Both the position numbers and the translations under genes were made by a program. A stretch of DNA of 64,000 bases from Marinococcus luteus (lineage in GTDB: Bacteria; Bacillota; Bacilli; Bacillales; Marinococcaceae): contig NZ_FNNC01000007.1 in assembly GCF_900106595.1 (NCBI RefSeq), positions 124,001 to 188,000 of the forward strand, written 5' to 3'. The number at the start of each line of letters is the position of its first letter. Within the stretch, counting starts at the first letter, position 1. The notes below the pieces were generated by a model that was given only the letters and a program-made list of their open reading frames with translations, had not been told where the DNA came from and did not search any database. This document shows, in pieces, positions 1 to 64,000 of this stretch.

Positions 1-23
1 CTTTTACTTATGAGCAAAGAAAT

Positions 24-287
24 ATGAATAGCGGAGAGGAAAAAGGCATAGAAAACAGCTTGAGCCCTGCCTTTCTATCCAAACTTCATTCATTATCGCG
101 TTATTATTCTCAGGATATTGTGACTGCTCAGGATATCGCGCGGTGGTTAAACAGTTCTCTGCGAAATGCACGTCGAATATTGTTGAAGCTGGAAGAAAAT
201 CAGATAGCGGTGCAAACAGGAGAAGAGCAGTCAGGGCACCGGGGGAGACCGAGAAGAGTTTACCGCTTAAAATTCCGTGAGAAATAA
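24..287 (+). CDS. Small winged helix-turn-helix DNA-binding protein (start may lie upstream of window)
   Basis: An 87-residue protein that looks like a stand-alone winged helix-turn-helix domain. Residues about 30-62 read as two helices with a turn (TAQDIARWLNSSLRNARRIL), followed by a basic wing ending RGRPRRVYRL, which is common in MarR-like and other wHTH regulators. It probably binds DNA as a small regulator; the target is unknown. The ATG at 24 has no convincing ribosome binding site, and the frame stays open to the left edge of the window, so the true start may be outside. A hairpin terminator follows at 446-480. Confidence 0.55.
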   Translation: MNSGEEKGIENSLSPAFLSKLHSLSRYYSQDIVTAQDIARWLNSSLRNARRILLKLEENQIAVQTGEEQSGHRGRPRRVYRLKFREK

Positions 288-303
288 TAAAATTAAGATC
301 GAT

Positions 304-390
304 TTGAAAAGTAAAATTATTCCTTATGAGGATGGCGCTGAAATTAAAAGAGCGTTTATGGAAATGTGTTTAAAGGAAGTAGAAGGGTAG
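304..390 (+). other. Uncertain 28-codon reading frame or gene relict
   Basis: A TTG-started frame encoding 28 residues, with protein-like composition (it contains PYEDGAEIKRAFMEMCLKE). No good ribosome binding site precedes it. It could be the tail of a decayed gene, a very small peptide gene, or chance. Nothing else is visible between the HTH gene and the terminator at 446. Confidence 0.15.
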
Positions 391-445
391 CCAAGCATTA
401 ACAGAATAAACGAAGGCAGCAATCGCGGGATTAAGCCTTGCGGTA

Positions 446-480
446 AGCCAGGAAAAGAGATACGTCTTTCCCTGGCTTTT
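446..480 (+). terminator. Rho-independent terminator
   Basis: AGCCAGG pairs with CCTGGCT, followed by a run of T residues (477-481). It ends transcription from the HTH gene before the DUF2512 gene. Confidence 0.7.
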
Positions 481-517
481 TGTGTTTTATAAGCCAGGTT
501 CAGAAAGGAGGGGGAAT

Positions 518-889
518 ATGAAACACGTTAAAGCATTAACCGGAAAAGGCCTGTTCACCGCAGCTCTGTTGTTTTTGGTGCTCGGTATCGCAAACGGGGT
601 CTCTGTTTGGAATGTACTGGTGCTTGCTATTATTATCGGGGCACTCAGCTATCCGCTCGGTGATCTCGTGCTGCTGCCCCGTGTAAAAAGCCTGATCGCA
701 GCGGTTGTAGATACCGGTCTGGTATTTGTGGTTATTTTAATTGCAGGTGCTGTGATTTCCTTTTCAGGCTCAGTGCTGCTTGCAGCAATAGTAGCCGCTG
801 TGCTGATGGGGGCGGCAGAATATATGTTTCATTTTTATATGGGCACGCACGTGCTTTTTTCGAGCAATCGCGTAAAGACGGATATGTAA
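518..889 (+). CDS. DUF2512 (YndM-like) small integral membrane protein
   Basis: A 123-residue, very hydrophobic protein with four predicted membrane segments (about residues 9-28, 30-48, 60-80 and 85-108). Length and pattern match the DUF2512/YndM family of Bacillaceae, whose function is unknown. The ATG at 518 is chosen because AAAGGAGGGGG sits directly upstream; an in-frame alternative start at 482 lies in the preceding terminator and has no binding site. It is followed after 16 bases by the DUF2243 gene, so the two are probably co-transcribed. Confidence 0.85.
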   Translation: MKHVKALTGKGLFTAALLFLVLGIANGVSVWNVLVLAIIIGALSYPLGDLVLLPRVKSLIAAVVDTGLVFVVILIAGAVISFSGSVLLAAIVAAVLMGAAEYMFHFYMGTHVLFSSNRVKTDM

Positions 890-905
890 CGTAGGAGGTT
901 TAGTC

Positions 906-1397
906 ATGTCAGAAAAAAATGAAGCGATGCTCCGGAGAAACCAGGCGAATTACGCCGGAAGAAATGTGTTATCCGGCTTTCTTTTTGGTCTCGGCCTCAT
1001 CGCTTTTATAGATGAAGTAGTTTTTCATCAGCTGCTGAACTGGCATCATTTTTATGATTTATCGACAACGGCTGTCGGGATCGTTTCAGATGGCTTTTTT
1101 CATGCATTCAGCTGGTTTGCTACAGTAGCTGCCCTGTTTATGGTTGCTGATCTCCGGCGCCGGCAGAGCTTTTGGCTGCGCCGGTGGCTGGGGGGGATGT
1201 TGACCGGGGTTGGCTTTTTTCAGCTGTATGACGGGATCGTTCAGCATAAGTGGATGGGAATCCATCAAATAAGATACGGTGTGGACATTCTGCCATATGA
1301 CCTGGTATGGAATATCAGTGCGTTCGTACTCCTTATTGTTGGAATACTCATATGGTGGCAGACTTCGCAGATAAAAAAGCAGAGAGCAGTCGTATAA
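906..1397 (+). CDS. DUF2243 family membrane protein
   Basis: A 163-residue protein with four membrane segments. It carries the family hallmark of a glycine-rich first helix (GFLFGLGLIAFIDEVVFHQLL) and histidine-rich loops (LNWHHFYD). DUF2243 genes commonly sit beside CtaG-type cytochrome oxidase assembly genes, as here, which suggests a role near the respiratory membrane, though the biochemical function is unknown. AGGAGG lies 8 bases before the ATG. It is followed 4 bases after its stop by the CtaG-like gene. Confidence 0.85.
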   Translation: MSEKNEAMLRRNQANYAGRNVLSGFLFGLGLIAFIDEVVFHQLLNWHHFYDLSTTAVGIVSDGFFHAFSWFATVAALFMVADLRRRQSFWLRRWLGGMLTGVGFFQLYDGIVQHKWMGIHQIRYGVDILPYDLVWNISAFVLLIVGILIWWQTSQIKKQRAVV

Positions 1398-1401
1398 ACC
1401 G

Positions 1402-2160
1402 ATGACTACTTCACATTATATGGCAGAAGGGGTGCTTGCAGCCCCTTTTGTAATTGTCTGTCTCTTGTATCTTGCTGCGGCTTTTCGGGACGCCGCGTGG
1501 CCGGTATACCGCATCGGCCTGTTTGCTGTTGGTACAGCGGCAGCAGTCGTTTCTGTGCTTGGGCCGCTTCCCCGTATGGCACATGATTCGTTTGTCATTC
1601 ATATGACCGGGCATCTGCTGCTTGGTATGCTGGCCCCGCTTTGTATGGTACTCGCGGCTCCGGTGACGCTTGCTCTCCGCACTCTCCCGGTACCTTCAGC
1701 GAAAAAACTGTCTAAATTACTGCGGAGCCGCTTTGTGGCAATAGTATCTCATCCGCTGACGGCCACAGTGTTAAACATTGGCGGTTTGTGGCTTTTGTAT
1801 ACGACTGGATTGTACGCGTCGATGCATGAGTCCGTTGTTGTTTATACCGCCGTTCATATTCATATTTTTTTAGCGGGATATGTTTTTACAGCTTCTATTA
1901 TTTATATCGATCCGGCGCCGCACCGGTATTCTTTTCTTTTTCGGTCCGGGGTGCTTGTAACGGCACTTGCAGGTCACGGCATTTTGTCCAAGTATTTGTA
2001 TGCGTCACCGCCGCCCGGGGTCGGGCAGGAAGCTGCTCAGGCAGGCTCAATGCTGATGTATTACGGGGGCGATGCTGCGGATATTGCCATTATGGTTATT
2101 CTCTGCTGGCACTGGTATAAAGCGGCCCGCCCAAGACAGGAAGAAGCAATGGCCGCCTGA
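1402..2160 (+). CDS. CtaG-like (Caa3_CtaG) cytochrome c oxidase assembly membrane protein
   Basis: A 252-residue protein with about seven membrane helices and conserved histidines in membrane segments (for example HMTGHLLLGMLAPL and AVHIHIFLAGYVF), as in the Caa3_CtaG family. Bacillus CtaG is needed for formation of active caa3 oxidase, probably at the copper-loading step; members paired with DUF2243 are less studied. The start is four bases after the upstream stop and has no strong binding site of its own, so translational coupling is likely. No oxidase subunits lie in the window, so the partner complex is not shown. Confidence 0.8.
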   Translation: MTTSHYMAEGVLAAPFVIVCLLYLAAAFRDAAWPVYRIGLFAVGTAAAVVSVLGPLPRMAHDSFVIHMTGHLLLGMLAPLCMVLAAPVTLALRTLPVPSAKKLSKLLRSRFVAIVSHPLTATVLNIGGLWLLYTTGLYASMHESVVVYTAVHIHIFLAGYVFTASIIYIDPAPHRYSFLFRSGVLVTALAGHGILSKYLYASPPPGVGQEAAQAGSMLMYYGGDAADIAIMVILCWHWYKAARPRQEEAMAA

Positions 2161-2182
2161 ATAACTATAAGGAGGAACTATA

Positions 2183-3724
2183 ATGACTAATAGTAAACGT
2201 GTCCCTTTATATCCAAATTCTTTATGGCTTAAGGAGAGCGAAACTACACACATGCCCGCACACAGCGGAGAAGACACGGCTGAAGTTACTATCACAGGAG
2301 CCGGGGCAGCCGGCATCACAGCAGCTTACTATTTAGCGAAGGCTGGAACGAAGGTGGTGCTGCTCGAAGCGGGCAGGGTGCTGGAAGGTACAACCGGGAA
2401 TACAACGGCAAAAATATCCTCCCAGCACGGGATGGTGTACGATGAACTAATTCAGAATCACGGCCGGGAAAAAACAAGCCAGTACTTTGAAGCTAATGAA
2501 AAGGCGATCAGCGATATGCGCAAACGGGTTACTGAGCTTAATATTGACTGTGAATGGGAAGAGCGGGACGCTTTTATTTATACGAAAAGCGAGCAGCAGA
2601 AAAAAGTGATGGAGCAGGAAGCGGAAGCATACCGGTTATTAAATGTGAACGGCGGCGATGCTTTGGAAGAACATGATCTTCCGTACGCTGTCGAGCGGGC
2701 CCTCGTTATCCATGATCAGGCTCAGTTTCAGCCAGTACATTATTACCGGGCGCTTCTTGAAGAAGTTGTTCGTCTTGGCGGTCGTGTGTACGAGAATACA
2801 CGCGCAGCTGATGTAAATAAATCCAACGGAAAAGTAGTGGTAAATACAAACAACGACAGCACGATTACCAGTGACTATCTCCTGGTAACAAGTCATTTCC
2901 CTTTTAATGACGGTATGGGGAAATACTACAGCCGTCTGCATGTGGAGCGTTCCTACATCATTGGGGCAAAAGTTCAGACGATGCCAAAGCACATGTATAT
3001 TAGTGTAGATACCCCTTCGCGGTCACTTCGTACAGCAAAGGATGAAAACGGGGAGGAACTGCTTTTAATCGGCGGGGAAGGCCACACGTCCGGAAAAAAT
3101 GAAATAAATACGTTCGAACGGTACGAAGCACTGCGCGCCTTCGGGGAAGAATATTTCGGTCTGCAGACAGTACCTTACCGATGGTCGGCACAGGATATGA
3201 TCACTCTGGATAAAATGCCCTATGTGGGCCCAATGACATCCGGGGAAGAGCAGATTTTCACTGCCACCGGATTTATGAAGTGGGGAATGAGTAACAGTGA
3301 AGCAGCAGGGAAAATGCTCGCCGATTACGTACTCGGTAATGAAAATGTGTACAAGGAAGCTTTTGATCCGACGCGTTCTGAACTGAAAAAGAAAAACATT
3401 CAATCCTTTGCAGCCGAAAACATGGACGTGGGAAAAGAAATGGTTAAAGGAAAGTCCAACCGGGGCGATAAAGAAAAGAACCTGGAAAATGATGAAGGGG
3501 CTTTAATTAATACTGAAGACGGGAAGGCAGGAGCCTACCGGGATGAAACAGGAAAGCTGTATGTTGTCGACACCACCTGTACGCATATGGGCTGTGATCT
3601 CTCCTGGAACAACGCAGAACGGAGCTGGGACTGTCCGTGCCATGGTTCGAGATTTTCCTACGATGGAGAGGTTATTGAAGGGCCGGCAGTAACGCCGTTG
3701 AAGCGTAAAACAGATCTTGAATAA
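2183..3724 (+). CDS. FAD-dependent oxidoreductase with C-terminal Rieske [2Fe-2S] domain
   Basis: A 513-residue, two-domain enzyme. Residues about 35-400 form a DAO/GlpD-type FAD fold: the dinucleotide motif GAGAAGITAAYYLAKAG is at about 37-53, and a glutamate closing the second strand follows (VVLLEAG). The last 60 residues form a Rieske domain with CTHMGC at 466-471 and CPCH at 484-487, which supply the two Cys and two His ligands. The family is annotated as FAD-dependent oxidoreductase with Rieske domain; the substrate is unknown, perhaps an amine or amino acid whose electrons pass through the iron-sulfur centre. AAGGAGG precedes the ATG. It lies 22 bases after the CtaG-like gene, suggesting one transcript, and ends at a strong terminator. 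Confidence 0.9.
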   Translation: MTNSKRVPLYPNSLWLKESETTHMPAHSGEDTAEVTITGAGAAGITAAYYLAKAGTKVVLLEAGRVLEGTTGNTTAKISSQHGMVYDELIQNHGREKTSQYFEANEKAISDMRKRVTELNIDCEWEERDAFIYTKSEQQKKVMEQEAEAYRLLNVNGGDALEEHDLPYAVERALVIHDQAQFQPVHYYRALLEEVVRLGGRVYENTRAADVNKSNGKVVVNTNNDSTITSDYLLVTSHFPFNDGMGKYYSRLHVERSYIIGAKVQTMPKHMYISVDTPSRSLRTAKDENGEELLLIGGEGHTSGKNEINTFERYEALRAFGEEYFGLQTVPYRWSAQDMITLDKMPYVGPMTSGEEQIFTATGFMKWGMSNSEAAGKMLADYVLGNENVYKEAFDPTRSELKKKNIQSFAAENMDVGKEMVKGKSNRGDKEKNLENDEGALINTEDGKAGAYRDETGKLYVVDTTCTHMGCDLSWNNAERSWDCPCHGSRFSYDGEVIEGPAVTPLKRKTDLE

Positions 3725-3726
3725 CA

Positions 3727-3760
3727 AAGAAGGCCGGGAGAAAAATCTCCGGGCCTTCTT
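3727..3760 (+). terminator. Rho-independent terminator
   Basis: AAGAAGGCC...GGCCTTCTT stem with an inner GGGAGA/TCTCC extension, directly after the Rieske oxidoreductase stop. Confidence 0.8.
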
Positions 3761-4029
3761 ACTCGTATTACAGCTTCAATTTCTCTATTTTCCAGGTCGC
3801 AAGATAAAAGCCGTTTTTGCTGTGAAGCAATAAAATCGCTTGCAGCCAAATAGTTTCAATGGTGGAGGTGTATTTGTTATATGGATCGTTACCAACCTGT
3901 GAAATCATTCATATAAACATTTTTCCAAAAGTGAAGCTTTTTATAAAATCTTCCGAAAATTTGTTTATGTTCTTCCCAAAAAAGGGAATTGGTAAGAAGA
4001 ATTTCCTAAAATGGCGAGGAGGTATCATG
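3761..4029 (+). promoter_or_regulatory. Upstream region of the aldolase gene, with a TTCCC-N6-GGGAA inverted repeat
   Basis: No gene is supported here. The inverted repeat TTCCC-AAAAAA-GGGAA lies at 3973-3988, about 42 bases before the aldolase start, and could be an operator. AGGAGGT at 4017-4023 is the ribosome binding site; its spacing favours the ATG at 4030 over the ATG at 4027. I could not pick a convincing promoter. Confidence 0.35.
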
Positions 4030-5079
4030 ATGGCTTCAACAAAGGAAATATTAGGACAGGACGCGGATTATTTATTAAATCATGAAAGCAAAACAGTGCC
4101 GAAAGAAAATCTTTATGTGCCGGGGCCCGACTTTGTCGACCGAGTGTACAAATCAACAGATCGTTCTCCGGTAGTTCTGCGCAACCTGCAGAGCCTGTTT
4201 GATCACGGGCAGCTTGGCGGTACGGGTTATTTATCCATTCTGCCGGTGGACCAGGGCATAGAGCACTCGGCAGGCGCTTCGTTTGCCCCGAACCCGATGT
4301 ATTTCGATCCGGAGAATATTGTGAAGCTTGCAATGGAAAGTAATTGTAACGCGGTAGCTTCAACGGTTGGGGCACTTGGCTCGATCGCAAGAGACTATGC
4401 GCACAAAATCCCTTTCATTGCCAAAATTAATCACAATGAACTGTTAACGTACCCGGAAACACACGACCAGATTATGTTCGGCTCTGTCGACCAGGCCTAC
4501 AACATGGGCGCCGTAGCAGTCGGGGCGACGATTTATTTTGGTTCAGAGCAGAGTGACCGGCAGATCCAGGAAGTATCGAAAGCCTTCGAACGGGCTCATC
4601 AGCTCGGTCTTGGCACTATTCTCTGGGCTTATCTGCGTAACCCTGGCTTTAAAAAAGACGGCACCGATTATCACACGGCCTCCGATCTGACGAGTCAGGC
4701 GATCCATTTATCAGCAAGTCTGCAGGCTGATATTGTGAAACAAAAAATGCCGACTAACAACGGCGGCTATACGGCTGTCGGCTACGGCAAAACACATGAT
4801 AAAGTATATTCAGAGCTTACAAGTGACCACCCAATTGACCTGACCCGTTATCAGGTAATGAACTCGTTTATGGGACGGGCCGGCCTGATCAACTCTGGCG
4901 GCGGTTCTGCAGAATCGGATTTAGAGGATGCTGTAAAAACAGCGGTAATTAACAAGCGTGCCGGCGGCATGGGACTGATTATGGGACGCAAAGCGTTCCA
5001 GCGTCCGATGAAGGATGGTATAGAGATCATCCGCTCTGTGCAAAGCGTCTATGCGGATGAGTCGATTACTTTAGCATAA
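4030..5079 (+). CDS. fbaB: Class I fructose-bisphosphate aldolase (FbaB/DhnA type)
   Basis: A 349-residue protein matching the class I, DhnA-type aldolase family (E. coli FbaB is about 350 residues). These cleave fructose 1,6-bisphosphate to two triose phosphates, or run the reverse reaction, through a Schiff base and without metal. The segment ADIVKQKMP places the probable Schiff-base lysine at residue 237. Other family segments are LPVDQGIEH near the N-terminus and [13 protein letters not shown] in the phosphate-binding part. The start follows the spacing from AGGAGGT; an upstream in-frame extension to 3859 has no binding site and is not family-like. It is monocistronic, ending at a terminator at 5091. 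Confidence 0.92.
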
Positions 5080-5090
5080 GGAGTAGAAAA

Positions 5091-5120
5091 AAAAGGGGGG
5101 GGGGTTCCTCCCCTTTTTTT
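5091..5120 (+). terminator. Rho-independent terminator
   Basis: An A-tract with a G-run pairs with a C-run and T-tract (GGGG-TTCC-TCCCC type hairpin), directly downstream of fbaB. Confidence 0.75.
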
Positions 5121-5193
5121 ATCTGATATATTCAGAAAATTTAAACATCGTCTGCTGTGTCTCTGGCTATCTTTATAAACAGGAGGATTTTAT

Positions 5194-6378
5194 ATGCCGA
5201 AAAAACTGTTTGAAGTAGACCTCAACAAAACAATGGACCAACAGACGACGCCGGGGCATAACAGGTGGCACCCGGACATTCCTGCCGCCTTTTCCGTAGA
5301 ACCGGGGGAGACGTTCCGGATGGAATGCCTGGATTGGACCGATGGCCAGATCAGCAACAATGATGACCCTTCAGATATTAAACATGTGAACCTGGACCGT
5401 GTGCACGTACTAAGCGGGCCGGTGCACGTGAACGAAGTGGAGGCGGGAGACCTCCTCGTTGTTGATATTTTGGATATCGGAACGTTTCACTCGCATGAAT
5501 GGGGATTTAACGGGATTTTCGCCAAAGAGAACGGCGGGAGTTTTTTAGTGGATCATTATCCGGAAGCGGCCAAATCCATTTGGGATTTTGAGGGTATTTA
5601 TGCGACTTCCAGACATGTGCCGAATGTAAAGTTTGCAGGCATTATTCATCCGGGGCTGATCGGCGTGGCACCCTCACAGGAGATGCTGAATGAATGGAAC
5701 CGCAGGGAAAAGGAGCTGGTGGATACAAACCCTGACCGGGTGCCCCCGCTTGCGAATCTTCCAACGAAGGATTCGGTCGTGCTTGGTGAGCTCAAAGGAG
5801 AAGAGTTCGAACGGGTGGCAGCCGAAGGAGCAAGAACCGTCCCGCCCCGGGAAAATGGGGGGAACTGTGACATCAAGAACCTTTCGAAAGGATCAAGGGT
5901 ATACTTTCCGGTGTTTGTAGATGGGGCGAAGCTTTCCGTAGGAGATCTTCACTTCTCGCAGGGAGACGGGGAAATTACGTTCTGCGGGGGGATTGAAATG
6001 CCCGGCTGGATTGACCTGAAAGTGCACGTGATAAAGAACGGCATGGAAAAACACCGTATTAAGCGTAATCCTGTCTTTAAGCCAGGGCCGGTCATGCCGC
6101 ATTATAATGAATTTCTCGTTTTTGAAGGCGTGTCAGTGAACGAGTTTTCGGGCACCCAGACCTATCTGGATGCCAACGTCGCTTACAGGAATGCGTGCCT
6201 GAATGCGATTGATTTTCTGAAAACACTCGGTTACACAGGCGAGCAGGCCTATATGCTTTTAGGTACTGCGCCGGTGCAGGGCACTGTAGCAGGCGTTGTA
6301 GATATACCGAATGCGTGCTGCACACTCGCCCTGCCTAAAGATATATTTTATAAAAATATTTTGCCGGAGCTTGATTAA
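5194..6378 (+). CDS. fmdA: Formamidase/acetamidase (FmdA/AmdA family)
   Basis: A 394-residue protein of the acetamidase/formamidase family, which hydrolyses short amides such as formamide to ammonia and the carboxylic acid. Family features include the early GHNRWHPDIPAAFSVEPG segment, HPGLIGVAPS in the middle, a GGNCDIKNL segment and FSQGDGE, as in characterised formamidases. AGGAGG lies upstream of the ATG at 5194. The gene is followed after one base by the FmdB-type gene, the classic fmdA-fmdB arrangement. It likely supplies nitrogen from formamide. Confidence 0.9.
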   Translation: MPKKLFEVDLNKTMDQQTTPGHNRWHPDIPAAFSVEPGETFRMECLDWTDGQISNNDDPSDIKHVNLDRVHVLSGPVHVNEVEAGDLLVVDILDIGTFHSHEWGFNGIFAKENGGSFLVDHYPEAAKSIWDFEGIYATSRHVPNVKFAGIIHPGLIGVAPSQEMLNEWNRREKELVDTNPDRVPPLANLPTKDSVVLGELKGEEFERVAAEGARTVPPRENGGNCDIKNLSKGSRVYFPVFVDGAKLSVGDLHFSQGDGEITFCGGIEMPGWIDLKVHVIKNGMEKHRIKRNPVFKPGPVMPHYNEFLVFEGVSVNEFSGTQTYLDANVAYRNACLNAIDFLKTLGYTGEQAYMLLGTAPVQGTVAGVVDIPNACCTLALPKDIFYKNILPELD

Positions 6379-6379
6379 T

Positions 6380-6649
6380 ATGGCCCAGTTTACTTTTAAA
6401 TGCCGGACATGCGGCACGTTTGAAAGCTGGATGGTAACAAAAGGAGCCCGTGTTAATGAAGCACCGTGCCCCTTATGCGGGGAAACGTCAGGGAGAGTCT
6501 TCCAGCCGGTGCACGTGTCAAAAATGGATGCGAAAGTAAAGTCCCGGATTGAAAGCGGAATGCAGCCGAAAACAGTACAGCGAAAAGATCTGCCCGCAAA
6601 ACAAAGACAGCTGCAGCGGGCGCCCCGCCCGTGGCAGGCGGGACACTAG
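6380..6649 (+). CDS. fmdB: FmdB-type zinc-ribbon protein
   Basis: An 89-residue protein with an N-terminal zinc ribbon, CRTC near residue 9 and CPLC near residue 33, as in the FmdB family (putative regulators named from Methylophilus, where fmdB lies beside the amide genes). The C-terminal half is basic, rich in Lys/Arg/Gln, and may contact nucleic acid. The start ATG at 6380 is one base after the fmdA stop, so translation is probably coupled. The regulatory role is inferred from family name and position only. Confidence 0.8.
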   Translation: MAQFTFKCRTCGTFESWMVTKGARVNEAPCPLCGETSGRVFQPVHVSKMDAKVKSRIESGMQPKTVQRKDLPAKQRQLQRAPRPWQAGH

Positions 6650-6651
6650 AG

Positions 6652-6681
6652 AAAGGAGACCCGGACAGACGGGTCTCCTTT
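6652..6681 (+). terminator. Rho-independent terminator
   Basis: AAAGGAGACCCG pairs with CGGGTCTCCTTT, ending the fmdAB transcript. Confidence 0.85.
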
Positions 6682-6701
6682 AACTGTTTTTGACTCCCTA
6701 A

Positions 6702-6857
6702 TTAATTTGTATCTTTCTCTTTTCCGGCTATGCCAATAATCGCTATGACGGTCAGCATCACACCATACACAATAGAAGAAGAAAGAAGAGGCCTTTTAGT
6801 GATTTTAAAAAATAAACGGTTAGACTTACCAGCTTTGTTCCCTATGTTTTTGTTCAT
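6702..6857 (-). CDS. Small membrane protein (51 residues), unrecognised
   Basis: Read on the minus strand, an ATG at 6857 opens 51 codons ending with TAA at 6704. The N-terminal 22 residues are basic (MNKNIGNKAGKSNRLFFKIT), then one membrane helix (SSSIVYGVMLTVIAIIGIAG) and a charged tail KEKDTN. AAGGAGG lies about 11 bases before this ATG. The basic N-terminus followed by one helix predicts an N-in membrane anchor. No family is recognised. It sits between convergent fmdB and the divergent-side sulfotransferase promoter region, apparently as its own unit. Confidence 0.5.
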   Translation of the reverse strand: MNKNIGNKAGKSNRLFFKITKRPLLSSSIVYGVMLTVIAIIGIAGKEKDTN

Positions 6858-6963
6858 ACATACCTCAGCCTCCTTCAGGAGATTTGCATAACTTTACCCG
6901 CGGAAAGCATAGTTCAATCGCAGCCGGAAGAAAATCGGGAACAGCTGTTGTAAACGAATTCTA

Positions 6964-7866
6964 TTAATTTTCTTTCTTCGTGTAATCAATACCGTAATGG
7001 TGAAAGAACAATTGGTTGTCGTTTTGGTACTTTTCCTGAAGTACCTGCTGCAGAGACTCCGGGAGATAATATTTTTGGTGGTGAAGCTTAAAACTTGTCC
7101 GGCTTTGCAGCATTACCCGGGAGAGGGGACGTCCTCTTTTTGTTGGCACAGGGGCGTTTGGGTTAAACGGAGTTTTCAGGAAATAGTTCATTTTTCTGGC
7201 CGCCTTCACCTGCATCGTGCCATAGCTCCGATTTACTTTTGTATTGCTGTAGGAGGGAACTTCTTTAATGCCCATATACTGGAGCAATTCAGTAATTTCC
7301 TTCATTTCATTTTCCCGGAACTGCTCGTACTGCATAAGATAATAGTTGTTTTTGCCAAAAAGCTGCGTGGCACGCTCCATATAGCTGAAATAATAGTAGC
7401 CATTGAGTACCCCGAGCTGCTCCCACTCTTCAAATACGGCAGCGGCTTTCTTGTACCCGCCCTGGTGAATATACTGCACATAAAGGGAAGTGAGAAGGTC
7501 AAGCTGGCGCCGTACTCCAACAATGATATGCACGTCATAGCTTTCCTCAGGGAAGATCCGGCGGAGATCCTTTAAAATAGTGTGGTTGTCTTTGACCTTT
7601 TTTTTCGTGGACATTGGATTGCCGGAGAGTCCCTCGTACGAAATAAGGAGCGGTTTTTTCTCCTCCATCATTGACTCAAAATCGTTACGTAAATCAGTAA
7701 TGGCTTTATCTGATAATTTTTTGTGACGTATTTTATACAAATATGGCTGAATATGTCCCCGGGAGAGATATGTAATTTGGGGCGCCAGTTTTGGATAAAT
7801 GCTTTTCTGTAAAAAAGTAGTAGCTGTTTTGTGATAACCCACATGAATGTAAATGGTTTTGCGCAT
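6964..7866 (-). CDS. Sulfotransferase family protein
   Basis: A 300-residue protein whose N-terminus HVGYHKTATTFLQ is the 5'-phosphosulfate-binding loop of PAPS-dependent sulfotransferases (GxHKTGTT type). A later segment VGVRRQLDLLTSLYVQYI matches the 3'-phosphate region with Arg followed by Ser/Leu. Such enzymes transfer sulfate from PAPS to carbohydrates or small molecules; bacterial members often decorate surface polysaccharides. AGGAGG is 8 bases before the ATG. No glycosyltransferase or PAPS-synthesis genes are nearby, so the acceptor cannot be guessed. It is transcribed away from the LuxR-type gene. Confidence 0.8.
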   Translation of the reverse strand: MRKTIYIHVGYHKTATTFLQKSIYPKLAPQITYLSRGHIQPYLYKIRHKKLSDKAITDLRNDFESMMEEKKPLLISYEGLSGNPMSTKKKVKDNHTILKDLRRIFPEESYDVHIIVGVRRQLDLLTSLYVQYIHQGGYKKAAAVFEEWEQLGVLNGYYYFSYMERATQLFGKNNYYLMQYEQFRENEMKEITELLQYMGIKEVPSYSNTKVNRSYGTMQVKAARKMNYFLKTPFNPNAPVPTKRGRPLSRVMLQSRTSFKLHHQKYYLPESLQQVLQEKYQNDNQLFFHHYGIDYTKKEN

Positions 7867-8023
7867 TGCCCTGCCTCCTACGGAATGAATGCATCCATCA
7901 TACCGAAATCCATAGGAGCAATCAAAGTAAAAGGACCAGGGAGTTTGGTCGCATATACGTTCACTGATAAGGGTAAATTCTTCTTGAATTGCGCGGATAT
8001 CGGAAAAAGGCTTTTAAATCCCC

Positions 8024-8052
8024 CTGATAAAGGTATAGAATGCGTATATACT
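8024..8052 (+). promoter_or_regulatory. Predicted sigma-A promoter for the GAF/LuxR gene
   Basis: CTGATA (8024-8029) and TATACT (8047-8052) are separated by exactly 17 bases, giving 4/6 and 5/6 matches to the housekeeping consensus. Transcription would start near 8059, about 105 bases before the ATG at 8165. Confidence 0.5.
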
Positions 8053-8164
8053 AAAATTAGGACTACAGGACGCGGTAAAAGGTCCCTGTCTCCTATTGAA
8101 AGCTTTTTTCATTCAGTATACAGACAGCAGCAAGGTCAAAAACAAAGCACTGGGGGCAGTATCC

Positions 8165-10264
8165 ATGGGGAATCAGCGTACAGATATAATGGAGGAAGTA
8201 CAGGGGATGTATACTTCCTTATATAATGTTACTTTGGTAGTCGTCGACGGCCTGGGAAACGAAGCTGCTTTTACCGATGGGGAAAATAAACTATTCGCAG
8301 CATTGGATGCTGTCCCCGAGGCAGGACTTAGAGATAAAATAAATCATATGTTTGAAGGAAGGTTAAGTGCACGAGAGCCTTTTTTCTACGATCTTTTTCC
8401 GGGGGTTCATATGGCAGTGGTGCCGCTGCAGAAAAATGAAAATCCGGACTATTTTTTATTGGCTGGACTGCTGGTTGAAGAAGGGGCTCAAAAAACGGTG
8501 GAAACAAGCCTTGAATCAGCATATGGAAAAAAGAACGACTGGAAGGAAATAATCAGGCAGACACCGGCGTTTTATATAGAGGAAAGAGAAAAATGGCTTG
8601 CCCGCTTCCAAAAGGCGGCTAATGTTCTGGCGCTTTGCTTTGACGGGCAGTCTTCACCCGAAAATCACGCCAGGTTAATGCACCGGGCCCTGCAGCGGCA
8701 TTCTACTGAAGAATTACTGGATCTGCTTATCGATGGTCTTGAAGAAGCAGAGGTACTCGGAATAGCTGAAGAGGGAGAAGACGGTGTGTACGAAACGACG
8801 TCGGTGACAGGAAAGCATAAAGAGGCAATAGAGCCTATCTCATTCTATCCAGGGGAAGGACCGCTTGGCAAAGTACTGCTGTCAGAGGAGCCTTTATTTC
8901 TGGAGAATTTAAAGGACCGCCCCCAAAGTTATTTTTGGCAGCGCTACGGGCTGTCTCCTCACTTGTTTTTTGCGCTGCCGATCCAGAAAACAAAAGGCGC
9001 CTCCGGTGTCATATTTGGAGGAAGTTTTTCACGCGGATTTTTAACCGGGAAGGGGAAAGATTTTTTACTCACCATGGTCTCGGTGATAGAAGCTAAAGTG
9101 AAAACAGACTGGCTTGCAGAAGAAAATAGTCGTCAAATTCAGCAGCTGGAGTCCCTGGTCGAAATAGGCAGGCAGATGGCAGCCGGACCGAATATAAAAA
9201 AAGTCAGCTATATACTTATAGATGCCAGCCTGAGCATGAGTCGGGGGAATTTTGCCATGCTGCTTTTGAAAAAGAAAGAGCGTGGAAAGTACCGGATGAT
9301 TTCAAGGGGGTATTCCCGGCAGGAGCTGGAGTTTTATGCAGAAAGTGCCGCGGCAGAATACTTTTCTGGACTGGATACAGAGCTTGAAAAAGTGAAGCAG
9401 GCAGAAGCACCGTGGAAGGAGCCGGTGCTCGAATGCCCTTTAGTTTTTCAGGGGGAAATACTTGGAGTACTCTGCGTAGGTACGCAGGAAGTGAGAACCC
9501 GGAAGATGGAAGAGTTTTTGGAAGCTCTCTCTGTAATTGGCGGTGTGTCCATGAAGCTTGCCGGGGAGGAGTCGGGGCTTAGTATGGACAAGCAGCTCGG
9601 CGCTATGCATTTGGCGGTAAAGCAATTTGATCCGGAAGCCTTTGCCCTGTCGAGCCGGGCAGCGGAGATTGCTGAGCAGTATACAGCTGATGGGAAATTT
9701 TCTGCTTCCTTTGCTTCCTCCATCACAGGAGCGTGCCGGCTGAGTGCTTATTCCCCGGCGATTATTCAGGAATTAATGCCGGACAGCCAGGTGGGGGAAG
9801 TATTGGAAGAAGGCCGCTCTCTGAAGGAAGGCGTTAATAAATCACGCTTAATAACAGGGGCGCAGGCTGAGGTGTTTGCGATGACCCTGTTGTATGCCGA
9901 AGACGGGGAACAGAAGAAAATAAAAGCGATGACGAACATCTCAGAGGAGTGGAAGAAGAGCTTTCTGAATTTTTTAGATGGAACGTTTATCAACGACCAG
10001 GAGCTGTTTATTCAGGGGACTGCAGAAGCGGCAGAAGAACCAGTGGTCTCGGCATTACAAAACAACTCATCACTCTCCTCCCGTGAGCAGGAAGTACTGG
10101 AACTGATTATAAAAGGAGATAATAATCGCGAAATCGCTGAAAAGCTGTTTATTAGTGATCACACGGTGAAAAATCACGTTACAAAAATTTTCAGGAAGCT
10201 GGAGGTGCCGGACCGGGCCCGAGCTATTTCGAAAGCCTATCAGGTGAAGTATGAAGGATTTTAA
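8165..10264 (+). CDS. GAF-domain sensor with C-terminal LuxR-type helix-turn-helix
   Basis: About 699 residues from the ATG at 8165. The N-terminal 120 residues (LYNVTLVVVDGLGN onward) resemble small ligand-sensing domains. Two GAF-like regions follow, at about 160-310 and 330-475. The last 65 residues are a LuxR/FixJ helix-turn-helix (LSSREQEVLELIIKGDNN, then ISDHTVKNHVTKIF). It should be a soluble one-component sensor/regulator; the ligand is unknown. The start is uncertain: a TTG at 8096 extends the frame, and an ATG at 8207 has a better-placed GGAGG. It precedes the pilus locus in the same direction, so regulation of that locus is a reasonable inference, not shown. Confidence 0.8.
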   Translation: MGNQRTDIMEEVQGMYTSLYNVTLVVVDGLGNEAAFTDGENKLFAALDAVPEAGLRDKINHMFEGRLSAREPFFYDLFPGVHMAVVPLQKNENPDYFLLAGLLVEEGAQKTVETSLESAYGKKNDWKEIIRQTPAFYIEEREKWLARFQKAANVLALCFDGQSSPENHARLMHRALQRHSTEELLDLLIDGLEEAEVLGIAEEGEDGVYETTSVTGKHKEAIEPISFYPGEGPLGKVLLSEEPLFLENLKDRPQSYFWQRYGLSPHLFFALPIQKTKGASGVIFGGSFSRGFLTGKGKDFLLTMVSVIEAKVKTDWLAEENSRQIQQLESLVEIGRQMAAGPNIKKVSYILIDASLSMSRGNFAMLLLKKKERGKYRMISRGYSRQELEFYAESAAAEYFSGLDTELEKVKQAEAPWKEPVLECPLVFQGEILGVLCVGTQEVRTRKMEEFLEALSVIGGVSMKLAGEESGLSMDKQLGAMHLAVKQFDPEAFALSSRAAEIAEQYTADGKFSASFASSITGACRLSAYSPAIIQELMPDSQVGEVLEEGRSLKEGVNKSRLITGAQAEVFAMTLLYAEDGEQKKIKAMTNISEEWKKSFLNFLDGTFINDQELFIQGTAEAAEEPVVSALQNNSSLSSREQEVLELIIKGDNNREIAEKLFISDHTVKNHVTKIFRKLEVPDRARAISKAYQVKYEGF

Positions 10265-10429
10265 ATGAGTAAATATAGGAGCATGTATAGGATTTATAAC
10301 CTATGAAAGTGAATGGATAACAGGAACATAGAGGGGTGTTTTCCAGTTAATTTCCGGTATATAATCGTTTTATAAGCCAAAAGGCTTGATTCGAAAGAGG
10401 CAATCACACTGACAGGAGGTGCCAGGCAT

Positions 10430-10795
10430 TTGAAGTTGGTGGATCTTCATTCCAGGAAGGTTATAGCGGAAAATGTGGCAGGGGCATACAATTTTTATCA
10501 ACGATTCAAGGGATTAATGTTCAAAAAACATTTCCCAGATAGTTCAGGTCTTCATATTTCCCCCTGTCCATCTATTCATACCTTTTGGATGAAGTTCCCT
10601 GTAGATGTGCTCTATCTCAGCCGGCAGATGGAAGTTCTTGAAGTGGACGAAAAGCTGCGCCCTGGGAAAATCGGAAAAAAGGTGAAAGGTACGGCTTCTG
10701 TGATCGAGCTTCCTTCGGGAAGCATTCAGGCAGCAGGCCTTGCACCCGGCGACGTTCTTGCCCTTGAAGAATTCCCCAGCCGGCAGATTAGTTGA
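10430..10795 (+). CDS. DUF192 family protein at the head of the Tad locus
   Basis: A 121-residue protein of the DUF192 family: RFKGLMFKKHFPDSSGLHI matches the family opening, and SIHTFWMKFPVDVLYL the conserved core with the MxxPxDxxFL pattern. The fold is a small beta structure of unknown function; family members are often exported, but no clear signal peptide is seen here. The start is TTG at 10430 with AGGAGGT 8-9 bases upstream. It lies 49 bases before flp and reads the same way, so a pilus-linked role is suggested by position. Confidence 0.85.
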   Translation: MKLVDLHSRKVIAENVAGAYNFYQRFKGLMFKKHFPDSSGLHISPCPSIHTFWMKFPVDVLYLSRQMEVLEVDEKLRPGKIGKKVKGTASVIELPSGSIQAAGLAPGDVLALEEFPSRQIS

Positions 10796-10844
10796 CCCGT
10801 CCTGTCAGAAGGTACTTACTCATAATTAAAGGAGAGTGTTCAGA

Positions 10845-11021
10845 ATGGTCAAAATTTTTAAAAATTTAGTGGTGGAAGAAGAAGGACAAGGCATGACAGA
10901 GTACGGCTTAATTCTTGGGTTGATTGCGGTAGGAGTTATCACAGCATTGGTTACTTTAGGTGATCAAATATCCGGTTTCTTCACCGATCTTACAGAAAGC
11001 ATTCCAGGCGGCGGAGAATAA
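10845..11021 (+). CDS. flp: Flp/Fap-type major pilin (type IVc)
   Basis: A 58-residue prepilin. The short N-terminal leader with acidic residues ends at a glycine, then MTEYGLILGLIAVGV, the Flp processing site (G followed by xxxxEY) and hydrophobic assembly helix. A glycine-rich tail (IPGGGE) closes it. The prepilin peptidase encoded next should cut after the leader, and the mature subunit polymerises into the Tad pilus. The ATG at 10845 has AAAGGAG 10 bases upstream; a GTG at 10836 is too close to that site. A terminator directly after the gene should raise its expression relative to the machinery genes. Confidence 0.93.
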   Translation: MVKIFKNLVVEEEGQGMTEYGLILGLIAVGVITALVTLGDQISGFFTDLTESIPGGGE

Positions 11022-11026
11022 TAATT

Positions 11027-11052
11027 GGCCCTCTTGAAAAGAGGGCCTTTTC
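11027..11052 (+). terminator. Internal terminator between flp and the assembly genes
   Basis: GGCCCTCTT-GAAA-AAGAGGGCC followed by TTTT. It probably lets only part of the transcripts read on into the prepilin peptidase gene, giving excess pilin over machinery. Confidence 0.8.
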
Positions 11053-11087
11053 TTAACTAAGTCAAAACTGAAAGGAAGGGATGAAGC

Positions 11088-11597
11088 TTGGGACTTATCG
11101 ACTGGATCCTGATCGCGGTTCTGCTTATCTGTGCGATTACAGATATAAAGGAACGAAAAATTTATAATAAAGTTCTGTTTCCTGCCATGCTGCTCGCCTT
11201 TATTTTCCACGGGGCAGTTTCAGGGTGGGAAGGACTGTTTCATTCCTTCCTTGGATTTTTGATTGGCTTTGCCCTTTTGTTTATTCCATATGCCATGGGC
11301 GGCATGGGGGCAGGAGATGTGAAGCTGCTGGCCCTCGTGGGAGCATTAAAAGGCGGCACATTTGTGCTGCAGTCCTTTATATTCATCGCGCTTCTCGGCG
11401 CATTGATGGGACTTATTGTGCTGCTTCGCCACAAAAATATTTTGAAATCATTTTTTTACAGACTTGTTCGTATAAAGAGCGGAACGAAGGTACCGGGTGG
11501 ATTGTCGAGACAATCACTTTCAAAAACATACCCATACGGTGTAGCTATAGCTCTCGGTGCCGCTATGAATTTATTTACGGAAGGGATGCTGTTTTAA
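11088..11597 (+). CDS. cpaA: Prepilin peptidase, CpaA/TadV type (A24)
   Basis: A 169-residue membrane aspartic peptidase. The two catalytic aspartates are in ITDIKERKIYN near residue 20 and in MGAGDVKLLALVGA near residue 80 (the GxGD motif). It lacks the N-terminal methyltransferase domain of PilD, as expected for the short TadV/CpaA form. It should process Flp and the TadE/TadG pseudopilins at the membrane. The start is TTG at 11088 with AAAGGAAGGG upstream. The stop is directly followed by the TadE start. Confidence 0.92.
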   Translation: MGLIDWILIAVLLICAITDIKERKIYNKVLFPAMLLAFIFHGAVSGWEGLFHSFLGFLIGFALLFIPYAMGGMGAGDVKLLALVGALKGGTFVLQSFIFIALLGALMGLIVLLRHKNILKSFFYRLVRIKSGTKVPGGLSRQSLSKTYPYGVAIALGAAMNLFTEGMLF

Positions 11598-11969
11598 ATG
11601 TGGAGGCAGGAAGACGGACAGTCGCTGGTTGAATTTGCGCTCGTTCTTCCGCTTATTATTGCACTTCTTATTGGTATGGTGGATTTCGGTCGGGTGCTCT
11701 ACACGCATCAGGAGCTCGAGCTCATTACCCAGGAAGCGGTCCGGATCGGCAGTTTCGGAGAGAGCGATGAAGCAATCAGCAGTTACGTGACCGACAATTT
11801 TGACAGCGGGAACCCGGCGGAGCTTTCTGTTACGGTCACGCCGGAAAATCGAAGCTCCGGAGAATATATGACGGTAGAGACGGCGTACCCGGCGTCCATT
11901 TTTAATTTGCTTGGTGATTATTCTATTCCCTATACGATCGAAACGAATTCAACAATAAGGGTGGAGTGA
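11598..11969 (+). CDS. tadE: TadE-like pseudopilin
   Basis: A 123-residue protein starting with a short polar stretch (MWRQEDGQSLVEFALVLPL), the TadE pattern in which a conserved Glu lies five residues into a single hydrophobic helix. The rest is a small extracytoplasmic domain. Minor pseudopilins of this kind are required for pilus assembly. The ATG directly follows the cpaA stop, and the stop nearly touches the TadG gene, so the genes are co-translated from one message. Confidence 0.9.
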   Translation: MWRQEDGQSLVEFALVLPLIIALLIGMVDFGRVLYTHQELELITQEAVRIGSFGESDEAISSYVTDNFDSGNPAELSVTVTPENRSSGEYMTVETAYPASIFNLLGDYSIPYTIETNSTIRVE

Positions 11970-11974
11970 CCTTT

Positions 11975-12871
11975 ATGAAGGCATGGATAAAAAATGAAAA
12001 AGGAAACGCTTTAATTCTTATGGCGATAGGTCTTGGGATGGCTACAGCGATGTGCGGGGTGGTTATTGACGGCGGCCATTTATACAAAACACAGAGCAGC
12101 CTGCAGAAGACGGTGAATGCGACTGCTTTGTCCGGTGCCCAGGAACTGATGAATTCTGAAGAAGAAGTATCAAATGTAGTGGATGAAGTGCTGGGAGCAC
12201 ATGGGGAATCGGAAAGCTTATATAATATGGACGTTTTGGAGGAACAGTCGCTTCGGGTGGAACTGGAACGCCCGACCGACGTGTTTTTTTCTTCTTTATT
12301 TGGGGTGGAGACCGTAGATATTAACGCATCGGCCAATGTAGAGGTGGCTGCTGTCGGGGAAGCGTCAGGAGCTGCTCCGTTTGGCATCAATGAAGAAACG
12401 GATTTGGTTTTTAATGAGACATATGATTTGAAGGTGGATTCGGGCGATTCCACAGGAGGAAATTTTGGCATATTGGCCCTGGAGGGGCCGGGCGCTAAAA
12501 CGTATGAGGAAACATTGAAGAATGGTTACGATGAACCTTTGCGCATTGGGGATGAAGTAGATACGCAGACAGGTAATATTTCCGGCCCTACGGAACGGGG
12601 AGTCAATCACCGTATCGATAATTGCCCGAGCGGCGATATATATGACCGTGACTGCGACAGAGTAATGCTTATCCCTGTATATGCTCCTATTGGAAATAAA
12701 GATAATTACCGGGAAGTGGAAATACGAGGATTTGCCTATTTTTACCTGGAGGAGCGTATGAACAAGAATGATGATTCTGTCCGGGGAAGATTTATTAAAC
12801 GGGTAGGCGGGGGTACTATAGTAGAAGGAAGTGCCAGTCGGGGGGCATATACAACCAGATTGACTCAGTAG
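11975..12871 (+). CDS. tadG: TadG-like pilus assembly protein
   Basis: A 298-residue protein with N-terminal KNEKGNALILMAIGLGMA, the TadG-like entry helix, and the family segment VIDGGHLYKTQSSLQKTVNATALSGAQEL. The remaining 200 residues are acidic and predicted extracytoplasmic. It lacks the long von Willebrand A domain found in many proteobacterial TadG proteins, so it is the short form. The ATG at 11975 has GGAG 8 bases upstream; a GTG at 11966 overlapping the tadE stop is less likely. Confidence 0.85.
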   Translation: MKAWIKNEKGNALILMAIGLGMATAMCGVVIDGGHLYKTQSSLQKTVNATALSGAQELMNSEEEVSNVVDEVLGAHGESESLYNMDVLEEQSLRVELERPTDVFFSSLFGVETVDINASANVEVAAVGEASGAAPFGINEETDLVFNETYDLKVDSGDSTGGNFGILALEGPGAKTYEETLKNGYDEPLRIGDEVDTQTGNISGPTERGVNHRIDNCPSGDIYDRDCDRVMLIPVYAPIGNKDNYREVEIRGFAYFYLEERMNKNDDSVRGRFIKRVGGGTIVEGSASRGAYTTRLTQ

Positions 12872-12883
12872 GGATGGGATAAC

Positions 12884-14059
12884 ATGAGGCCAAAAAGACT
12901 GTTGCTGTTTGCTTTAATAGCCGGCGTGATAACGACGGTGGTTTTCTACATATTTATTACAAGTGACACACCGGAAGAAGCAGAAGAGACAGATATGCAA
13001 ATGATAGAAGTGGTTGCTGCAGCAGAAGCGATTGAAGAAGGAACGAGAATTTCCGGGGACATGGTGGAAGTGGTCGAAATAGCGGAGGAGCAGATGCACC
13101 CGAATGCTGTCCGTGAGCCCGGGGATGTGACCGGCACTTACGCGAAGTCGGACCTCGCGGAAGAGGAAGTGATTCTGGACAATCATTTCCAAAGCGCTGA
13201 CGACAGTGACGCTCCATTGGCCCAACAGGTGGAGGAAGGACGGCGCGGAGTTTCAGTGAACGTGGACTATGAAGAATCCGTTTCATATCTGCTGGAGCCG
13301 GACGATTATGTTGACGTTCTATCGACAAGGCCAAATGAAGACGGAGAAATGCAGACAGAGGTTCTGATCGAACAGGTCCGGGTGCTTGCCATAGGTGAAC
13401 GTTTTCAGGAAACGTCAGCCGCTGCCCCTGATGAAGAAGGAGAAAGCAGTGAGGAGGAAACGACAGAGTATCAGGCAGTAACGCTTGAGCTGACGCAGGA
13501 AGGCTCAGCGCAAATCATTAATGCCAATCAGGATGACGGGGACCTGCACCTGTCTATTTACAGCCAGGCTGTTGAAGGGAACGGACCGGGGGAGTCGGCT
13601 GATAACGCAGTGGAAGTCATCGCCCCTTCTGTAGAAGCAAATAGTGGAGAGGCTGCAGAGCCAAATGAAAATGATGCGGACAACAGTAGTCAGGAAACCG
13701 AAGAACAGCCACTCCCTGAAGAAAATGAACCAGGGTCTTCCGAAGAGGAAGGTAATGAAACAAATGAGGAAACGGCGCCGGAAGATGAGGCTCCTGCACA
13801 ATCGGAAGAGGAACCTTCTTCTGGAAATATTCAGGACTCCTTACAGCTGTCGCCGTACACGTACCGCGCTAATATCCGGGAATCCCCGAGCCTTGAGGCT
13901 CCCGTGCTGGAGGTAGTCGACAGCAGTACCCGGCTGGAGTACACCGATCAGTTTGAGCAGGATAAAGAAAACAGAACCTGGGTATTTGTAGAATACGGAG
14001 AAGACAGCTCCGGATGGATCAGCAACCGCATTACCCAGTTTGAAGAAAGCGGGGAGTAA
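12884..14059 (+). CDS. cpaB: CpaB/RcpC-type Flp pilus assembly protein with acidic linker and C-terminal SH3b domain
   Basis: A 391-residue protein in three parts. A membrane anchor (about 5-27) leads into an SAF domain (about 40-105) and the RcpC core (about 115-235, including RRGVSVNVDYEESVSYLLEPDDYVDVL), all typical of CpaB. Then comes a roughly 80-residue linker rich in Glu, Asp, Ser and Asn. The last 60 residues read as a bacterial SH3 domain (YRANIRESPSLEAPVL, then SGWISNRIT), a fold that often binds cell-wall peptides. In a monoderm without an outer-membrane secretin, wall binding would be a sensible use, but that is inference. ATG at 12884 follows GGATGGGAT. Confidence 0.85.
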   Translation: MRPKRLLLFALIAGVITTVVFYIFITSDTPEEAEETDMQMIEVVAAAEAIEEGTRISGDMVEVVEIAEEQMHPNAVREPGDVTGTYAKSDLAEEEVILDNHFQSADDSDAPLAQQVEEGRRGVSVNVDYEESVSYLLEPDDYVDVLSTRPNEDGEMQTEVLIEQVRVLAIGERFQETSAAAPDEEGESSEEETTEYQAVTLELTQEGSAQIINANQDDGDLHLSIYSQAVEGNGPGESADNAVEVIAPSVEANSGEAAEPNENDADNSSQETEEQPLPEENEPGSSEEEGNETNEETAPEDEAPAQSEEEPSSGNIQDSLQLSPYTYRANIRESPSLEAPVLEVVDSSTRLEYTDQFEQDKENRTWVFVEYGEDSSGWISNRITQFEESGE

Positions 14060-14062
14060 AGC

Positions 14063-14890
14063 GTGGAACAATCAACTGACCTTAGAGCAGGGCATGGGAA
14101 GATGGCTGTTGTATGCAGTGCTTCCGGCGGCACGGGACGAACTGTGCTGACGGCGAACCTCGCTGTTTATCTGGCTTCCCAGAACCAGAAAGTTACTGTT
14201 GTAGATGGCGATCTGCAGTTTGGGGATCTTGCGCTTGCCCTGGATATAGAGCCGTATTCAACTATTTTGGATGCAGCGAAGCCTGTCCAAAAAGACCGTC
14301 TGCAAAACTTCTGTATTAAGCATGAAAATGGGTTCCATCTACTGGCAGCGCCGTCCCGGCCGGAATTGGCAGATCTTATAGATGAAAGCCAGCTGTCCGC
14401 TATAGGTGCTTCGTTAAAACAGGATAACGACCTAGTAGTAGTCGAAGCAGCGGCTGGTCTGAATGACCGCAGTCTGCCCTTTATTGAACAGGCAGATGAT
14501 ATTTTCATCGTGACAACCAACGGCATGGCTCCGTTAAAAAATGCGAGCTTGATGGTTGAAGCCCTTCAGGGACTCGGACTAAAGGATAAATGCAGTGTAG
14601 TGGTGAACCGGGCGACCGTTAAAGGGAAAATGGCCGGGCAGGACTTTTCAGACCTTTTTGCAGTGAACGAACTGTTTTATATGCCGGAGGACAGCAGCCG
14701 GGTGGTAACGGGCATGGACACCGGAAGGCCGGTTGTGATCGACCATCCAAAAGCAGAGATTTCCAAAAGGATAAAGCTCATCGGGAAAACACTTCTGCCT
14801 GCCGCGCAGGAACGACCTTCTGCTTCCTCCCAGCCCTTTCTTCAGCGACTGCTGCACAAAACAAAGCTGACATCGGGAGGTGATAAATAA
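14063..14890 (+). CDS. tadZ: TadZ/CpaE-like MinD-family ATPase with degenerate Walker A
   Basis: A 275-residue MinD/ParA-fold protein. The P-loop reads SASGGTGRTVLTANLA: the signature lysine before GG is Ser and the Walker lysine (GKT) is Arg, so nucleotide hydrolysis may be weak or absent. The Walker A' strand VTVVDGDLQFGDLALAL is intact. TadZ/CpaE proteins localise the pilus machine to a cell site. The start is GTG at 14063 with GGGGAG upstream. Its stop overlaps the tadA start by one base, so translation is coupled. Confidence 0.87.
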   Translation: MEQSTDLRAGHGKMAVVCSASGGTGRTVLTANLAVYLASQNQKVTVVDGDLQFGDLALALDIEPYSTILDAAKPVQKDRLQNFCIKHENGFHLLAAPSRPELADLIDESQLSAIGASLKQDNDLVVVEAAAGLNDRSLPFIEQADDIFIVTTNGMAPLKNASLMVEALQGLGLKDKCSVVVNRATVKGKMAGQDFSDLFAVNELFYMPEDSSRVVTGMDTGRPVVIDHPKAEISKRIKLIGKTLLPAAQERPSASSQPFLQRLLHKTKLTSGGDK

Positions 14891-16299
14891 TGGGACTGCT
14901 GAATCGTTTAGAAGCAAAAAATAAACCGGAGCCCGTGGCCTCCCCTGCTCCAGAAGAAAAACAAAAAGCCGCTCCGGAAAAGCCGGAAGTAAAACCTGTT
15001 CAAAAGGAAAAGGCTAAGGAAAAGCCAGCCAAGCCGGCCAGTCCGACAGGACATGCAGAAGTAAAAAGCCTGGTATTTAAATACATTTTAAAGGAACGGA
15101 AAAATGATGAGGTGGAGGAGATCGTTCCGGAGCTCGAAGACATTATCTCGGAAGTGATTGAAGAAAACGATCAGCTGCCGCCGATCAGGGAACGGGCCGT
15201 TCTGATCGAAGATATTAAAAATGATCTGACGGGCTACGGTCCGATCAACCCGCTGCTGCTGGATGAGGATGTTTCAGAGGTCATGGTGAACGGTCCGGAT
15301 AAAGTATATGTGGAACGGAACGGAAAACTGACCCTTACAGATGTTGTATTTCGGGATAACGAGCACGTTATGCAGGTGCTTGAAAAGATTGTGGCCCCGC
15401 TCGGACGCCGGGTGGATGAAAGCAGTCCGATGGTGGACGCACGGCTGCAGGACGGGTCCAGGGTAAATGCTATTATCCCTCCTCTTGCACTTGGCGGGCC
15501 GACAATAACTATAAGGAAATTTTCCAAGGATCCTTTTACCATCCATGATCTTGTAAACTTTGGTACGCTGACCGAAGAGATGGCCGATTTTATTGAAGCC
15601 TGTGTGCAGGCCAAGCTGAACATATTTGTCAGTGGGGGCACAGGATCCGGAAAAACAACCACGCTGAACGTGCTGTCCTCCTTTATCTCTAATGAAGACC
15701 GTATTGTAACCATCGAGGATGCCGCCGAGCTGCAGCTTGGTCAGGAGCATGTCGTCTCACTGGAAACACGGCCGCCGAATATTGAAGGCAAAGGCGCCAT
15801 CTCCATCAGGGATCTGGTGCGGAACTCGCTAAGGATGCGTCCGGACCGCATTGTGATTGGGGAGGTCCGGAGCGGGGAGGCGCTTGATATGCTACAGGCG
15901 ATGAATACGGGGCACGACGGCTCGCTTGCAACAGGTCACGCGAACAGCCCGAGAGATATGCTCTCCCGGCTTGAAACAATGGTGCTGATGGCTGGGATGG
16001 ATCTGCCGATACGGGCGATTCGTGAGCAGATTGCCGGGGCTCTCGATGTTATCATCCAGCAATCCCGCCTGCGCGACGGGACACGCCGGATTACGAGCAT
16101 TACAGAAGTGCAGGCGATGGAAGGCGATATTATCGTACTGCAGGAGATATTTACGTTTCAGCAGGATAGCATTGATGAAAATGGAAAAATCATCGGTAAA
16201 CTTGTGCCTACCGGTGTCCGCCCGCAATTTTACGAGCAGATGGAGCATGACGGTATTTATCTGCCGCCTTCGCTTTTTACAGAACGGGTGGTGGATTAA
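14890..16299 (+). CDS. tadA: TadA/CpaF secretion ATPase
   Basis: A 469-residue hexameric ATPase of the GspE/VirB11 superfamily that powers pilus extension, and probably retraction in the Tad system. The first 55 residues form a Pro/Lys/Glu linker, followed by an all-alpha N-domain. The Walker A motif [10 protein letters not shown] places the nucleotide-binding lysine at residue 255. The Asp box ([12 protein letters not shown]), Walker B ([16 protein letters not shown]) and His box ([14 protein letters not shown]) are all present, so the enzyme should be active, in contrast to the neighbouring TadZ. Confidence 0.95.
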
Positions 16300-16300
16300 C

Positions 16301-17251
16301 TTGCTTTTAACCCTTTTATTCATTTTTATGTTTCTCACCTGCTTTCTTCTGGTCGCTGCAGGAAGTCTTGCCGTTTCCTCCAATGCTTCGGTAGAAGCAG
16401 GGGGAGAGGCTGAAGTGCCGAAAAAGCCGCTTTCCTTAAAGGGTTACCTTCGTGAAGCAAATGGAAAGCTCAAGCTGCTTTTAATCCGTAAAAAAAAGCC
16501 AACACGCAAAAAGGAGCAGCTGGAGCAGCAGCTGAGCGCTGCAGGCGTGCCGATGAAAGCAGAAGAATTCCGGGTGTTCCGGTGGTTTGCAGTAATTATC
16601 AGCGCGGGATTATTTTATCTGATTACAAACCTTATTGGCACTTTAGCCATTGGAGGAGTGATCGGCTACGTTATCCCTTCTGTCTGGCTTAAGAAAAAAC
16701 AATCGAAGCGTCTTCAGCAATTTAATCAGATGCTTCCCGATATGCTGACGACAATCATTGGCTCACTTCGCGCAGGGCACAGCTTCCAGCAGTCCCTCAA
16801 GATGGTTTCTGAGGAATCGGACCCGCCGATTAAAGAGGAAGTTTATCTGGTGCTGAAGGAAATTCAATACGGAAGCACGATGGAAGAAGCATTGAATAAT
16901 TGGAAACGCCGTATGCCGAGCGGAGATCTCGAACTTCTCGTCGAAGCGCTTTTGATTCAGCGCCAGGTCGGGGGGAATCTTGCCTACCTGCTGGATAAAA
17001 TTGTAGAAACGACGAGGGAACGGGAAAAAATAGCCAACCAGGTAAAAACGCTCACGGCCCAGGGGCGGCTTTCGGGTATTATTATCAGTCTTCTTCCAGT
17101 GGGACTCGGAGCGGTAATTTATGTAATAAATCCTGAGTATATAACAACATTATTTATTGAACCGATCGGCAGAATTATGCTGGCTGTTGCTGCAATAGGT
17201 GGTGTTATAGGCTTTATTCTGGTCCGGAAAATTACGACGATTGAGGTGTAG
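16301..17251 (+). CDS. tadB: TadB inner-membrane platform protein
   Basis: A 316-residue protein of the GspF/TadB family with membrane helices at about 1-25, 95-130 and 255-315, and a cytoplasmic T2SSF domain between (LPDMLTTIIGSLRAGHSFQQ and FGST-like EIQYGSTMEEAL). It forms the membrane platform with TadC and contacts TadA. The start is TTG at 16301, one base after the tadA stop. The same frame is open back to 16022, but that part lies inside tadA and has no binding site. Confidence 0.9.
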   Translation: MLLTLLFIFMFLTCFLLVAAGSLAVSSNASVEAGGEAEVPKKPLSLKGYLREANGKLKLLLIRKKKPTRKKEQLEQQLSAAGVPMKAEEFRVFRWFAVIISAGLFYLITNLIGTLAIGGVIGYVIPSVWLKKKQSKRLQQFNQMLPDMLTTIIGSLRAGHSFQQSLKMVSEESDPPIKEEVYLVLKEIQYGSTMEEALNNWKRRMPSGDLELLVEALLIQRQVGGNLAYLLDKIVETTREREKIANQVKTLTAQGRLSGIIISLLPVGLGAVIYVINPEYITTLFIEPIGRIMLAVAAIGGVIGFILVRKITTIEV

Positions 17252-17253
17252 AA

Positions 17254-18159
17254 ATGATCATCTTATATGCTGCTTTTTTTTCCTTCGTAACCCTGTCTGT
17301 CTACACCCTGCTCAGCTACCGTTTTGACAAAGCGTACGTGATCGAGCGCCGGATCCAGACATACTTTTATCCTGACCGGGGAGAGCAGACAGAAGAAAAT
17401 CCAACGTTTTACGAGCGTGTCGTACAGCCGGGATGGAAAAAAATAAAAAAGTTTTATCAGCGCAAGATGAACCGCGGAAAAGTGACAGAGCTCGAACAAC
17501 GGCTGCTGCAGGCAGGGCGTCCCTTCGGGTGGAATCCTGTAGATTTTAATATCTTCCGTGGAATTCTTATGGTCGCTCTCCCCCTGGCTGCGGTTATTTT
17601 ATCGTGGGCGGCAGCGACAGCACTGCTTCCTGCTGTACTGATGGTGGTATTTGCTCTTGCTCTCGCCTGGTTGATGCCGAGCTATTACTTAAAAATGAAA
17701 GCCACGCAGCGAAACAAACAAGCTTTGAAGGAACTTCCGGACGTATTGGATCTGCTCACGATTTGTCTGGAATCGGGTCTGGGCTTTGATGCAGCTTTAA
17801 ATAATGTAACGGCCAGAAAAAAAGGAGTTTTGATTGACGAGTTTAAAGTGTGCCTCGAAGAGCTCCGGCTCGGCCGCACGAGAAAGGATGCCCTGAACGG
17901 GCTGAAGGAAAGGCTTACGGTCGATGAACTGAACGCTTTTATATACAATATCATTCAGGCAGAAAAGCTCGGTATTGGTATGGTAAACGTATTGAAGATC
18001 CAGGCGGAGGACGTCCGGGAAGGCCGGCGCCAGCGTGCAGAGGAAGCGGCGATGAAGGCTCCGATTAAAATGATGTTTCCGCTTGTCTTGTTTATTTTTC
18101 CAACGTTATTTATTGTGCTGCTCGGCCCGGCGATCCTGCAGTTTATGGACGCATTCTAA
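17254..18159 (+). CDS. tadC: TadC inner-membrane platform protein
   Basis: A 301-residue paralogue of TadB with the same GspF fold: N-terminal helix, a pair of central helices (about 90-145), a cytoplasmic T2SSF domain (LPDVLDLLTICLESGLGFDA) and a C-terminal membrane segment (MFPLVLFIFPTLFIVLLGP). TadB and TadC act together under the pilus. The ATG at 17254 directly follows the tadB stop. It is the last gene of the locus and is closed by a terminator. Confidence 0.92.
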   Translation: MIILYAAFFSFVTLSVYTLLSYRFDKAYVIERRIQTYFYPDRGEQTEENPTFYERVVQPGWKKIKKFYQRKMNRGKVTELEQRLLQAGRPFGWNPVDFNIFRGILMVALPLAAVILSWAAATALLPAVLMVVFALALAWLMPSYYLKMKATQRNKQALKELPDVLDLLTICLESGLGFDAALNNVTARKKGVLIDEFKVCLEELRLGRTRKDALNGLKERLTVDELNAFIYNIIQAEKLGIGMVNVLKIQAEDVREGRRQRAEEAAMKAPIKMMFPLVLFIFPTLFIVLLGPAILQFMDAF

Positions 18160-18195
18160 AAGGAGTCTCTTCCATTACGGAAAAGACTCCTTTTT
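18159..18195 (+). terminator. Terminator of the Tad locus
   Basis: AAAGGAGTCT...AGACTCCTTT stem followed by TTTT after tadC. Confidence 0.85.
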
Positions 18196-18201
18196 GTGTG
18201 C

Positions 18202-18336
18202 TTAAAAATGAACGACATAGACGGCCCCGGCCAATACGATGCGGTATAAAGCAAACGGGATCAGACGGATTTTGTTGATAAGCTTTAAGGAAAAGAAGAG
18301 CAATTTATTTCGTTTTCTACGAACAGCGAGTGAAAG
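18202..18336 (-). pseudogene. C-terminal remnant of an undecaprenyl-diphosphatase (UppP/BacA) gene
   Basis: On the minus strand a 44-codon frame with no start codon ends at TAA 18202-18204. Its translation ends in LKLINKIRLIPFALYRIVLA then GAVYVVHF, the pattern of the last membrane helix of UppP (LLxxIxxxxxxPFxxYRIxLG). The frame is closed upstream by a stop at 18337-18339, so only the end of the gene survives. It lies between two terminators, directly after tadC. Assignment is by remembered family pattern. Confidence 0.6.
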
Positions 18337-18365
18337 TTAAAATACTGACCTCTCAGTATTATGCA

Positions 18366-18396
18366 AACAAAAACCCGGAGAACAATTCTCCGGGTT
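18366..18396 (-). terminator. Terminator of the CorC-type gene
   Basis: AACCCGGAGAA pairs with TTCTCCGGGTT, with a T-tract on the minus strand (A run at 18367-18372 on the plus strand). Confidence 0.8.
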
Positions 18397-18404
18397 CAAG
18401 TGTA

Positions 18405-19646
18405 TTAGTCTTCCTCTTCTTCCTCTTCTTTCACGACGCGTACGCGTTTGATCTGATTATTATCCATTGTCAGTACTTCAAAATGAAGATTTTCGTACTG
18501 GAAGGTTTCCCCCTCCTCAGGAATATGATCGAATTCCCGGTAGAGCAGTCCGGCAATAATATCCTCTTCTTCTTCCACGCGGGTATTAAAGATTTCGTTG
18601 AAGCGGCTGATGGCGAGCTTTCCATCACAGATGATAACCTCGTCGGTCAGCTCCTCAATCAACTGCTCGGAGCGGGTATCATGCTCGTCTTCAATCTCCT
18701 GGCCGATCATTGCTTCGATAATGTCCTCTTGGGTGACCATGCCCATCGTACCGCCGTATTCATCGAGGACTACTGCAAGGTGCTTCTGCTCATTCAGCAT
18801 CCGTTTAAACACGTTGTCGACAGAATTGGTCTCTACTACATACAAAGGGTTGTTATCAATAAAATCATTAAGGGTTTTGTCGTTTTGTTCAGCCCAGATG
18901 AGGAGCAGTTTGGCATGAAAAACACCGACGATATGATCCATATTATCGTTGTATACCGGATACCGGGTATGATTGTGATTTATGGTAATGTCACGTACTT
19001 CCTGAAAGCCACTCTCGATCGGGATCCCGGTAATCTCCATACGCGGGACCTTCAATACGTCACGTATATCCTTACGGTAAAAATCAATTACCCGCTTAAT
19101 CCGGTCCTGCTCCTGCTTTTCAAAGGTTCCCTCCGAAGAGGCCACGTCGACCATCGTTTTGATCTCTTCGCGCGAATACGTCTGTGATGGTCCTTCGCCC
19201 CGGGTGATCAGCTTGATCACCCCGCGTGTGAAAGAATTCAGTAAAAACGTGAGCGGCTTAAAGATGAATACGAGCACCGCAATTACCGGTGCGACTATGT
19301 AAGCCACCTTGTCTGCAAAGGTAGCAGCAATAGATTTAGGCAGAACTTCCGCGAAAATGATAAGCACGAACGTCAAAATAGCCGTAGCGATGCCGACAGA
19401 AAAATCGTAATTCAGGGCGAGCACGGTAACGAGGGTAGGAAGCATAATATTGGAGATGTTGTTTCCGATGAGGATGGCTGTAATTAATTCATCCGGTTTT
19501 CTCGTCAGTTTTAATAAATTTTTCGCCCGTTTGTCGTTTTCTTCGGCACGGGACTGCATTCGTGCCCGGTTTGCTGCTGTTAAAGCTGTTTCGCTTCCTG
19601 ATAAAAAGAAGGAAACGAATAAAAAGAATATAATAACCGCTATCAT
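18405..19646 (-). CDS. CNNM/CBS-domain membrane protein, HlyC/CorC family
   Basis: A 413-residue protein with an N-terminal CNNM domain (three to four helices in about residues 1-190; GSETALTAANRARMQSRAE is the usual first cytoplasmic loop), two CBS domains (about 205-325, including LDEYGGTMGMVTQEDIIEA) and a C-terminal CorC_HlyC domain. The tail is unusually acidic (EEEEEED). Relatives export or regulate Mg2+/Na+; Bacillus homologues support magnesium efflux. It is often misnamed hemolysin. GGAGG precedes the ATG. Monocistronic, with its own terminator. Confidence 0.9.
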   Translation of the reverse strand: MIAVIIFFLFVSFFLSGSETALTAANRARMQSRAEENDKRAKNLLKLTRKPDELITAILIGNNISNIMLPTLVTVLALNYDFSVGIATAILTFVLIIFAEVLPKSIAATFADKVAYIVAPVIAVLVFIFKPLTFLLNSFTRGVIKLITRGEGPSQTYSREEIKTMVDVASSEGTFEKQEQDRIKRVIDFYRKDIRDVLKVPRMEITGIPIESGFQEVRDITINHNHTRYPVYNDNMDHIVGVFHAKLLLIWAEQNDKTLNDFIDNNPLYVVETNSVDNVFKRMLNEQKHLAVVLDEYGGTMGMVTQEDIIEAMIGQEIEDEHDTRSEQLIEELTDEVIICDGKLAISRFNEIFNTRVEEEEDIIAGLLYREFDHIPEEGETFQYENLHFEVLTMDNNQIKRVRVVKEEEEEED

Positions 19647-20182
19647 AAGTAACCTCCACTGGCGTATTCTCTACATATTATTTCCTGGGTGCAGTAAATT
19701 AAACGTTTCAAACAAATATCCAACATTAAAAATAACATAAAACAGTCCGGGAGGATTTAAATATGCAAAAAGATTTTATTCCCATTTTTCCTGTATGAGG
19801 AAAAATAAAATAAAGGCATGAAACTTTGAAGTATATTTGTAACGCATCAAAATTGCACATGGCCAAATAGAAACAAAAAATATATGGAAACAAATGAAGA
19901 TAACAGTCCAGTTACCACTCCGCTCGAAGAAGTATTTCATCTCGAGTAAAAATCAGAACTATCTCCGCTGAAAATAAATTTATCGGCGGATATTTTGTTC
20001 AAAATGCGTAAAAACGGGAATAGAAAAGTATAAAGAAGGTGGCTGTCAGGCGTACAAAAAGAACATGGGGGGGAATGCGGATGAACAGCCGTACACGTGA
20101 ATGGCCAATGTTTAAGTAAATCGTTCAGGAAACCCCGGTTTAATCTTTTGATAAAACTCAGCTGCAAAAAGGGGGAGTACCA
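19647..20182 (+). other. Intergenic region with at most tiny reading frames and one hairpin
   Basis: No standard gene is seen. Three tiny frames exist: 11 codons at 19763 with GGGAGG upstream, 21 codons at 19884-19949 (encoding METNEDNSPVTTPLEEVFHL and one more residue) without a binding site, and 12 codons at 20081 behind GGGGGG. TCCGCTGA (19964-19971) pairs with TCGGCGGA (19983-19990) and is followed by TATTTTG, a possible weak terminator for a short plus-strand transcript that would include the 21-codon frame. Confidence 0.3.
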
Positions 20183-20365
20183 ATGAACCGCCGATTGATT
20201 GACGACGAATATGAACGTGAAATAGACCGCATGGTTAATGAAGGCGGATATATTCCTGTGGAAATAGATTTTATAAAAAAACGGGCTAAAGTTAAAAAGG
20301 ATAAAGATGAAAGCACTAAGGAGAAGCAGGACAAAGAAGCAGACGACTCTAAAGAAAAAGCCTGA
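20183..20365 (+). CDS. Small charged hypothetical protein (60 residues)
   Basis: An open frame with a good binding site (AAAGGGGG about 9 bases before the ATG). The N-terminal 36 residues (MNRRLIDDEYEREIDRMVNE, then GGYIPVEIDFIKK) look folded; the last 24 are Lys/Glu/Asp-rich and probably disordered. No membrane segment or signal peptide. I do not recognise the family. A terminator follows at 20384, so it is a complete transcription unit. Confidence 0.6.
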   Translation: MNRRLIDDEYEREIDRMVNEGGYIPVEIDFIKKRAKVKKDKDESTKEKQDKEADDSKEKA

Positions 20366-20383
20366 ATATAGTAGTGAAAGTTA

Positions 20384-20412
20384 ACAGCTGCCACCGGCGG
20401 CTGTTTATTTTT
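20384..20412 (+). terminator. Rho-independent terminator
   Basis: ACAGCTGCC-ACC-GGCGGCTGT hairpin with TTTATTTTTG downstream. Confidence 0.7.
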
Positions 20413-20576
20413 GTCGACAAAAATAAATAAAGATGGAAAAAAAAGGTAATATTCTGCTATACTTATTTAATCTGTGTAAGAAGTGCACATTTCATCAAGC
20501 CTTTTGTATCAATGTACGAAGTTGGTTTATGGAATGTAAATCACAATATTGTACAGCAAATGTTCAAAAGACTGCG

Positions 20577-20592
20577 ATGAAAACGTATACAT
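20577..20592 (+). promoter_or_regulatory. Catabolite-responsive element (cre), perfect consensus
   Basis: ATGAAAACGTATACAT matches the CcpA-binding consensus WTGNAARCGNWWWCAW at every position. It ends 50 bases before the PRD-regulator start, downstream of a possible TATACT -10 at 20458-20463, a position typical of CcpA roadblock repression. It implies glucose repression of the following PTS operon. Confidence 0.75.
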
Positions 20593-20642
20593 TTCGATTA
20601 CAGCGGCTGATAGAATAAAAATTAACCAAAGGGGGGAAGGAG

Positions 20643-22700
20643 ATGCCGCTAAGTGAACGGGATAATGAAATATTAAATGAACTAATCCGCAATCCATCGG
20701 TCACTAGCATGGCGCTTGAAGAAAAGCATCAACTGACACGAAGACAGCTGGGCTACAGCATTAATAAAGTAAACGACTGGCTCTTAAGCAAAGACCTTCC
20801 GGTTATTGAAAGAACGCGCCAGGGGCATTTCATTATTGATCAGTCCGTTTACACCAATTTCGGTATGGATGAAGAAATCATTGCAGCTGAAAAACCAATA
20901 CTCACCGGGAAGCAGCGTACTTATTATCTTATTATGATGCTCGTCGGCAGCGAAGAGACGCTTTCATTAAATCATTTCACAAGTGAGCTGCAGCTGAGTA
21001 AAAACACCGTATTGAGTGAGCTGAAAGAAGCGCAGCAGTATCTCGATGACTATCATGTTCTAATCAAGTATTCCCGCAAAGAAGGTTATCTGGTTGACGG
21101 AAAAGAATTTCAAATCCGGAAACTGTTGATGAACGTGACGTATCAACTGCTGTTCATGCAGGATGGTGCGGCAAGAATCAAAAAAATAGCCGGAATTGAC
21201 GAGGAGGAACTCGATGATTACCGCAAACGGATTGAAAATGTCGAAAATAAGCTCAGCCTGAAATTTACTGATGAAAAACTGGAGACGATGCCTTATATAT
21301 TAGCTTTAATTTTAAAAAGAATTAAAAAAGGCTTTGCTGTTAATACATTTTCAATCCAGTATGAAGAGCTTTCGGATACGAAAGAGTACCAGGCGACAGA
21401 GGAAATATTTAAAAAAAATGAACACATCCCGATGGAAGAACGGTTGTTTGTCACGCTGCACCTGCTGACAGCAAGTGTTTACAGCATCTCTTTTCCGATG
21501 GAGGACGACGTGATACCGAATTTAGGCTCCGCCACAGATGACATGCTGCGCCAGTTTGAGAAAAGCGCCTGTGTGTACTTACACGAGCGCGACCAGCTGC
21601 TCAATAAGCTGCTTCAGCACATTAAGCCGGCTTATTACCGTATCAAATACCAATTGTCGGAGACATCATCCACACAGGTGCCGCTGAGTAAGGAATTCAA
21701 AGCTCTGCATCATCTGGTAAAGCAATCCACTGCGCCGCTTGAACAGTTAATCGGCAGCCGGATCCCGGACAGCGAGAGCAGCTTCATTACAATGCTGATC
21801 GGGGGCTGGATGAAAAGACAGGGCGAGAGTATTGAAAAGAAAGTAAAGGCCATTGTGGTGTGCCCTCAGGGTGTGTCTGTTTCAAGACTGATGCTTAATG
21901 AGCTGAGTGAGCTTTTTCCGGAATTTGTTTTCCTGGACTCTTTATCTGTACGGGAATTTCTTCATTACCATCTGGAGTATGACATTGTCTTCGCTCCGAC
22001 GTTTCTCGAAACTGACAAAAAACTGTTCGTAGTAAAAACATTTTTAGGCAGGGAAGAGCGGCAGCGGCTTCGCAAGCAGGTAATGCTCGAGCTTTACGGA
22101 TATCTGCCGAACCATCTGGACATCGATGAAATCATACAGATTATTGGCCGTCATGCTCATATTCATAATGAAGGTGCACTTATAGAAGATATTCAGAATT
22201 ATATTAATCAGGATAATGAAGATTCAGTAAATTACAGCATGGGCAAGGCTGAATACAATTTGGATGAATTAATCACTCCAGCTTCCATTACCCTGAAGGA
22301 TAAAGCAGGCGATTGGGAAGAGGCAGTTAAAGAGGGAGCCAGGCCGCTTCTCGAAAATAAAAGTATTACGGGCGACTATGTGGACAGTATGCTTCGCTAT
22401 ACCGAAGAAGACCCCTATATTGTAATAGGGCCAAATATTGCGATTCCCCACGCTTCTCCGGAAGACGGGGTGAATGAAGTAGGAATGAGTTTGTTAAGAC
22501 TGAAGGAAGGGGTTCTTTTTTCCGAAGAATACCGAATCAATCTGGTGATTGTCATTGCTGCTGTAGATAAACAGAAGCATATTCATGCGCTGATGCAGTT
22601 AATGAAGCTTGCAGGCTCACAAACCGCAAGAGATCAAATAACAGCCGCTGATTCCGTCAAAGATATATATAAAATTATTCAGTCGTATTCCAAAGACTGA
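20643..22700 (+). CDS. PRD-containing transcriptional activator (BglG/MtlR type) with EIIB-like and EIIA domains
   Basis: A 685-residue regulator. Domain order: helix-turn-helix (about 10-60), second HTH/Mga-like region (about 85-150), two PTS regulation domains (about 185-285 and 300-395), an EIIB-like domain with the phosphorylatable-type Cys in AIVVCPQGVSVSRLM, and a C-terminal fructose/mannitol-type EIIA domain with active His in NIAIPHASPEDGV. Such proteins switch sugar operons on when the cognate PTS is busy and HPr can phosphorylate the PRDs. ATG at 20643 follows GGGGGGAAGGAG. It heads the PTS operon and is preceded by the cre site. Confidence 0.9.
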   Translation: MPLSERDNEILNELIRNPSVTSMALEEKHQLTRRQLGYSINKVNDWLLSKDLPVIERTRQGHFIIDQSVYTNFGMDEEIIAAEKPILTGKQRTYYLIMMLVGSEETLSLNHFTSELQLSKNTVLSELKEAQQYLDDYHVLIKYSRKEGYLVDGKEFQIRKLLMNVTYQLLFMQDGAARIKKIAGIDEEELDDYRKRIENVENKLSLKFTDEKLETMPYILALILKRIKKGFAVNTFSIQYEELSDTKEYQATEEIFKKNEHIPMEERLFVTLHLLTASVYSISFPMEDDVIPNLGSATDDMLRQFEKSACVYLHERDQLLNKLLQHIKPAYYRIKYQLSETSSTQVPLSKEFKALHHLVKQSTAPLEQLIGSRIPDSESSFITMLIGGWMKRQGESIEKKVKAIVVCPQGVSVSRLMLNELSELFPEFVFLDSLSVREFLHYHLEYDIVFAPTFLETDKKLFVVKTFLGREERQRLRKQVMLELYGYLPNHLDIDEIIQIIGRHAHIHNEGALIEDIQNYINQDNEDSVNYSMGKAEYNLDELITPASITLKDKAGDWEEAVKEGARPLLENKSITGDYVDSMLRYTEEDPYIVIGPNIAIPHASPEDGVNEVGMSLLRLKEGVLFSEEYRINLVIVIAAVDKQKHIHALMQLMKLAGSQTARDQITAADSVKDIYKIIQSYSKD

Positions 22701-22736
22701 CCAAGAAAAATTTGAACTTCACCAAGGAGGGGCCTG

Positions 22737-23225
22737 ATGAGCGATTTGTATTTTGATACTCCTGTGATTCTTTTAGATATGGACGGGGGATCCAAAGAAG
22801 AAGTATTGCGGACAATGGCACAGAATTTAGTGAACAACGGACTGGTAAAACAAAGCTTCGTTGAAGCAGTGATCCAGCGGGAAAATGAATATGCTACCGG
22901 CCTGCCGACCGGAGACATTGCAGTTGCAATTCCTCATACAGATGTAGAACATGTAGAGCAAAAAGCGATCAGTGTAGGAATACTGAAGAATCCTGTCGAC
23001 TTTATCGTCATGGGAGACGATACGGAAACGGTACCGGTCAAGATAGTATTTATGCTTGCCATGGATGAGGCTCATTCCCAGCTGAAGCTGCTGCAGCAGC
23101 TTATGCAGGTGTTTCAGGACCAGAGTATTTTAAACGAGCTCATCAGTGCATCTGATGAAAAGCAGATCAAGCGGACCATGGAAGAGAAATTAGACGCGTT
23201 ATCCCTTAAAGGAGGTGAAAAATAA
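22737..23225 (+). CDS. PTS sugar transporter subunit IIA (fructose/galactitol type)
   Basis: A 162-residue soluble EIIA protein of the PTS_EIIA_2 family. The phospho-accepting histidine is in TGDIAVAIPHTDVEHV near residue 65. It passes phosphate from HPr to the IIB encoded next. AAGGAGG precedes the ATG. Its stop overlaps the IIB start by one base. The pairing with a galactitol-type IIB and IIC defines the transporter class. Confidence 0.92.
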   Translation: MSDLYFDTPVILLDMDGGSKEEVLRTMAQNLVNNGLVKQSFVEAVIQRENEYATGLPTGDIAVAIPHTDVEHVEQKAISVGILKNPVDFIVMGDDTETVPVKIVFMLAMDEAHSQLKLLQQLMQVFQDQSILNELISASDEKQIKRTMEEKLDALSLKGGEK

Positions 23226-23509
23226 TGGCAAAAAAACAAGTATTAGTAGCATGTGGAGCCGGTGTGGCAACTTCCACAGTTGTTAACGGTGCTATTGAAG
23301 ATATGGCCAAAGAACACAAGTTATCAGTGGATCTTAAACAGATTAAAATAGCGGAGGTAGAAAGCTACGTTGATACTGCTGACTTACTGGTAACAACGGC
23401 TACCATCAAGAAGGAATATCCGTTTCCGGTAATCAACGCACGTTCTTTCCTGACAGGGATTGGAATGGAAGATACCAAACAGGAAATTCTGGATGAATTG
23501 AAAAAATAA
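23225..23509 (+). CDS. PTS sugar transporter subunit IIB (galactitol type)
   Basis: A 94-residue protein with the phosphorylated cysteine near residue 10 in LVACGAGVATSTVV, as in galactitol-specific IIB. It phosphorylates the sugar on entry through IIC. The ATG overlaps the IIA stop, and AAAGGAGG sits just upstream. Confidence 0.92.
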   Translation: MAKKQVLVACGAGVATSTVVNGAIEDMAKEHKLSVDLKQIKIAEVESYVDTADLLVTTATIKKEYPFPVINARSFLTGIGMEDTKQEILDELKK

Positions 23510-23576
23510 GAGTATTCCGGTTTCCTGTTTTAAGGGGAAACCGGGCTCATTATTACAGGTATGAGGGGGAAGTGGC

Positions 23577-24839
23577 ATGCAAGGATTTGTAGATCTTGTG
23601 CAGGGATTTTTAGATCTCGGGGCAACAGTAATTTTACCAGTGGTTATCTTTTTGCTCGGTTTATTATTTGGGCAGAAGCCGGGAAAAGCATTCCGGTCCG
23701 GTCTAACAATCGGGGTAGCATTTGTAGGGATATTTCTTGTTGTTGACCTGCTGGTTAATAACTTAGGGCCGGCAGCGCAGGGAATGGTTGATCGATTAGG
23801 AGTTAACCTGGACGTAATTGACGTCGGCTGGCCGGCGACATCATCTATTGCCTGGGCTTCTACGGCAGTAGCAGCCTTTATTATTCCGTTAGGTTTGCTT
23901 GTAAACGTTATCATGCTTTTGACAAAAACAACGAAAACAATGAACGTGGATATTTGGAACTTTTGGCATTATACCTTTATGGCTGCGGTAGTATACACCG
24001 TATCCGACAGCATTATTCAAGGACTTATCGCTGCAGTTATCTTTCAAATTGTCACCTTGAAAATTGCTGACTGGACGGCTCCGATGGTGGAAGACTTTTA
24101 TGAGCTTCCCGGAGTATCAATCGCTACAGGAAGTACCGTATCGTACGCGCCAGGTATTTTTCTTGTAAAAGGTCTGCAGAAAATTCCCGGCATCAACCGT
24201 CTGAGCGCAGATCCGGACAGCATTCAGAGAAGATTCGGTGTGTTCGGCGAATCCATCTTTATCGGGTTGTTTCTCGGTGTTGTAATTGGCGCCTTAGCTG
24301 GTTACAGCGTAGGTGAAGTAATCGAAATCGGGATGGCCATGGCTGCTGTTATGGTACTGATGCCACGGATGGTTAAGATTTTGATGGAAGGCTTAATGCC
24401 TGTATCAGAGTCAGCCAGAAACTGGTTGAATAAACACTTCAGCAACAAAGAAATTTACATCGGCCTGGATGCAGCTGTTCTTCTGGGACACCCATCCGTT
24501 ATTGCAACTGCATTGATCCTTGTACCGATTACGGTTGTACTGGCAGTGTTTCTGCCTGGTAACGCTCTGCTTCCGTTTGGTGACCTGGCGACAATTCCAT
24601 TTGTTGTTGCGTTTATCGTCGGGGCAGCGAGAGGTAACATTATACACTCTGTGCTGGTAGGCACCGTGATGATTGCCCTTTCACTATACATGGCTACAGA
24701 TATCGCAAACGTATTTACGACAATGGCTCAAAACGCTGATTTTGACATGCCGGAAGATTCCGCGCGAATTTCAAGTATTGACCAGGGCGGAAACCTTATC
24801 AACTGGCTCATCTGGAGATTCTTCGAACTGTTTAATTAA
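23577..24839 (+). CDS. PTS sugar transporter subunit IIC (galactitol family, GatC-like)
   Basis: A 420-residue membrane permease with about ten helices, of the EIIC-GAT family. A typical stretch is LPGVSIATGSTVSYAPGIFLV; the conserved FGVFGESIFIGLFLGVVIGA region is also present. It translocates a polyol while IIB phosphorylates it. The substrate could be galactitol, or another polyol such as arabitol or ribitol; sequence inspection alone cannot decide. ATG at 23577 with GAGGGGG upstream. Confidence 0.9.
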   Translation: MQGFVDLVQGFLDLGATVILPVVIFLLGLLFGQKPGKAFRSGLTIGVAFVGIFLVVDLLVNNLGPAAQGMVDRLGVNLDVIDVGWPATSSIAWASTAVAAFIIPLGLLVNVIMLLTKTTKTMNVDIWNFWHYTFMAAVVYTVSDSIIQGLIAAVIFQIVTLKIADWTAPMVEDFYELPGVSIATGSTVSYAPGIFLVKGLQKIPGINRLSADPDSIQRRFGVFGESIFIGLFLGVVIGALAGYSVGEVIEIGMAMAAVMVLMPRMVKILMEGLMPVSESARNWLNKHFSNKEIYIGLDAAVLLGHPSVIATALILVPITVVLAVFLPGNALLPFGDLATIPFVVAFIVGAARGNIIHSVLVGTVMIALSLYMATDIANVFTTMAQNADFDMPEDSARISSIDQGGNLINWLIWRFFELFN

Positions 24840-24893
24840 TTTCCCTCTCAGGCAGGATATACATGAAAATTAACACATCGGGAGGAAAAGAGC

Positions 24894-25925
24894 ATGAAAG
24901 CATTGGTAAAAACAGATTTAGAGCATGGAAGTATCGAAGTACAGGATAAACAGGAGCCAACGCCCGGGAAAGACCAGGTGAAAATCAAAGTAAAATATGC
25001 CGGGGTCTGCGGCACTGATATTCATGCCTATGAAGGTCACTATAAAGTTAATGCGCCGGTGACGCTTGGCCATGAATTTGCCGGGGAAGTGGTAGAAGTC
25101 GGCGAAGGAGTCAGCGATTTTAAGCCCGGGGACCGGGTCACCTCCGAAACGACGTTCTATATCTGCGGCGAGTGCCGGTACTGCCGGGCTGGCGACTACA
25201 ATTTATGCAGTTGGCGCAAAGGGCTTGGCAATCAGTACGACGGTGCCTTTGCAAAGTATTTAATAGCCCGGAAAGCGAGTCTTCATCATCTTCCGGAAAA
25301 TGTCGACTACCAGTCAGCGGCGATGACAGAACCGCTTGCCTGCACGCATCACGCGGTAGCTAAAACAGAGATCTCGGATGGGGAAATTGCGGTCGTTATC
25401 GGCCCGGGGCCTATCGGCCTGTTCACTGCCCAGGTGGCACAAAGCAGGGGAGCCAGAGTTATTATAACCGGGCTTACAAATGATAAAGTACGTCTGGAAA
25501 AGGCGAGAGAGCTCGGAATTGATTACGTTGTTAATTCGCAGGAAGAAGATCTTCATGAATTCGTCAACAGTGTAACCGATGGGTACGGGGCAGACATCGT
25601 TTTTGAATGTTCAGGTGCTGTACCGGCGGCCAAACAGGCAATTGGGCTGCTGCGGAAAAAAGGTCAATACGCCCAGGTGGGCATTTTCACTACACCGGAT
25701 ATTCAATTTGACTTTGATAAAGTAATTCAAAAAGAAATTCGTGTAGTTGGAAGCCGCAGCCAGAAGCCTGCTGACTGGGAGCCTTCGCTTGAACTGATGA
25801 ACAGCGGGCTTGTGAATGCCCGGGCGATGGTCACTCACGAATTCGACATCACAGAATGGGATCAGGCCTACCAAAAAATTAAAGACGGAGAAGCTATTAA
25901 AGTACTGCTTACGCCTGTGGATTAG
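24894..25925 (+). CDS. Zinc-dependent alcohol/polyol dehydrogenase (MDR family)
   Basis: A 343-residue medium-chain dehydrogenase. The catalytic zinc ligand Cys is in AGVCGTDIHAYEGH and the His-Glu pair in LGHEFAGEVVEVG. The structural zinc lobe has four cysteines (ICGECRYCRAGDYNLC), and the Rossmann motif is VIGPGPIGLFTAQVA. It resembles sorbitol/threonine dehydrogenases and should oxidise the imported polyol phosphate using NAD(P). AGGAGG-type site before the ATG. It is the first of two such enzymes in the operon. Confidence 0.88.
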   Translation: MKALVKTDLEHGSIEVQDKQEPTPGKDQVKIKVKYAGVCGTDIHAYEGHYKVNAPVTLGHEFAGEVVEVGEGVSDFKPGDRVTSETTFYICGECRYCRAGDYNLCSWRKGLGNQYDGAFAKYLIARKASLHHLPENVDYQSAAMTEPLACTHHAVAKTEISDGEIAVVIGPGPIGLFTAQVAQSRGARVIITGLTNDKVRLEKARELGIDYVVNSQEEDLHEFVNSVTDGYGADIVFECSGAVPAAKQAIGLLRKKGQYAQVGIFTTPDIQFDFDKVIQKEIRVVGSRSQKPADWEPSLELMNSGLVNARAMVTHEFDITEWDQAYQKIKDGEAIKVLLTPVD

Positions 25926-26034
25926 TACGCAGGTACTAATGCACGGAAAGGCAGGGAGCCCGGAAAAGAAACAGCTCCCTGTCCGCCGTCAGCGGCGGAA
26001 AAATACTCATTGAAAAGAAGCAGGGAGGAAAACT

Positions 26035-26202
26035 ATGACAGAACTAATGCTTGATTTTATGTTGGGACCGATGCGTGCGATCGGTGAATTTTATTTTGAC
26101 TACCAAATGATTTTCAATCCGATTATTGTTGGTGCGGCGTTAATAAAAATTTTGTTTGGAAAGAAAAAAGTAAAAAACGAATCAGCGAATTCAGAATCGT
26201 AA
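26035..26202 (+). CDS. Unrecognised 55-residue membrane protein inside the PTS operon
   Basis: ATG at 26035 with GGAGG 9-10 bases upstream opens 55 codons to TAA at 26200-26202, 27 bases before the next gene. The N-terminal half (MTELMLDFMLGPMRAIGEFY) is amphipathic; IFNPIIVGAALIKILFG is one membrane segment, followed by KKKVKNESANSES, a positive then polar tail. Position and binding site argue that it is expressed with the operon. It could be a small accessory subunit of the transporter or of the dehydrogenases; I know no family. Confidence 0.6.
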   Translation: MTELMLDFMLGPMRAIGEFYFDYQMIFNPIIVGAALIKILFGKKKVKNESANSES

Positions 26203-26229
26203 TATCGTTTCTTTTGAAGGGAGAAGAAC

Positions 26230-27279
26230 ATGAAAAGTCTAAAACTTTACGGACGGCAGGACCTTCGGTTCGAAGAGACGTCAAGGCCGTCTGTTGAGAA
26301 CGCTGATGACGTTGTTATTAAAGTCAAAGCTGCAGGTCTTTGCGGCTCCGACATTTCCCGCTACAAAAAGCTGGGCCCCTACGTGGAAGGAATGATTTTT
26401 GGCCACGAGTTCGCAGGAGAGGTCGTAGAGACCGGTTCAGGGGTATCGCAGATACAGCAGGGGGACCGCGTGGCAGGATGTCCAACGTTTCGGTGCGGGA
26501 AGTGTCTGAGCTGCCGGAAAGGGGAGCTTTCACGCTGTGAAAACCTGACTGTGATCGGTGCCCGTCACCCGGGCTCCTATGCTGAATACGTCAAGCTGCC
26601 GGCTGAAAATGTGCTGCCGCTGCCTGAACAGGTAAATTTTGACACCGCTGCCCTCGTGGAGCCTGCAGCTGTAGTGGCTCACGGGTTTTACCGTACGAGT
26701 ATCCAGCCCGGAGCGGAAGTGGCTGTAATGGGCTGCGGAAGCATTGGCCTTCTGGCGGTTCAGTGGGCGAAGATATTTGGGGCTAAAAAAGTATATGCGA
26801 TTGATATTGATAATGTAAAACTGCAAACCGCCGGGGAAGTCGGCGCGGACGTATTGATTAATTCGAGTCAGCGTCCGGCCCATGAACAGGTGGAGGAGCA
26901 TACAGGCGGGTACGGGGTGGATCTTGCGGTGGAATCTGCAGGAGCACCTGCGACGTCTGCCCAGGTGCTCGCTCTTCCGAAGAAGGGCGGCGAGGTTGTG
27001 TTTATGGGCATCCCATATGCAGATGTCACTATTGAACGTTTTTATTTTGAGCGCATTGTACGTAATGAATTGCGGATACTCGGCTCCTGGAACGCGGTAT
27101 CGTCGCCGTTTCCGGGGAAAGAATGGACGTCCGCGCTTCATTATATGAGCACCGGCCAGATTAATGTAAAGCCGATGATCTCGCATACTCCAGCTCTTTC
27201 AGATGGACCTGGGACTTTTGACGATTTAATTAACGGAAAAGGAAATTATGTGAAGGTCGTTTTTCATCCGGAAAAATAA
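26230..27279 (+). CDS. Zinc-dependent galactitol-1-phosphate 5-dehydrogenase-like enzyme
   Basis: A 349-residue medium-chain dehydrogenase with catalytic Cys in AGLCGSDISRYKK, the GHEFAGEVVETG ligand pair, a structural zinc lobe (CGKCLSCRKGELSRC) and NAD-binding motif MGCGSIGLLAVQWA. Its layout is closest to GatD-type enzymes that oxidise galactitol 1-phosphate to tagatose 6-phosphate. Together with IIA, IIB and IIC this fits uptake and oxidation of a hexitol. No tagatose-6-phosphate kinase or aldolase lies in the window. AGGGAG before the ATG. Confidence 0.85.
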   Translation: MKSLKLYGRQDLRFEETSRPSVENADDVVIKVKAAGLCGSDISRYKKLGPYVEGMIFGHEFAGEVVETGSGVSQIQQGDRVAGCPTFRCGKCLSCRKGELSRCENLTVIGARHPGSYAEYVKLPAENVLPLPEQVNFDTAALVEPAAVVAHGFYRTSIQPGAEVAVMGCGSIGLLAVQWAKIFGAKKVYAIDIDNVKLQTAGEVGADVLINSSQRPAHEQVEEHTGGYGVDLAVESAGAPATSAQVLALPKKGGEVVFMGIPYADVTIERFYFERIVRNELRILGSWNAVSSPFPGKEWTSALHYMSTGQINVKPMISHTPALSDGPGTFDDLINGKGNYVKVVFHPEK

Positions 27280-27290
27280 TAAATTAAATA

Positions 27291-27334
27291 AAAACCAGGC
27301 TGTTCCCCGGGTGAAGGGAGCCGGCCTGGCTTTT
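27291..27334. terminator. Terminator between convergent genes
   Basis: CCAGGC...GCCTGG stem with A-tract on the left and TTTTAT on the right, serving the PTS operon and probably also the minus-strand USP gene. Confidence 0.7.
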
Positions 27335-27339
27335 ATATT

Positions 27340-28230
27340 TTATTGTTCTTCTTCCGGCAGGCGGGCAAGTAAAACATCACAATCTGCCCGGTGCACGATT
27401 CCTTCAGAGACGCTTCCAAGAAAAAATCGCTCTGTAGTATTTAAACCGGAAGCACCGACGATGATAAGGTCGGCTTTATACTTTTTAGCCAAATCTTCCG
27501 CAATAACGACCTTAGGAGCACCGTGGTGAAGCTCGGCTTCCACGTGCTCGAGGCCGGCATTCAGAGCTTTTTCCCGGTATTCTTCGAGCATTTTTTCCGA
27601 ATAGCTTTCCATTTCAATAAACAGCCCAGTGTCATGCTGCTCCATGGATGTGAGTACAACTGAATCAATCACATGTGTAATCAAAACGGCTGCATTTTCT
27701 TCAATTGCCAGGGCGATTCCTTTGTTAAAGGCATGCTCTGCTTCTTTAGAGCCGTCAATGGCAATGATAATCCTTTTGTAGTCACTGTCTGAATCCTTTT
27801 TCCGGACGACGAGCACATCGCATTTGGCATTGCGCACGATGCCTGTAGAAACACTTCCCATAATGAATCGCCCGACCGTTCCAGCCCCGGAGGCGCCGGT
27901 AATAATTAAATCTGTTTCATAATCTGGAGCGAGATCTTTAGTAATGATGGTTTTTGGTACGCCGGTCTCCATTATTGTCTGAATATCAACACCGGCCCCT
28001 TCAGCCTCTGCTTTGTACAAGTTTAACAGTACTTTTCCCTGTTCACCGGCAGTTTCCATAATGGTTGGTATATAATGAATCAGGCGGTTCAACGTTCTGT
28101 ACTCCACGACATGGGCGACCGTCAGCCGGCTCTGATGTTTCCTGGCCAGTGAGAGACTGCGGCGGAATGCCTGCATGGATTCATCCGAACTGTCTACAGC
28201 TGTGAGAATATTCTGGTAATGTTTGATCAT
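27340..28230 (-). CDS. Tandem universal stress protein (two UspA domains)
   Basis: A 296-residue protein made of two UspA domains (about 1-145 and 150-296). Each half ends with the ATP-binding pattern G-x2-G-x9-G-S: GASGAGTVGRFIMGSVSTG in the first and GASGLNTTERFFLGSVSEG in the second. Such proteins bind ATP and accumulate under stress or growth arrest. It is divergent from a second tandem-USP gene at 28491, sharing the 260-base intergenic region. Confidence 0.9.
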   Translation of the reverse strand: MIKHYQNILTAVDSSDESMQAFRRSLSLARKHQSRLTVAHVVEYRTLNRLIHYIPTIMETAGEQGKVLLNLYKAEAEGAGVDIQTIMETGVPKTIITKDLAPDYETDLIITGASGAGTVGRFIMGSVSTGIVRNAKCDVLVVRKKDSDSDYKRIIIAIDGSKEAEHAFNKGIALAIEENAAVLITHVIDSVVLTSMEQHDTGLFIEMESYSEKMLEEYREKALNAGLEHVEAELHHGAPKVVIAEDLAKKYKADLIIVGASGLNTTERFFLGSVSEGIVHRADCDVLLARLPEEEQ

Positions 28231-28390
28231 GGTAACGCCCCGCTTTCTTTATAAAAGTAGATTTTCGAGCACGAAATGATCGGAAACAAAAGCGTAATGT
28301 CTCTCTATCTATGTCTATTATGAAACATATAAGCGAAGAACTCCACTGTATAATTTGGCAAAAAAAGTACAATAGAAAATCTGAATATAG

Positions 28391-28399
28391 TGCTATAAT
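28391..28399 (+). promoter_or_regulatory. Extended -10 promoter for the plus-strand USP gene
   Basis: TGCTATAAT is a perfect extended -10 (TGnTATAAT). No good -35 lies 17 bases upstream, as is usual for extended -10 promoters. The start would be near 28406, leaving an 85-base leader. Confidence 0.5.
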
Positions 28400-28490
28400 A
28401 GAGAGAGAACTAAGATAGCCGGGCTTACGGAAGCAAAAATCATTTCTGGCAGCGCCCGGTTTTGACGATGATGGATAGGGGGCAGGCAAT

Positions 28491-29378
28491 ATGGAAAAAA
28501 GGTACAATCGTATTTTAGTGGCAACAGATGGCTCCGTGGAAGCTGGGTATGCATTGAAAAAAGGTATTGCGCTCGCCAAAGCGTATGATTGCTCATTGGG
28601 GATCTGCTACATTATCGACTACAACCATTACAGCCAGGCCCGGCTTCATACTACGGATTTATTACAGGCTTCAAAGGAAAAAGGGGAAGAAATCATTGCT
28701 GATTGCAGAGAGAAAGCCGAAAATGCAGGGCTGACAGATATAACTGTGTTTTTGGAAAATGGCTCTCCTAAAACTACTATTCCCAAGGACATCGCGAAAA
28801 GATTTAAAGCGGACTTGATTCTTTGCGGGGCTTCAGGAATAGGCACATTTGAAAGATTCATTGTTGGAAGCGTTTCCGCAGGCATCGTACGGAATGCGGA
28901 ATGTGACGCCTGGGTAGTTAGAAATAAACGGGATATTGAAAAATATAATAGCATACTGATCGCAGTAGATGACTCAGAAATGTCAGCCAATGCCTTTCGT
29001 GCCGGCCTGGCCATGGCAGAAGAGGAAGAAGCGAAGGCCGTGGTCACCCATGTTATTCATACACCGCTTGTCTCGTCAGTAGAGCAATCGAGGGGCAACG
29101 TCATTGAAATATTTAAGAAAAACGGCAGGAATCTGCTTGAAATATACCGGGAGCTCGCGTTAAAAAGCAACGTTCCCAACGTTTCCTTTGCTTTGGAGTA
29201 CGGTTCACCTAAGATGGTGATTCCAAAGGATGCTGCAGAAAAATACGAGGCAGACTTAATCGTTTCCGGCGCCTCGGGGGTCAGCAGCGCAGAACGTCTT
29301 TTGCTTGGAAGTGTTGGGGAAAGTATCGTCCGCCGAGCGGAGTGCGACGTACTCGTTGTCAGAAATGAACACATTTAA
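28491..29378 (+). CDS. Tandem universal stress protein (two UspA domains)
   Basis: A 295-residue protein with two UspA domains. Nucleotide-binding segments are GASGIGTFERFIVGSVSAG (first half) and GASGVSSAERLLLGSVGES (second half). It is a divergent paralogue of the minus-strand USP at 27340 with the same two-domain layout, suggesting a local inverted duplication long ago. A terminator follows at 29427. GGGGGCAGGCAAT before the ATG gives a moderate binding site. Confidence 0.9.
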   Translation: MEKRYNRILVATDGSVEAGYALKKGIALAKAYDCSLGICYIIDYNHYSQARLHTTDLLQASKEKGEEIIADCREKAENAGLTDITVFLENGSPKTTIPKDIAKRFKADLILCGASGIGTFERFIVGSVSAGIVRNAECDAWVVRNKRDIEKYNSILIAVDDSEMSANAFRAGLAMAEEEEAKAVVTHVIHTPLVSSVEQSRGNVIEIFKKNGRNLLEIYRELALKSNVPNVSFALEYGSPKMVIPKDAAEKYEADLIVSGASGVSSAERLLLGSVGESIVRRAECDVLVVRNEHI

Positions 29379-29426
29379 AATTTTTTCAAATTTAATTTGT
29401 CAGTGAAGCTGGCTTTTTACGCAGGA

Positions 29427-29455
29427 AACCCGGCTGGACGGCAGCCGGGTTTTTT
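29427..29455 (+). terminator. Rho-independent terminator
   Basis: AACCCGGCTG-GACGG-CAGCCGGGTT followed by TTTT. Confidence 0.88.
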
Positions 29456-29489
29456 AATGGCAACTGCTGGTTGGCAGAAAAATATGCTG

Positions 29490-29705
29490 TTACAGGTAAG
29501 TGTGTTTTACCGTATGAAGAAGCCCGGCCGTTTCAAGAAGAGGTTCTGGCGCTAAAAAAGTAACAGTAACTACGCCGGGATGTCTTCCAATCTCAATAGA
29601 GCCTGTAATGGTTGCTCTGTTCATAATTTCCGGCAGGGTGCATGGCATGCATGCCGCAAAAATAGAAGCCGCTTCCGGTGACTTTACTTTATAAAAAACC
29701 GGGAC
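29490..29705 (-). pseudogene. Probable gene remnant, PrpF-like C-terminal fragment (tentative)
   Basis: A 71-codon minus-strand frame without its own start signal encodes protein-like sequence, including SPEAASIFAACMPCTLPEIM, then ITGSIEIGRHPGVVTVTFL. The spacing of AA..IPGT-like and IEIGHPSGVxxV-like motifs recalls the end of PrpF/methylaconitate-isomerase proteins. Its 5' part runs into the BCCT terminator, so it cannot be a complete gene of that family. An internal ATG (encoding MNRATITGSIEIG onward) would give 44 codons but has no good binding site. The identity is a weak, memory-based guess. Confidence 0.35.
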
Positions 29706-29721
29706 TCATAAGGAGTCCCGG
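29692..29721 (-). terminator. Terminator of the BCCT gene
   Basis: CCGGGACTC-ATAAG-GAGTCCCGG with a T-run on the minus strand. Confidence 0.85.
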
Positions 29722-29732
29722 CAAAAGCTTTC

Positions 29733-31292
29733 TTATTCTCTTACGTTGTGAATCCATGCTTTGTCCTGATCCATCATTTTCTTCGCTGCTGCAATCGTCA
29801 GGAACTGTATGACGATTATTGGCAGTCCCATAAGTCCTGAAAGAACTTCGAGCGGAGGAAGGCCTCCAATTCTCATTAAGATCAAAGCGAGCGTGGTGAT
29901 GATGACAGCAACCACAATACGAAGGAATTTAGAAGGCTCATTTTTACTCATATCTTCGGTGCTTGCATACGCTGAGATAGTATACGTCGTAGAATCAAGA
30001 GTCGTAGTCAGGAAGATCAATGCGACAACCATAAATATGACCAACGCAAGACCAGAAAGCGGCAGCGTAGTTAAAATTTGCGGTATAGCTGCCATACTGC
30101 CCTGATTTTCCACGATGCTCAGCACGTCGAGGTTTCCATTTAAAAACCTGTCTACGCCAAGTCCGCCGAGAACTCCTGTAGCAAACCAGGAGATAATCGT
30201 TGGAGCCATCAGATACGTCATAATCATTTCTTTAATGGTCCGTCCCTGGGAGATTTTCGCGGCAAATACGCTGTGCAGCATAGCCCAGGTAGCGTTATAA
30301 GCGAACCAGAATACGGTATTACCTTTTATATAGCTGGCTTCACCGGAAGAAAGGGCTTCAGTGTAAAAGGAAATGTTAATATAGTTGGTCATAAGAAACC
30401 CAAGACTGCCGGTGAAATAATTCAAAATAAATATTCCCGGGCCGGCTATCATAATAAACAGGGCGAATATCCCTGCCAAGTACATGTTAAACGTACTAAG
30501 GCGTTTGATTCCCTTTTCGATCCCGAGATAGGCGCTTAGAGAAAACATGAACACCCAGACGAGTGTTACGATGAGTGTAAGGCCAAAGCTTATTTCGATT
30601 CCCAACAGCTCTGCCAGGTTGTTGGTAATGATCGGGGACCCGAGCCCGAGCGTCACTGCAGCGCCTGCCAGAATACTGATCAGGAAAATAACATCTAAAA
30701 ATTTACCGCCAAGGCCATCGGTAAACCGGTCACCAAAAAGCACCCGGCATGCTTCAGAAATACGCATTAACGGACGTTTGCGCACATGAAGAATGTAGGC
30801 CATCGCTGGCGCCGCCATAACGAAAATAGCAAATGTTTGAAAGCTCCAGAGGAACATACTGTAGGAATTCCCCCACATAAGGGCCTGTGTGGAACCGGCT
30901 TCCACACCGGTTGGCGGGTCGCTTGCTACGGAGGTCCACTGCACCATTCCGGTACGCATAATAGTGGAGCCGAGCCCCATAGCAATTAGAATTGACGAAT
31001 ATTCAAATAATGAAAAACGCGGTTTTTCCAACGGGTCCCCCAATACAACTTTTCCGTATTTGGAAAAAGAAAAATACAGCCCGGCAGCAAGAAGTATTAA
31101 ACCATACCAGAGATAGCCCCATGTAAATACTTCCACAATGGAATCAAAAATCCCATTTAAAACTTCCATGCTGCGTGTCTCGTATAGCGCAAGCGGTATA
31201 CAGATAGCAACAATGATTAAAAGTGCTGGTACAAAAATTCGGTAATCAATCAGCTTTAATTTTGACTGCTGATTGTTGTTCTGTTCACTCAT
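29733..31292 (-). CDS. BCCT family transporter
   Basis: A 519-residue protein with twelve predicted membrane helices, of the betaine/carnitine/choline transporter family. The family region ISQGRTIKEMIMTYLMAPT follows helix 8. The aromatic box before it reads VFWFAYNATWAM rather than the usual Trp-rich WAWWIAWAP, so the binding site differs from classical OpuD/BetP and the substrate should not be assumed to be glycine betaine. The C-terminus is short. AAAGGAGG before the ATG; monocistronic. Confidence 0.88.
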   Translation of the reverse strand: MSEQNNNQQSKLKLIDYRIFVPALLIIVAICIPLALYETRSMEVLNGIFDSIVEVFTWGYLWYGLILLAAGLYFSFSKYGKVVLGDPLEKPRFSLFEYSSILIAMGLGSTIMRTGMVQWTSVASDPPTGVEAGSTQALMWGNSYSMFLWSFQTFAIFVMAAPAMAYILHVRKRPLMRISEACRVLFGDRFTDGLGGKFLDVIFLISILAGAAVTLGLGSPIITNNLAELLGIEISFGLTLIVTLVWVFMFSLSAYLGIEKGIKRLSTFNMYLAGIFALFIMIAGPGIFILNYFTGSLGFLMTNYINISFYTEALSSGEASYIKGNTVFWFAYNATWAMLHSVFAAKISQGRTIKEMIMTYLMAPTIISWFATGVLGGLGVDRFLNGNLDVLSIVENQGSMAAIPQILTTLPLSGLALVIFMVVALIFLTTTLDSTTYTISAYASTEDMSKNEPSKFLRIVVAVIITTLALILMRIGGLPPLEVLSGLMGLPIIVIQFLTIAAAKKMMDQDKAWIHNVRE

Positions 31293-31472
31293 TGATATTG
31301 ATAGCCTCCTTTTTATTTTGTCTTTTCATGATGGCTGTGACAATTATGAATTGCAGGAAACAATAAGCAAATGAATCACAATAACTCCATATGAAAAATA
31401 TCAATAATCCTCTCCTTCCTCAAAAAACAGCCGAATAAACTAAAACATGAATATTATTTACCCATTTAAAAT

Positions 31473-31503
31473 CAAAAAAGCAGCGCCAGGAAGAGCGCTG
31501 CTT
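31473..31503 (-). terminator. Terminator of the 31515 membrane protein gene
   Basis: AAGCAGCGC...GCGCTGCTT stem with T-run on the minus strand. Confidence 0.8.
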
Positions 31504-31514
31504 AAAAACTAAAA

Positions 31515-31841
31515 TTAAATAGATCCGAGGAAAAAGAGAAGGGCAGTAATACAGCAGGTGTTTACTAGAACGAACAGTGCCTGCCGCCATTTTTTATAAA
31601 ATATTTGTTCATAGTAAAAGTAATGAATCACAAAAACACTGACTATGGAGATGTACCCTGGGATATCCAGAAATCCCGCGAGAGCAAAGAAGCAGCCGGC
31701 GGACAGCAGGAGAGCTGGAAACTCCACTGCTACGGCCATTATAATCCATGGCATAGTCATCTTCGTATTCACCGCCACCATCCATTCTACTGAATTTTCT
31801 TTTATTGTAAGGCAGCATGAACAAAAGGAGGATAGGTCCAT
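31515..31841 (-). CDS. Small membrane protein, unrecognised
   Basis: A minus-strand frame of up to 108 codons. About three membrane helices are seen: PWIIMAVAVEFPALLLSAG, IPGYISIVSVFVIHYFYY and ALFVLVNTCCITALLFFLG. The first 20 residues (Cys-rich, polar) are probably not translated: the ATG at 31841 has no binding site, while an ATG at 31781 and a GTG at about 31772 are nearer the first helix. The start therefore remains uncertain. A strong terminator follows. No family recognised. Confidence 0.5.
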   Translation of the reverse strand: MDLSSFCSCCLTIKENSVEWMVAVNTKMTMPWIIMAVAVEFPALLLSAGCFFALAGFLDIPGYISIVSVFVIHYFYYEQIFYKKWRQALFVLVNTCCITALLFFLGSI

Positions 31842-31973
31842 ATATATAATTTTTTTACAAAGATAGAATGCTGGTTAGTTAATAAAGAAAAAACTAAGTC
31901 TGGAGTCCTGCTTCAAAGATTCTCATCAAGGGAACATAAATAGAAAGAATTAAAATAAAAGGAGCGGGTACAA

Positions 31974-32372
31974 ATGGCGTCAATTAAACCTTTTCTTATG
32001 TTTCAGGGGAATGCAGAAGAAGCACTTAATTACTACGCGAGCCTGCTTGATGAAGCAAAAATTGTGAGCTTAAGCCGGTATGGACCGCATGAATCCGGTG
32101 AAGAAGGAAACGTTATGCAGGCCGTGCTTTCGCTGCAGGGGCAGGAATTCATATGTATGGACAGTAACGTAAAGCACGAGTTTACGTTCACGCCCTCTTT
32201 TTCGCTTTTTGTCAACTGCGAATCCGACCAGGAAATTGAGTACTTGTACAATCATCTTTCCGAAGGTGGTAAAAAGCTGATGGCTTTAAAAGATTACGGG
32301 TTCAGTAAAGGCTTCGCCTGGATCCAGGATAAATTTAATGTTTCATGGCAGCTGAACCTGCCTTCTGATTAA
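31974..32372 (+). CDS. VOC/PhnB-like superfamily protein
   Basis: A 132-residue protein of the PhnB/3-demethylubiquinone-methyltransferase-like branch of the VOC superfamily: it opens with IKPFLMFQGNAEEALNYYASL and ends with the segment FGWIQDKFGVxWQ-type (here FAWIQDKFNVSWQL). These are small dimeric proteins, mostly of unknown substrate. AAAGGAGCGGG lies before the ATG. Stands alone. Confidence 0.88.
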   Translation: MASIKPFLMFQGNAEEALNYYASLLDEAKIVSLSRYGPHESGEEGNVMQAVLSLQGQEFICMDSNVKHEFTFTPSFSLFVNCESDQEIEYLYNHLSEGGKKLMALKDYGFSKGFAWIQDKFNVSWQLNLPSD

Positions 32373-32569
32373 CAGAGGTCTGGCCTGGGTGGAGAGTACA
32401 CTTTGAAAAATCTTTACTGTTTTTCATTTATTGATTGTAGATGAATACAGCAGCCATTATAATAAAAATATCAGCATAGCCATTACTTTTGGCAAATTTT
32501 GAAAACGCATACAATTAATGTTTATTGTAATACAGTTTATGTCATCAGCAGAAAGCAGGAGAGCCGGAC

Positions 32570-33511
32570 ATGAAAGAAAAAATTCAGAATGAATTGCATG
32601 CAGTACTGGATGGGCTGCCGGAAATGAAGTTTTCGACCCGTGAAGAAATCAGAAACAGCCGTGTATTAACGAAACAGGCATTTGAAGGGGAAGCGCCCAT
32701 CAGCCGCAGCAAAGTAAGAGTCACAGATAAACATATCCCCGGCCATGAGGAAGGGCAGAATATACGGGTTCGTATATATGAGCCGGTCATGCCGGTGAAA
32801 ACAATTTCTCCGGGTTTATATTGGATTCATGGAGGCGGATATTTGAGCGGAACGCCGGAGATGAATGATGAGTTGTGCGAAAGGTTTGTGCTCGAAGCAG
32901 GATGTGTAGTTATTTCTGTCGCTTACCGGCTCGCTCCGGAGCATCCTTTTCCAGCCGGGGTGGAGGACTGCTATACAGGGCTTAAGTGGATGGCAGAGCA
33001 CGCCGGAGAGCTTGGCATAGACGCAGAGCGTATCGGAGTAGCCGGGCACAGCGCCGGCGGGGGCCTAACAGCAGCTGTATCCTTGATGGCAAGAGACAGG
33101 GGCGGTCCCGAGATTGCTTTTCAAATGCCTCTTTGTCCGATGCTGGACTATAGAAATATTACTATTTCAAGCCGGGAAATTACGGATACGAGAGTATGGA
33201 ATTATTATTCCAACCAGGCGGCATGGAAAGCCTATCTCGGTGATCAGACCGAAGATGTTCCCGCCTACGCTTCTCCAGCTCAAGCAGAGGATTTTTCTGG
33301 TCTTCCGCCTACTTATACCATGGTGGGAAGCGCTGATCCGTTTCGGGATGAAACGATAGAATATATCTCACGATTAAGCCAGTCCGGCGTTCAGGCAGAA
33401 TTTCACCTGTATCCAGGATGCTTCCACGGCTTTGAAGGCATTGCGCCACAGGCAGAAGTCAGCCAGCGGGCGGTCAGAGGATATGTAGATGCTTTAAAGA
33501 GAAACTTATAA
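32570..33511 (+). CDS. Alpha/beta hydrolase, hormone-sensitive-lipase type esterase
   Basis: A 313-residue alpha/beta hydrolase of the HSL (bacterial type IV) family. The oxyanion-hole motif HGGG is in YWIHGGGYLSGTPE, the nucleophile serine in VAGHSAGGGLTA, and the acid and His follow in SADPFRDETIEY and HGFEGI. It should hydrolyse short acyl esters; the physiological substrate is unknown. The ATG has GGAGAG 7 bases upstream. A terminator follows. Confidence 0.92.
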   Translation: MKEKIQNELHAVLDGLPEMKFSTREEIRNSRVLTKQAFEGEAPISRSKVRVTDKHIPGHEEGQNIRVRIYEPVMPVKTISPGLYWIHGGGYLSGTPEMNDELCERFVLEAGCVVISVAYRLAPEHPFPAGVEDCYTGLKWMAEHAGELGIDAERIGVAGHSAGGGLTAAVSLMARDRGGPEIAFQMPLCPMLDYRNITISSREITDTRVWNYYSNQAAWKAYLGDQTEDVPAYASPAQAEDFSGLPPTYTMVGSADPFRDETIEYISRLSQSGVQAEFHLYPGCFHGFEGIAPQAEVSQRAVRGYVDALKRNL

Positions 33512-33579
33512 TGAACGACATTATGCCCGCAGGATTCAGAAAATGATCGAAGATAATAAAAATACCGTCTAATAGCGCG

Positions 33580-33610
33580 AAGCCTCCTGATACCTTCAGG
33601 GGGCTTTATT
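33580..33610 (+). terminator. Rho-independent terminator
   Basis: AAGCC(T)CCTGA-TACCT-TCAGGGGGCTT followed by TATT, downstream of the esterase gene. Confidence 0.65.
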
Positions 33611-33783
33611 ATACGCACAGTACTGGAGGATGCTTGTTAAATGCTGAGGTGTAAAATTAGTTCCCTAGTAGAAGATTGAAATCCTCCTGGAAAGGTAATG
33701 GTATATATATGGCAAAACATTAAAAATCAGAAAGGAAAATCCGTCACGGTGCAAAAACACTCATCTATAAGGAGATGTTAATC

Positions 33784-34101
33784 GTGTTAGTTCTTCCTGG
33801 CCGAATAGTAAAAATCCGTATTCCATTAGATGATAAGGCTTCAGGAGAGAAAAAAGACGGCAAATACACCTTTGGGTTTCGATTTCCACAATGGCAGGGT
33901 AAAGGACGGTATGCTAACGGCGTGAAGAAACGGGCACGCATGATTTTTTATGTGAAAGATGAAGAAGGCCGATTAGTATTTCAATATCCGATTACAGAAA
34001 TTCAGCGACAGGATCACTGCGTGATTTCCACAAGGTATGAAAAGCGCATTCCAAGTGAATTCCAAAGAGAGATTCGGCAGATTATTATCCACTTTGTGTG
34101 A
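33784..34101 (+). CDS. Hypothetical soluble protein (105 residues)
   Basis: A basic soluble protein with a beta-rich look (VKIRIPLDD, KYTFGFRFPQWQGKGRY, ARMIFYVKDEEGRLVFQYPI). No membrane segment, no recognised motif. GTG at 33784 is chosen because AAGGAG ends 9 bases upstream, whereas the ATG at 33775 abuts it. It reads toward the acidic repeat protein gene, 52 bases away, and the two could share a transcript; strongly opposite charges (basic here, acidic next) are notable. Confidence 0.55.
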   Translation: MLVLPGRIVKIRIPLDDKASGEKKDGKYTFGFRFPQWQGKGRYANGVKKRARMIFYVKDEEGRLVFQYPITEIQRQDHCVISTRYEKRIPSEFQREIRQIIIHFV

Positions 34102-34153
34102 ATTAAATATAATAATACATTCTCGATCGAGAGAAATGAAAAGAGGGATTGCA

Positions 34154-35215
34154 TTGGCTAAAAAAGAACAATCATCAGAAGAGCAGGCAAATGTCGTTAT
34201 CACGAATGAGAACGGAGAAGATGAAGAAGTGGATCTTTATATGATGAGCGTAAAAGATATAAAAGCTCTTGCTGAAGAAAGTGGCCTCGAATTATCTTCC
34301 ACCAAAAAACAGGATATGATTAACGAAATCATGGAAGAAGTGGGAAGTGAAGAAAGCGGAGAAGACCAGGGGTCGGAAGACGAAGAAAATAAAGAGAACG
34401 AAGAAAATCAGGATCAGCAAGAAGAAAGCGACGAAGAGCTTCCCGAAGAAGAAGAGCAGGAAGAGCCGAGCAGCGAAAATGAGGAGGAGGCTTCCTCATC
34501 TGAAGAGGAAGGGCAGGACCAGGCAAACGTCGTTATTACGAATGAAGACGGTGAAGACGAAGAAATTGATTTATATATGCAGAGTATAGAAGACATTCAG
34601 GCTCTTGCTGAAGAGAGCGGCCTTGAGCTTTCCTCTACAGATAAAAATGGGATGATTGATGAAATAATGGCCGAGGTTAACAGCGGCGAAAGCGGGGATC
34701 AGCCCGAAGAAAATACGGACAGGGAGTCTGAGGAAGAAAATCAGGAACCAGCGGGCAGTGAGGAAGATGCGGATGAAGATTCTTCAGAAGCAGAAAGCAG
34801 TGAAGAAGAACAGGAAGAGCCGGCTGCAGAAGACAACGGTGCGGAAGACAACGAAGACGCAGACTCTTCGCAGGAGCAAAACATCTCATCAGAAGAAAAT
34901 GAAGAAGAAGCAGAAGAAAACAGCGGTGAAGTGGAACAGGAAGAGCCGGCAGCCGAAGAAGACAGTGCAGAAGAAGGTTCGTCGTTTATTTCTGAAGAAG
35001 CAACCAGCCAGCTTCTCGAAGATGTAAAGCAGTCGCTGATTGACGAATTAAAAGATGATTTATATGAAGATGTAAAGCAGGACCTGGTCCAACAGCTGCA
35101 CGATGAGCTTATCGGTGATTCTAAAGGTGATCTGCTGGATGAAATCAAGTCTGAGGTTATGGAAAGTGTCAAAAAAGACTTGAACAGCGCACTTGCAAAG
35201 GATGAATCCGCATAA
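34154..35215 (+). CDS. Very acidic protein with two SAP/Rho-N-like modules and C-terminal amphipathic helices
   Basis: About 353 residues from TTG at 34154 (GAGGG 7-8 bases upstream; an ATG at 34139 is the alternative). Two near-identical 53-residue modules contain DIKALAEESGLELSS and DIQALAEESGLELSS, each ending in a helix of the M-I-x-E-I-M type. This layout resembles SAP/HeH or Rho N-terminal helix-extended-loop-helix domains that bind nucleic acid. Between and after them are long Glu/Asp/Ser runs. The last 75 residues (SQLLEDVKQSLIDELKDDL onward) predict amphipathic helices with a repeated DVKQxLxxEL unit, possibly a coiled coil. Function unknown; it could be a nucleoid- or RNA-associated protein suited to high salt. 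Confidence 0.65.
   Translation: MAKKEQSSEEQANVVITNENGEDEEVDLYMMSVKDIKALAEESGLELSSTKKQDMINEIMEEVGSEESGEDQGSEDEENKENEENQDQQEESDEELPEEEEQEEPSSENEEEASSSEEEGQDQANVVITNEDGEDEEIDLYMQSIEDIQALAEESGLELSSTDKNGMIDEIMAEVNSGESGDQPEENTDRESEEENQEPAGSEEDADEDSSEAESSEEEQEEPAAEDNGAEDNEDADSSQEQNISSEENEEEAEENSGEVEQEEPAAEEDSAEEGSSFISEEATSQLLEDVKQSLIDELKDDLYEDVKQDLVQQLHDELIGDSKGDLLDEIKSEVMESVKKDLNSALAKDESA
34184..34342 (+). repeat. Coding direct repeat, copy 1 (53 codons)
   Basis: First copy of a 159-base in-frame repeat. It begins with codons for QANVVITNE and ends with EIMEEV. Copy 2 at 34520 has exactly the same length and differs mostly at third codon positions and a few conservative residues. Confidence 0.85.
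34520..34678 (+). repeat. Coding direct repeat, copy 2 (53 codons)
   Basis: Second copy of the 159-base repeat, starting QANVVITNE and ending EIMAEV. The copies are separated by an acidic linker. Confidence 0.85.
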
Positions 35216-35216
35216 A

Positions 35217-35243
35217 AAGGCCCCGTTTCCGGGTCTTTTTTTA
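35217..35243 (+). terminator. Probable terminator
   Basis: A short GGCCCC/GGGTC-type hairpin with a run of seven T residues after the acidic-protein gene. Confidence 0.5.
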
Positions 35244-35383
35244 TGTTTACATCCAGGGCAGGTCCCTCTTCTATGTTTAACCTGCCGGACTAAAAGGAAA
35301 ACCCTATTCTGTGGTTAAAATAGATGTTCATTAATCATGGCAGACATCTTCGTTTAGCTTAAAACAACTAGGAGGCTTCACCA

Positions 35384-36556
35384 ATGAGCAGATTTACGAT
35401 TCCAAGAGATATCTATTTTGAAGATAACGCGCTTGAAGTACTGCGCACTTTTGAAGGAAAAAAAGCCACGCTCGTTATTGGCGGCGGCTCTGTGAAAAAA
35501 AACGGCAATTTAGCCCGCATTCAAGAGCATCTTGCTGCAGCAGATATTGAAACTGAAGTTCTGGAAGGTTATAATACGGAGCCAACCGCAAAAATGGTTA
35601 AAGAAGGAGCAGAAGAAATGCGTTCCTTTGCACCTGATTGGATCATAGGTATCGGCGGTGGTTCCGCAATGGACGCTGCTAAAGCGATGTGGCTCTTTTA
35701 TGAACATCCGGAGCTTTCCTTTGAGGATGCAACGAAACCTTTTGAACTGCCGCGTCTCCGCCAAAAGGCGAAATTTGCCGGTATTCCTACGACAAGCGGA
35801 AGTGGATCTGAAGTTTCCAACCTTTCAGTAGTGGCAGACGAGAAGACAAACGTTAAGTATCCACTTGCGGACTTTGGCCTGACGCCGGATATTGCTATTA
35901 TTGATCCGGTCATGGTGGAAGATCTGCCGAAGCATATTGCTGCTTACACGGGTATGGATGCTTTTACCCATACGATCGAATCGTACGTAGCCAAGCCGCG
36001 GACGTTATATACTAACATCCTCGCTCTCGGCGGTGCAGAAGTGATTAAAGATAATTTGAAGGCATCGTATAACGGCGACCATGAAGCCGGAAAGCAGATG
36101 CACAGCATTCAGGCGATGGCTGGAATGGCGTTTGCGAACGCGGTTCTTGGTAATGTGCACAGCCTTGCCCATAAAAGTGGTCCTACATTCGATATTCCGC
36201 ACGGTTATGCCAACGCGATTTATCTCCCGTATGTTATTGAGTTCAACCGTGCAGTGGTAGAAGACCGCTATGCAGAAATTGCACGCCGTTTGCATTTAAA
36301 AGGACAAACAGATAAAGAATTGACAGATTCGCTTGTAGAGTATATTTTTGAACTCAACAAAGATTTAGGATTGGCTGTTACGCTTGAAGAATTCGGTGTT
36401 CCTGAAAAAGACTTCGAAGAGCATCTGGATACAATGGCTCAAAACGCACTAAGCGATCCATGTACCGGCACCAATCCAAGGGAAACATCCTTCGAGCAGA
36501 TGAAAGACTTGTTCAAGGCTTCATATTACGGAAAAGAAGCTCTGGTAAAAGGCTGA
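35384..36556 (+). CDS. Iron-containing alcohol dehydrogenase
   Basis: A 390-residue group III alcohol dehydrogenase. The NAD(P)-binding motif IGIGGGSAMDAAKAMW and the loop PTTSGSGSEVS are present. Metal ligands are in GMDAFTHTIESYVA (Asp), VHSLAHKSG (His) and DIPHGYANAIYLP (His), so the iron site is complete. It likely reduces an aldehyde or oxidises a primary alcohol with NAD(P). TAGGAGG before the ATG. Monocistronic with terminator. Confidence 0.93.
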   Translation: MSRFTIPRDIYFEDNALEVLRTFEGKKATLVIGGGSVKKNGNLARIQEHLAAADIETEVLEGYNTEPTAKMVKEGAEEMRSFAPDWIIGIGGGSAMDAAKAMWLFYEHPELSFEDATKPFELPRLRQKAKFAGIPTTSGSGSEVSNLSVVADEKTNVKYPLADFGLTPDIAIIDPVMVEDLPKHIAAYTGMDAFTHTIESYVAKPRTLYTNILALGGAEVIKDNLKASYNGDHEAGKQMHSIQAMAGMAFANAVLGNVHSLAHKSGPTFDIPHGYANAIYLPYVIEFNRAVVEDRYAEIARRLHLKGQTDKELTDSLVEYIFELNKDLGLAVTLEEFGVPEKDFEEHLDTMAQNALSDPCTGTNPRETSFEQMKDLFKASYYGKEALVKG

Positions 36557-36582
36557 GTATAAAAGGAAAAAGATAAACCGGA

Positions 36583-36608
36583 AACCCCGATTGCTTCGGG
36601 GTTTTTTC
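36583..36608 (+). terminator. Rho-independent terminator
   Basis: AACCCCGA-TTGC-TTCGGGGTT followed by TTTTT. Confidence 0.88.
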
Positions 36609-36656
36609 CTTTGGTACTGCTCCTGTGGCAGAGATCAGGAGAAGGAGAGATGTGTT

Positions 36657-37496
36657 ATGCCGAAAGAACAAAAGTTCGGGACAGCCGACCGGCAGTATAA
36701 AGAACCGCCCGAGGTGGTGCAGGCGTTTGGAGAAAATGGACGTAACCACTTAAGCAAGGAATTCAAGGCACAGTTTCTGCTGGCAATCCTGGCAGGATCA
36801 TTTATGACTTTCGGGGCGGTTTTTTCGATTCTCCTGGCAACAGGTGTAGAAGCGAAAGGGCTGTACTATCTGCTCTCGGGACTTGGTTTTACAGCGGCTT
36901 ATGTGATGGTGTTTTTATCCGGCGCTGTATTATTTACAGAAATCAATATTCTGCTCCCGAGTTACTTATTTCGAAAGCCCAGCGTCTATTTTATGCCGAT
37001 TGTAAGGTTCTGGTTCGCGACATACATCGGAAACATGGTTGGTGCACTATTCGTTGCAGCAGTTATTCAGCTTTCCGGCTCCCTGACGCCGGAATTTTAC
37101 GGAGAGTTGCAGGTGTATTTATCGGACAAAATGAAATTTAAAGAAGCCGGCGGCATCGGCTGGTTCCAGGTTGTTTTGTCCGGCATTCTGGCTAACTGGT
37201 TAATCGGCATGGCATCGTTTCTTACCACAGCCGCGAGAGACGTTACAGGAAAAGTAGTGGCGACTGCGCTTCCGGTCATCTTGTTTGTGGCCGGCAATTT
37301 CCAGCACAGCGCGGCGAACATGGGCTACTTCAGTATGGGTGTATTTTCAGATACTGAGCACGCCTGGTATGAATACCTGCTTTTTAATCTTGTACCGGCA
37401 AGTATCGGGAATTTAATCGGCGGCGCTCTCCTCGTTTCTCTGCTGTTCTTATTTGCCTACCGGGAAGAGCTTCGTGATGGTGACGGCATTGAATAG
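36657..37496 (+). CDS. Formate/nitrite transporter family (FNT) channel
   Basis: A 279-residue protein with six membrane helices and the FNT repeats: AGSFMTFGAVFSILLA in the first half, SGILANWLIGMASFL and AGNFQHSAANMGYFSMGVF in the second. The central His in the last motif is the gating residue of FocA/NirC pores. It should conduct formate, nitrite or related anions. The ATG at 36657 follows AAGGAGAG; an earlier start at 36591 lies in the previous terminator. Formamidase at 5194 also makes formate, but a link is only speculation. Confidence 0.9.
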   Translation: MPKEQKFGTADRQYKEPPEVVQAFGENGRNHLSKEFKAQFLLAILAGSFMTFGAVFSILLATGVEAKGLYYLLSGLGFTAAYVMVFLSGAVLFTEINILLPSYLFRKPSVYFMPIVRFWFATYIGNMVGALFVAAVIQLSGSLTPEFYGELQVYLSDKMKFKEAGGIGWFQVVLSGILANWLIGMASFLTTAARDVTGKVVATALPVILFVAGNFQHSAANMGYFSMGVFSDTEHAWYEYLLFNLVPASIGNLIGGALLVSLLFLFAYREELRDGDGIE

Positions 37497-37498
37497 AA

Positions 37499-37529
37499 AA
37501 AACTGCTCCTGAAAAGGGGCAGTTTTTTT
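37499..37529. terminator. Bidirectional terminator between convergent genes
   Basis: AAAACTGCTCC...GGGGCAGTTTT with A-tract to the left and T-tract to the right, serving both the FNT and brnQ genes. Confidence 0.8.
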
Positions 37530-37539
37530 ATGGAATATT

Positions 37540-38865
37540 TTACTTTTCGTTAAAGGAAGTTTTTTGCGGGGAGTGGGAAGGCATCAGCCTGTCGAGAAGG
37601 CACCCGGCGGCGGCTCCGATAAGCGCAGGCACGACCCAGCCAAGCCCCTGATCAAAAAACGGCGAGGTCTGAAGAATACTTGTGACAGCCGGGGCGGAGA
37701 ATCCTATACTTGAAAGCCCTTCGTAAAGCGCGAAAATTCCCGTAAAGATAATCGAGAGCTGGTACATTAGCGAACCTTCACCAATAATAGGGCGCAGAAG
37801 TGAAAGTACAATGAGCACAATAGCGAGTGGATAAATAAATACGAGTAAAGGAACCGCGATGCTTAAAATTAAAGACAAGCCTAAATTAGTGACCAGCATC
37901 CCGATGACTGTAAAAAATACGACAAACGTTTTATAGGCGACGCGGGGCATTACGCTGTGAAAAAATTCAGAGCATGCCGTTATTAGGCCAACGCTGGTGG
38001 TCAAGCAGGCAAGCAGAACGATCAAGCCAAAAAAGAAACTGCCGGATGGTCCAAAGAGCATGGCTGCGGCTGGTTCAAGGATGCCGGCTCCGTCGGTAAT
38101 TCCCTCCTGCTGTGACATCTGAGCGCCAATCCATCCAAGCGAAACATAGACTATAGAAAGACCGAGTCCAGCTACTACAGTAGCTGCTGCGGCGCCGGAC
38201 ATCAGTTCGCGTTTAGAATGCGCCCCGTGGGCACGCAAGCTGTTAACAATAACCATACCGAAGGCAAGAGCACCGAGAGCATCCATCGTCAGATATCCTT
38301 CAAGAAATCCTCCAATAAAAGGAGAACTATTATAAGTGGCCCCAGCTGAGGAAGGATTTGTATCGAAAATAAAAAACGCCCGTATAAACAAAGCGGCTAA
38401 AGTAATAAATAGAATAGGCGTCAGCCATTGGCCCAGACGATCGACTATTTTTTCGGGATTTAAGCTCAACCAGAGGGTAACTGTGAAAAAGAGTAAGGAA
38501 AAAAGTAAAAGTGTCCACCAGGTTCCGATACCTGCTGCCGGAACAAAACCAATCTCATAGGCGACGTTAGCAGCCCTGGGAATACCATATAATGCCCCGA
38601 TGGATAAATAAATCAGCACAGCAAACAACAGGCCGAATATGGGATGGACTCTGCTCCCCATGCTGATAAGCCCGTGTCGTGCCTGCACGACAGCCAGAAT
38701 AGCAAGAATGGGAAGAAGAACGCCCGTAAAGAGAAAACCAAGGATAGCAGAAGTGAAATTATCCCCTGCAGAATAGCCAAGAAATGGCGGGAAAATTAAA
38801 TTACCAGCTCCGAAAAATAACGAGAAAAGCATAAAACCGATAAAAAGAATACGTGACTTTTTCAT
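37540..38865 (-). CDS. brnQ: Branched-chain amino acid carrier BrnQ (LIVCS family)
   Basis: A 441-residue protein with twelve membrane helices. The N-terminus ILFIGFMLFSLFFGAGNLIF and following PPFLGYSAGDN are the hallmark of BrnQ/LIV-II sodium-coupled leucine, isoleucine and valine transporters. The ATG at 38865 has AGGAGGTG upstream; the frame extends further without a binding site. Upstream on the minus strand lies a candidate attenuator hairpin (38907-38935). Confidence 0.92.
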   Translation of the reverse strand: MKKSRILFIGFMLFSLFFGAGNLIFPPFLGYSAGDNFTSAILGFLFTGVLLPILAILAVVQARHGLISMGSRVHPIFGLLFAVLIYLSIGALYGIPRAANVAYEIGFVPAAGIGTWWTLLLFSLLFFTVTLWLSLNPEKIVDRLGQWLTPILFITLAALFIRAFFIFDTNPSSAGATYNSSPFIGGFLEGYLTMDALGALAFGMVIVNSLRAHGAHSKRELMSGAAAATVVAGLGLSIVYVSLGWIGAQMSQQEGITDGAGILEPAAAMLFGPSGSFFFGLIVLLACLTTSVGLITACSEFFHSVMPRVAYKTFVVFFTVIGMLVTNLGLSLILSIAVPLLVFIYPLAIVLIVLSLLRPIIGEGSLMYQLSIIFTGIFALYEGLSSIGFSAPAVTSILQTSPFFDQGLGWVVPALIGAAAGCLLDRLMPSHSPQKTSFNEK

Positions 38866-38906
38866 ACCGGCACCTCCTGAACGTAAGTAATGTCGCCACA
38901 CAACGC

Positions 38907-38935
38907 AAAAAACCCGTTCCCAAAAAGGAAACGAG
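38907..38935 (-). promoter_or_regulatory. Candidate terminator/attenuator in the brnQ leader
   Basis: On the minus strand, CTCGTTTCC pairs with GGGAACGGG (with mismatches) and is followed by six T residues, about 40 bases before the brnQ start. It points the same way as brnQ and lies upstream of it, so it may attenuate brnQ rather than end another gene. No T-box core sequence was found. Confidence 0.35.
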
Positions 38936-39227
38936 CCAAATTCTTAAGAGAGTCCTTGAAATATCATGCTGTACTGGATCATCTTGTGAGAAAATGACTA
39001 TATAAGGAAAAGCATTATGTAAGTTTAATAATCATTCTATAATGTAACGCGTATCAGACGGAAAGTAAACCGTCAGCGTGCGAGGAGATAGATAAAAAAG
39101 TGTAAGCGGATACGCGGGGTGCTTGTGAAAAAGCCAAAGAAAAAATCAATTTTTTAATAATTTCGAGTGTATATCACATATGATAGGGTATATATGCATA
39201 GGTCCAATATCACTTGGGGGGAAAACT
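38936..39227. other. Divergent intergenic region between brnQ and the 39228 gene
   Basis: No gene supported. AT-rich with several short stops. It must hold the brnQ promoter and leader on the minus strand and a promoter for the 39228 gene. GGGTAT at 39186-39191 could be a sigma-B-like -10, but I see no matching GTTTAA element at the right distance. Confidence 0.3.
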
Positions 39228-39476
39228 ATGGGTAGAAGTATGAATTGGGTCAAAAACCATCAGTTTTGTTCTACAGTTGAAGAGCACAATGATATCGTTA
39301 TTTTGGAAGTCCCTTATACAGCAAGCAATGAGCAATGGGAAGAAATACAGGAAATTATTAATGTTCTTCATGATAACGGATATGTGGAAGGTCAGACAAA
39401 ACGTATCGATCAACTGCAGATTGAACTTGTGGGATTTAAAATCCCATGGAGCCAGCAAAGAATGAATTCCGGATAA
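39228..39476 (+). CDS. Small hypothetical protein (82 residues)
   Basis: A soluble protein with an alpha/beta pattern (NDIVILEVPYTASNEQWEEI, then IINVLHDNGYVEGQ, then LQIELVGFKIPW). The ATG at 39228 is preceded by GGGGGG 7 bases upstream; an in-frame ATG at 39180 lacks a site. No family recognised. A tiny membrane-protein gene follows in the same direction. Confidence 0.6.
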   Translation: MGRSMNWVKNHQFCSTVEEHNDIVILEVPYTASNEQWEEIQEIINVLHDNGYVEGQTKRIDQLQIELVGFKIPWSQQRMNSG

Positions 39477-39620
39477 AATAAGTAACAAAAATAACCATTT
39501 GATGAACAAAAGATTAAAGAAATTACGTTTACGTTACAAGTGAATAATAAAACACAAAAATCATATTTGGGTTGATATGATAGTGTTTAATTAATTATTT
39601 GGAGAAAAGAGGTCTGCAAT

Positions 39621-39767
39621 TTGCGTAACCCAATTGTATTAATGATGGTAATGGGGCTTTCTATGTTTTATGTTATTGTGCCGTTTATGAGTATTGAGCA
39701 AATGCCGACCATGCTGACAGATGTGCAGCAGATTATGAAATCCATTACATCCATCAGTTTTTTATAA
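39621..39767 (+). CDS. Tiny membrane protein (48 residues)
   Basis: TTG at 39621 with AGAGGT 8 bases upstream opens 48 codons to TAA 39765-39767. The first 24 residues are strongly hydrophobic (NPIVLMMVMGLSMFYVIVPF), then a polar helix (EQMPTMLTDVQQIMKSI). One membrane helix with a short exposed tail. A terminator follows at 39785, which supports a real transcript. No family recognised. Confidence 0.5.
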   Translation: MRNPIVLMMVMGLSMFYVIVPFMSIEQMPTMLTDVQQIMKSITSISFL

Positions 39768-39784
39768 TATACGTTCCATACGAG

Positions 39785-39813
39785 CCTCTCTGCTTATCTG
39801 CAGGAGGTTTTTT
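39785..39813 (+). terminator. Rho-independent terminator
   Basis: CCTC(T)CTGC-TTATCT-GCAGGAGG followed by TTTTTT. Confidence 0.8.
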
Positions 39814-39883
39814 ATCTTTTTAAAGGGAAGAAAGCACCCATTTATGCAAACTGTCTAAAAAATAAGGTGATGGCTCTTAACCT

Positions 39884-39921
39884 AAAAAAAGCAGCCCCCC
39901 TTCCCGGGAGCTGCTTTTTTA
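39884..39921. terminator. Terminator of the EamA transporter gene, probably bidirectional
   Basis: AAAAAAGCAGC...GCTGCTTTTTT with a CCCCC-TTCCC-GGGAG interior. Confidence 0.85.
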
Positions 39922-40788
39922 GGCAGACTGGCGCACGCTGAACGCAGTAATGGAGACCAGAATAATAACGATACCCAGGGCCTGAATGATTGCCAGGCTG
40001 TCTCCAAGCAGAACTACTCCAAACAATGAAGCGGTGACCGGCTCTGCCATGGCAACCATTGAAGCAGTAACCGGGGTAGTCAGCTTTATGCCGATAACGT
40101 ACAGTACAAAGGAAATGCCTGCACCAACGAGCCCGAGCAACATAAACCATCCAATGTCACTGGAGGTCAAAACGGATACTGCTTCCTGTTGGTCGACAAA
40201 CATCAGAAGAATCACACAAAAAACAAAAAAAGCGATCGTTAAAGAGGTTTCGGGCCTGCCGACTGCAGAGGCGTATTTAAATCCGAAAATAAACAACGCA
40301 TACGAAAGGCCGGCACCGAGGCCAGCGGCGGCACCTGCAAGTGTAACCGAAGAACCTCCGGTATCATAAGCCCCGGTCAGAAGAAAGATTCCTACAAGCA
40401 CTATTGCGATACATGCCCACTTGAAAAAAGTAGAGCGCTCCTGCTTTAGAAAAAAAGAAATCAGAAATACAAATATAGGTGCGGTATACATTAGCGTGGC
40501 AGCAATTGCTACGCTTGAGGCCTCGATACTAAGAAAGTAAAAGGTGAAATTGCCGGCGACGCCTGCCCCGGCGAGAACGGCCCATATAAATAAGCGGGCG
40601 GAGGGGGACCCGGTCTTTCGAATCCGTAAAAGGAACCATATAAAAATACAGACAAAACCTACGGCCCCCCGGTAAAAGGAAATAACTAACGGGTCCCAGC
40701 CCTTATGTAAAAGTATATCTGCCAATCCACCTGAAATACCCCATAGTATCGCGGCCAGTACTACTAAAATCGTACCTGAAAATTTCAT
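39919..40788 (-). CDS. EamA/DMT family transporter
   Basis: A 289-residue protein with ten membrane helices in two EamA halves (about 5-135 and 150-285); typical segments are LWGISGGLADILLHKGWDPL and AMAEPVTASLFGVVLLGD. The family includes metabolite and amino acid exporters; the substrate is unknown. The ATG is preceded by GAGGCTGAC. It stands alone between terminators. Confidence 0.88.
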   Translation of the reverse strand: MKFSGTILVVLAAILWGISGGLADILLHKGWDPLVISFYRGAVGFVCIFIWFLLRIRKTGSPSARLFIWAVLAGAGVAGNFTFYFLSIEASSVAIAATLMYTAPIFVFLISFFLKQERSTFFKWACIAIVLVGIFLLTGAYDTGGSSVTLAGAAAGLGAGLSYALFIFGFKYASAVGRPETSLTIAFFVFCVILLMFVDQQEAVSVLTSSDIGWFMLLGLVGAGISFVLYVIGIKLTTPVTASMVAMAEPVTASLFGVVLLGDSLAIIQALGIVIILVSITAFSVRQSA

Positions 40789-40869
40789 TGTCAGCCTCCG
40801 CGATAGTGTGAATATAAGTGTTTACCCTGAAAGAAGTTGTTTCAAACGGATTTTGCAGCGCCGGTCAGG

Positions 40870-41862
40870 TTAAAGCATAACTTCGATAAGAACGTAGCCG
40901 GAAAAAGATAATAAAAGCGAGCCGCAAACTGCCACGGTAAACATCTTTAAACTAATTGTTTTAAAAGAGGCGGCAGGCATCTGCATACCAAAGCCGGCCA
41001 TAGCCATGCCAAGAAAAACATATGAAGCTGAAACCATAAAAGCAACTGTGAAATCGCTGAGCAGATTAAAGGTATTGGCCAGACTCATTGCTAAAAATCC
41101 GAAAATAAACCAGGGAACCGGAATCACATGAGAACTCTGATTTTCTCTACGGCTTTGAAGCATGGCAATCCCAAGTGCTACCGGGATGAGAAGAGCGACT
41201 CTCGTTAATTTAATTACGAGGGCGTGGTCCTCCGAGACTGTACCGCCGGCTTCGGATGCTGCTACCGCATGGGCCACTTCATGGAGGGTCCCTCCGGATA
41301 AAACGCCGTATTCATATGCATTCATCCCCAGAAACGGAAACAGAAATGTATAGGAAATGGAAAAAACTGTACCAACTACTGCGATAATCGCGATGCTCGC
41401 AGTAGTTGTTTTTTGTTCTGCTTTTACAATCGGGGCGATGGCTGCGATAGCTGAAGCTCCGCAGATAGCTGTGCCACAGGCCGTTAACAGACTGAGCGTT
41501 TTATCTACCTTTAAAGCTTTGGCAACAAAGTAAATGAAGAGAAGCGCAATTAGTAACCCGGAAGCAGCGATAAAAAAAGCGTTAAACCCGGCTTCGTAAA
41601 TATCTCCTAAATGTAGACGCGCGCCCAGCAAAATAATCCCGAGCCGAAGCAAATGCCTGCTTGAAAAAGTGATTCCCGGCAGCGCCCGTTCGGGCACGCC
41701 TGCGGTAAACCGCCAAAACACACCTAAAAGTATCGCAGTAACCAGCGCGCCCATCGCTGAGAATGGAGCGATCTCTGCGAGTGCGCTGCTGAGTACAGCA
41801 GCAATGAATGTAAAGATGACTCCGGACAACAGCGTGGGAATGGAAGAGGCAAATCGTTTCAT
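40870..41862 (-). CDS. YeiH-type putative sulfate exporter family protein (UPF0324)
   Basis: A 330-residue protein with about ten membrane helices. The conserved segment TACGTAICGASAIAAIAPIV and the later GVLSGGTLHEVAHAVAA are signatures of the YeiH/UPF0324 family. Function is not firmly established; it is often annotated as a sulfate exporter. It is divergent from a LysR regulator, the same pairing as yeiH-yeiE in enterobacteria, and its expression is probably controlled by that regulator. Confidence 0.88.
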   Translation of the reverse strand: MKRFASSIPTLLSGVIFTFIAAVLSSALAEIAPFSAMGALVTAILLGVFWRFTAGVPERALPGITFSSRHLLRLGIILLGARLHLGDIYEAGFNAFFIAASGLLIALLFIYFVAKALKVDKTLSLLTACGTAICGASAIAAIAPIVKAEQKTTTASIAIIAVVGTVFSISYTFLFPFLGMNAYEYGVLSGGTLHEVAHAVAASEAGGTVSEDHALVIKLTRVALLIPVALGIAMLQSRRENQSSHVIPVPWFIFGFLAMSLANTFNLLSDFTVAFMVSASYVFLGMAMAGFGMQMPAASFKTISLKMFTVAVCGSLLLSFSGYVLIEVML

Positions 41863-41970
41863 CAGTCTTCAACTCCTAATCGTTACTGCTATTGTACTCC
41901 TGGGCTTTTTATTATAAAAACAAATATATATAATAGAATTAATTAATATTTTTAATAAATAGGAGGGCAT

Positions 41971-42843
41971 ATGCATATTGATGAAGTGAAAACTTTTTTG
42001 ACCGTAGTGGAGGAAAAAAATTTCACAAAAGCCTCGGAGGTACTGTCCCTCTCCCAGCCGACTGTAAGCGTGCATATAAAAAACCTTGAAAAGGAATTTC
42101 TTGCTCCGCTGTTTCAGCGGACAACAAAGTCATTGATGCTTACAAGGGAAGGTGAGGTGTTTTTGGATCATGCCCGCCAGTTGATGGGCACCTACGCCCA
42201 TATGAAGGAAGCCTTATATATGATGCACGAGGAAGTGAGTGGAACCATTCATATCGGGGCCAGCTTTACGATTGGGGAATACGTGCTTCCAAAAGTAATG
42301 GCCAGAATGCAGCAGGAGTATGAAGGTATTCAGTTTGAAGTGACGATTGCCAATACAGAAGAAATCATTCAGCTGGTCCGGACGCTGAAAGTCGATATTG
42401 GTCTGGTGGAAGGGCACAGCAGGGCTGCCGATATTACGCTGACACCGTTTCAGACAGATCGTCTGGCAGTAGTAAAGAGTACCTCCGACTCCTTTTCACC
42501 TGTAACCCGGGGGGAACTGCAGGACCAGAAATGGGTGGTGCGCGAAAAGGGATCCGGGACCAGGGAATCGTTTGATTATGTAATGAATGCAAACGGGATT
42601 CGCATACGTTCACTTTTGGTAATCAGCAGCACACAGGGGATTAAAGAAGCTGTTAAAAACGGCCTTGGATTATCTTTGTTATCAGAAGCAGCGATTGAAG
42701 AAGAACAAAAACACAATACGCTCGAGCTTTTATCCATCGAAGGCATCGATGCGAAACGAGTTTTTTCATATGTACTTCCGAAAAGAGCAGAGCGGACAAA
42801 AAATATACAGTTTATGATCGGATGCCTGACAGAGAATCTTTAA
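41971..42843 (+). CDS. LysR family transcriptional regulator
   Basis: A 290-residue LysR regulator: N-terminal winged HTH (MHIDEVKTFLTVVEEKNFTK, then EVLSLSQPTVSVHIKNLEKE) and a C-terminal effector domain starting near residue 90. It resembles the CysL/CbbR/YeiE branch. The divergent 108-base intergenic region with the exporter gene is AT-rich and would contain its binding sites. AGGAGGG before the ATG. It likely senses a sulfur or amino-acid related metabolite, but this is inference. Confidence 0.9.
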   Translation: MHIDEVKTFLTVVEEKNFTKASEVLSLSQPTVSVHIKNLEKEFLAPLFQRTTKSLMLTREGEVFLDHARQLMGTYAHMKEALYMMHEEVSGTIHIGASFTIGEYVLPKVMARMQQEYEGIQFEVTIANTEEIIQLVRTLKVDIGLVEGHSRAADITLTPFQTDRLAVVKSTSDSFSPVTRGELQDQKWVVREKGSGTRESFDYVMNANGIRIRSLLVISSTQGIKEAVKNGLGLSLLSEAAIEEEQKHNTLELLSIEGIDAKRVFSYVLPKRAERTKNIQFMIGCLTENL

Positions 42844-42882
42844 CATTCGGCCAATTCTTTTTCTATAAAAACCAATTTGTTG

Positions 42883-42888
42883 TATACT
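42883..42888 (+). promoter_or_regulatory. Candidate -10 element for the fusB transcript
   Basis: TATACT, 5/6 match to the consensus, with a poor -35. Transcription would start near 42895, about 20 bases before the leader ORF. Confidence 0.4.
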
Positions 42889-42915
42889 AATACCGCGGTC
42901 TCAAGGGAATCACCA

Positions 42916-43002
42916 ATGATGAATTTGTATTCACTGGTGTATAAAGCCTTTTGTTCAATGCCAGGAACAAAAGCTTATTATACTGAAATGAGGAATGGGT
43001 AA
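42916..43002 (+). CDS. 28-codon leader peptide ORF upstream of fusB
   Basis: ATG at 42916 with AAGGGA 7 bases upstream opens 28 codons (MMNLYSLVYKAFCSMPGTKA, then YYTEMRNG). Its TAA stop at 43000-43002 directly abuts the fusB ATG at 43003, and the fusB binding site lies inside its last codons. The arrangement predicts that translation of this peptide controls translation of fusB. Staphylococcal fusB is also reported to have a translational-attenuation leader; the peptide sequence itself is not recognised. Confidence 0.6.
   Translation: MMNLYSLVYKAFCSMPGTKAYYTEMRNG
42948..42973 (+). promoter_or_regulatory. Hairpin within the fusB leader
   Basis: CTTTTGTTC (42948-42956) pairs perfectly with GAACAAAAG (42965-42973) across an 8-base loop. 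A second stem, CACCA (42911-42915) with TGGTG (42935-42939), encloses the leader start codon. Neither is followed by a T-tract, so these are not terminators but fit a translational switch. Confidence 0.5.
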
Positions 43003-43647
43003 ATGATTCAAATTGAACCATTTTTGCGCAATGATCAGTTTAATTTTATTAAAGAGCATGTATGGAAATTCGCTCATGCGCACGCTACAGTAAAAGATGC
43101 CGACGTAATTAGTGCATTAAAACACAGTGTTTTTGATCAAATTATTAACAGCTTTCATTCTATGAATGACGAGCAGGAAAAGCTGTTAGAAAAGGTTCTG
43201 TATGTAGAGGACAGCACTCAGGCAGAGCAGATTCTCGGTGAGTTGAAAATGTATGTTATTCCATTCCCGGCTGTCACCGCAGAACGGATTAAAAAGCTTT
43301 TTCCAAAGGCGAAAAAGCTGACAATTCCGCCGTTGGAAAAAGTGGACCTGAAAAATATATCCTATCTGGGCTGGAATGACATCCGGTCAGAACGAAAATA
43401 TATTATTACTACGGACCAAAGGAGATTGACGGGTGTGTTTGGAACATTTCGGAACACTCCCGGAAAAGGCATCTGTACGATATGCAACAAACAAGAAGAG
43501 ACAGGGCTTTTTATGGCAGTAATAAAGGCTGGAAAAGAAACATATACGAGCCGCGGCAACTATATCTGCCAGGACAGCGGCAGGTGCAATGAAAATATTA
43601 CGGATCTCCGGCAGCTTGAAACATTTATGTACCATCTGAAAAAGTGA
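43003..43647 (+). CDS. fusB: FusB/FusC family EF-G-binding protein (fusidic acid resistance type)
   Basis: A 214-residue protein of the FusB family, which binds elongation factor G and frees it from fusidic-acid-stalled ribosomes. The N-terminal helical bundle (about 1-80) is followed by the C-terminal FBP domain with its zinc site: CTICNKQ near residue 166 and YICQDSGRCN near residue 189. Chromosomal homologues in Bacillales are common and may act in normal ribosome clearance. A leader ORF directly precedes it. GAGG lies 9 bases upstream of the ATG, inside the leader. A strong terminator follows. Confidence 0.9.
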   Translation: MIQIEPFLRNDQFNFIKEHVWKFAHAHATVKDADVISALKHSVFDQIINSFHSMNDEQEKLLEKVLYVEDSTQAEQILGELKMYVIPFPAVTAERIKKLFPKAKKLTIPPLEKVDLKNISYLGWNDIRSERKYIITTDQRRLTGVFGTFRNTPGKGICTICNKQEETGLFMAVIKAGKETYTSRGNYICQDSGRCNENITDLRQLETFMYHLKK

Positions 43648-43655
43648 ATACTATA

Positions 43656-43688
43656 AAAGCCGGGGAAAGAAGCGTTTCCCCGGCTTTT
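43656..43688. terminator. Bidirectional terminator between fusB and the PlcR-like gene
   Basis: AAAAGCCGGGGAAA...TTTCCCCGGCTTTT, perfect 14-base stem. Confidence 0.9.
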
Positions 43689-43693
43689 ATGTA

Positions 43694-44593
43694 TTATTGC
43701 AGTGTATGCAGATGGATGGTCCCGTCTTTTTTATAATCGTCGATTTCCTGGCGGATGTGGTCTGCGAGACCGATTTGTTTCATCGTATCAAACATGGAAC
43801 ACGCCTGATTCCAATCCTGAAGAGCAGGTTCATCAAATCCTAGCACCAGAAGGTTTTGTCCTCTTTGATAAAGCAGTTCCCCTAAAACGTAGCTGTTCTG
43901 CAGATCAATGCAGCGGTCGATTCCCTTTGAACACCAGTCGATGGATTGCTGGTAAGCACCCTGATAGGTCAGCGCTTTGGTTAAAGTATATGTCAGCTTT
44001 AATTCAATGTATTTATTCTCGGGGTGCAACAGGCTCTGATGGTCCTGCAGAGCTTTTCGGCATATGTCCGCGGCTTTCCTGTATTCATGTTCAAGGTTGT
44101 AAATAATCGCCATGGCGTTTATGATTTCACCTTTACGTTCCGTATAAATCCCTTTGTGGTAAGCATCGAGGGCAGAAGAAGCCAGTTCCAGAGCCCGCTC
44201 CGGTTCGTTGTCCAGTTCATAAGCGCAAATAGCTTCATGCCAGAGCATATACTGCTCGTAATAGCCTATTTTGAAAATGGGATTGTCTTCCTCTCTGGAC
44301 AGCAGCTCCCGCATCGAAACGTAATCATGCTCGAACCGGCACGTTTCAAGCATACTGAATACAGAGCGGACGTAATCACTCCGGTCTGTTAACGCTTCTT
44401 CAAAAAAGTAATACATACTGGCTCCGAGCCGTTCAGCAATATAAAACATTGTGCTTGAATACGGAACGATGGTCCCCTTTTCAATCTTACTGATCTGCGC
44501 CTGGGTACAAATGTCTTTAGCGAGCTCTTTTTGTGTGTAGCCCCGGTATTTTCGCAGTTCCTGTATTTTATTTCCAACCCGTGAAAAGTCCAT
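43694..44593 (-). CDS. PlcR-like HTH/TPR transcriptional regulator (RNPP family)
   Basis: A 299-residue regulator. Residues about 6-60 are an XRE-type HTH (IQELRKYRGYTQKELAKDIC, then QAQISKIEKG). The rest is tetratricopeptide helices (for example PERALELASSALDAY, YRKAADICRKALQDH, YQQSIDWCSKGID). Length and layout match PlcR (285 residues), and segments such as ISKIEKG, TKALTYQGAYQQSI and GELLYQRGQNLLVLGF follow PlcR closely from memory. PlcR binds a re-imported pheromone in its TPR groove and then activates target promoters. The ATG at 44593 has GGGAGAG upstream. It is divergent from a gene for a short secreted peptide at 44768, its likely ligand. Confidence 0.85.
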   Translation of the reverse strand: MDFSRVGNKIQELRKYRGYTQKELAKDICTQAQISKIEKGTIVPYSSTMFYIAERLGASMYYFFEEALTDRSDYVRSVFSMLETCRFEHDYVSMRELLSREEDNPIFKIGYYEQYMLWHEAICAYELDNEPERALELASSALDAYHKGIYTERKGEIINAMAIIYNLEHEYRKAADICRKALQDHQSLLHPENKYIELKLTYTLTKALTYQGAYQQSIDWCSKGIDRCIDLQNSYVLGELLYQRGQNLLVLGFDEPALQDWNQACSMFDTMKQIGLADHIRQEIDDYKKDGTIHLHTLQ

Positions 44594-44724
44594 CAATATA
44601 GTTCTCTCCCTGTCTCTCAAATATTCCTATAATTATTTTACGGGAAGAAATCCAGAGAAAAAAGAGGAAAGTCTTAGGAAAATGATCGATTTTGGAGCCA
44701 GAAGCGGAAAACACTCTTTTTATA

Positions 44725-44746
44725 GTTCGAATATACTAAAACGAAC
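44725..44746 (+). promoter_or_regulatory. Candidate operator: GTTCG-N12-CGAAC overlapping the peptide-gene -10
   Basis: Inverted repeat GTTCG (44725-44729) and CGAAC (44742-44746) flank TATACT (44732-44737), the best -10 for the peptide gene; TATA and ATAT extend the arms imperfectly. There is no good -35, which fits activator dependence. This is not the known PlcR box (TATGNAWWWWTNCATA), but symmetry and position suggest the binding site of the neighbouring regulator. Confidence 0.45.
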
Positions 44747-44767
44747 ATATAGTAAAGAGGTGAAGAA

Positions 44768-44893
44768 ATGAAAAAGGCGGGTTTATGGTATGCTGCTTTT
44801 ATTGTAATAATGATGGCAACAGCTGCACCGGTTCAGCAGACAGCACCGGTGGCAGGTGAAATTATAACGAGGGACATCCCACACCAGTATTAA
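44768..44893 (+). CDS. PapR-like secreted signalling peptide precursor
   Basis: A 41-codon gene with AGAGGTGAAG before the ATG. The peptide has a secretion signal (KK, then a hydrophobic core through IVIMMATAA, possible AXA cleavage near residues 17-19), a short polar spacer and a C-terminus EIITRDIPHQY. PapR precursors of the Bacillus cereus group are 48 residues, begin MKK plus a hydrophobic core, and end DLPFEF or DLPFEY, the mature heptapeptide. The D-[IL]-P-x-[EQ]-[FY] end is shared. It lies divergent from the PlcR-like regulator and ends at a strong terminator. Export, trimming and Opp re-import are expected by analogy. Confidence 0.7.
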   Translation: MKKAGLWYAAFIVIMMATAAPVQQTAPVAGEIITRDIPHQY

Positions 44894-44895
44894 AA

Positions 44896-44942
44896 AACAA
44901 GCCGCGGACATCACTGATGCCTGCGGCTTGTTTCTTTATACT
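44896..44942. terminator. Bidirectional terminator
   Basis: AACAAGCCGC...GCGGCTTGTT, perfect 10-base stem, ending the peptide gene. The right part overlaps the last codons of ytoA, and the T-run on the minus strand can terminate that gene too. Confidence 0.85.
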
Positions 44943-45432
44943 GCCTGGCTTTTTCAACGTATTCGAGACGGATACGCTCCATGTCTTCCTTGTCCTCTTC
45001 GGTGAGGTCACGAACAACTTTGGCCGGACGTCCAAAGGCAAGCACGCCGGCAGGAATCGTTTTGCCGGGCGGGACCAGGCTGCCGGCACCGATGAACGCC
45101 CCTTCTCCGATCTCTGCGCCGTCAAGCACTGTAGATCCCATACCGATGAGCGCCTTTTTTCTTACAATGGCGGAATGAAGCATCACCTGATGACCGACAG
45201 TAACATCGTCTTCAATAATCAGAGGATGTTTCGGGCTTTGATGCAGCAGGCATTGGTCCTGCACGTTAACTCTGCTGCCAATTAGCGTCGGTGCGACGTC
45301 CCCGCGGATAACGGTGTGAAACCAGATGCTCGATTCTTCGCCGATGGTAACGTCGCCAGTGATGATCGTGAAATCCGCTAAAAAAACGGTGGAAGCAATG
45401 GAAGGGTACTGATTATTGTACGGATAGATCAT
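44911..45432 (-). CDS. ytoA: Gamma-carbonic-anhydrase/hexapeptide-repeat protein (YtoA-like)
   Basis: A 173-residue left-handed beta-helix protein with many hexapeptide repeats (TGDVTIGEESSIWF, IEDDVTVGHQVMLH, IGEGAFIGAGSLV). The GDV..TIG, RGDV and GH..MLH segments carry the three His-type metal sites of the gamma-CA fold; whether it has carbonic anhydrase activity is unknown. The ATG at 45432 has GGAAAG upstream; an in-frame extension to 45534 lacks a site. It is divergent from ytpA, as in the Bacillus ytoA-ytpAB neighbourhood. Confidence 0.85.
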   Translation of the reverse strand: MIYPYNNQYPSIASTVFLADFTIITGDVTIGEESSIWFHTVIRGDVAPTLIGSRVNVQDQCLLHQSPKHPLIIEDDVTVGHQVMLHSAIVRKKALIGMGSTVLDGAEIGEGAFIGAGSLVPPGKTIPAGVLAFGRPAKVVRDLTEEDKEDMERIRLEYVEKARQYKETSRRHQ

Positions 45433-45548
45433 AAAAAACCACACTTTCCGAAATTTATTCTGCATTTCTAATGCAAGTGTAGCAAAAATAATAGTAAAAT
45501 AAAGAAAGATATATTTCCTAGTGTGCTGGACCAAGGGAAAAGGGGGCG

Positions 45549-46331
45549 ATGATATTGGAAAAAAGATTAGTAGACCGCCCGCGTGGAGTTGTTGTGCTGG
45601 TTCATGGATCAGGAGAACACTACCGGAGATATGAATGGCTGATCCATGTATTGAAGCGCCAGCATCTGCATGTGATAACCGGAGATTTGCCGGGACACGG
45701 GGAGACTGACGGGCGAAGAGGACATATAGACAGCTTCCGTGAATACACAGACACCGTATATGAATGGTACAGAGAAGCAGCTTCCTTTAAGCTGCCTATT
45801 TTTATGCTTGGGCACAGCATGGGAGGATTAATTGTCATCCGGGCGGTGTCCGAGCGGTACATGCCGGTGAAAGGTATTATTTTATCCTCTCCGGCACTCG
45901 GATTATACGAATATCCAAACAGGATCCGGGAGCTCTCCGGCAGGCTGGCGCACCGTCTTGTGCCTGGCAAGTCACTCCGGACCGGAATCCAGGCCCAGTA
46001 TCTAACAAGAAATCCGGAAATAAGAGCAGATTACCAAAAGGATGAACTGGTGAATGATACGGTAACAGTCCGCTGGTACCAGGAAATGATCCGGGCGATG
46101 CGGATCAGTCTGGCGCAGCCGGAAAGCTTTCCAGACACACCGCTTCTGGTTATGCAGGCCGGAGAGGATTATATTGTTGATAAAGAAGCGACTGTTCGTT
46201 GGTTCAACCGGCTGCATACATCTGAAAGAACAATTAAAATTTGGAATAACCTTTACCATGAAATATTAAACGAGCCGGAGCAGGAACGAGTAGTAAGATA
46301 TATCATTCACTTTATGAACCAGCATTCCTAA
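45549..46331 (+). CDS. ytpA: Alpha/beta hydrolase (YtpA-like lysophospholipase/monoacylglycerol lipase)
   Basis: A 260-residue hydrolase of the S33/monoglyceride-lipase type. VLVHGSGEHYRRYEWL is the oxyanion region, FMLGHSMGGLIVIRA holds the nucleophile Ser, and Asp and His are near QAGEDYIVDK and NNLYHEIL. In Bacillus subtilis YtpA forms the phospholipid antibiotic bacilysocin. A TTG at 45555 (AGGGGG 8 bases upstream) may be the real start instead of the ATG at 45549. Followed 32 bases later by ytpB. Confidence 0.88.
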   Translation: MILEKRLVDRPRGVVVLVHGSGEHYRRYEWLIHVLKRQHLHVITGDLPGHGETDGRRGHIDSFREYTDTVYEWYREAASFKLPIFMLGHSMGGLIVIRAVSERYMPVKGIILSSPALGLYEYPNRIRELSGRLAHRLVPGKSLRTGIQAQYLTRNPEIRADYQKDELVNDTVTVRWYQEMIRAMRISLAQPESFPDTPLLVMQAGEDYIVDKEATVRWFNRLHTSERTIKIWNNLYHEILNEPEQERVVRYIIHFMNQHS

Positions 46332-46363
46332 TATGAATCAGCCAATCAAGGAGGCCTTTTGAA

Positions 46364-47422
46364 ATGTCAGCACCAACGTCTATACCAGCTATTATGTATT
46401 ACGGGGTAAAGCAGACCCTGCCGGCTGCCCGCCAGTACTTAAGTGAATGGAAGCAGAAGGCAGAACAGATTCCGGATGATCTTTACCGCCAGGCAGCACT
46501 CGAAGCAATTGATGAAAAAACCTTTCATTACGAAGGGGGATCGCTATATGCATTGATTGCTCCTGAACATATCCGGAGCGAGTTACTGCGTTTTATTGTA
46601 GCCTATCAAAATATCAGCGATTATTTGGATAGTATCTGTGACATGAGCCAGGAGGAGGGCGTAACTTTTTATCGTGATATTCATGAAGCCTTAAAGCACG
46701 CCCTGGACCCTGCGGCCAGTCAGCAGGATTACCTTAAAAAGAAAAAAGGGGACGGGGACGGCGGCTTCTTAGCAGATTTGGTTGAAACCTGCCAGTCCGC
46801 TCTGCAGAGCTTTCCGGGCTTTTCTGGTGCCCAGCCGTTTATGGAACAGCTGTCCATGTATTACAGGGAGATGCAGATATACAAGCACATTGATGTCAAT
46901 GAGCGTGAAGCAAAGCTGATTGAGCTTTATGAGCACTTTAAAGACCGGATTCCGCCGATGACCTGGTATGAATTTTGTGCTGCTTCCGGGTCGACACTCG
47001 GTATTTATGCCCTGGCCGGCTACGCTGCCCGTTCGCCGCTTGCAGAGCTTCAGGCGCAGTCGATTAAAGAAGCCCATTTTCCTTATGTACAGGGAATGCA
47101 TATTCTGCTTGATTACTTTATTGATCAGGAAGAGGATGTGGAGCAGGGTTCTCTGAATTTCACCGAAAAATATGCGTCTGCCGGCCATATGATGTCGCGG
47201 CTGGAATTTTTCAAGTCCGAGGCAGACAAAAAGGTGGCTAAGCTGCCAGAAGCCGGTTTTCATAAACAATTAAACAAAGGTCTTCTCTCTATCTATTTGT
47301 CCGACGAAAAAGTACAGGCAAATGAAAAAATGAAGCAGCAGGCAAAGCATCTGCTCCGCTTTGGCGGTATTACCTCGCTTATTTACTATTGGAATTCGTG
47401 GATGTACCGGAAAAAAATATAA
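46364..47422 (+). CDS. ytpB: Tetraprenyl-beta-curcumene synthase (YtpB/DUF2600)
   Basis: A 352-residue protein of the YtpB family, which cyclises a C35 isoprenyl diphosphate to tetraprenyl-beta-curcumene, the first step to sesquarterpenes that stabilise spore and cell membranes. The Asp-rich region YQNISDYLDSICDMS stands for the metal-binding motif; WYEFCAASGSTLGIYAL is another conserved part. AAGGAGG precedes the ATG. Operon with ytpA. A terminator follows. Confidence 0.92.
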   Translation: MSAPTSIPAIMYYGVKQTLPAARQYLSEWKQKAEQIPDDLYRQAALEAIDEKTFHYEGGSLYALIAPEHIRSELLRFIVAYQNISDYLDSICDMSQEEGVTFYRDIHEALKHALDPAASQQDYLKKKKGDGDGGFLADLVETCQSALQSFPGFSGAQPFMEQLSMYYREMQIYKHIDVNEREAKLIELYEHFKDRIPPMTWYEFCAASGSTLGIYALAGYAARSPLAELQAQSIKEAHFPYVQGMHILLDYFIDQEEDVEQGSLNFTEKYASAGHMMSRLEFFKSEADKKVAKLPEAGFHKQLNKGLLSIYLSDEKVQANEKMKQQAKHLLRFGGITSLIYYWNSWMYRKKI

Positions 47423-47424
47423 AA

Positions 47425-47466
47425 AAAGAACCGCCTCTTCCGAAAAAGAAAAGGCGGTTCTTTTTT
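47425..47466. terminator. Bidirectional terminator
   Basis: AAAGAACCGCCTCTT...AAGGCGGTTCTTT between convergent ytpB and ytiB genes. Confidence 0.85.
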
Positions 47467-48028
47467 ACATATCAGCCGTATCAAGCGACGTCAGTTCTCC
47501 GGTCTCCGGGGAAATAACAAGGCCGTGCACTGGAGTACCGGGCGGAAGAAGCGGGTGGTTTCTCATAACCTGGACCGATTGATGCACATTGTCTTCCACA
47601 TCCGAAAACCCGCGCAGCCATTCGTGTACTGAGACTCCTTCAGCATGCATCACTGCTTCTGCATCGGATGAAACTCCGCGGTCATACGCTTTTTCAAGCA
47701 CCTGGCCGGCCTGAAGACCGGTCATGCCGCATCCGTAATGACCGACAATCAGTACTTCTTCTGCTTTTAATTCATACAAAGCAACCAGAATACTGCGGGT
47801 AATACTATCATACGGATCCGTAATCATGGCCCCGGCGTTACGGATCAGCTTTGCATCTCCATTCTGGATGCCCATGGCTTTAGGGAGCAGTTCAATGAGC
47901 CGGGTATCCATGCACGTTAAAACGACGATACGCTTATTTGGAAATTTATCCGTTTGAAAAGCTTCATATTCTTTGTTTTGAACAAACTGCTGATTGTGCT
48001 CCAAAATAGATTTCACCACTTCTGACAT
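47465..48028 (-). CDS. ytiB: Beta-class carbonic anhydrase (YtiB-like)
   Basis: A 187-residue enzyme with zinc ligands Cys in VVLTCMDTRL and His/Cys in VGHYGCGMTG; Asp-Arg of the catalytic dyad is in MDTR. It hydrates CO2 to bicarbonate. Bacillus YtiB is the named homologue. It is transcribed with ytqB and ytqA upstream (six bases between ytqB stop and its start). GGATGATAA-type weak binding site. Confidence 0.92.
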   Translation of the reverse strand: MSEVVKSILEHNQQFVQNKEYEAFQTDKFPNKRIVVLTCMDTRLIELLPKAMGIQNGDAKLIRNAGAMITDPYDSITRSILVALYELKAEEVLIVGHYGCGMTGLQAGQVLEKAYDRGVSSDAEAVMHAEGVSVHEWLRGFSDVEDNVHQSVQVMRNHPLLPPGTPVHGLVISPETGELTSLDTADM

Positions 48029-48034
48029 GATTTA

Positions 48035-48670
48035 TCATCCCTTCGTAGATATATGTGAATAAGCTTGAACTAAATTGGATAAGTGAGGAGATTCTTCTCC
48101 TGTTTTTTCAAAGGTTAACACATAAGGGGGCGCTTTTTCCTGAAACTCCAGGCTGTACCGCAGCACCCGCACTTCCTGTTCCGAAAGTTCAGCAGCAAGG
48201 TTCTCAACGGCTGTACGTTCTGCATTTCCTCCCGGGTGGCCGTGGTAAATGACAACGATGACCGGAACGCCCGGCGGGAACGTATGAAGATATGAAAGAA
48301 CCGCTGCAGTTGTAGAAGAAGCAGACGTCACAATCTGTTTGTCGCTCCCCGGCAGATAGCCGAGGTTAAAAACGGCTGCCCGGACGCTGGTTCTTTCCGC
48401 TTCAGTGAGCACAGACACTGCATAGTCATGACTGCAGTGGTGCAGCGTGACGTGTGGCTCCAGGCTTTCCTTTTTTAATCGTGCATATGTAGCCTGGATG
48501 GCTTCGCTTTGAATGTCAAAGGCATGCACATGCCCGGCAGGAGAGACTGCCTCTGCCAGAAAGACGGTATCCCCGCCATTTCCGCAAGTGGCATCAATCA
48601 CGGTGTCGCCGGGACGAATATTCTGTGCAATCATCCAATGGGCGAAAGCCACGGCTTTCGGCAGAGTCAT
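48035..48670 (-). CDS. ytqB: SAM-dependent methyltransferase (YtqB-like)
   Basis: A 211-residue Rossmann methyltransferase with SAM motif I DATCGNGGDTVFLAE and acidic residue of motif II in VHAFDIQSEAI; the NLGYLPG segment is the putative catalytic NxxY/P motif. The family (rRNA_methylase/YtqB) was recently linked to tRNA or rRNA modification, exact target uncertain. Its ATG overlaps the ytqA stop by four bases (ATGA), so translation is coupled. Confidence 0.88.
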   Translation of the reverse strand: MTLPKAVAFAHWMIAQNIRPGDTVIDATCGNGGDTVFLAEAVSPAGHVHAFDIQSEAIQATYARLKKESLEPHVTLHHCSHDYAVSVLTEAERTSVRAAVFNLGYLPGSDKQIVTSASSTTAAVLSYLHTFPPGVPVIVVIYHGHPGGNAERTAVENLAAELSEQEVRVLRYSLEFQEKAPPYVLTFEKTGEESPHLSNLVQAYSHISTKG

Positions 48671-49635
48671 AAAGCTGCCGGGGCAGGCTGATAATATTTT
48701 CCCTGCCAGCTGTGTCTGCGAACCTGTTCTTTATGAATTTCATTTAGTACTTCGAACTTGTTCACGCTCCACATCGGACCGATAAGAAGCTCGGTCGGCC
48801 CGTCCCCGGTAATGCGGTGAATGAGCATGTCGGGCGGCAGAATTTCGAGCTGATCCACTACAAGACTGACGTACTCATCGCGGCCGAGAAACTCCACCAT
48901 TCCTTTTTCATACTGCTTTACCATCGGTGTCTTTTTCAACAGGTGAAGCAGGTGGATTTTAATACCCTGGACGTCAAGATCAGCTACAGCCTGGGCAGTT
49001 TCCATCATCATTTGATGGTCCTCCTGTGGAAGGCCGTTAATGATATGGGAACACACGCGGATGTTATGCTTTCTGAGCTTGTCCACGCCTTCTTTATAGC
49101 ATTCAAAGTCGTGCGCCCGGTTGATCGTTTCAGCAGTCGTTTCATGCACCGTCTGCAGCCCGAGCTCGACCCACAGGTAGGTGCGTTCATTCAGCTCGGC
49201 AAGGTATTCGACTACGTCGTCCGGGAGGCAGTCCGGACGCGTCGCAATGGAAAGGCCGACGACGTTATCCTGGGCGAGTACTGCTTCGTACATTTCCCGC
49301 AGTTCTTCCACGGGGGCGTAAGTATTGCTGAATGCCTGAAAATAACCAATGTACTTTCCGTTTTTCCATTTCTTGTGCATGCGGTCTTTAATTTCATGGA
49401 ACTGGGTAACCACATCGTCGGCCCGGTTGCCGGCAAAATCTCCGGAGCCTGCTGCAGAGCAGAACGTGCAGCCGCCGTGGGCGACGTTCCCGTCACGGTT
49501 CGGACAGTCAAATCCACCATCCAACGGAACTTTAAAGATTTTATGACCGAATGATTCCTTTAAATGATGATTCCATGTATGATACCGCTTCTCTCCCCAG
49601 ACAAGCGGCTGTTCGTTAGATAATTCCGAGCTCAT
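48667..49635 (-). CDS. ytqA: Radical SAM protein, TIGR01212 family (YtqA-like)
   Basis: A 322-residue radical SAM enzyme. The cluster cysteines are in DCPNRDGNVAHGGCTFCSAA, an expanded spacing typical of the Elp3-like TIGR01212/YhcC family. Further SAM-binding parts are LSIATRPDCLPDDVVEYL and WVELGLQTVHETTAETINR. Substrate unknown. It is first in the ytqA-ytqB-ytiB minus-strand operon. GGAGAGG precedes the ATG. Confidence 0.9.
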   Translation of the reverse strand: MSSELSNEQPLVWGEKRYHTWNHHLKESFGHKIFKVPLDGGFDCPNRDGNVAHGGCTFCSAAGSGDFAGNRADDVVTQFHEIKDRMHKKWKNGKYIGYFQAFSNTYAPVEELREMYEAVLAQDNVVGLSIATRPDCLPDDVVEYLAELNERTYLWVELGLQTVHETTAETINRAHDFECYKEGVDKLRKHNIRVCSHIINGLPQEDHQMMMETAQAVADLDVQGIKIHLLHLLKKTPMVKQYEKGMVEFLGRDEYVSLVVDQLEILPPDMLIHRITGDGPTELLIGPMWSVNKFEVLNEIHKEQVRRHSWQGKYYQPAPAAL

Positions 49636-49736
49636 GAAGAGCCTCTCCTTCCATCGTGCATAAAATATTCTTTCTCATTTTAGCATGTTTTGTCTGTATT
49701 CCCAAAGCGCAAAGGAAAAGAACCACGGAGAAAGGC

Positions 49737-49765
49737 TTGACAGCAGGGGGATAAATTCATAAAAT
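49737..49765 (+). promoter_or_regulatory. Sigma-A promoter for leuS
   Basis: TTGACA (49737-49742, perfect) and TAAAAT (49760-49765) with a 17-base spacer. Transcription would start near 49772, giving a leader of about 230 bases. Confidence 0.8.
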
Positions 49766-49771
49766 ATCAAG

Positions 49772-50001
49772 TATTGAATATCGGCGTACTTTGTTTATCG
49801 TTATGCACCCAGCAGACGCTTGACGAAAACGGGTGAGCGAAGCGTCAGAGTCGGAAACGCACTTGAGTGGCGTGTGCGCGTCCCGCCGTTTGTTTCGTGG
49901 AATTTAAGCCTCTCGTCCCTGCTTTCCAGCTGGGAGAGAGGCTTTTTTTACAGATAAAATCAGCAAAGATGCTCCAACTATTTAAAGGAGGAACGACAAT
50001 C
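49772..50001 (+). promoter_or_regulatory. Structured leader of leuS with overlapping stems and an attenuator
   Basis: A 230-base leader. CACCC (49806-49810) can pair with GGGTG (49831-49835), and GACGCTT (49815-49821) with AAGCGTC (49840-49846); the two stems interleave, so they form either a pseudoknot or mutually exclusive hairpins. CGCAC/GTGCG pairing follows near 49858-49878. A terminator (49906-49949) precedes the ribosome binding site. Leucyl-tRNA synthetase leaders in Bacilli usually carry a T-box, but the core AGGGTGGNACCGCG is not found; the nearest stretch is GAGTGGCGTGTGCGCG at 49865-49880. Confidence 0.55.
49906..49949 (+). terminator. Attenuator terminator in the leuS leader
   Basis: AAGCCTCTC(G)TCCC...GGGAGAGAGGCTT, about 13 base pairs, followed by five or more T residues, 52 bases before the leuS start. 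Confidence 0.85.
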
Positions 50002-52422
50002 ATGGCATATCCCCACCAACAGATAGAACCCAAATGGCAGTCATACTGGGAGGAAAATGAAATCTTTGCCGTATCCAACGCAGATACCGGCACCCCGAAA
50101 TACTATGCACTGGATATGTTTCCCTACCCTTCCGGAGCCGGCCTGCACGTCGGCCATCCCGAGGGCTACACAGCAACTGACATCACATCAAGGATGAAAC
50201 GCATGCAGGGCTACGATGTGCTGCATCCGATGGGATGGGATGCTTTTGGCCTTCCAGCGGAGCAGTTCGCGCTCGATACCGGAAAAAATCCCCGGGAGTT
50301 CACTCAGGCAAACATTGCCAATTTCAAACGCCAAATTAAGGAACTGGGCTTCTCCTATGACTGGGCCAGGGAAATTAACACGACAGATCCTCATTACTAT
50401 AAATGGACCCAGTGGATTTTCACAAAGCTGTATGAACACGGTCTCGCTTATATTGACGAAGTACCGGTCAACTGGTGCCCGGCGCTTGGAACAGTTCTCG
50501 CCAATGAAGAAGTGATCGATGGAAAAAGCGAGCGCGGCGGTCATCCGGTGGAACGCCGGCCGATGAAGCAGTGGATGCTCAAGATTACAGCCTATGCCGA
50601 TCGTCTGCTTGAAGACCTGGACGGGCTGGACTGGCCGGACAGCATTAAAGAAATGCAGCGCAACTGGATCGGCCGTTCGGAAGGAGCAGAGTTGACCTTT
50701 CACGTTGAAGGAAAGGATCTTTCGTTTGACGTATTTACGACCCGTCCGGATACTTTGTTCGGAGCGACCTACTGCGTGTTTGCCCCGGAGCATGACTATA
50801 TTGGAGAAATTACTACGCCGGAGCAGAAGGAAGCTGTAGAGAAGTACCAGCACGATGCAGCAATGAAAAGTGATCTTGAACGCACAGAGCTGCAGAAGGA
50901 AAAATCCGGCGTATTTACAGGCTCCTACGCTATTAATCCAGTAAACGGGGAAAAAATGCCGATCTGGATAGCTGATTACGTTCTCGCTACATACGGCAGC
51001 GGAGCGATTATGGCCGTGCCGGCGCATGATGAGCGGGACTACGAATTTGCGAAAACATTTGACCTTCCAATTGTGGAAGTAGTTGAAGGCGGAGATACGT
51101 CCAAAGAAGCCTATACGGAGGACGGTCCGCATGTAAGGTCAGAGTTTTTGAATGGTTTATATAAAGACGAGGCCATAGGGAAAATGCTTGAATGGCTTGA
51201 AGAAAAAGATATTGGCCGAAAAAAAACAACCTACCGTCTGCGCGACTGGCTCTTTAGCCGCCAGCGGTACTGGGGGGAGCCGATTCCGGTTATTCACTGG
51301 GAAGACGGTTCGATGACCACGCTTCCTAAAGAAGAGCTGCCGCTTGAGCTCCCGGAAATGGATGAGTTCCGTCCTTCAGGTACAGGCGAATCGCCTCTTG
51401 CCACCAATACCGAATGGCTTGAGGTCACTGATCCGGAAACGGGCATGAAAGGACGCCGGGAAACAAATACAATGCCGCAATGGGCCGGCAGCTGCTGGTA
51501 CTTCCTGCGTTTTGCTGATCCGGATAACGAAGAAGAGCTTGCTTCCAAAGAAGCGCTCGAGAAATGGCTGCCGGTTGATTTGTATATCGGCGGCGCAGAG
51601 CACGCAGTGCTCCACCTGCTGTACGCACGGTTTTGGCACAAGTTTTTATATGATATCGGAGTGGTACCTACAAAAGAACCATTCCAGCGGCTGTATAACC
51701 AGGGAATGATTCTCGGGGAAAACAATGAAAAAATGAGTAAATCAAAAGGGAACGTCGTGAACCCGGATGAAATTATTCGTACCCACGGTGCAGATACGCT
51801 GCGGTTGTATGAAATGTTCATGGGTCCGCTTGATGCTTCGATTGCCTGGTCCAACAGCGGCCTGGACGGAGCGAGACGTTTCCTGGACCGGGTCTGGCGC
51901 TTATTTGTAACCGATGAAGGCTCTATCCGTCCGGAGATCCGGGAGGAAGAAGCATCGGAATCGTTTGCAAGAACGTATCATCAGACGGTGAAAAAGGTAA
52001 CGGAAGAATTCACTGAGCTGCGGTTTAACACCGGTATCAGTCAGCTGATGGTCTTCGTGAACGAAGCGAACAAGCAGGAGACGCTCCCGAAACAGGAATT
52101 AAAAGGGTTTCTTCAGCTGTTGAGCGCTATCGCTCCTCACCTGTCCGAAGAGCTGTGGAGCCGTCTCGGGGAAGAGCGTTCTATATCAAGAAGCAGCTGG
52201 CCGGTGCACGACGAACAGATGCTTATTGAAGAGGAAGTTGAAGTCATCATCCAGGTCAACGGCAAGCTTCGGGCAAAAGCAGTTGTTCCAAGAGATGCCG
52301 ATGAGAAGGACCTTGAATCGGCGGCAATGGAACAGGAAAAAATTGTGCAGGAGCTTGAAGGGAAGACAGTGCGAAAAGTCATTGCCATTCCGGGCAAGCT
52401 TGTAAATATTGTAGCTAATTAA
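50002..52422 (+). CDS. leuS: Leucyl-tRNA synthetase
   Basis: An 806-residue class I synthetase, the usual bacterial length. The HIGH motif appears as HVGH in [16 protein letters not shown] near residue 47; KMSKS is in [17 protein letters not shown] near residue 578. The CP1 editing domain (about 225-415) includes [19 protein letters not shown]. It charges tRNA-Leu and proofreads. AAAGGAGG 9 bases upstream fixes the ATG at 50002; the frame is open to 49867 but that part lies in the leader terminator. Confidence 0.97.
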
Positions 52423-52424
52423 AA

Positions 52425-52455
52425 AAAGCTGGCCGCATTAGCGGTCAGCTTTTTG
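52425..52455. terminator. Bidirectional terminator
   Basis: AAAAAGCTGGCCGC-ATTA-GCGGTCAGCTTTTT between convergent leuS and ytfP. Confidence 0.88.
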
Positions 52456-53740
52456 AATAGGACGGTTGTTTTTCGGATTCCGCAGTTGGCTGCCCGGAAG
52501 CCGCTTTTCCTGCGGTATAGCCGGTGGAAAAGGCACAGGTGATATTAAAGCCACCGGTGTATCCGTGAATGTCTAAAATTTCCCCGCAGAAAAATAATCC
52601 GCTTTTCAGTCTGGATTCAAGCCGTTTTGGAAACACTTCTTTGATGGACACCCCGCCGCCTGTCACAAATGCTTCTTCAATGGAAAGCGTTCCGTCTGCC
52701 GGGAAACGGAAATCGGTAAATAGGAGAGCAAGGGCACGCAGTTTTTTATTCGTTGCCTCACCGATGGTCATCGTGCTGGAAATGCCTGCTTCCTGCAGAA
52801 AAAACAGCAGCAGCCGTTCCATGGTAAGACCCTTGAGGGCATTTTTAACCGTTTTTGCTTCATGTGTTTTTTTCAGCGAAACGAGCCGCTGAAACATGGA
52901 TTCATGGTTTTCCTCGGGATAGAGGGAAAGGCCGAGCTCTATTTGTTCGGCTTTGTATTTTTTTAAAGCTTTCACCACATACTGGCTGCATCTAAGGCCA
53001 ATCGGTCCGGAAACACCAAAATGGGTGAAGATCATGTCCCCGGTATGGGTTTTAATGGCTTTGCCGCCCGGCCGGTAAACAGTCAGGGAGACGCCGGAGA
53101 GCGAAATGCCCTGAAGCGTTCGGTCCTGGATATAGGTTGCCGGAGAAGTGATGGGCACCTCCGTCGGATACAGCTCCGTAATTGTATGTCCGGCCGCCTC
53201 CGCCCAGGGATAGCCGTCCCCGGTGGAACCGGTTTTTGGTACGGATTTGCCTCCGGCTGCAATAATAACGCGGTCAGCTTGAAGGTAGGTGCTGTCTTCT
53301 AAATAAAGCCCCTGGACCTGGGTGTCGCCGTAATCGATGGAAGCGACTTTGGTGTTGGTGCGTGTCTGGACCCCGAGCCGTTCCATTTCGTTGAGCAGTG
53401 TATTCACGACAGTTATGGCTTTATCGTTAATAGGGAACATTCGGCCCATGTCTTCTTCCTTCAGGTCGATGCCAAGATTTTCGAAAAAGCGGATAATATT
53501 TTCATTATCAAAAATGGAAAATGGACTGTGCATAAATTTGCCGTTGCCGGGAATGTGTTCGATCAGCTCTTTGCGTTCCATGCGGTTAGTGACGTTGCAG
53601 CGGCCGCCGCCGGAAATGGCAAGCTTCCTTCCAAGCTTGGATCCCTTATCTATTAATGTGACATTGGCGCCGTGCTCTGCAGCAGCAACCGAGGCCATCA
53701 AACCTGCAGGACCGCCGCCGATAACAATGACGTTCGTCAT
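52445..53740 (-). CDS. ytfP: BaiN/HI0933-family flavoprotein (YtfP-like)
   Basis: A 431-residue FAD flavoprotein. The dinucleotide motif VIVIGGGPAGLMASVAAAEH opens it, followed by KLGRKLAISGGGRCNVTN, diagnostic of the HI0933/YtfP/BaiN family. The C-terminal FAD segment is GLFFCGEILDIHGYTGGFNI. Reductase activity on steroids is known for BaiN of gut bacteria; the role in Bacillaceae is unknown. AAGGAGAG before the ATG at 53740. Confidence 0.92.
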   Translation of the reverse strand: MTNVIVIGGGPAGLMASVAAAEHGANVTLIDKGSKLGRKLAISGGGRCNVTNRMERKELIEHIPGNGKFMHSPFSIFDNENIIRFFENLGIDLKEEDMGRMFPINDKAITVVNTLLNEMERLGVQTRTNTKVASIDYGDTQVQGLYLEDSTYLQADRVIIAAGGKSVPKTGSTGDGYPWAEAAGHTITELYPTEVPITSPATYIQDRTLQGISLSGVSLTVYRPGGKAIKTHTGDMIFTHFGVSGPIGLRCSQYVVKALKKYKAEQIELGLSLYPEENHESMFQRLVSLKKTHEAKTVKNALKGLTMERLLLFFLQEAGISSTMTIGEATNKKLRALALLFTDFRFPADGTLSIEEAFVTGGGVSIKEVFPKRLESRLKSGLFFCGEILDIHGYTGGFNITCAFSTGYTAGKAASGQPTAESEKQPSYSKS

Positions 53741-53872
53741 TTATTTATTCTCTCCTTACGACTGCGAAGCATATACTCATGAAGATTAAAATGCTTCGTA
53801 ATCGGTTATAATAGCTGTATTGTATCATAAGAGAAAATTTATATTTACACAAGCATAAAGGAGGCGGATGCA

Positions 53873-54277
53873 ATGCTGCGAAAGCTTGACTTATCTACAA
53901 ATGAACATGCAGAAATGATAGATGTTACCGAGAAGATCCGTACGTATGTAAAAGAGGAGGGCCTTGACCACGGAGCGGTGATCGTCTACTCCCCGCATAC
54001 GACGGCTGGAATTACTGTAAATGAGAACGCTGATCCAAATGTCCAGCATGATATGCTCATGCGTCTCGATGAAGTGTATCCCTGGGAGCATGAAAAATAC
54101 CGGCACGCCGAAGGAAACTCTGCCTCGCACTTAAAAGCAAGTACAATGGGGACGCAGCAGACAATCATTGTAGAGCAGGGAGAACTTGTGCTCGGTACAT
54201 GGCAGGGCATCTATTTTTGTGAATTTGACGGCCCGAGAAAGCGTACATTTTACATTAAAGGATTAAGTGACGTATAA
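53873..54277 (+). CDS. yjbQ: YjbQ family protein (UPF0047)
   Basis: A 134-residue protein of the YjbQ/UPF0047 family, with the conserved [20 protein letters not shown] and final [14 protein letters not shown]. Members have weak thiamine-phosphate synthase activity, but the main role is unknown. AAGGAGG is upstream of the ATG. Single gene with terminator. Confidence 0.92.
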
Positions 54278-54286
54278 GAAAAAGTA

Positions 54287-54318
54287 CGCCCGTTTATGGT
54301 GAACGGGCGCTTTCTTTT
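54287..54318 (+). terminator. Rho-independent terminator
   Basis: CGCCCGTT-TATGGTG-AACGGGCG followed by TTTCTTTT. Confidence 0.8.
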
Positions 54319-54424
54319 GCCTTCGGTATTAATTTTCAGGCAAAGGGACGCCAGAATGGAAAATAGTGTGGTAAAATTCGCATAGAGAGCACAAGACGAT
54401 TACACGATGGAGCTGAACATAAGA

Positions 54425-56029
54425 ATGTCTGATTCAAAATTTTTGCGGGGAACGCTTCTTTTAAGCATAGCGACGTTTATTTCAAAATTTTTAGGAATGA
54501 TTTACATATTTCCTTTCGCAGCCATGGTTGGCCAGCAGGGGATCGCACTTTATCAATACGGCTACCAGCCGTACACATTAATGCTTAGCGTGGCCACGCT
54601 TGGGATACCAATGGCTATGTCAAAGTTTGTATCCAAATATAACGCGATGGGAGATTTTGAAACAGGCCGAAGGTTGTTTAAGTCGGGTCTTTTTTTTATG
54701 ACTCTTACCGGGATTGCAGCGTTCCTTATTTTATTTTTGGGCGCTCCCCTTATCGTAAATTTAATCTCATTTGATTCGAGTGAAGCTTTTACGTCAGATG
54801 ATATTGTATTTACGATCCGCATGGTCAGCTTTGCTTTAATGATAATTCCAACGATGGCAATCATGAGAGGTTTTTTTCAGGGGCATCAGTCGATGGGACC
54901 GACAGCGGTCTCCCAGGTTATTGAGCAGATTGTACGGATTGTATTCATTTTGGCAATGGCTTTGTTTATTCTGTATGCCGTCGATGGAAATCTTGGAACA
55001 GCTATTGGCTTTGCCACCTTCGGAGCGTTTGTAGGTGGGCTGGCAAGCATGGCCGTTCTGGTTTTTTACTGGAAAAAAAGGCAGCGCTTTTTGCAGCAGG
55101 AGCAGGCAGAAAGCAAGGTATCGAGTGACCTTCCGCTAACAAGCATGTACAGTGAGCTCATCCGGTACGCGCTGCCGCTGTCCTTTGTCGGCCTGGCAAT
55201 TCCACTGTTTCAGATGGTGGACATGTTCACCTTCACCCGGGCGCTGGAGCAGACCGGGGAGTGGACGTCCGGACAGATTCAGACCGCATACGGCGCGTTT
55301 GCGGGATCCTCCCATAAGCTGATTCTCATCCCAGTAGCAATAGCTACGGCAATGTCAATTACCCTTATTCCGACCATCACCAAATCCTTCACAGGCAATG
55401 ATCAGGATCTGCTGCAGCGCCAGATTACGCAGACGTACCAGGTGATTTTGTTTTTATCGGTGCCTGCCGCGGTCGGACTGTCGCTGCTTGCGAGGCCAAC
55501 ATTTGGCGTGTTGTTTGGGACAGAGTCACTGGAAATAGGCAGCTACGTGCTGCAGCATTACGCGTACGCGGCGATCGTTTTTTCCCTTTTCTCAGTGAGT
55601 GCAGCGGTGCTGCAGGGGATTAACCGCCAGAAATATGCCATTGCCTCCCTGCTGCTCGGTTTACTGGTGAAAATTATCAGTGCTTACGTCCTTCTTTTGC
55701 TTCTCGGACCGGTCGGCGGAATTTACAGCACGATTATTGGATTTGCTTGTGGAGTAATATTTAACGCCTGGGCGATTGCGAAGTTTACCGGTTTTCATTT
55801 CGGAGGGGTCTCGCGCCGGGCGGGCACAGTAGTTCTTTTATCTGCAGTAATGGGCATTGGGGTCTTAATTACAAGAAACGGTATGGAAGTCTTATTTAGC
55901 GGAAACGGCTGGATGGATTTATTTATGGTAGAAATTATCAGTGTCGGTGTCGGCGGAGTGCTGTTTATGGCCCTTGCCATGAAGAGCGGTCTGGCGGAAA
56001 AAGTGCTTGGAAAACGCTTTTCGGCGTAG
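54425..56029 (+). CDS. ytgP: MurJ-type lipid II flippase (YtgP-like, MOP superfamily)
   Basis: A 534-residue protein with about fourteen membrane helices of the MOP superfamily (FLRGTLLLSIATFISKFLGM at the N-terminus, NAMGDFETGRRLFKSGLFFM loop). YtgP of Bacillus subtilis can supply MurJ lipid II flippase function, so this protein likely moves lipid-linked cell-wall precursors outward. SpoVB is an alternative paralogue. GGAG is 12 bases before ATG 54425; ATG 54407 has no site. It is followed by an FtsW-type SEDS gene. Confidence 0.85.
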   Translation: MSDSKFLRGTLLLSIATFISKFLGMIYIFPFAAMVGQQGIALYQYGYQPYTLMLSVATLGIPMAMSKFVSKYNAMGDFETGRRLFKSGLFFMTLTGIAAFLILFLGAPLIVNLISFDSSEAFTSDDIVFTIRMVSFALMIIPTMAIMRGFFQGHQSMGPTAVSQVIEQIVRIVFILAMALFILYAVDGNLGTAIGFATFGAFVGGLASMAVLVFYWKKRQRFLQQEQAESKVSSDLPLTSMYSELIRYALPLSFVGLAIPLFQMVDMFTFTRALEQTGEWTSGQIQTAYGAFAGSSHKLILIPVAIATAMSITLIPTITKSFTGNDQDLLQRQITQTYQVILFLSVPAAVGLSLLARPTFGVLFGTESLEIGSYVLQHYAYAAIVFSLFSVSAAVLQGINRQKYAIASLLLGLLVKIISAYVLLLLLGPVGGIYSTIIGFACGVIFNAWAIAKFTGFHFGGVSRRAGTVVLLSAVMGIGVLITRNGMEVLFSGNGWMDLFMVEIISVGVGGVLFMALAMKSGLAEKVLGKRFSA

Positions 56030-56150
56030 AGAAAACTCCTGCTTTCTAATCTTTTGTTCAGGCAGGGATGGTGATATAATTAATACACTTTATGGAAATG
56101 AGACAAACGCATCAAGCCGCCCAAAAACAGCGCGGCATTAGAGGTGAAAC

Positions 56151-57302
56151 ATGAAAACGTGGAGATATAAAGATTATGACTGGCTCTTGATCGGTGCGGT
56201 CGCGCTCTTAACATTATTTGGCATCGTTATGGTGTACAGCGCAAGTTTTCCGCTCGGAATGAGGGCTTATGATGATGCGGCCTTTTTTCTTAAGCGGCAG
56301 ATAATGTTTTTTATTATTGGAATAGGCGTGTTTGCTTTCATGATGCATGTGCCTTATGAAAAATGGAAAAAAACAACGCCGTTATTGATAGGATTATCTA
56401 TCTTTTTACTTATGCTCGTGCTTGTAGTAGGCAATGAAGTGAACGGGGCGAAAAGCTGGATCGGTTTTGGTCCGGTAAACATTCAGCCCGCAGAATTTGT
56501 GAAATTGAGTTTGATTATTTATCTGGCTCAGGTCTACTCCCAGAAACAAAAGTATATTGACTCGTTTACGAAGGGGGTCATGCCTCCGCTGGTCGTTGTT
56601 GCCGTGCTGCTTGGGTTTATCGTGATGCAGCCTGACGTCGGGACAGCTGCGGCTCTGATGATGACAACAATTGTAATTGTCTTTTTATCAGGAGCAAAGT
56701 TCCGGCATATGTTTATGCTCGGGGGAGTGGCTGCAGCGCTGTTTGCTTATATTGCGCTGACAGAGCCCTATCGTCTGGCCCGGCTTGTATCCTTTATGGA
56801 TCCGTTTGCGAATGAAGAAGCGGTTGGAGGAGGGAGTTTTCAGCTGATTCAGGGCTACATTGCGATTGCCCACGGTGGGCTGTTCGGTGTGGGCTTGGGG
56901 GAGAGCGTACAGAAAATGAATTACCTTCCTGAGGCGCACACGGACTTTATTATCCCGATTATCGCTGAAGAGCTTGGAATTTTTGGGGTTCTGCTTGTCG
57001 TAGGTCTGCTGGGCGTTATCGCCTGGCGGGGCATAAAAATCGGGCTTAGTGCTAAAGGACAATTTGGCACCCTTCTCGCTTTTGGTATTGTTTTTCAGCT
57101 CCTCAGTCAGGCTGTCATTAATGCTGGAGCTGTAGCGGGCATGATGCCGATTACCGGCCTGCCATTTCCGCTTCTGAGCTACGGGGGCTCCTCCTTATTA
57201 ATAACTCTGGCGATGCTTGGACTGCTGGCAAACATCTCCAGAAATAACAACCGCCTTGCCCGGGTCCAGGATCAGGGGATCAATAAACCAACTTCCGCAT
57301 AG
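56151..57302 (+). CDS. ftsW: FtsW-type SEDS peptidoglycan polymerase
   Basis: A 383-residue SEDS protein with ten membrane helices. Family segments are IGFGPVNIQPAEFVKLSLI (W-catalytic region), DVGTAAALM, GGLFGVGLGESVQKMNYLPE and HTDFIIPIIAEELG, the last two characteristic of FtsW rather than RodA; the catalytic Asp of the SEDS family is at the PDVGT region. It polymerises lipid II at the division site with a class B PBP. GAGGTGAAAC before the ATG. It stands 120 bases after the flippase gene. Confidence 0.85.
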   Translation: MKTWRYKDYDWLLIGAVALLTLFGIVMVYSASFPLGMRAYDDAAFFLKRQIMFFIIGIGVFAFMMHVPYEKWKKTTPLLIGLSIFLLMLVLVVGNEVNGAKSWIGFGPVNIQPAEFVKLSLIIYLAQVYSQKQKYIDSFTKGVMPPLVVVAVLLGFIVMQPDVGTAAALMMTTIVIVFLSGAKFRHMFMLGGVAAALFAYIALTEPYRLARLVSFMDPFANEEAVGGGSFQLIQGYIAIAHGGLFGVGLGESVQKMNYLPEAHTDFIIPIIAEELGIFGVLLVVGLLGVIAWRGIKIGLSAKGQFGTLLAFGIVFQLLSQAVINAGAVAGMMPITGLPFPLLSYGGSSLLITLAMLGLLANISRNNNRLARVQDQGINKPTSA

Positions 57303-57307
57303 TGTGA

Positions 57308-57337
57308 AGAGACGTTGTTAACAGCAACGTCTCTTTT
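57308..57337 (+). terminator. Rho-independent terminator
   Basis: AGAGACGTTG-TTAACAG-CAACGTCTCT followed by TTTT. Confidence 0.88.
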
Positions 57338-57409
57338 TCAGACTGGCAGACAGAAACCGGCTTTGAGGTGTTAAAACCAGAATCATCGAAATGTATTGGA
57401 GGAACAAAA

Positions 57410-58087
57410 ATGTTAGTAGTGGGAGCCGGGAGGCTGGCAAAGCTTGTAGCAGTGAAAAGTAAGCCCACGTCCGTCTCTGTAATGTACCGGGGCGGGGAAA
57501 AGGCCTGGATGAAGGAAACAAAAAAAGAGATTTCGCGGGTGGATGAGCTGGAGCTTCCCCGTTATCCCTATATATTTTTAGCGCTGCCCCCTGCCGGAAT
57601 TAAAGATTTTATTTACTGGCACGGTCCGTATCTGGCTGAGGGAACTGTAATATACATCCCGGCAACCTCGCTTTACACTGATCAGGTGGAAGTGCCTGCC
57701 CATGTACGGAAGGCCGCAGCCAAATTTGCGGGGCATGCCGAAAGAGCCGCAGCCGGCGAGGGAGAAAATGTTTTTGTCGTTAACAGCTCCAGAAGCAGTG
57801 ATCGCAAATATCTTCAAGAATGGCTGGGAGATGCATTTACAGTTATAGAGGGAAGCGAGCAGGAGGTGGAAACGGCAAATAAGGCAGCGGTGGAAGAAAC
57901 GCTGCGGATGATAGTAAATCTTGAAAAACGGCTGCAGGAGCAGAACGTCTCAAAAACAGTACAGCAGGCTGTTCTCCGCCAGATTCCGGCCGGAGTTATT
58001 GAAGCTCATATGAACGGATCGCACGGAGAATTTGCTGCAGGAATTCTCGAACAGATGGAAAGAGGTGATCGGCATGAGAATGGATAA
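57410..58087 (+). CDS. Rossmann-fold NAD(P)-binding protein, unassigned
   Basis: A 225-residue protein starting MLVVGAGRLAKLVAVKSK, a GxGxxA-type nucleotide-binding motif like those of pyrroline-5-carboxylate reductase or F420-dependent oxidoreductases. YIFLALPPAGIKDFIYW and GTVIYIPATSLYT continue the fold. The C-terminal 70 residues are helical (VETANKAAVEETLRMIVNLE). GGAGG is 9 bases before the ATG at 57410. Its end overlaps the next gene by 14 bases. Function unknown. Confidence 0.7.
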   Translation: MLVVGAGRLAKLVAVKSKPTSVSVMYRGGEKAWMKETKKEISRVDELELPRYPYIFLALPPAGIKDFIYWHGPYLAEGTVIYIPATSLYTDQVEVPAHVRKAAAKFAGHAERAAAGEGENVFVVNSSRSSDRKYLQEWLGDAFTVIEGSEQEVETANKAAVEETLRMIVNLEKRLQEQNVSKTVQQAVLRQIPAGVIEAHMNGSHGEFAAGILEQMERGDRHENG

Positions 58088-58820
58088 ATTACTGGCGGAA
58101 TTAGGCTATGGAACCCGCAAGGAAGTAAAAAAAATGCTGAAAAAAGGAGGCGTCTTTGTCGACGGGGAGCCGGTGAACAACGGAGCGGTCCAGGTGGATC
58201 CTGAAGAGCAGCGGGTCAGCGTGTTCGGTGAGGACATTCACTACACTGAATTTGTTTATTATCTAATGCATAAACCAGCAGGAGTCATCAGTGCTACAGA
58301 AGACAGCGTTCATGATACGGTTCTGGATATTTTAGAACAGGAAGACGCGGTCAGAGAGCCTTTTCCGGTGGGCAGGCTTGATATTGACACTGAAGGATTG
58401 CTTCTGTTGACTAACGACGGCAAGCTTAACCATTTTCTTACGTCACCGAAGCATGGGGTGGTAAAAATATACCGGGCGGTACTCGAACAGCCGATAGAAG
58501 AAAAGAATATTGAACATTTCAAAAAAGGTGTAAAGCTTGATGACGGCTATGTTTGTAAGCCTGCGGTTCTGCGGAGAGTGCCCGATACTCAGCGGGAAGT
58601 GTATGTGGAAGTAACAGAAGGGAAATTTCACCAGGTGAAACGGATGTTTGAGGCTGTGGGTAATGAAGTCGTTTATTTAAAAAGAGAATCATTCGGCCGG
58701 CTGTCGCTCGACGAGGATTTACTGCCGGGGGAGTATCGGGAGTTAAATGATGATGAAATTCAGCTGCTCCGGGACAGCGTCGGGGAAAAATCAGAGGGAG
58801 CAGACAGCGATGAGCTGTAG
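58074..58820 (+). CDS. ytzG: RsuA-family 16S rRNA pseudouridine synthase (YtzG-like)
   Basis: A 248-residue enzyme with an N-terminal S4 RNA-binding domain (MRMDKLLAELGYGTRKEVKK) and the catalytic domain with the active Asp in PVGRLDIDTEGLLLLTNDG. This family makes pseudouridine in 16S rRNA (position 516 in E. coli numbering for RsuA). AGAGGTGAT lies before ATG 58074. Its start lies in the end of the Rossmann gene and its stop overlaps the next gene by 11 bases: tight coupling. Confidence 0.92.
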   Translation: MRMDKLLAELGYGTRKEVKKMLKKGGVFVDGEPVNNGAVQVDPEEQRVSVFGEDIHYTEFVYYLMHKPAGVISATEDSVHDTVLDILEQEDAVREPFPVGRLDIDTEGLLLLTNDGKLNHFLTSPKHGVVKIYRAVLEQPIEEKNIEHFKKGVKLDDGYVCKPAVLRRVPDTQREVYVEVTEGKFHQVKRMFEAVGNEVVYLKRESFGRLSLDEDLLPGEYRELNDDEIQLLRDSVGEKSEGADSDEL

Positions 58821-60261
58821 ACTGCTGAGTGCAGACCTGGGAACGACGTCTTTAAAAGTAATGATACTGAACGGAGGAGGTCAGGTGGAGGGAAGTGTCT
58901 CAGAGCCTGTCCATACATATACCGATGGAGGGAATCACGAACAGAAGCCCCCAGAATGGTGGCAGACCTTTAGAAAAGCGTGCAGAACTCTTCAGAGTAA
59001 CGGGATTGACCTAAACGTTGATGGAGTGGTGTGCACCGGACAGATGGAGGATTTTATCCCTTTTAAAGACGGAAGAGCAGAAACGGCCATCCTTTATTCT
59101 GATACCAGAGGAAGCAGAGAATTAACAAAAAGGCATTTGCCTCCGGATGTTGTAACAGCATTTACGGGAAACGACTGGAGAGCAACGACACCTTTAATGA
59201 AGTGGATGGCAGACGAATTCCCAGAGCAGTGGGACCAGGTACTCTTTGGTTCTAAGGATTATTTAATCTACCGTTTAACGGGCGCATCAGTCTGCGATCC
59301 GGTAAATGGCACTGTGACAGGAATGATGAACATACATACAAGGGCGTGGGAAGAAAAGCTGTGGGAAGGGAGCGGAATTTTCCGGCGTCAGCTTCCCCGT
59401 CTTTTGGAGCCCGAAGAAACAGCAGGCTATGTATTAAAGGAGGCTGCCAGTCAGACAGGAATACCAGCTGGAACTCCCGTTTACTGCGGTCTTGGGGACG
59501 GAGGCGCGGTGACTCTTGCTGCCAGTGCTCATGCGGGTAATGACGAAGGCTACGCCTACGCAGGAACAACAGGCTGGACGGCGGTGCCTGCCGATACGCT
59601 GACCGTGTCAGAAGAAGGCAGTGTGTTTCATCTGGCCGCGCCTCAACAAGGCCGGTTTATTAAAATTATGCCCCTCCTCAACATGGGAAATGTTCATCAA
59701 TGGGCGGTGCATACGTGGTGCGGAGGCGACTTCGAAGCTTTTGAAAAACTGATTGCCGAGCCGGCTTCTGTGTCCGGATCGCTCTTGTTTATCCCGTATT
59801 TAAATGGAGAAAGGAATCCGGTAATTGATGAGAAAGCGAAGGGTGCGTTTATCGGCATCGACGGCCAGGTGACGCAGGCGCACATGGCCAGGGCGGTGCT
59901 TGAAGGTCTGGCTTTTTCTTTAAAGCAGACCTTTTTTCAGGCCGGCGTTACTTCCTCTACGCTATTTCTTGTTGGTGGCGGCACAAAAAGCAGAGCTTTT
60001 CGGCAGACAGTCGCAGATGTGTTTCAATGCAGAGTGCAGGTGAGTGCCGAGCAGGAGCTCCTGGCTTCATTTGGAGCAGCAGCATGCGGCTTTAGAGCTA
60101 TTCATAAATGCTCCTGGGAGGAGGCAGCGCGGGCAGTGCAAAGTGTGGACGAAGAAGAAATTATTGTCGCCCCTGACGTATCAAAAAAAGAAAAATTAGA
60201 GCGGAAGGAACGCCTTTTTATCGAAGCAGCCGGAAGAATGCGAGGGCTTTTTAATACGTGA
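58810..60261 (+). CDS. FGGY-family carbohydrate kinase (gluconate/xylulose kinase-like)
   Basis: A 483-residue sugar kinase of the FGGY family. LLSADLGTTSLKVMIL is the N-terminal phosphate-1 motif, GVVCTGQMEDFIPF the substrate segment, and LFLVGGGTKSRAFRQTVADV the C-terminal FGGY signature. It resembles xylulokinase and gluconokinase; the exact sugar is unclear. ATG at 58810 overlaps the pseudouridine-synthase stop and has GGGAG 9 bases upstream. No sugar transporter or isomerase is adjacent. Confidence 0.88.
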   Translation: MSCRLLSADLGTTSLKVMILNGGGQVEGSVSEPVHTYTDGGNHEQKPPEWWQTFRKACRTLQSNGIDLNVDGVVCTGQMEDFIPFKDGRAETAILYSDTRGSRELTKRHLPPDVVTAFTGNDWRATTPLMKWMADEFPEQWDQVLFGSKDYLIYRLTGASVCDPVNGTVTGMMNIHTRAWEEKLWEGSGIFRRQLPRLLEPEETAGYVLKEAASQTGIPAGTPVYCGLGDGGAVTLAASAHAGNDEGYAYAGTTGWTAVPADTLTVSEEGSVFHLAAPQQGRFIKIMPLLNMGNVHQWAVHTWCGGDFEAFEKLIAEPASVSGSLLFIPYLNGERNPVIDEKAKGAFIGIDGQVTQAHMARAVLEGLAFSLKQTFFQAGVTSSTLFLVGGGTKSRAFRQTVADVFQCRVQVSAEQELLASFGAAACGFRAIHKCSWEEAARAVQSVDEEEIIVAPDVSKKEKLERKERLFIEAAGRMRGLFNT

Positions 60262-60290
60262 AAAAGCGCCGGGAGTTTAATTCCGGCGCC
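60261..60290 (-). terminator. Terminator of the ytzE-like gene
   Basis: GGCGCCGG...CCGGCGC with a T-run on the minus strand, just beyond the minus-strand gene end at 60310. Confidence 0.7.
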
Positions 60291-60309
60291 GCGCATAGAT
60301 ATAATCATT

Positions 60310-60528
60310 TCAGGAAGCTTTTACTTTTCGGGCAGTCGTCGTCCAGGCCCCTCTGGAAGGGCTGCTGACCAATTCATTGTATTCGAGCACATTCAAGTCA
60401 CGCTGAATAGTGCGCTGTGTAATTCCGAATTCGTCAACCAATTCCCCGGTGGTCACCGTTCCTCTCTTTTTAATATAGAGATAGATAGACTTAATACGGG
60501 TTATCATTCGGTCGGTGGACGTTCTCAA
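60310..60528 (-). CDS. ytzE: Small DeoR-type HTH regulator (YtzE-like)
   Basis: A 72-residue protein that is only a DeoR-type winged helix-turn-helix: IYLYIKKRGTVTTGELVDEF then ITQRTIQRDLNVLEYNELV. The last residues (SPSRGAWTTTARKVKAS) match the small YtzE family of Bacillus. It lacks the sugar-sensing domain of full DeoR proteins. The start is TTG at 60528, with AAGGAG 7 bases upstream. Convergent with the FGGY kinase gene. Target unknown. Confidence 0.8.
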   Translation of the reverse strand: MRTSTDRMITRIKSIYLYIKKRGTVTTGELVDEFGITQRTIQRDLNVLEYNELVSSPSRGAWTTTARKVKAS

Positions 60529-60956
60529 AAAACCACTCCTTAGCCAATGAATTTATGGCACTTGAAGACATGCCCGGGACTGCGCACGTAAGTAGGAATT
60601 ATATTTGATGGCTTCGACTGTTTCTGCGTCAGCTGCTCTGTAAAACTTTCTGAAAAGAAACTCAGCAGCATGTAGGATGAGAGTATTCAAAATATTTTGT
60701 AAGCGTCCCTGTAATTAATAGTTTATACTATTTATTTATATATCGCAAAATTTTTGTCGGAAAACTGTGCCATTCATCTGCGAATGAAAATAAAACACGA
60801 ATGAAATTCCAGTTATAATGAAAAAATGTATGTTATTATGCTTCAAAAAGCAGAAGGTTCGATGAAACCACCTTCCTTATTTAACAGAAAGACAAATGTA
60901 AAAATTATGTAAAAAAAGACGCCTTTTTGTGTAAAGGCGCCTTTAGGAAAGGTTTT
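60529..60956. other. Intergenic region between ytzE and cysK
   Basis: No supported gene in about 430 bases. A 28-codon frame at 60826 has no ribosome binding site. It must hold the ytzE promoter (minus strand) and the cysK terminator (60911-60943). The middle is AT-rich, with two copies of CGAATGAAA 18 bases apart near 60781-60806 of unclear meaning. Confidence 0.4.
60911..60943 (-). terminator. Terminator of cysK
   Basis: GGCGCCTTT...AAAGGCGTC on the minus strand followed by a seven-T run. Confidence 0.8.
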
Positions 60957-61892
60957 TTAGTCGTCGAACCGGAAAAGATCGGTGGATAAATACCGTTCGC
61001 CGGTATCGCAGGCAATGGCCACGACAACCTGATCCGGTGACATCTGTTTGGCTGTTTCCATGGCAGCAAAGCAGGAAGCACCGGAAGAGGGCCCGACCAA
61101 AATACCTTCCTGACCGGCGAGAGCTCTTGTAGTTTTATAGGCATCTTCATCGGTAATTTTGTAAATATGGTCGTATATATCCTGATTCAAAATTGGCGGT
61201 ATAAACCCGGGACTGGTGCCGACGAGCTTATGGGGTCCGGGTTTTCCGCCGGAAAGAACCGGGGAGCCAAACGGTTCCACGACGTGAATTTGAATTTCTG
61301 GGTACAGTTCTTTTAATTTTTCACCGGTTCCTGTTACAGTGCCTCCAGTTCCGGACGCGGCAACGAAACCAGCCAGCGGTTTACCGATTTCTTTCATCGC
61401 TTCTTCAATTTCAAGTGCCGTGCTTTCCCGGTGCGCATCGGAGTTGGCTTCGTTTTCAAACTGCATAGGCATGAAGCTGTCAGCAATTGTCGCTACAAGT
61501 TCATGGGCCCGGGAAATGGCGCCAGGCATTTTCTTATCCCCAGGTGTGAGTTCTACTTCTGCCCCGTAAGCCTTCAATAGGTTAATCCTTTCCTGGGACA
61601 TCGTGTCCGGCATAACCAGTATCGCCCGGTAGCCCCGCGCAGCGGCGTTCATAGCGAGGCCAATACCAGTGTTTCCTGAAGTCGGTTCTATAATAGTAGT
61701 ATTTTCGTTGATTTTTCCTTCTGCTTCGGCCTGCTTCAGCATATTTTTTGCGGCCCGGTCTTTAACGCTGCCACTGGGATTTTGAAATTCAAGCTTCAAG
61801 TATACGTCCGCTCCTCCGGCTTCCGGAAGACGGTTTAATTTAACTAAAGGCGTATCGCCAACTAGTTCTGACATATTATTTGCTACACGCAT
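60957..61892 (-). CDS. cysK: Cysteine synthase A (O-acetylserine sulfhydrylase)
   Basis: A 311-residue PLP enzyme. The PLP lysine is K44 in NPSGSVKDRAAKNM; PTSGNTGIGLAMNA is the substrate loop and VGPSSGAS a phosphate-binding part. It makes cysteine from O-acetylserine and sulfide. The ATG at 61892 (MRVANNMSELVGDTPLVKL) fits family length; an in-frame ATG at 61919 precedes it. Monocistronic. Confidence 0.95.
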   Translation of the reverse strand: MRVANNMSELVGDTPLVKLNRLPEAGGADVYLKLEFQNPSGSVKDRAAKNMLKQAEAEGKINENTTIIEPTSGNTGIGLAMNAAARGYRAILVMPDTMSQERINLLKAYGAEVELTPGDKKMPGAISRAHELVATIADSFMPMQFENEANSDAHRESTALEIEEAMKEIGKPLAGFVAASGTGGTVTGTGEKLKELYPEIQIHVVEPFGSPVLSGGKPGPHKLVGTSPGFIPPILNQDIYDHIYKITDEDAYKTTRALAGQEGILVGPSSGASCFAAMETAKQMSPDQVVVAIACDTGERYLSTDLFRFDD

Positions 61893-61995
61893 GATTGTTA
61901 CACATCCTTTTTCTATCATTCATTCGTATATTCTAACACATTTACAGCGCTTGTTCGTTTATAACAGCTTTAAGGTAAGGAAAGGAGAGGAAACA

Positions 61996-62538
61996 GTGGA
62001 TAATCATTATTTTCTTGCTCTGCCGGTTCCAAAAGAGGCGAGGTCTGCCTGGGCAGATTGGGTTTCAAAGGTGAAAAATGATCTTCCTTTTAAACAGTGG
62101 GTGCACCCGCAGGATTTTCATATTACGCTCCACTTTTTTGGAAAGCTTTCTCCGGAACAGATGGATACTATCAAAAAAAGGATGAGTGAAGTGAAATTAA
62201 CGTATCAGCCCAGGCTCCGACTCGATGGTGTGGGCTCCTTCGGTCCAAAAGGACGGGAGAGCGTTCTGTATACAAGAGTGCACGCAGAAGAGGGCCTGTT
62301 TTCTTTATATGAAGAATGGAAAGCCCAATTGAATGATTTGGGAATGAAGACCGAGCAGCGCCCGTACCGCCCTCATATGACCCTGGCAAAAAAGCGGGTA
62401 AAAGAGCGTGAGTTCGCATGGCCTGCCGTGCCGCTTCCGGAAGCAATATTTTTTCAGGCCGCTCATCTGCATCTTTATCGCATTCATCCAGGACGGGGTG
62501 TAAAATATGAAACAGTACATTGGACGGAATTGACTTAG
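61996..62538 (+). CDS. thpR: RNA 2',3'-cyclic phosphodiesterase (ThpR/LigT)
   Basis: A 180-residue 2H-phosphoesterase with two HxTx motifs, HITLHF near residue 43 and HMTLAK near residue 127. The family opens 2',3'-cyclic phosphates or ligates tRNA halves in vitro. The start is GTG at 61996 with AGGAGAGG upstream. It lies 16 bases before the lrgA-type gene and may be co-transcribed. Confidence 0.92.
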   Translation: MDNHYFLALPVPKEARSAWADWVSKVKNDLPFKQWVHPQDFHITLHFFGKLSPEQMDTIKKRMSEVKLTYQPRLRLDGVGSFGPKGRESVLYTRVHAEEGLFSLYEEWKAQLNDLGMKTEQRPYRPHMTLAKKRVKEREFAWPAVPLPEAIFFQAAHLHLYRIHPGRGVKYETVHWTELT

Positions 62539-62554
62539 TAAAAGAGGGGAAGAT

Positions 62555-62923
62555 ATGCGGTTAGTTAGAATTGTCATCCACATAGTAGTTTTGTATGTAT
62601 TTTACTGGGCAGGCACCTGGATCCAGGATGTGCTGCAGCTTCCGGTCCCGGGGAGTATTATTGGTATGCTGCTTTTGCTTGCGGTTTTTGTTTTTACGGC
62701 GGCGACTCCAAAATGGCTTCAGGATGGATCCGGGCTGCTGCTTGGAAATATGCCGCTGCTGTTTTTACCGGTAACTGCCGGACTGGTAGTTCATGGAGAA
62801 CTTTTTTCACTGCTTGGAGCCGGGCTGATAACCGCTGTATTTATCAGTACACTTCTTGTGATGGGAACAGGCTCATGGGTAACTCAGTACTTGTTGAAAA
62901 GAGGAGAGAGGTATCGTGAATGA
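62555..62923 (+). CDS. lrgA: CidA/LrgA family holin-like protein
   Basis: A 122-residue protein with four membrane helices. FYWAGTWIQDVLQLPVPGSI is the usual LrgA/CidA opening segment, with PGSIIGMLLLL the conserved core. Members form membrane pores or export small metabolites such as pyruvate and affect murein hydrolase activity. Its stop overlaps the lrgB start by 8 bases. Confidence 0.88.
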   Translation: MRLVRIVIHIVVLYVFYWAGTWIQDVLQLPVPGSIIGMLLLLAVFVFTAATPKWLQDGSGLLLGNMPLLFLPVTAGLVVHGELFSLLGAGLITAVFISTLLVMGTGSWVTQYLLKRGERYRE

Positions 62924-63605
62924 ATGGTGGACAACAGCAGCAGCCATTGCTGGAACGTTAGCAGTATACACTGCTTCCAAAAGGACGTACCGGTGGTTTC
63001 CTATTCCTCTAATGCTTCCAATCGTTACCGGCACCATTGTTATCATATTATTTTTATTGGTTTCCAGAATTCCGTACAACGTCTATATGAACGGCGGCCA
63101 GTGGATAGAATCACTGCTTGGGCCGGCAGTGGTGGCGCTTGCCTGTCCGCTTTATGAACAGCGGCATCTGTTAAAACGGTATCTGCTTCCAATTCTCAGT
63201 GGCATTGGGACGGGAGCCGTTATAGGTATTGTTTCCGGACTTGTGTTTACAGCGGCAACTGGGGCGTCCAGAGAATGGGCGGCCGCGGTCCTGCCTAAAT
63301 CGGTAACGACACCGGTAGCAATGGATATCACAACGACACTCGGTGGCGATGCCCCTTTAGCGGCAATGTTTGTTATGGTGGCAGGTATTGGCGGGGTCGT
63401 GGTTCATGCCAGGGTAATGAACGTGGTTGGCGTGACTGACCCGGTTGCAAAGGGCATCGGTATGGGCAGCGCAGCTCATGCAATAGGAACCGCCAAGTCG
63501 CTTGAAAACAGTGAGACGGAAGGAGCTGTCAGTTCGGTAGCTATGACAGTCAGTGCTGTTATTGTTGCCTTTTTGGCTCCGCTGGCAGGGAATTTATTCC
63601 TTTAA
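62916..63605 (+). CDS. lrgB: LrgB/CidB family protein
   Basis: A 229-residue protein with about six helices. LPKSVTTPVAMDITTTLGG and GIGMGSAAHAIGTAKSLENS are the LrgB signatures. It works with the LrgA-type partner. GTG start at 62916 with GAGAGG upstream, overlapping the upstream gene. No LytSR-like or LysR regulator is adjacent. Confidence 0.92.
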   Translation: MNEWWTTAAAIAGTLAVYTASKRTYRWFPIPLMLPIVTGTIVIILFLLVSRIPYNVYMNGGQWIESLLGPAVVALACPLYEQRHLLKRYLLPILSGIGTGAVIGIVSGLVFTAATGASREWAAAVLPKSVTTPVAMDITTTLGGDAPLAAMFVMVAGIGGVVVHARVMNVVGVTDPVAKGIGMGSAAHAIGTAKSLENSETEGAVSSVAMTVSAVIVAFLAPLAGNLFL

Positions 63606-63712
63606 CATGAATAATGCGCAGACAATGACGATATTATAATAAAAACGGAGTTCCGCAGCTTCTTGGCGCAGACGCTGTGAAATTGCTGTGATGGGGAAGA
63701 AGGGAGAGTTGA

Positions 63713-63985
63713 ATGGCTCAATTAATAAAAATGAAAGATTACGCTTCGCGTTATGAACAGGATTTTCTTCATCAAAACGCAGAATTTTTATCTGTCAAGC
63801 AGGCATACTGGCAACGAATGAAAACAGATTGGATGATTGCAAACAAATCGGGTCCGAAGGCACCGGAGGATGAAACGCTCGAGAAAAACAGCCGGATGGG
63901 AAAAGCAGTAAACCGGTTAAAGTGGTGGAAGCATGAAGATGAAGAAGAGGTGGAAATACACGAGAGCGATGCCTATTTATTTTAA
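63713..63985 (+). CDS. Hypothetical protein (90 residues)
   Basis: A 90-residue soluble protein with aromatic, charged helices (MAQLIKMKDYASRYEQDFLH, then EFLSVKQAYWQRMKTDWMIA) and an acidic tail. The opening MAQLIK..DY.SRYEQD resembles the start of several Bacillaceae proteins of unknown function, some with NERD domains, but no such domain fits in this length. AGGGAGAG 6-7 bases before the ATG supports expression. Complete within the window. Confidence 0.6.
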   Translation: MAQLIKMKDYASRYEQDFLHQNAEFLSVKQAYWQRMKTDWMIANKSGPKAPEDETLEKNSRMGKAVNRLKWWKHEDEEEVEIHESDAYLF

Positions 63986-64000
63986 GGTTTGTCAGTCCGG

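Follow-up and report, generated by a model that had tools for sequence, protein, structure and literature searches.

The window analysed here is a stretch of 64,000 nucleotides of Marinococcus luteus DNA. Within it, a LysR-type regulator gene (41971–42843, plus strand; PF03466 at 9.3e-39 and PF00126 at 1.1e-19) is followed on the same strand, after a gap of 159 nt, by a fusB homologue (43003–43647) that encodes a protein of 214 amino acids. Downstream of fusB, a hairpin scan found a terminator-like hairpin of 17 pairs (43652–43691, plus strand). This hairpin separates fusB from a convergent regulator gene on the minus strand (43694–44620), whose product combines an N-terminal helix-turn-helix with an RNPP-type C-terminal domain.

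Judged by its sequence, the product of 43003–43647 is a homologue of the FusB-family EF-G-binding proteins. It matched PF07299 (1.6e-23, 83.4 bits) and PF16571 (1.4e-11, 44.6 bits), both above their cut-offs, and the EF-G-binding N domain and the FBP C-terminal treble-clef domain are both present. FusB/Far1 chains were the best PDB matches (3e-41), and C158, C161, C189, and C195 align with the cysteines of the FusB chains (CTIC and ICxDSxxC), that is, the four zinc-binding cysteines. The cysteine pairs are 27 residues apart, compared to the 23 printed in the accessible part of PMC3352095. Scores against the NCBIfam exception models (FusD 149 bits, FusF 144, FusB 140, and FusC 117) were far below the cut-offs of 375–450. 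Thus, we treat the protein as a homologue and not as a named resistance protein. The gene was present in all five Marinococcus genomes. Phage and plasmid FusB homologues were also found (8 and 22 records, respectively), every one below 60% identity.

The gap upstream of fusB holds several features, all on the plus strand. The hexamer TATACT (42883–42888) is a putative −10 element of the fusB promoter with a weak −35, and the promoter scan of the window made no call there. The promoter stretch TTTGTTGTATACTAATACCGC shows no variation among the four aligned Marinococcus genomes, and M. halophilus retains TTGTATACTAAT. Next comes a weak SD-like AAGGG (42903–42907) and an ORF of 28 codons that starts at the ATG at 42916 and encodes MMNLYSLVYKAFCSMPGTKAYYTEMRNG (42916–43002); its TAA (43000–43002) is directly joined to the fusB ATG at 43003. 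The translation initiation region of fusB, ACTGAAATGAGGAATGGGTAA (42982–43002), with GAGG as its SD, lies within this ORF. A stem surrounds the start codon of the leader (42911–42939), with an outer part CACCA/TGGTG (42911–42915 with 42935–42939) and an inner part TGAAT/ATTCA (42920–42924 with 42929–42933). A hairpin of GTATAAAGC and CTTTTGTTC against GAACAAAAGCTTATTATAC follows (42939–42983), and inside it is the perfect 9-bp stem CTTTTGTTC/GAACAAAAG (42948–42956 with 42965–42973, loop of 8). The original prediction had described an ORF of this length with its own binding site, a stop joined to fusB, the fusB site inside it, a perfect 9-bp hairpin, and a second stem around the start codon. 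All of this is in the sequence, although the leader's own binding site is weak.

How far these features exceed chance depends on which one is considered. An ATG-started ORF of at least 28 codons appeared in shuffles of the 159-nt gap with P=0.14, and is not beyond chance. An ORF of at least 28 codons with any start and a stop abutting the gene was rarer (P=0.012, 3000 dinucleotide shuffles), and so was a perfect stem of at least 9 bp in the 107-nt leader (P=0.0025, 2000 shuffles).

The comparison of the leader covers five species of Marinococcus, so its power is low, and a functional leader lost twice would look alike. The 28-codon ORF is intact in three of the five genomes (the window, L002, and L003). 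L082 has a nonsense change at codon 4 with the hairpin still intact. M. halophilus (L004) has a shorter leader that lacks the leader body; what it shares with the others is mainly the promoter and the nucleotides immediately ahead of fusB, and it contains no SD-led ORF of at least 6 codons ending at fusB. The original prediction expected the frame and length of the leader to be conserved among relatives, and this is broken in these two genomes. A stop codon directly before fusB is nonetheless found in all five, as TGA joined to ATG in M. halophilus.

Among the four alignable species, the substitution test detected no coding constraint on the leader ORF. The 21 unique leader substitutions were 8 synonymous, 12 non-synonymous, and 1 stop; 5.9–6.7 synonymous ones were expected (P 0.21–0.34), and the three codon positions changed 8, 5, and 8 times. 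fusB itself, unlike the leader, presented a strong third-position bias in the same comparison. Identity among the four species was 84–91% for the leader, 85–94% for the stretch upstream of it, and 90–94% for fusB. Of the last 30 nt before fusB, which are its ribosome-binding region, 29–30 are identical between any two of the four species, and 21 are identical to M. halophilus in an ungapped comparison.

At the RNA level, the perfect 9-bp stem is found in the window only among the aligned Marinococcus. The longer hairpin of 17 pairs had 95.6% of its cells paired across the four species and one compensatory pair, and no covariation beyond shuffles was detected (111 of 500 were as high, four species). 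Considered jointly, both stems had 96.6% of cells paired vs. 36–50% when slid along the alignment. Changes in the hairpin favored the loop (5 of 8 loop sites vs. 6 of 34 stem sites, P=0.02, in a test picked post hoc); the inner stem alone gave P=0.23. The outer start-codon stem is complete in the window only, where it depends on a base unique to it among the four species, and the inner part pairs in all four, often by wobble. Folding energies were ordinary (z of −0.62 for the window, −1.65 for L082, +0.62 for L003, and +0.23 for L002). Rfam gave no match to the window at gathering scores, and positions 42800–43100 had only weak sub-gathering matches to unrelated families.

A different picture appeared when reading upstream of fusB in other genera. 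We found 93 FusB relatives and kept 80 for upstream reading. A short SD-led ORF containing [TS]HAKP or a near variant precedes fusB in Planococcus, Planomicrobium, Sporosarcina, and three Bacillaceae loci. An alignment of these 24 leaders (A1: L005, L009, L010, and 21 of L041–L077) was turned into a covariance model (R1), and a search of 72 further sources with it added 39 loci with the element upstream of fusB. Two of these, L051 and L055, are weak matches immediately ahead of fusB, and the remaining 37 are farther up. These distant elements lie 504–836 nt from fusB (35 of 37 measured), ahead of a small gene. The small gene carried CD3324-like motifs in all 38 loci inspected, L080 included. 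The CD3324 family was matched above its cut-off in the 11 proteins tested, and the one protein tested for it gave a borderline Mor-type helix-turn-helix by Pfam. Altogether, 63 of the 80 FusB relatives have a HAKP element upstream of fusB or of a CD3324-fusB pair. In Halalkalibacter (L080, 4486–4619), the element stands before a CD3324-like gene located downstream, not upstream, of fusB.

In a set of 398 Bacilli genomes, searched with stricter filters that lose weak matches, 93 genomes, from 27 of the 146 genera, carried the element. fusB (PF07299) was present in 157 genomes, and both occurred together in 85 (Fisher P=4e-33, a value that overstates the association because related genomes are not independent). 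At 82 or more of the 107 element places, fusB follows on the same strand within 2.5 kb; at least 39 of these are within 120 nt, at least 40 at 300–800 nt, and at least 3 farther. We inspected 49 loci (30 + 19) from this search. The element and a CD3324 gene, without adjoining fusB, are followed by an alpha/beta hydrolase in six confirmed loci (L110, L111, L112, L117, L120, and L131), by a SpoU-type rRNA methylase in L132, and by a nucleotidyltransferase-domain protein in L141. An rRNA methylase and FusB as alternative cargo would fit a role in translation stress.

The consensus of the element reads CUCAUGCAAAGCC ... GGCGAUACUUUGCAUGGGG ... AUCGCC ... GGCUUUGCACCUUAU ... AAUAAGGRG. Across 99 matches (alignment A4), 99.5% of the cells of the main helix are paired and four of its ten pairs changed on both sides; the covariation was higher than in all 500 shuffles, in an alignment that leans towards model R1. 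The unfitted alignment of 24 leaders gave 99.6% paired cells and two pairs changed on both sides; 4 of 500 shuffles reached its covariation, and it had fewer further pair types than the shuffles. CCUUAU pairs with the SD AUAAGG, and the SD is mostly hidden in 22 of the 24 loci (mean 0.13 unpaired, vs. 0.38–0.61 for the fusB SD in Marinococcus). GGCGA has two possible partners, one within the hairpin and the other UCGCC or a sequence close to it (UCGC in 24/24). Moreover, GGCUUUGCA and UGCAAAGCC are complementary, which suggests that the element has competing pairings built in.

The peptide is conserved as well. An SD-led ORF starts 5–40 codons before the H codon in 90 of the 99 matches –with a loose criterion of an SD-like match of at least four bases–, and in 66 of those 90 the distance is exactly 13 codons. 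The H codon position encodes H in 89 of 99 matches and Y in 7, and at sites where the RNA varies the peptide prefers L, P/S, S/T, and T/S.

An ErmC-like switch was modelled for these loci and set aside. Of 24 equilibrium folds, only that of L062 exposed its SD once the HAKP arm was masked. With a sliding mask over 18 loci, mean SD accessibility rose only where the mask covered the anti-SD, beyond the usual leader stop. Among 12 loci folded as transcripts cut before the SD, L077 alone had its anti-SD paired chiefly with the second arm of the hairpin.

Rfam 15 gave no family match for the element in 15 loci, with four weak matches elsewhere in those loci. In the literature search, which covered titles and abstract openings and had most subscription journals outside its range, no HAKP element or Bacillaceae fusB leader was described. 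The HAKP leader looks like a genuine and apparently undescribed control switch. At somewhat better than even odds, we read it as an undescribed leader that controls the chromosomal ribosome-rescue genes of the FusB type in Bacilli and would be an ancient translation-stress sensor. Its parts would be a translated peptide, with its HAKP codons making up the 5′ arm of a long hairpin, pairings that exclude each other, and a stem masking the SD of fusB or of a CD3324-family gene ahead of it. It would also serve CD3324 operons whose other genes encode an rRNA methylase, a nucleotidyltransferase, or hydrolases, and Marinococcus would have lost it and have its own leader instead.

Several results bear on this loss. 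R1 had no match up to E=10 in any of the five Marinococcus loci (window, L002, L003, L004, and L082), nor at E 0.001 in the whole genome to which the window belongs (G000), where a search run without a positive control found no CD3324 relative. The FusB tree places the five Marinococcus proteins in a single clade (100), nested (98) with L005, L009, and L010, which have the element directly before fusB, and with L086. The tree was built with a quick method, with SH-aLRT as its only support, and left out L047 and L070 (no usable start) and L001, L083, L084, and L085 (duplicates). Given this nesting and the distribution of the element, the simplest reading is that the Marinococcus lineage probably lost the HAKP leader. 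The Marinococcus leader would thus be a later arrangement at the same spot. This goes against its proposal as an ancestral sensing form, since the ancestral-looking leader of its relatives is unrelated in sequence and has no match here. The Marinococcus leader might also be a decayed HAKP element, but local alignments to the closest relatives were inconsistent (z of 4.3 with L009, 1.0 with L005, and 0.8 with L010), and other loci reach z up to 4.8.

L086 belongs to the same family, on a long branch, and lacks the HAKP element. It presents a 12-codon TTG ORF with the SD GGAGG, from about 51 nt to 12 nt before the fusB start, and a CTCTCC that could pair with the fusB SD; this is perhaps yet another leader.

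For the Marinococcus leader itself, our main reading, with a probability of about 0.5, is a lineage-specific 5′UTR of a chromosomal FusB homologue whose ORF is fortuitous or at most weakly coupled to it. Transcription would start at about 42895, from a promoter that appears conserved in the genus, and fusB would be translated from its own GAGG site. Ribosomes terminating at the leader stop might feed the abutting fusB start a little, and a peptide-dependent stall would not be needed for fusB expression. The HAKP leader would have been lost in the lineage, and an unrelated sequence would have taken its place. The abutting stop and the 9-bp stem are rare by chance and count against this reading, as do the stop before fusB in all five genomes, the pairing of both stems across species, the excess of changes in the loop, and the compensatory pair. 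Even so, we find a 5′UTR with an unconserved frame more likely than true translational coupling, in which ribosomes finishing the leader restart at the abutting ATG and provide the main supply of fusB translation. The latter is doubtful but worth considering: the stop joined to ATG, as TAA with the fusB SD within the frame in four genomes and as TGA in the fifth, and a fusB start codon only 0.13–0.34 unpaired in the Marinococcus folds speak for it, but L082 cannot be translated to the end of its leader and M. halophilus has no SD-led ORF of at least 6 codons to end there. In a variant of coupling, the junction between leader and fusB would be a recycling sensor. Fusidic acid blocks EF-G-dependent ribosome recycling, so ribosomes left unrecycled at the TAA would restart with higher frequency, and FusB would rise; according to the accessible part of PMC3352095, both fusidic acid and FusB act in recycling.

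Translational attenuators of the ermC/cat type have a short leader ORF upstream of a resistance gene. Accessible parts of PMC12190993 and PMC9332259 mention this type, and Marinococcus resembles it in having a short leader ORF upstream of a resistance-like gene, whereas an SD-masking switch is not demonstrated here. The original prediction had pointed to staphylococcal plasmid fusB as a precedent for leader-peptide control, and rightly so: for pUB101 fusB, the accessible parts of PMC12008383, PMC3352095, and PMC12493156 report translational attenuation. Both pUB101 (S. aureus, L099) and Marinococcus have a short SD-led ORF upstream of a FusB-family gene and a hairpin overlapping that ORF. However, the pUB101 leader has 20 codons, the SD GGAGG, and a stop 75 nt before fusB, whereas the Marinococcus one has a weak SD, a stop abutting fusB, and an ORF not kept in two of five genomes. 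The peptides share YKx[LF]C, which we treat as chance and not as homology, with Y[KR]xxC found outside Marinococcus only in L099, L009 (in another context), and L013 (with a stop inside) among 97 loci.

A stall-dependent attenuator of the pUB101/ermC type, in which a stalled ribosome opens the hairpin and frees the fusB start, draws on this precedent and on a hairpin in the window that is beyond chance. We hold it to be unlikely: the fusB SD lies outside the hairpin, the favored L003 fold lacks the hairpin, and the ORF is broken or absent in two of five genomes with no coding constraint detected, which also undermines the original claim that this ORF is a translational-attenuation leader. Moreover, no stall position clearly raised SD accessibility when a ribosome was moved along the leader, where the fusB SD stayed about half open throughout, but the test is insensitive: the known pUB101 attenuator, used as a control, was equally flat and also lacked SD release, so the Marinococcus negative carries no weight. 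A transcription attenuator, in which the hairpin is a weak intrinsic terminator controlled by translation of the leader, is very improbable. The hairpin was flagged as terminator-like with the tail CTTATTATAC, but only 3 of its 9 pairs are G-C, and the tail is interrupted and reads CTTACTATAC in the other three aligned species.

The HAKP element and the Marinococcus leader both combine a leader ORF with hairpins ahead of a FusB homologue, and in the nearest FusB relatives the element occupies the same position. They differ in the conserved peptide, the conserved hairpin with compensatory changes, and the SD-masking stem of the former. Thus, the idea of leader control over chromosomal fusB partly holds: it is probably right for the family, given the conserved leader of the relatives, though the Marinococcus ORF is not that leader, nor its ancestral form. 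The accessible part of PMC12493156 states a gap in the knowledge of how FusB homologues are regulated. The Marinococcus leader alone would say little about it; with the HAKP leader, there is something concrete to test in many soil and marine bacteria. Since this leader is conserved in relatives, FusB proteins may be part of an old translation-stress response and not resistance genes by origin.

Finally, the survey returned some unusual copies and records. L113 (G079) is apparently a decaying copy, with a shortened CD3324 gene and a fusB-like remnant, and G283 has an apparently decaying fusB domain with three stops. The FusB of L011, a record that bears the name Pseudomonas sp. ISL-84, clusters with Cytobacillus (support 100), so this contig is probably misnamed Bacillaceae DNA.
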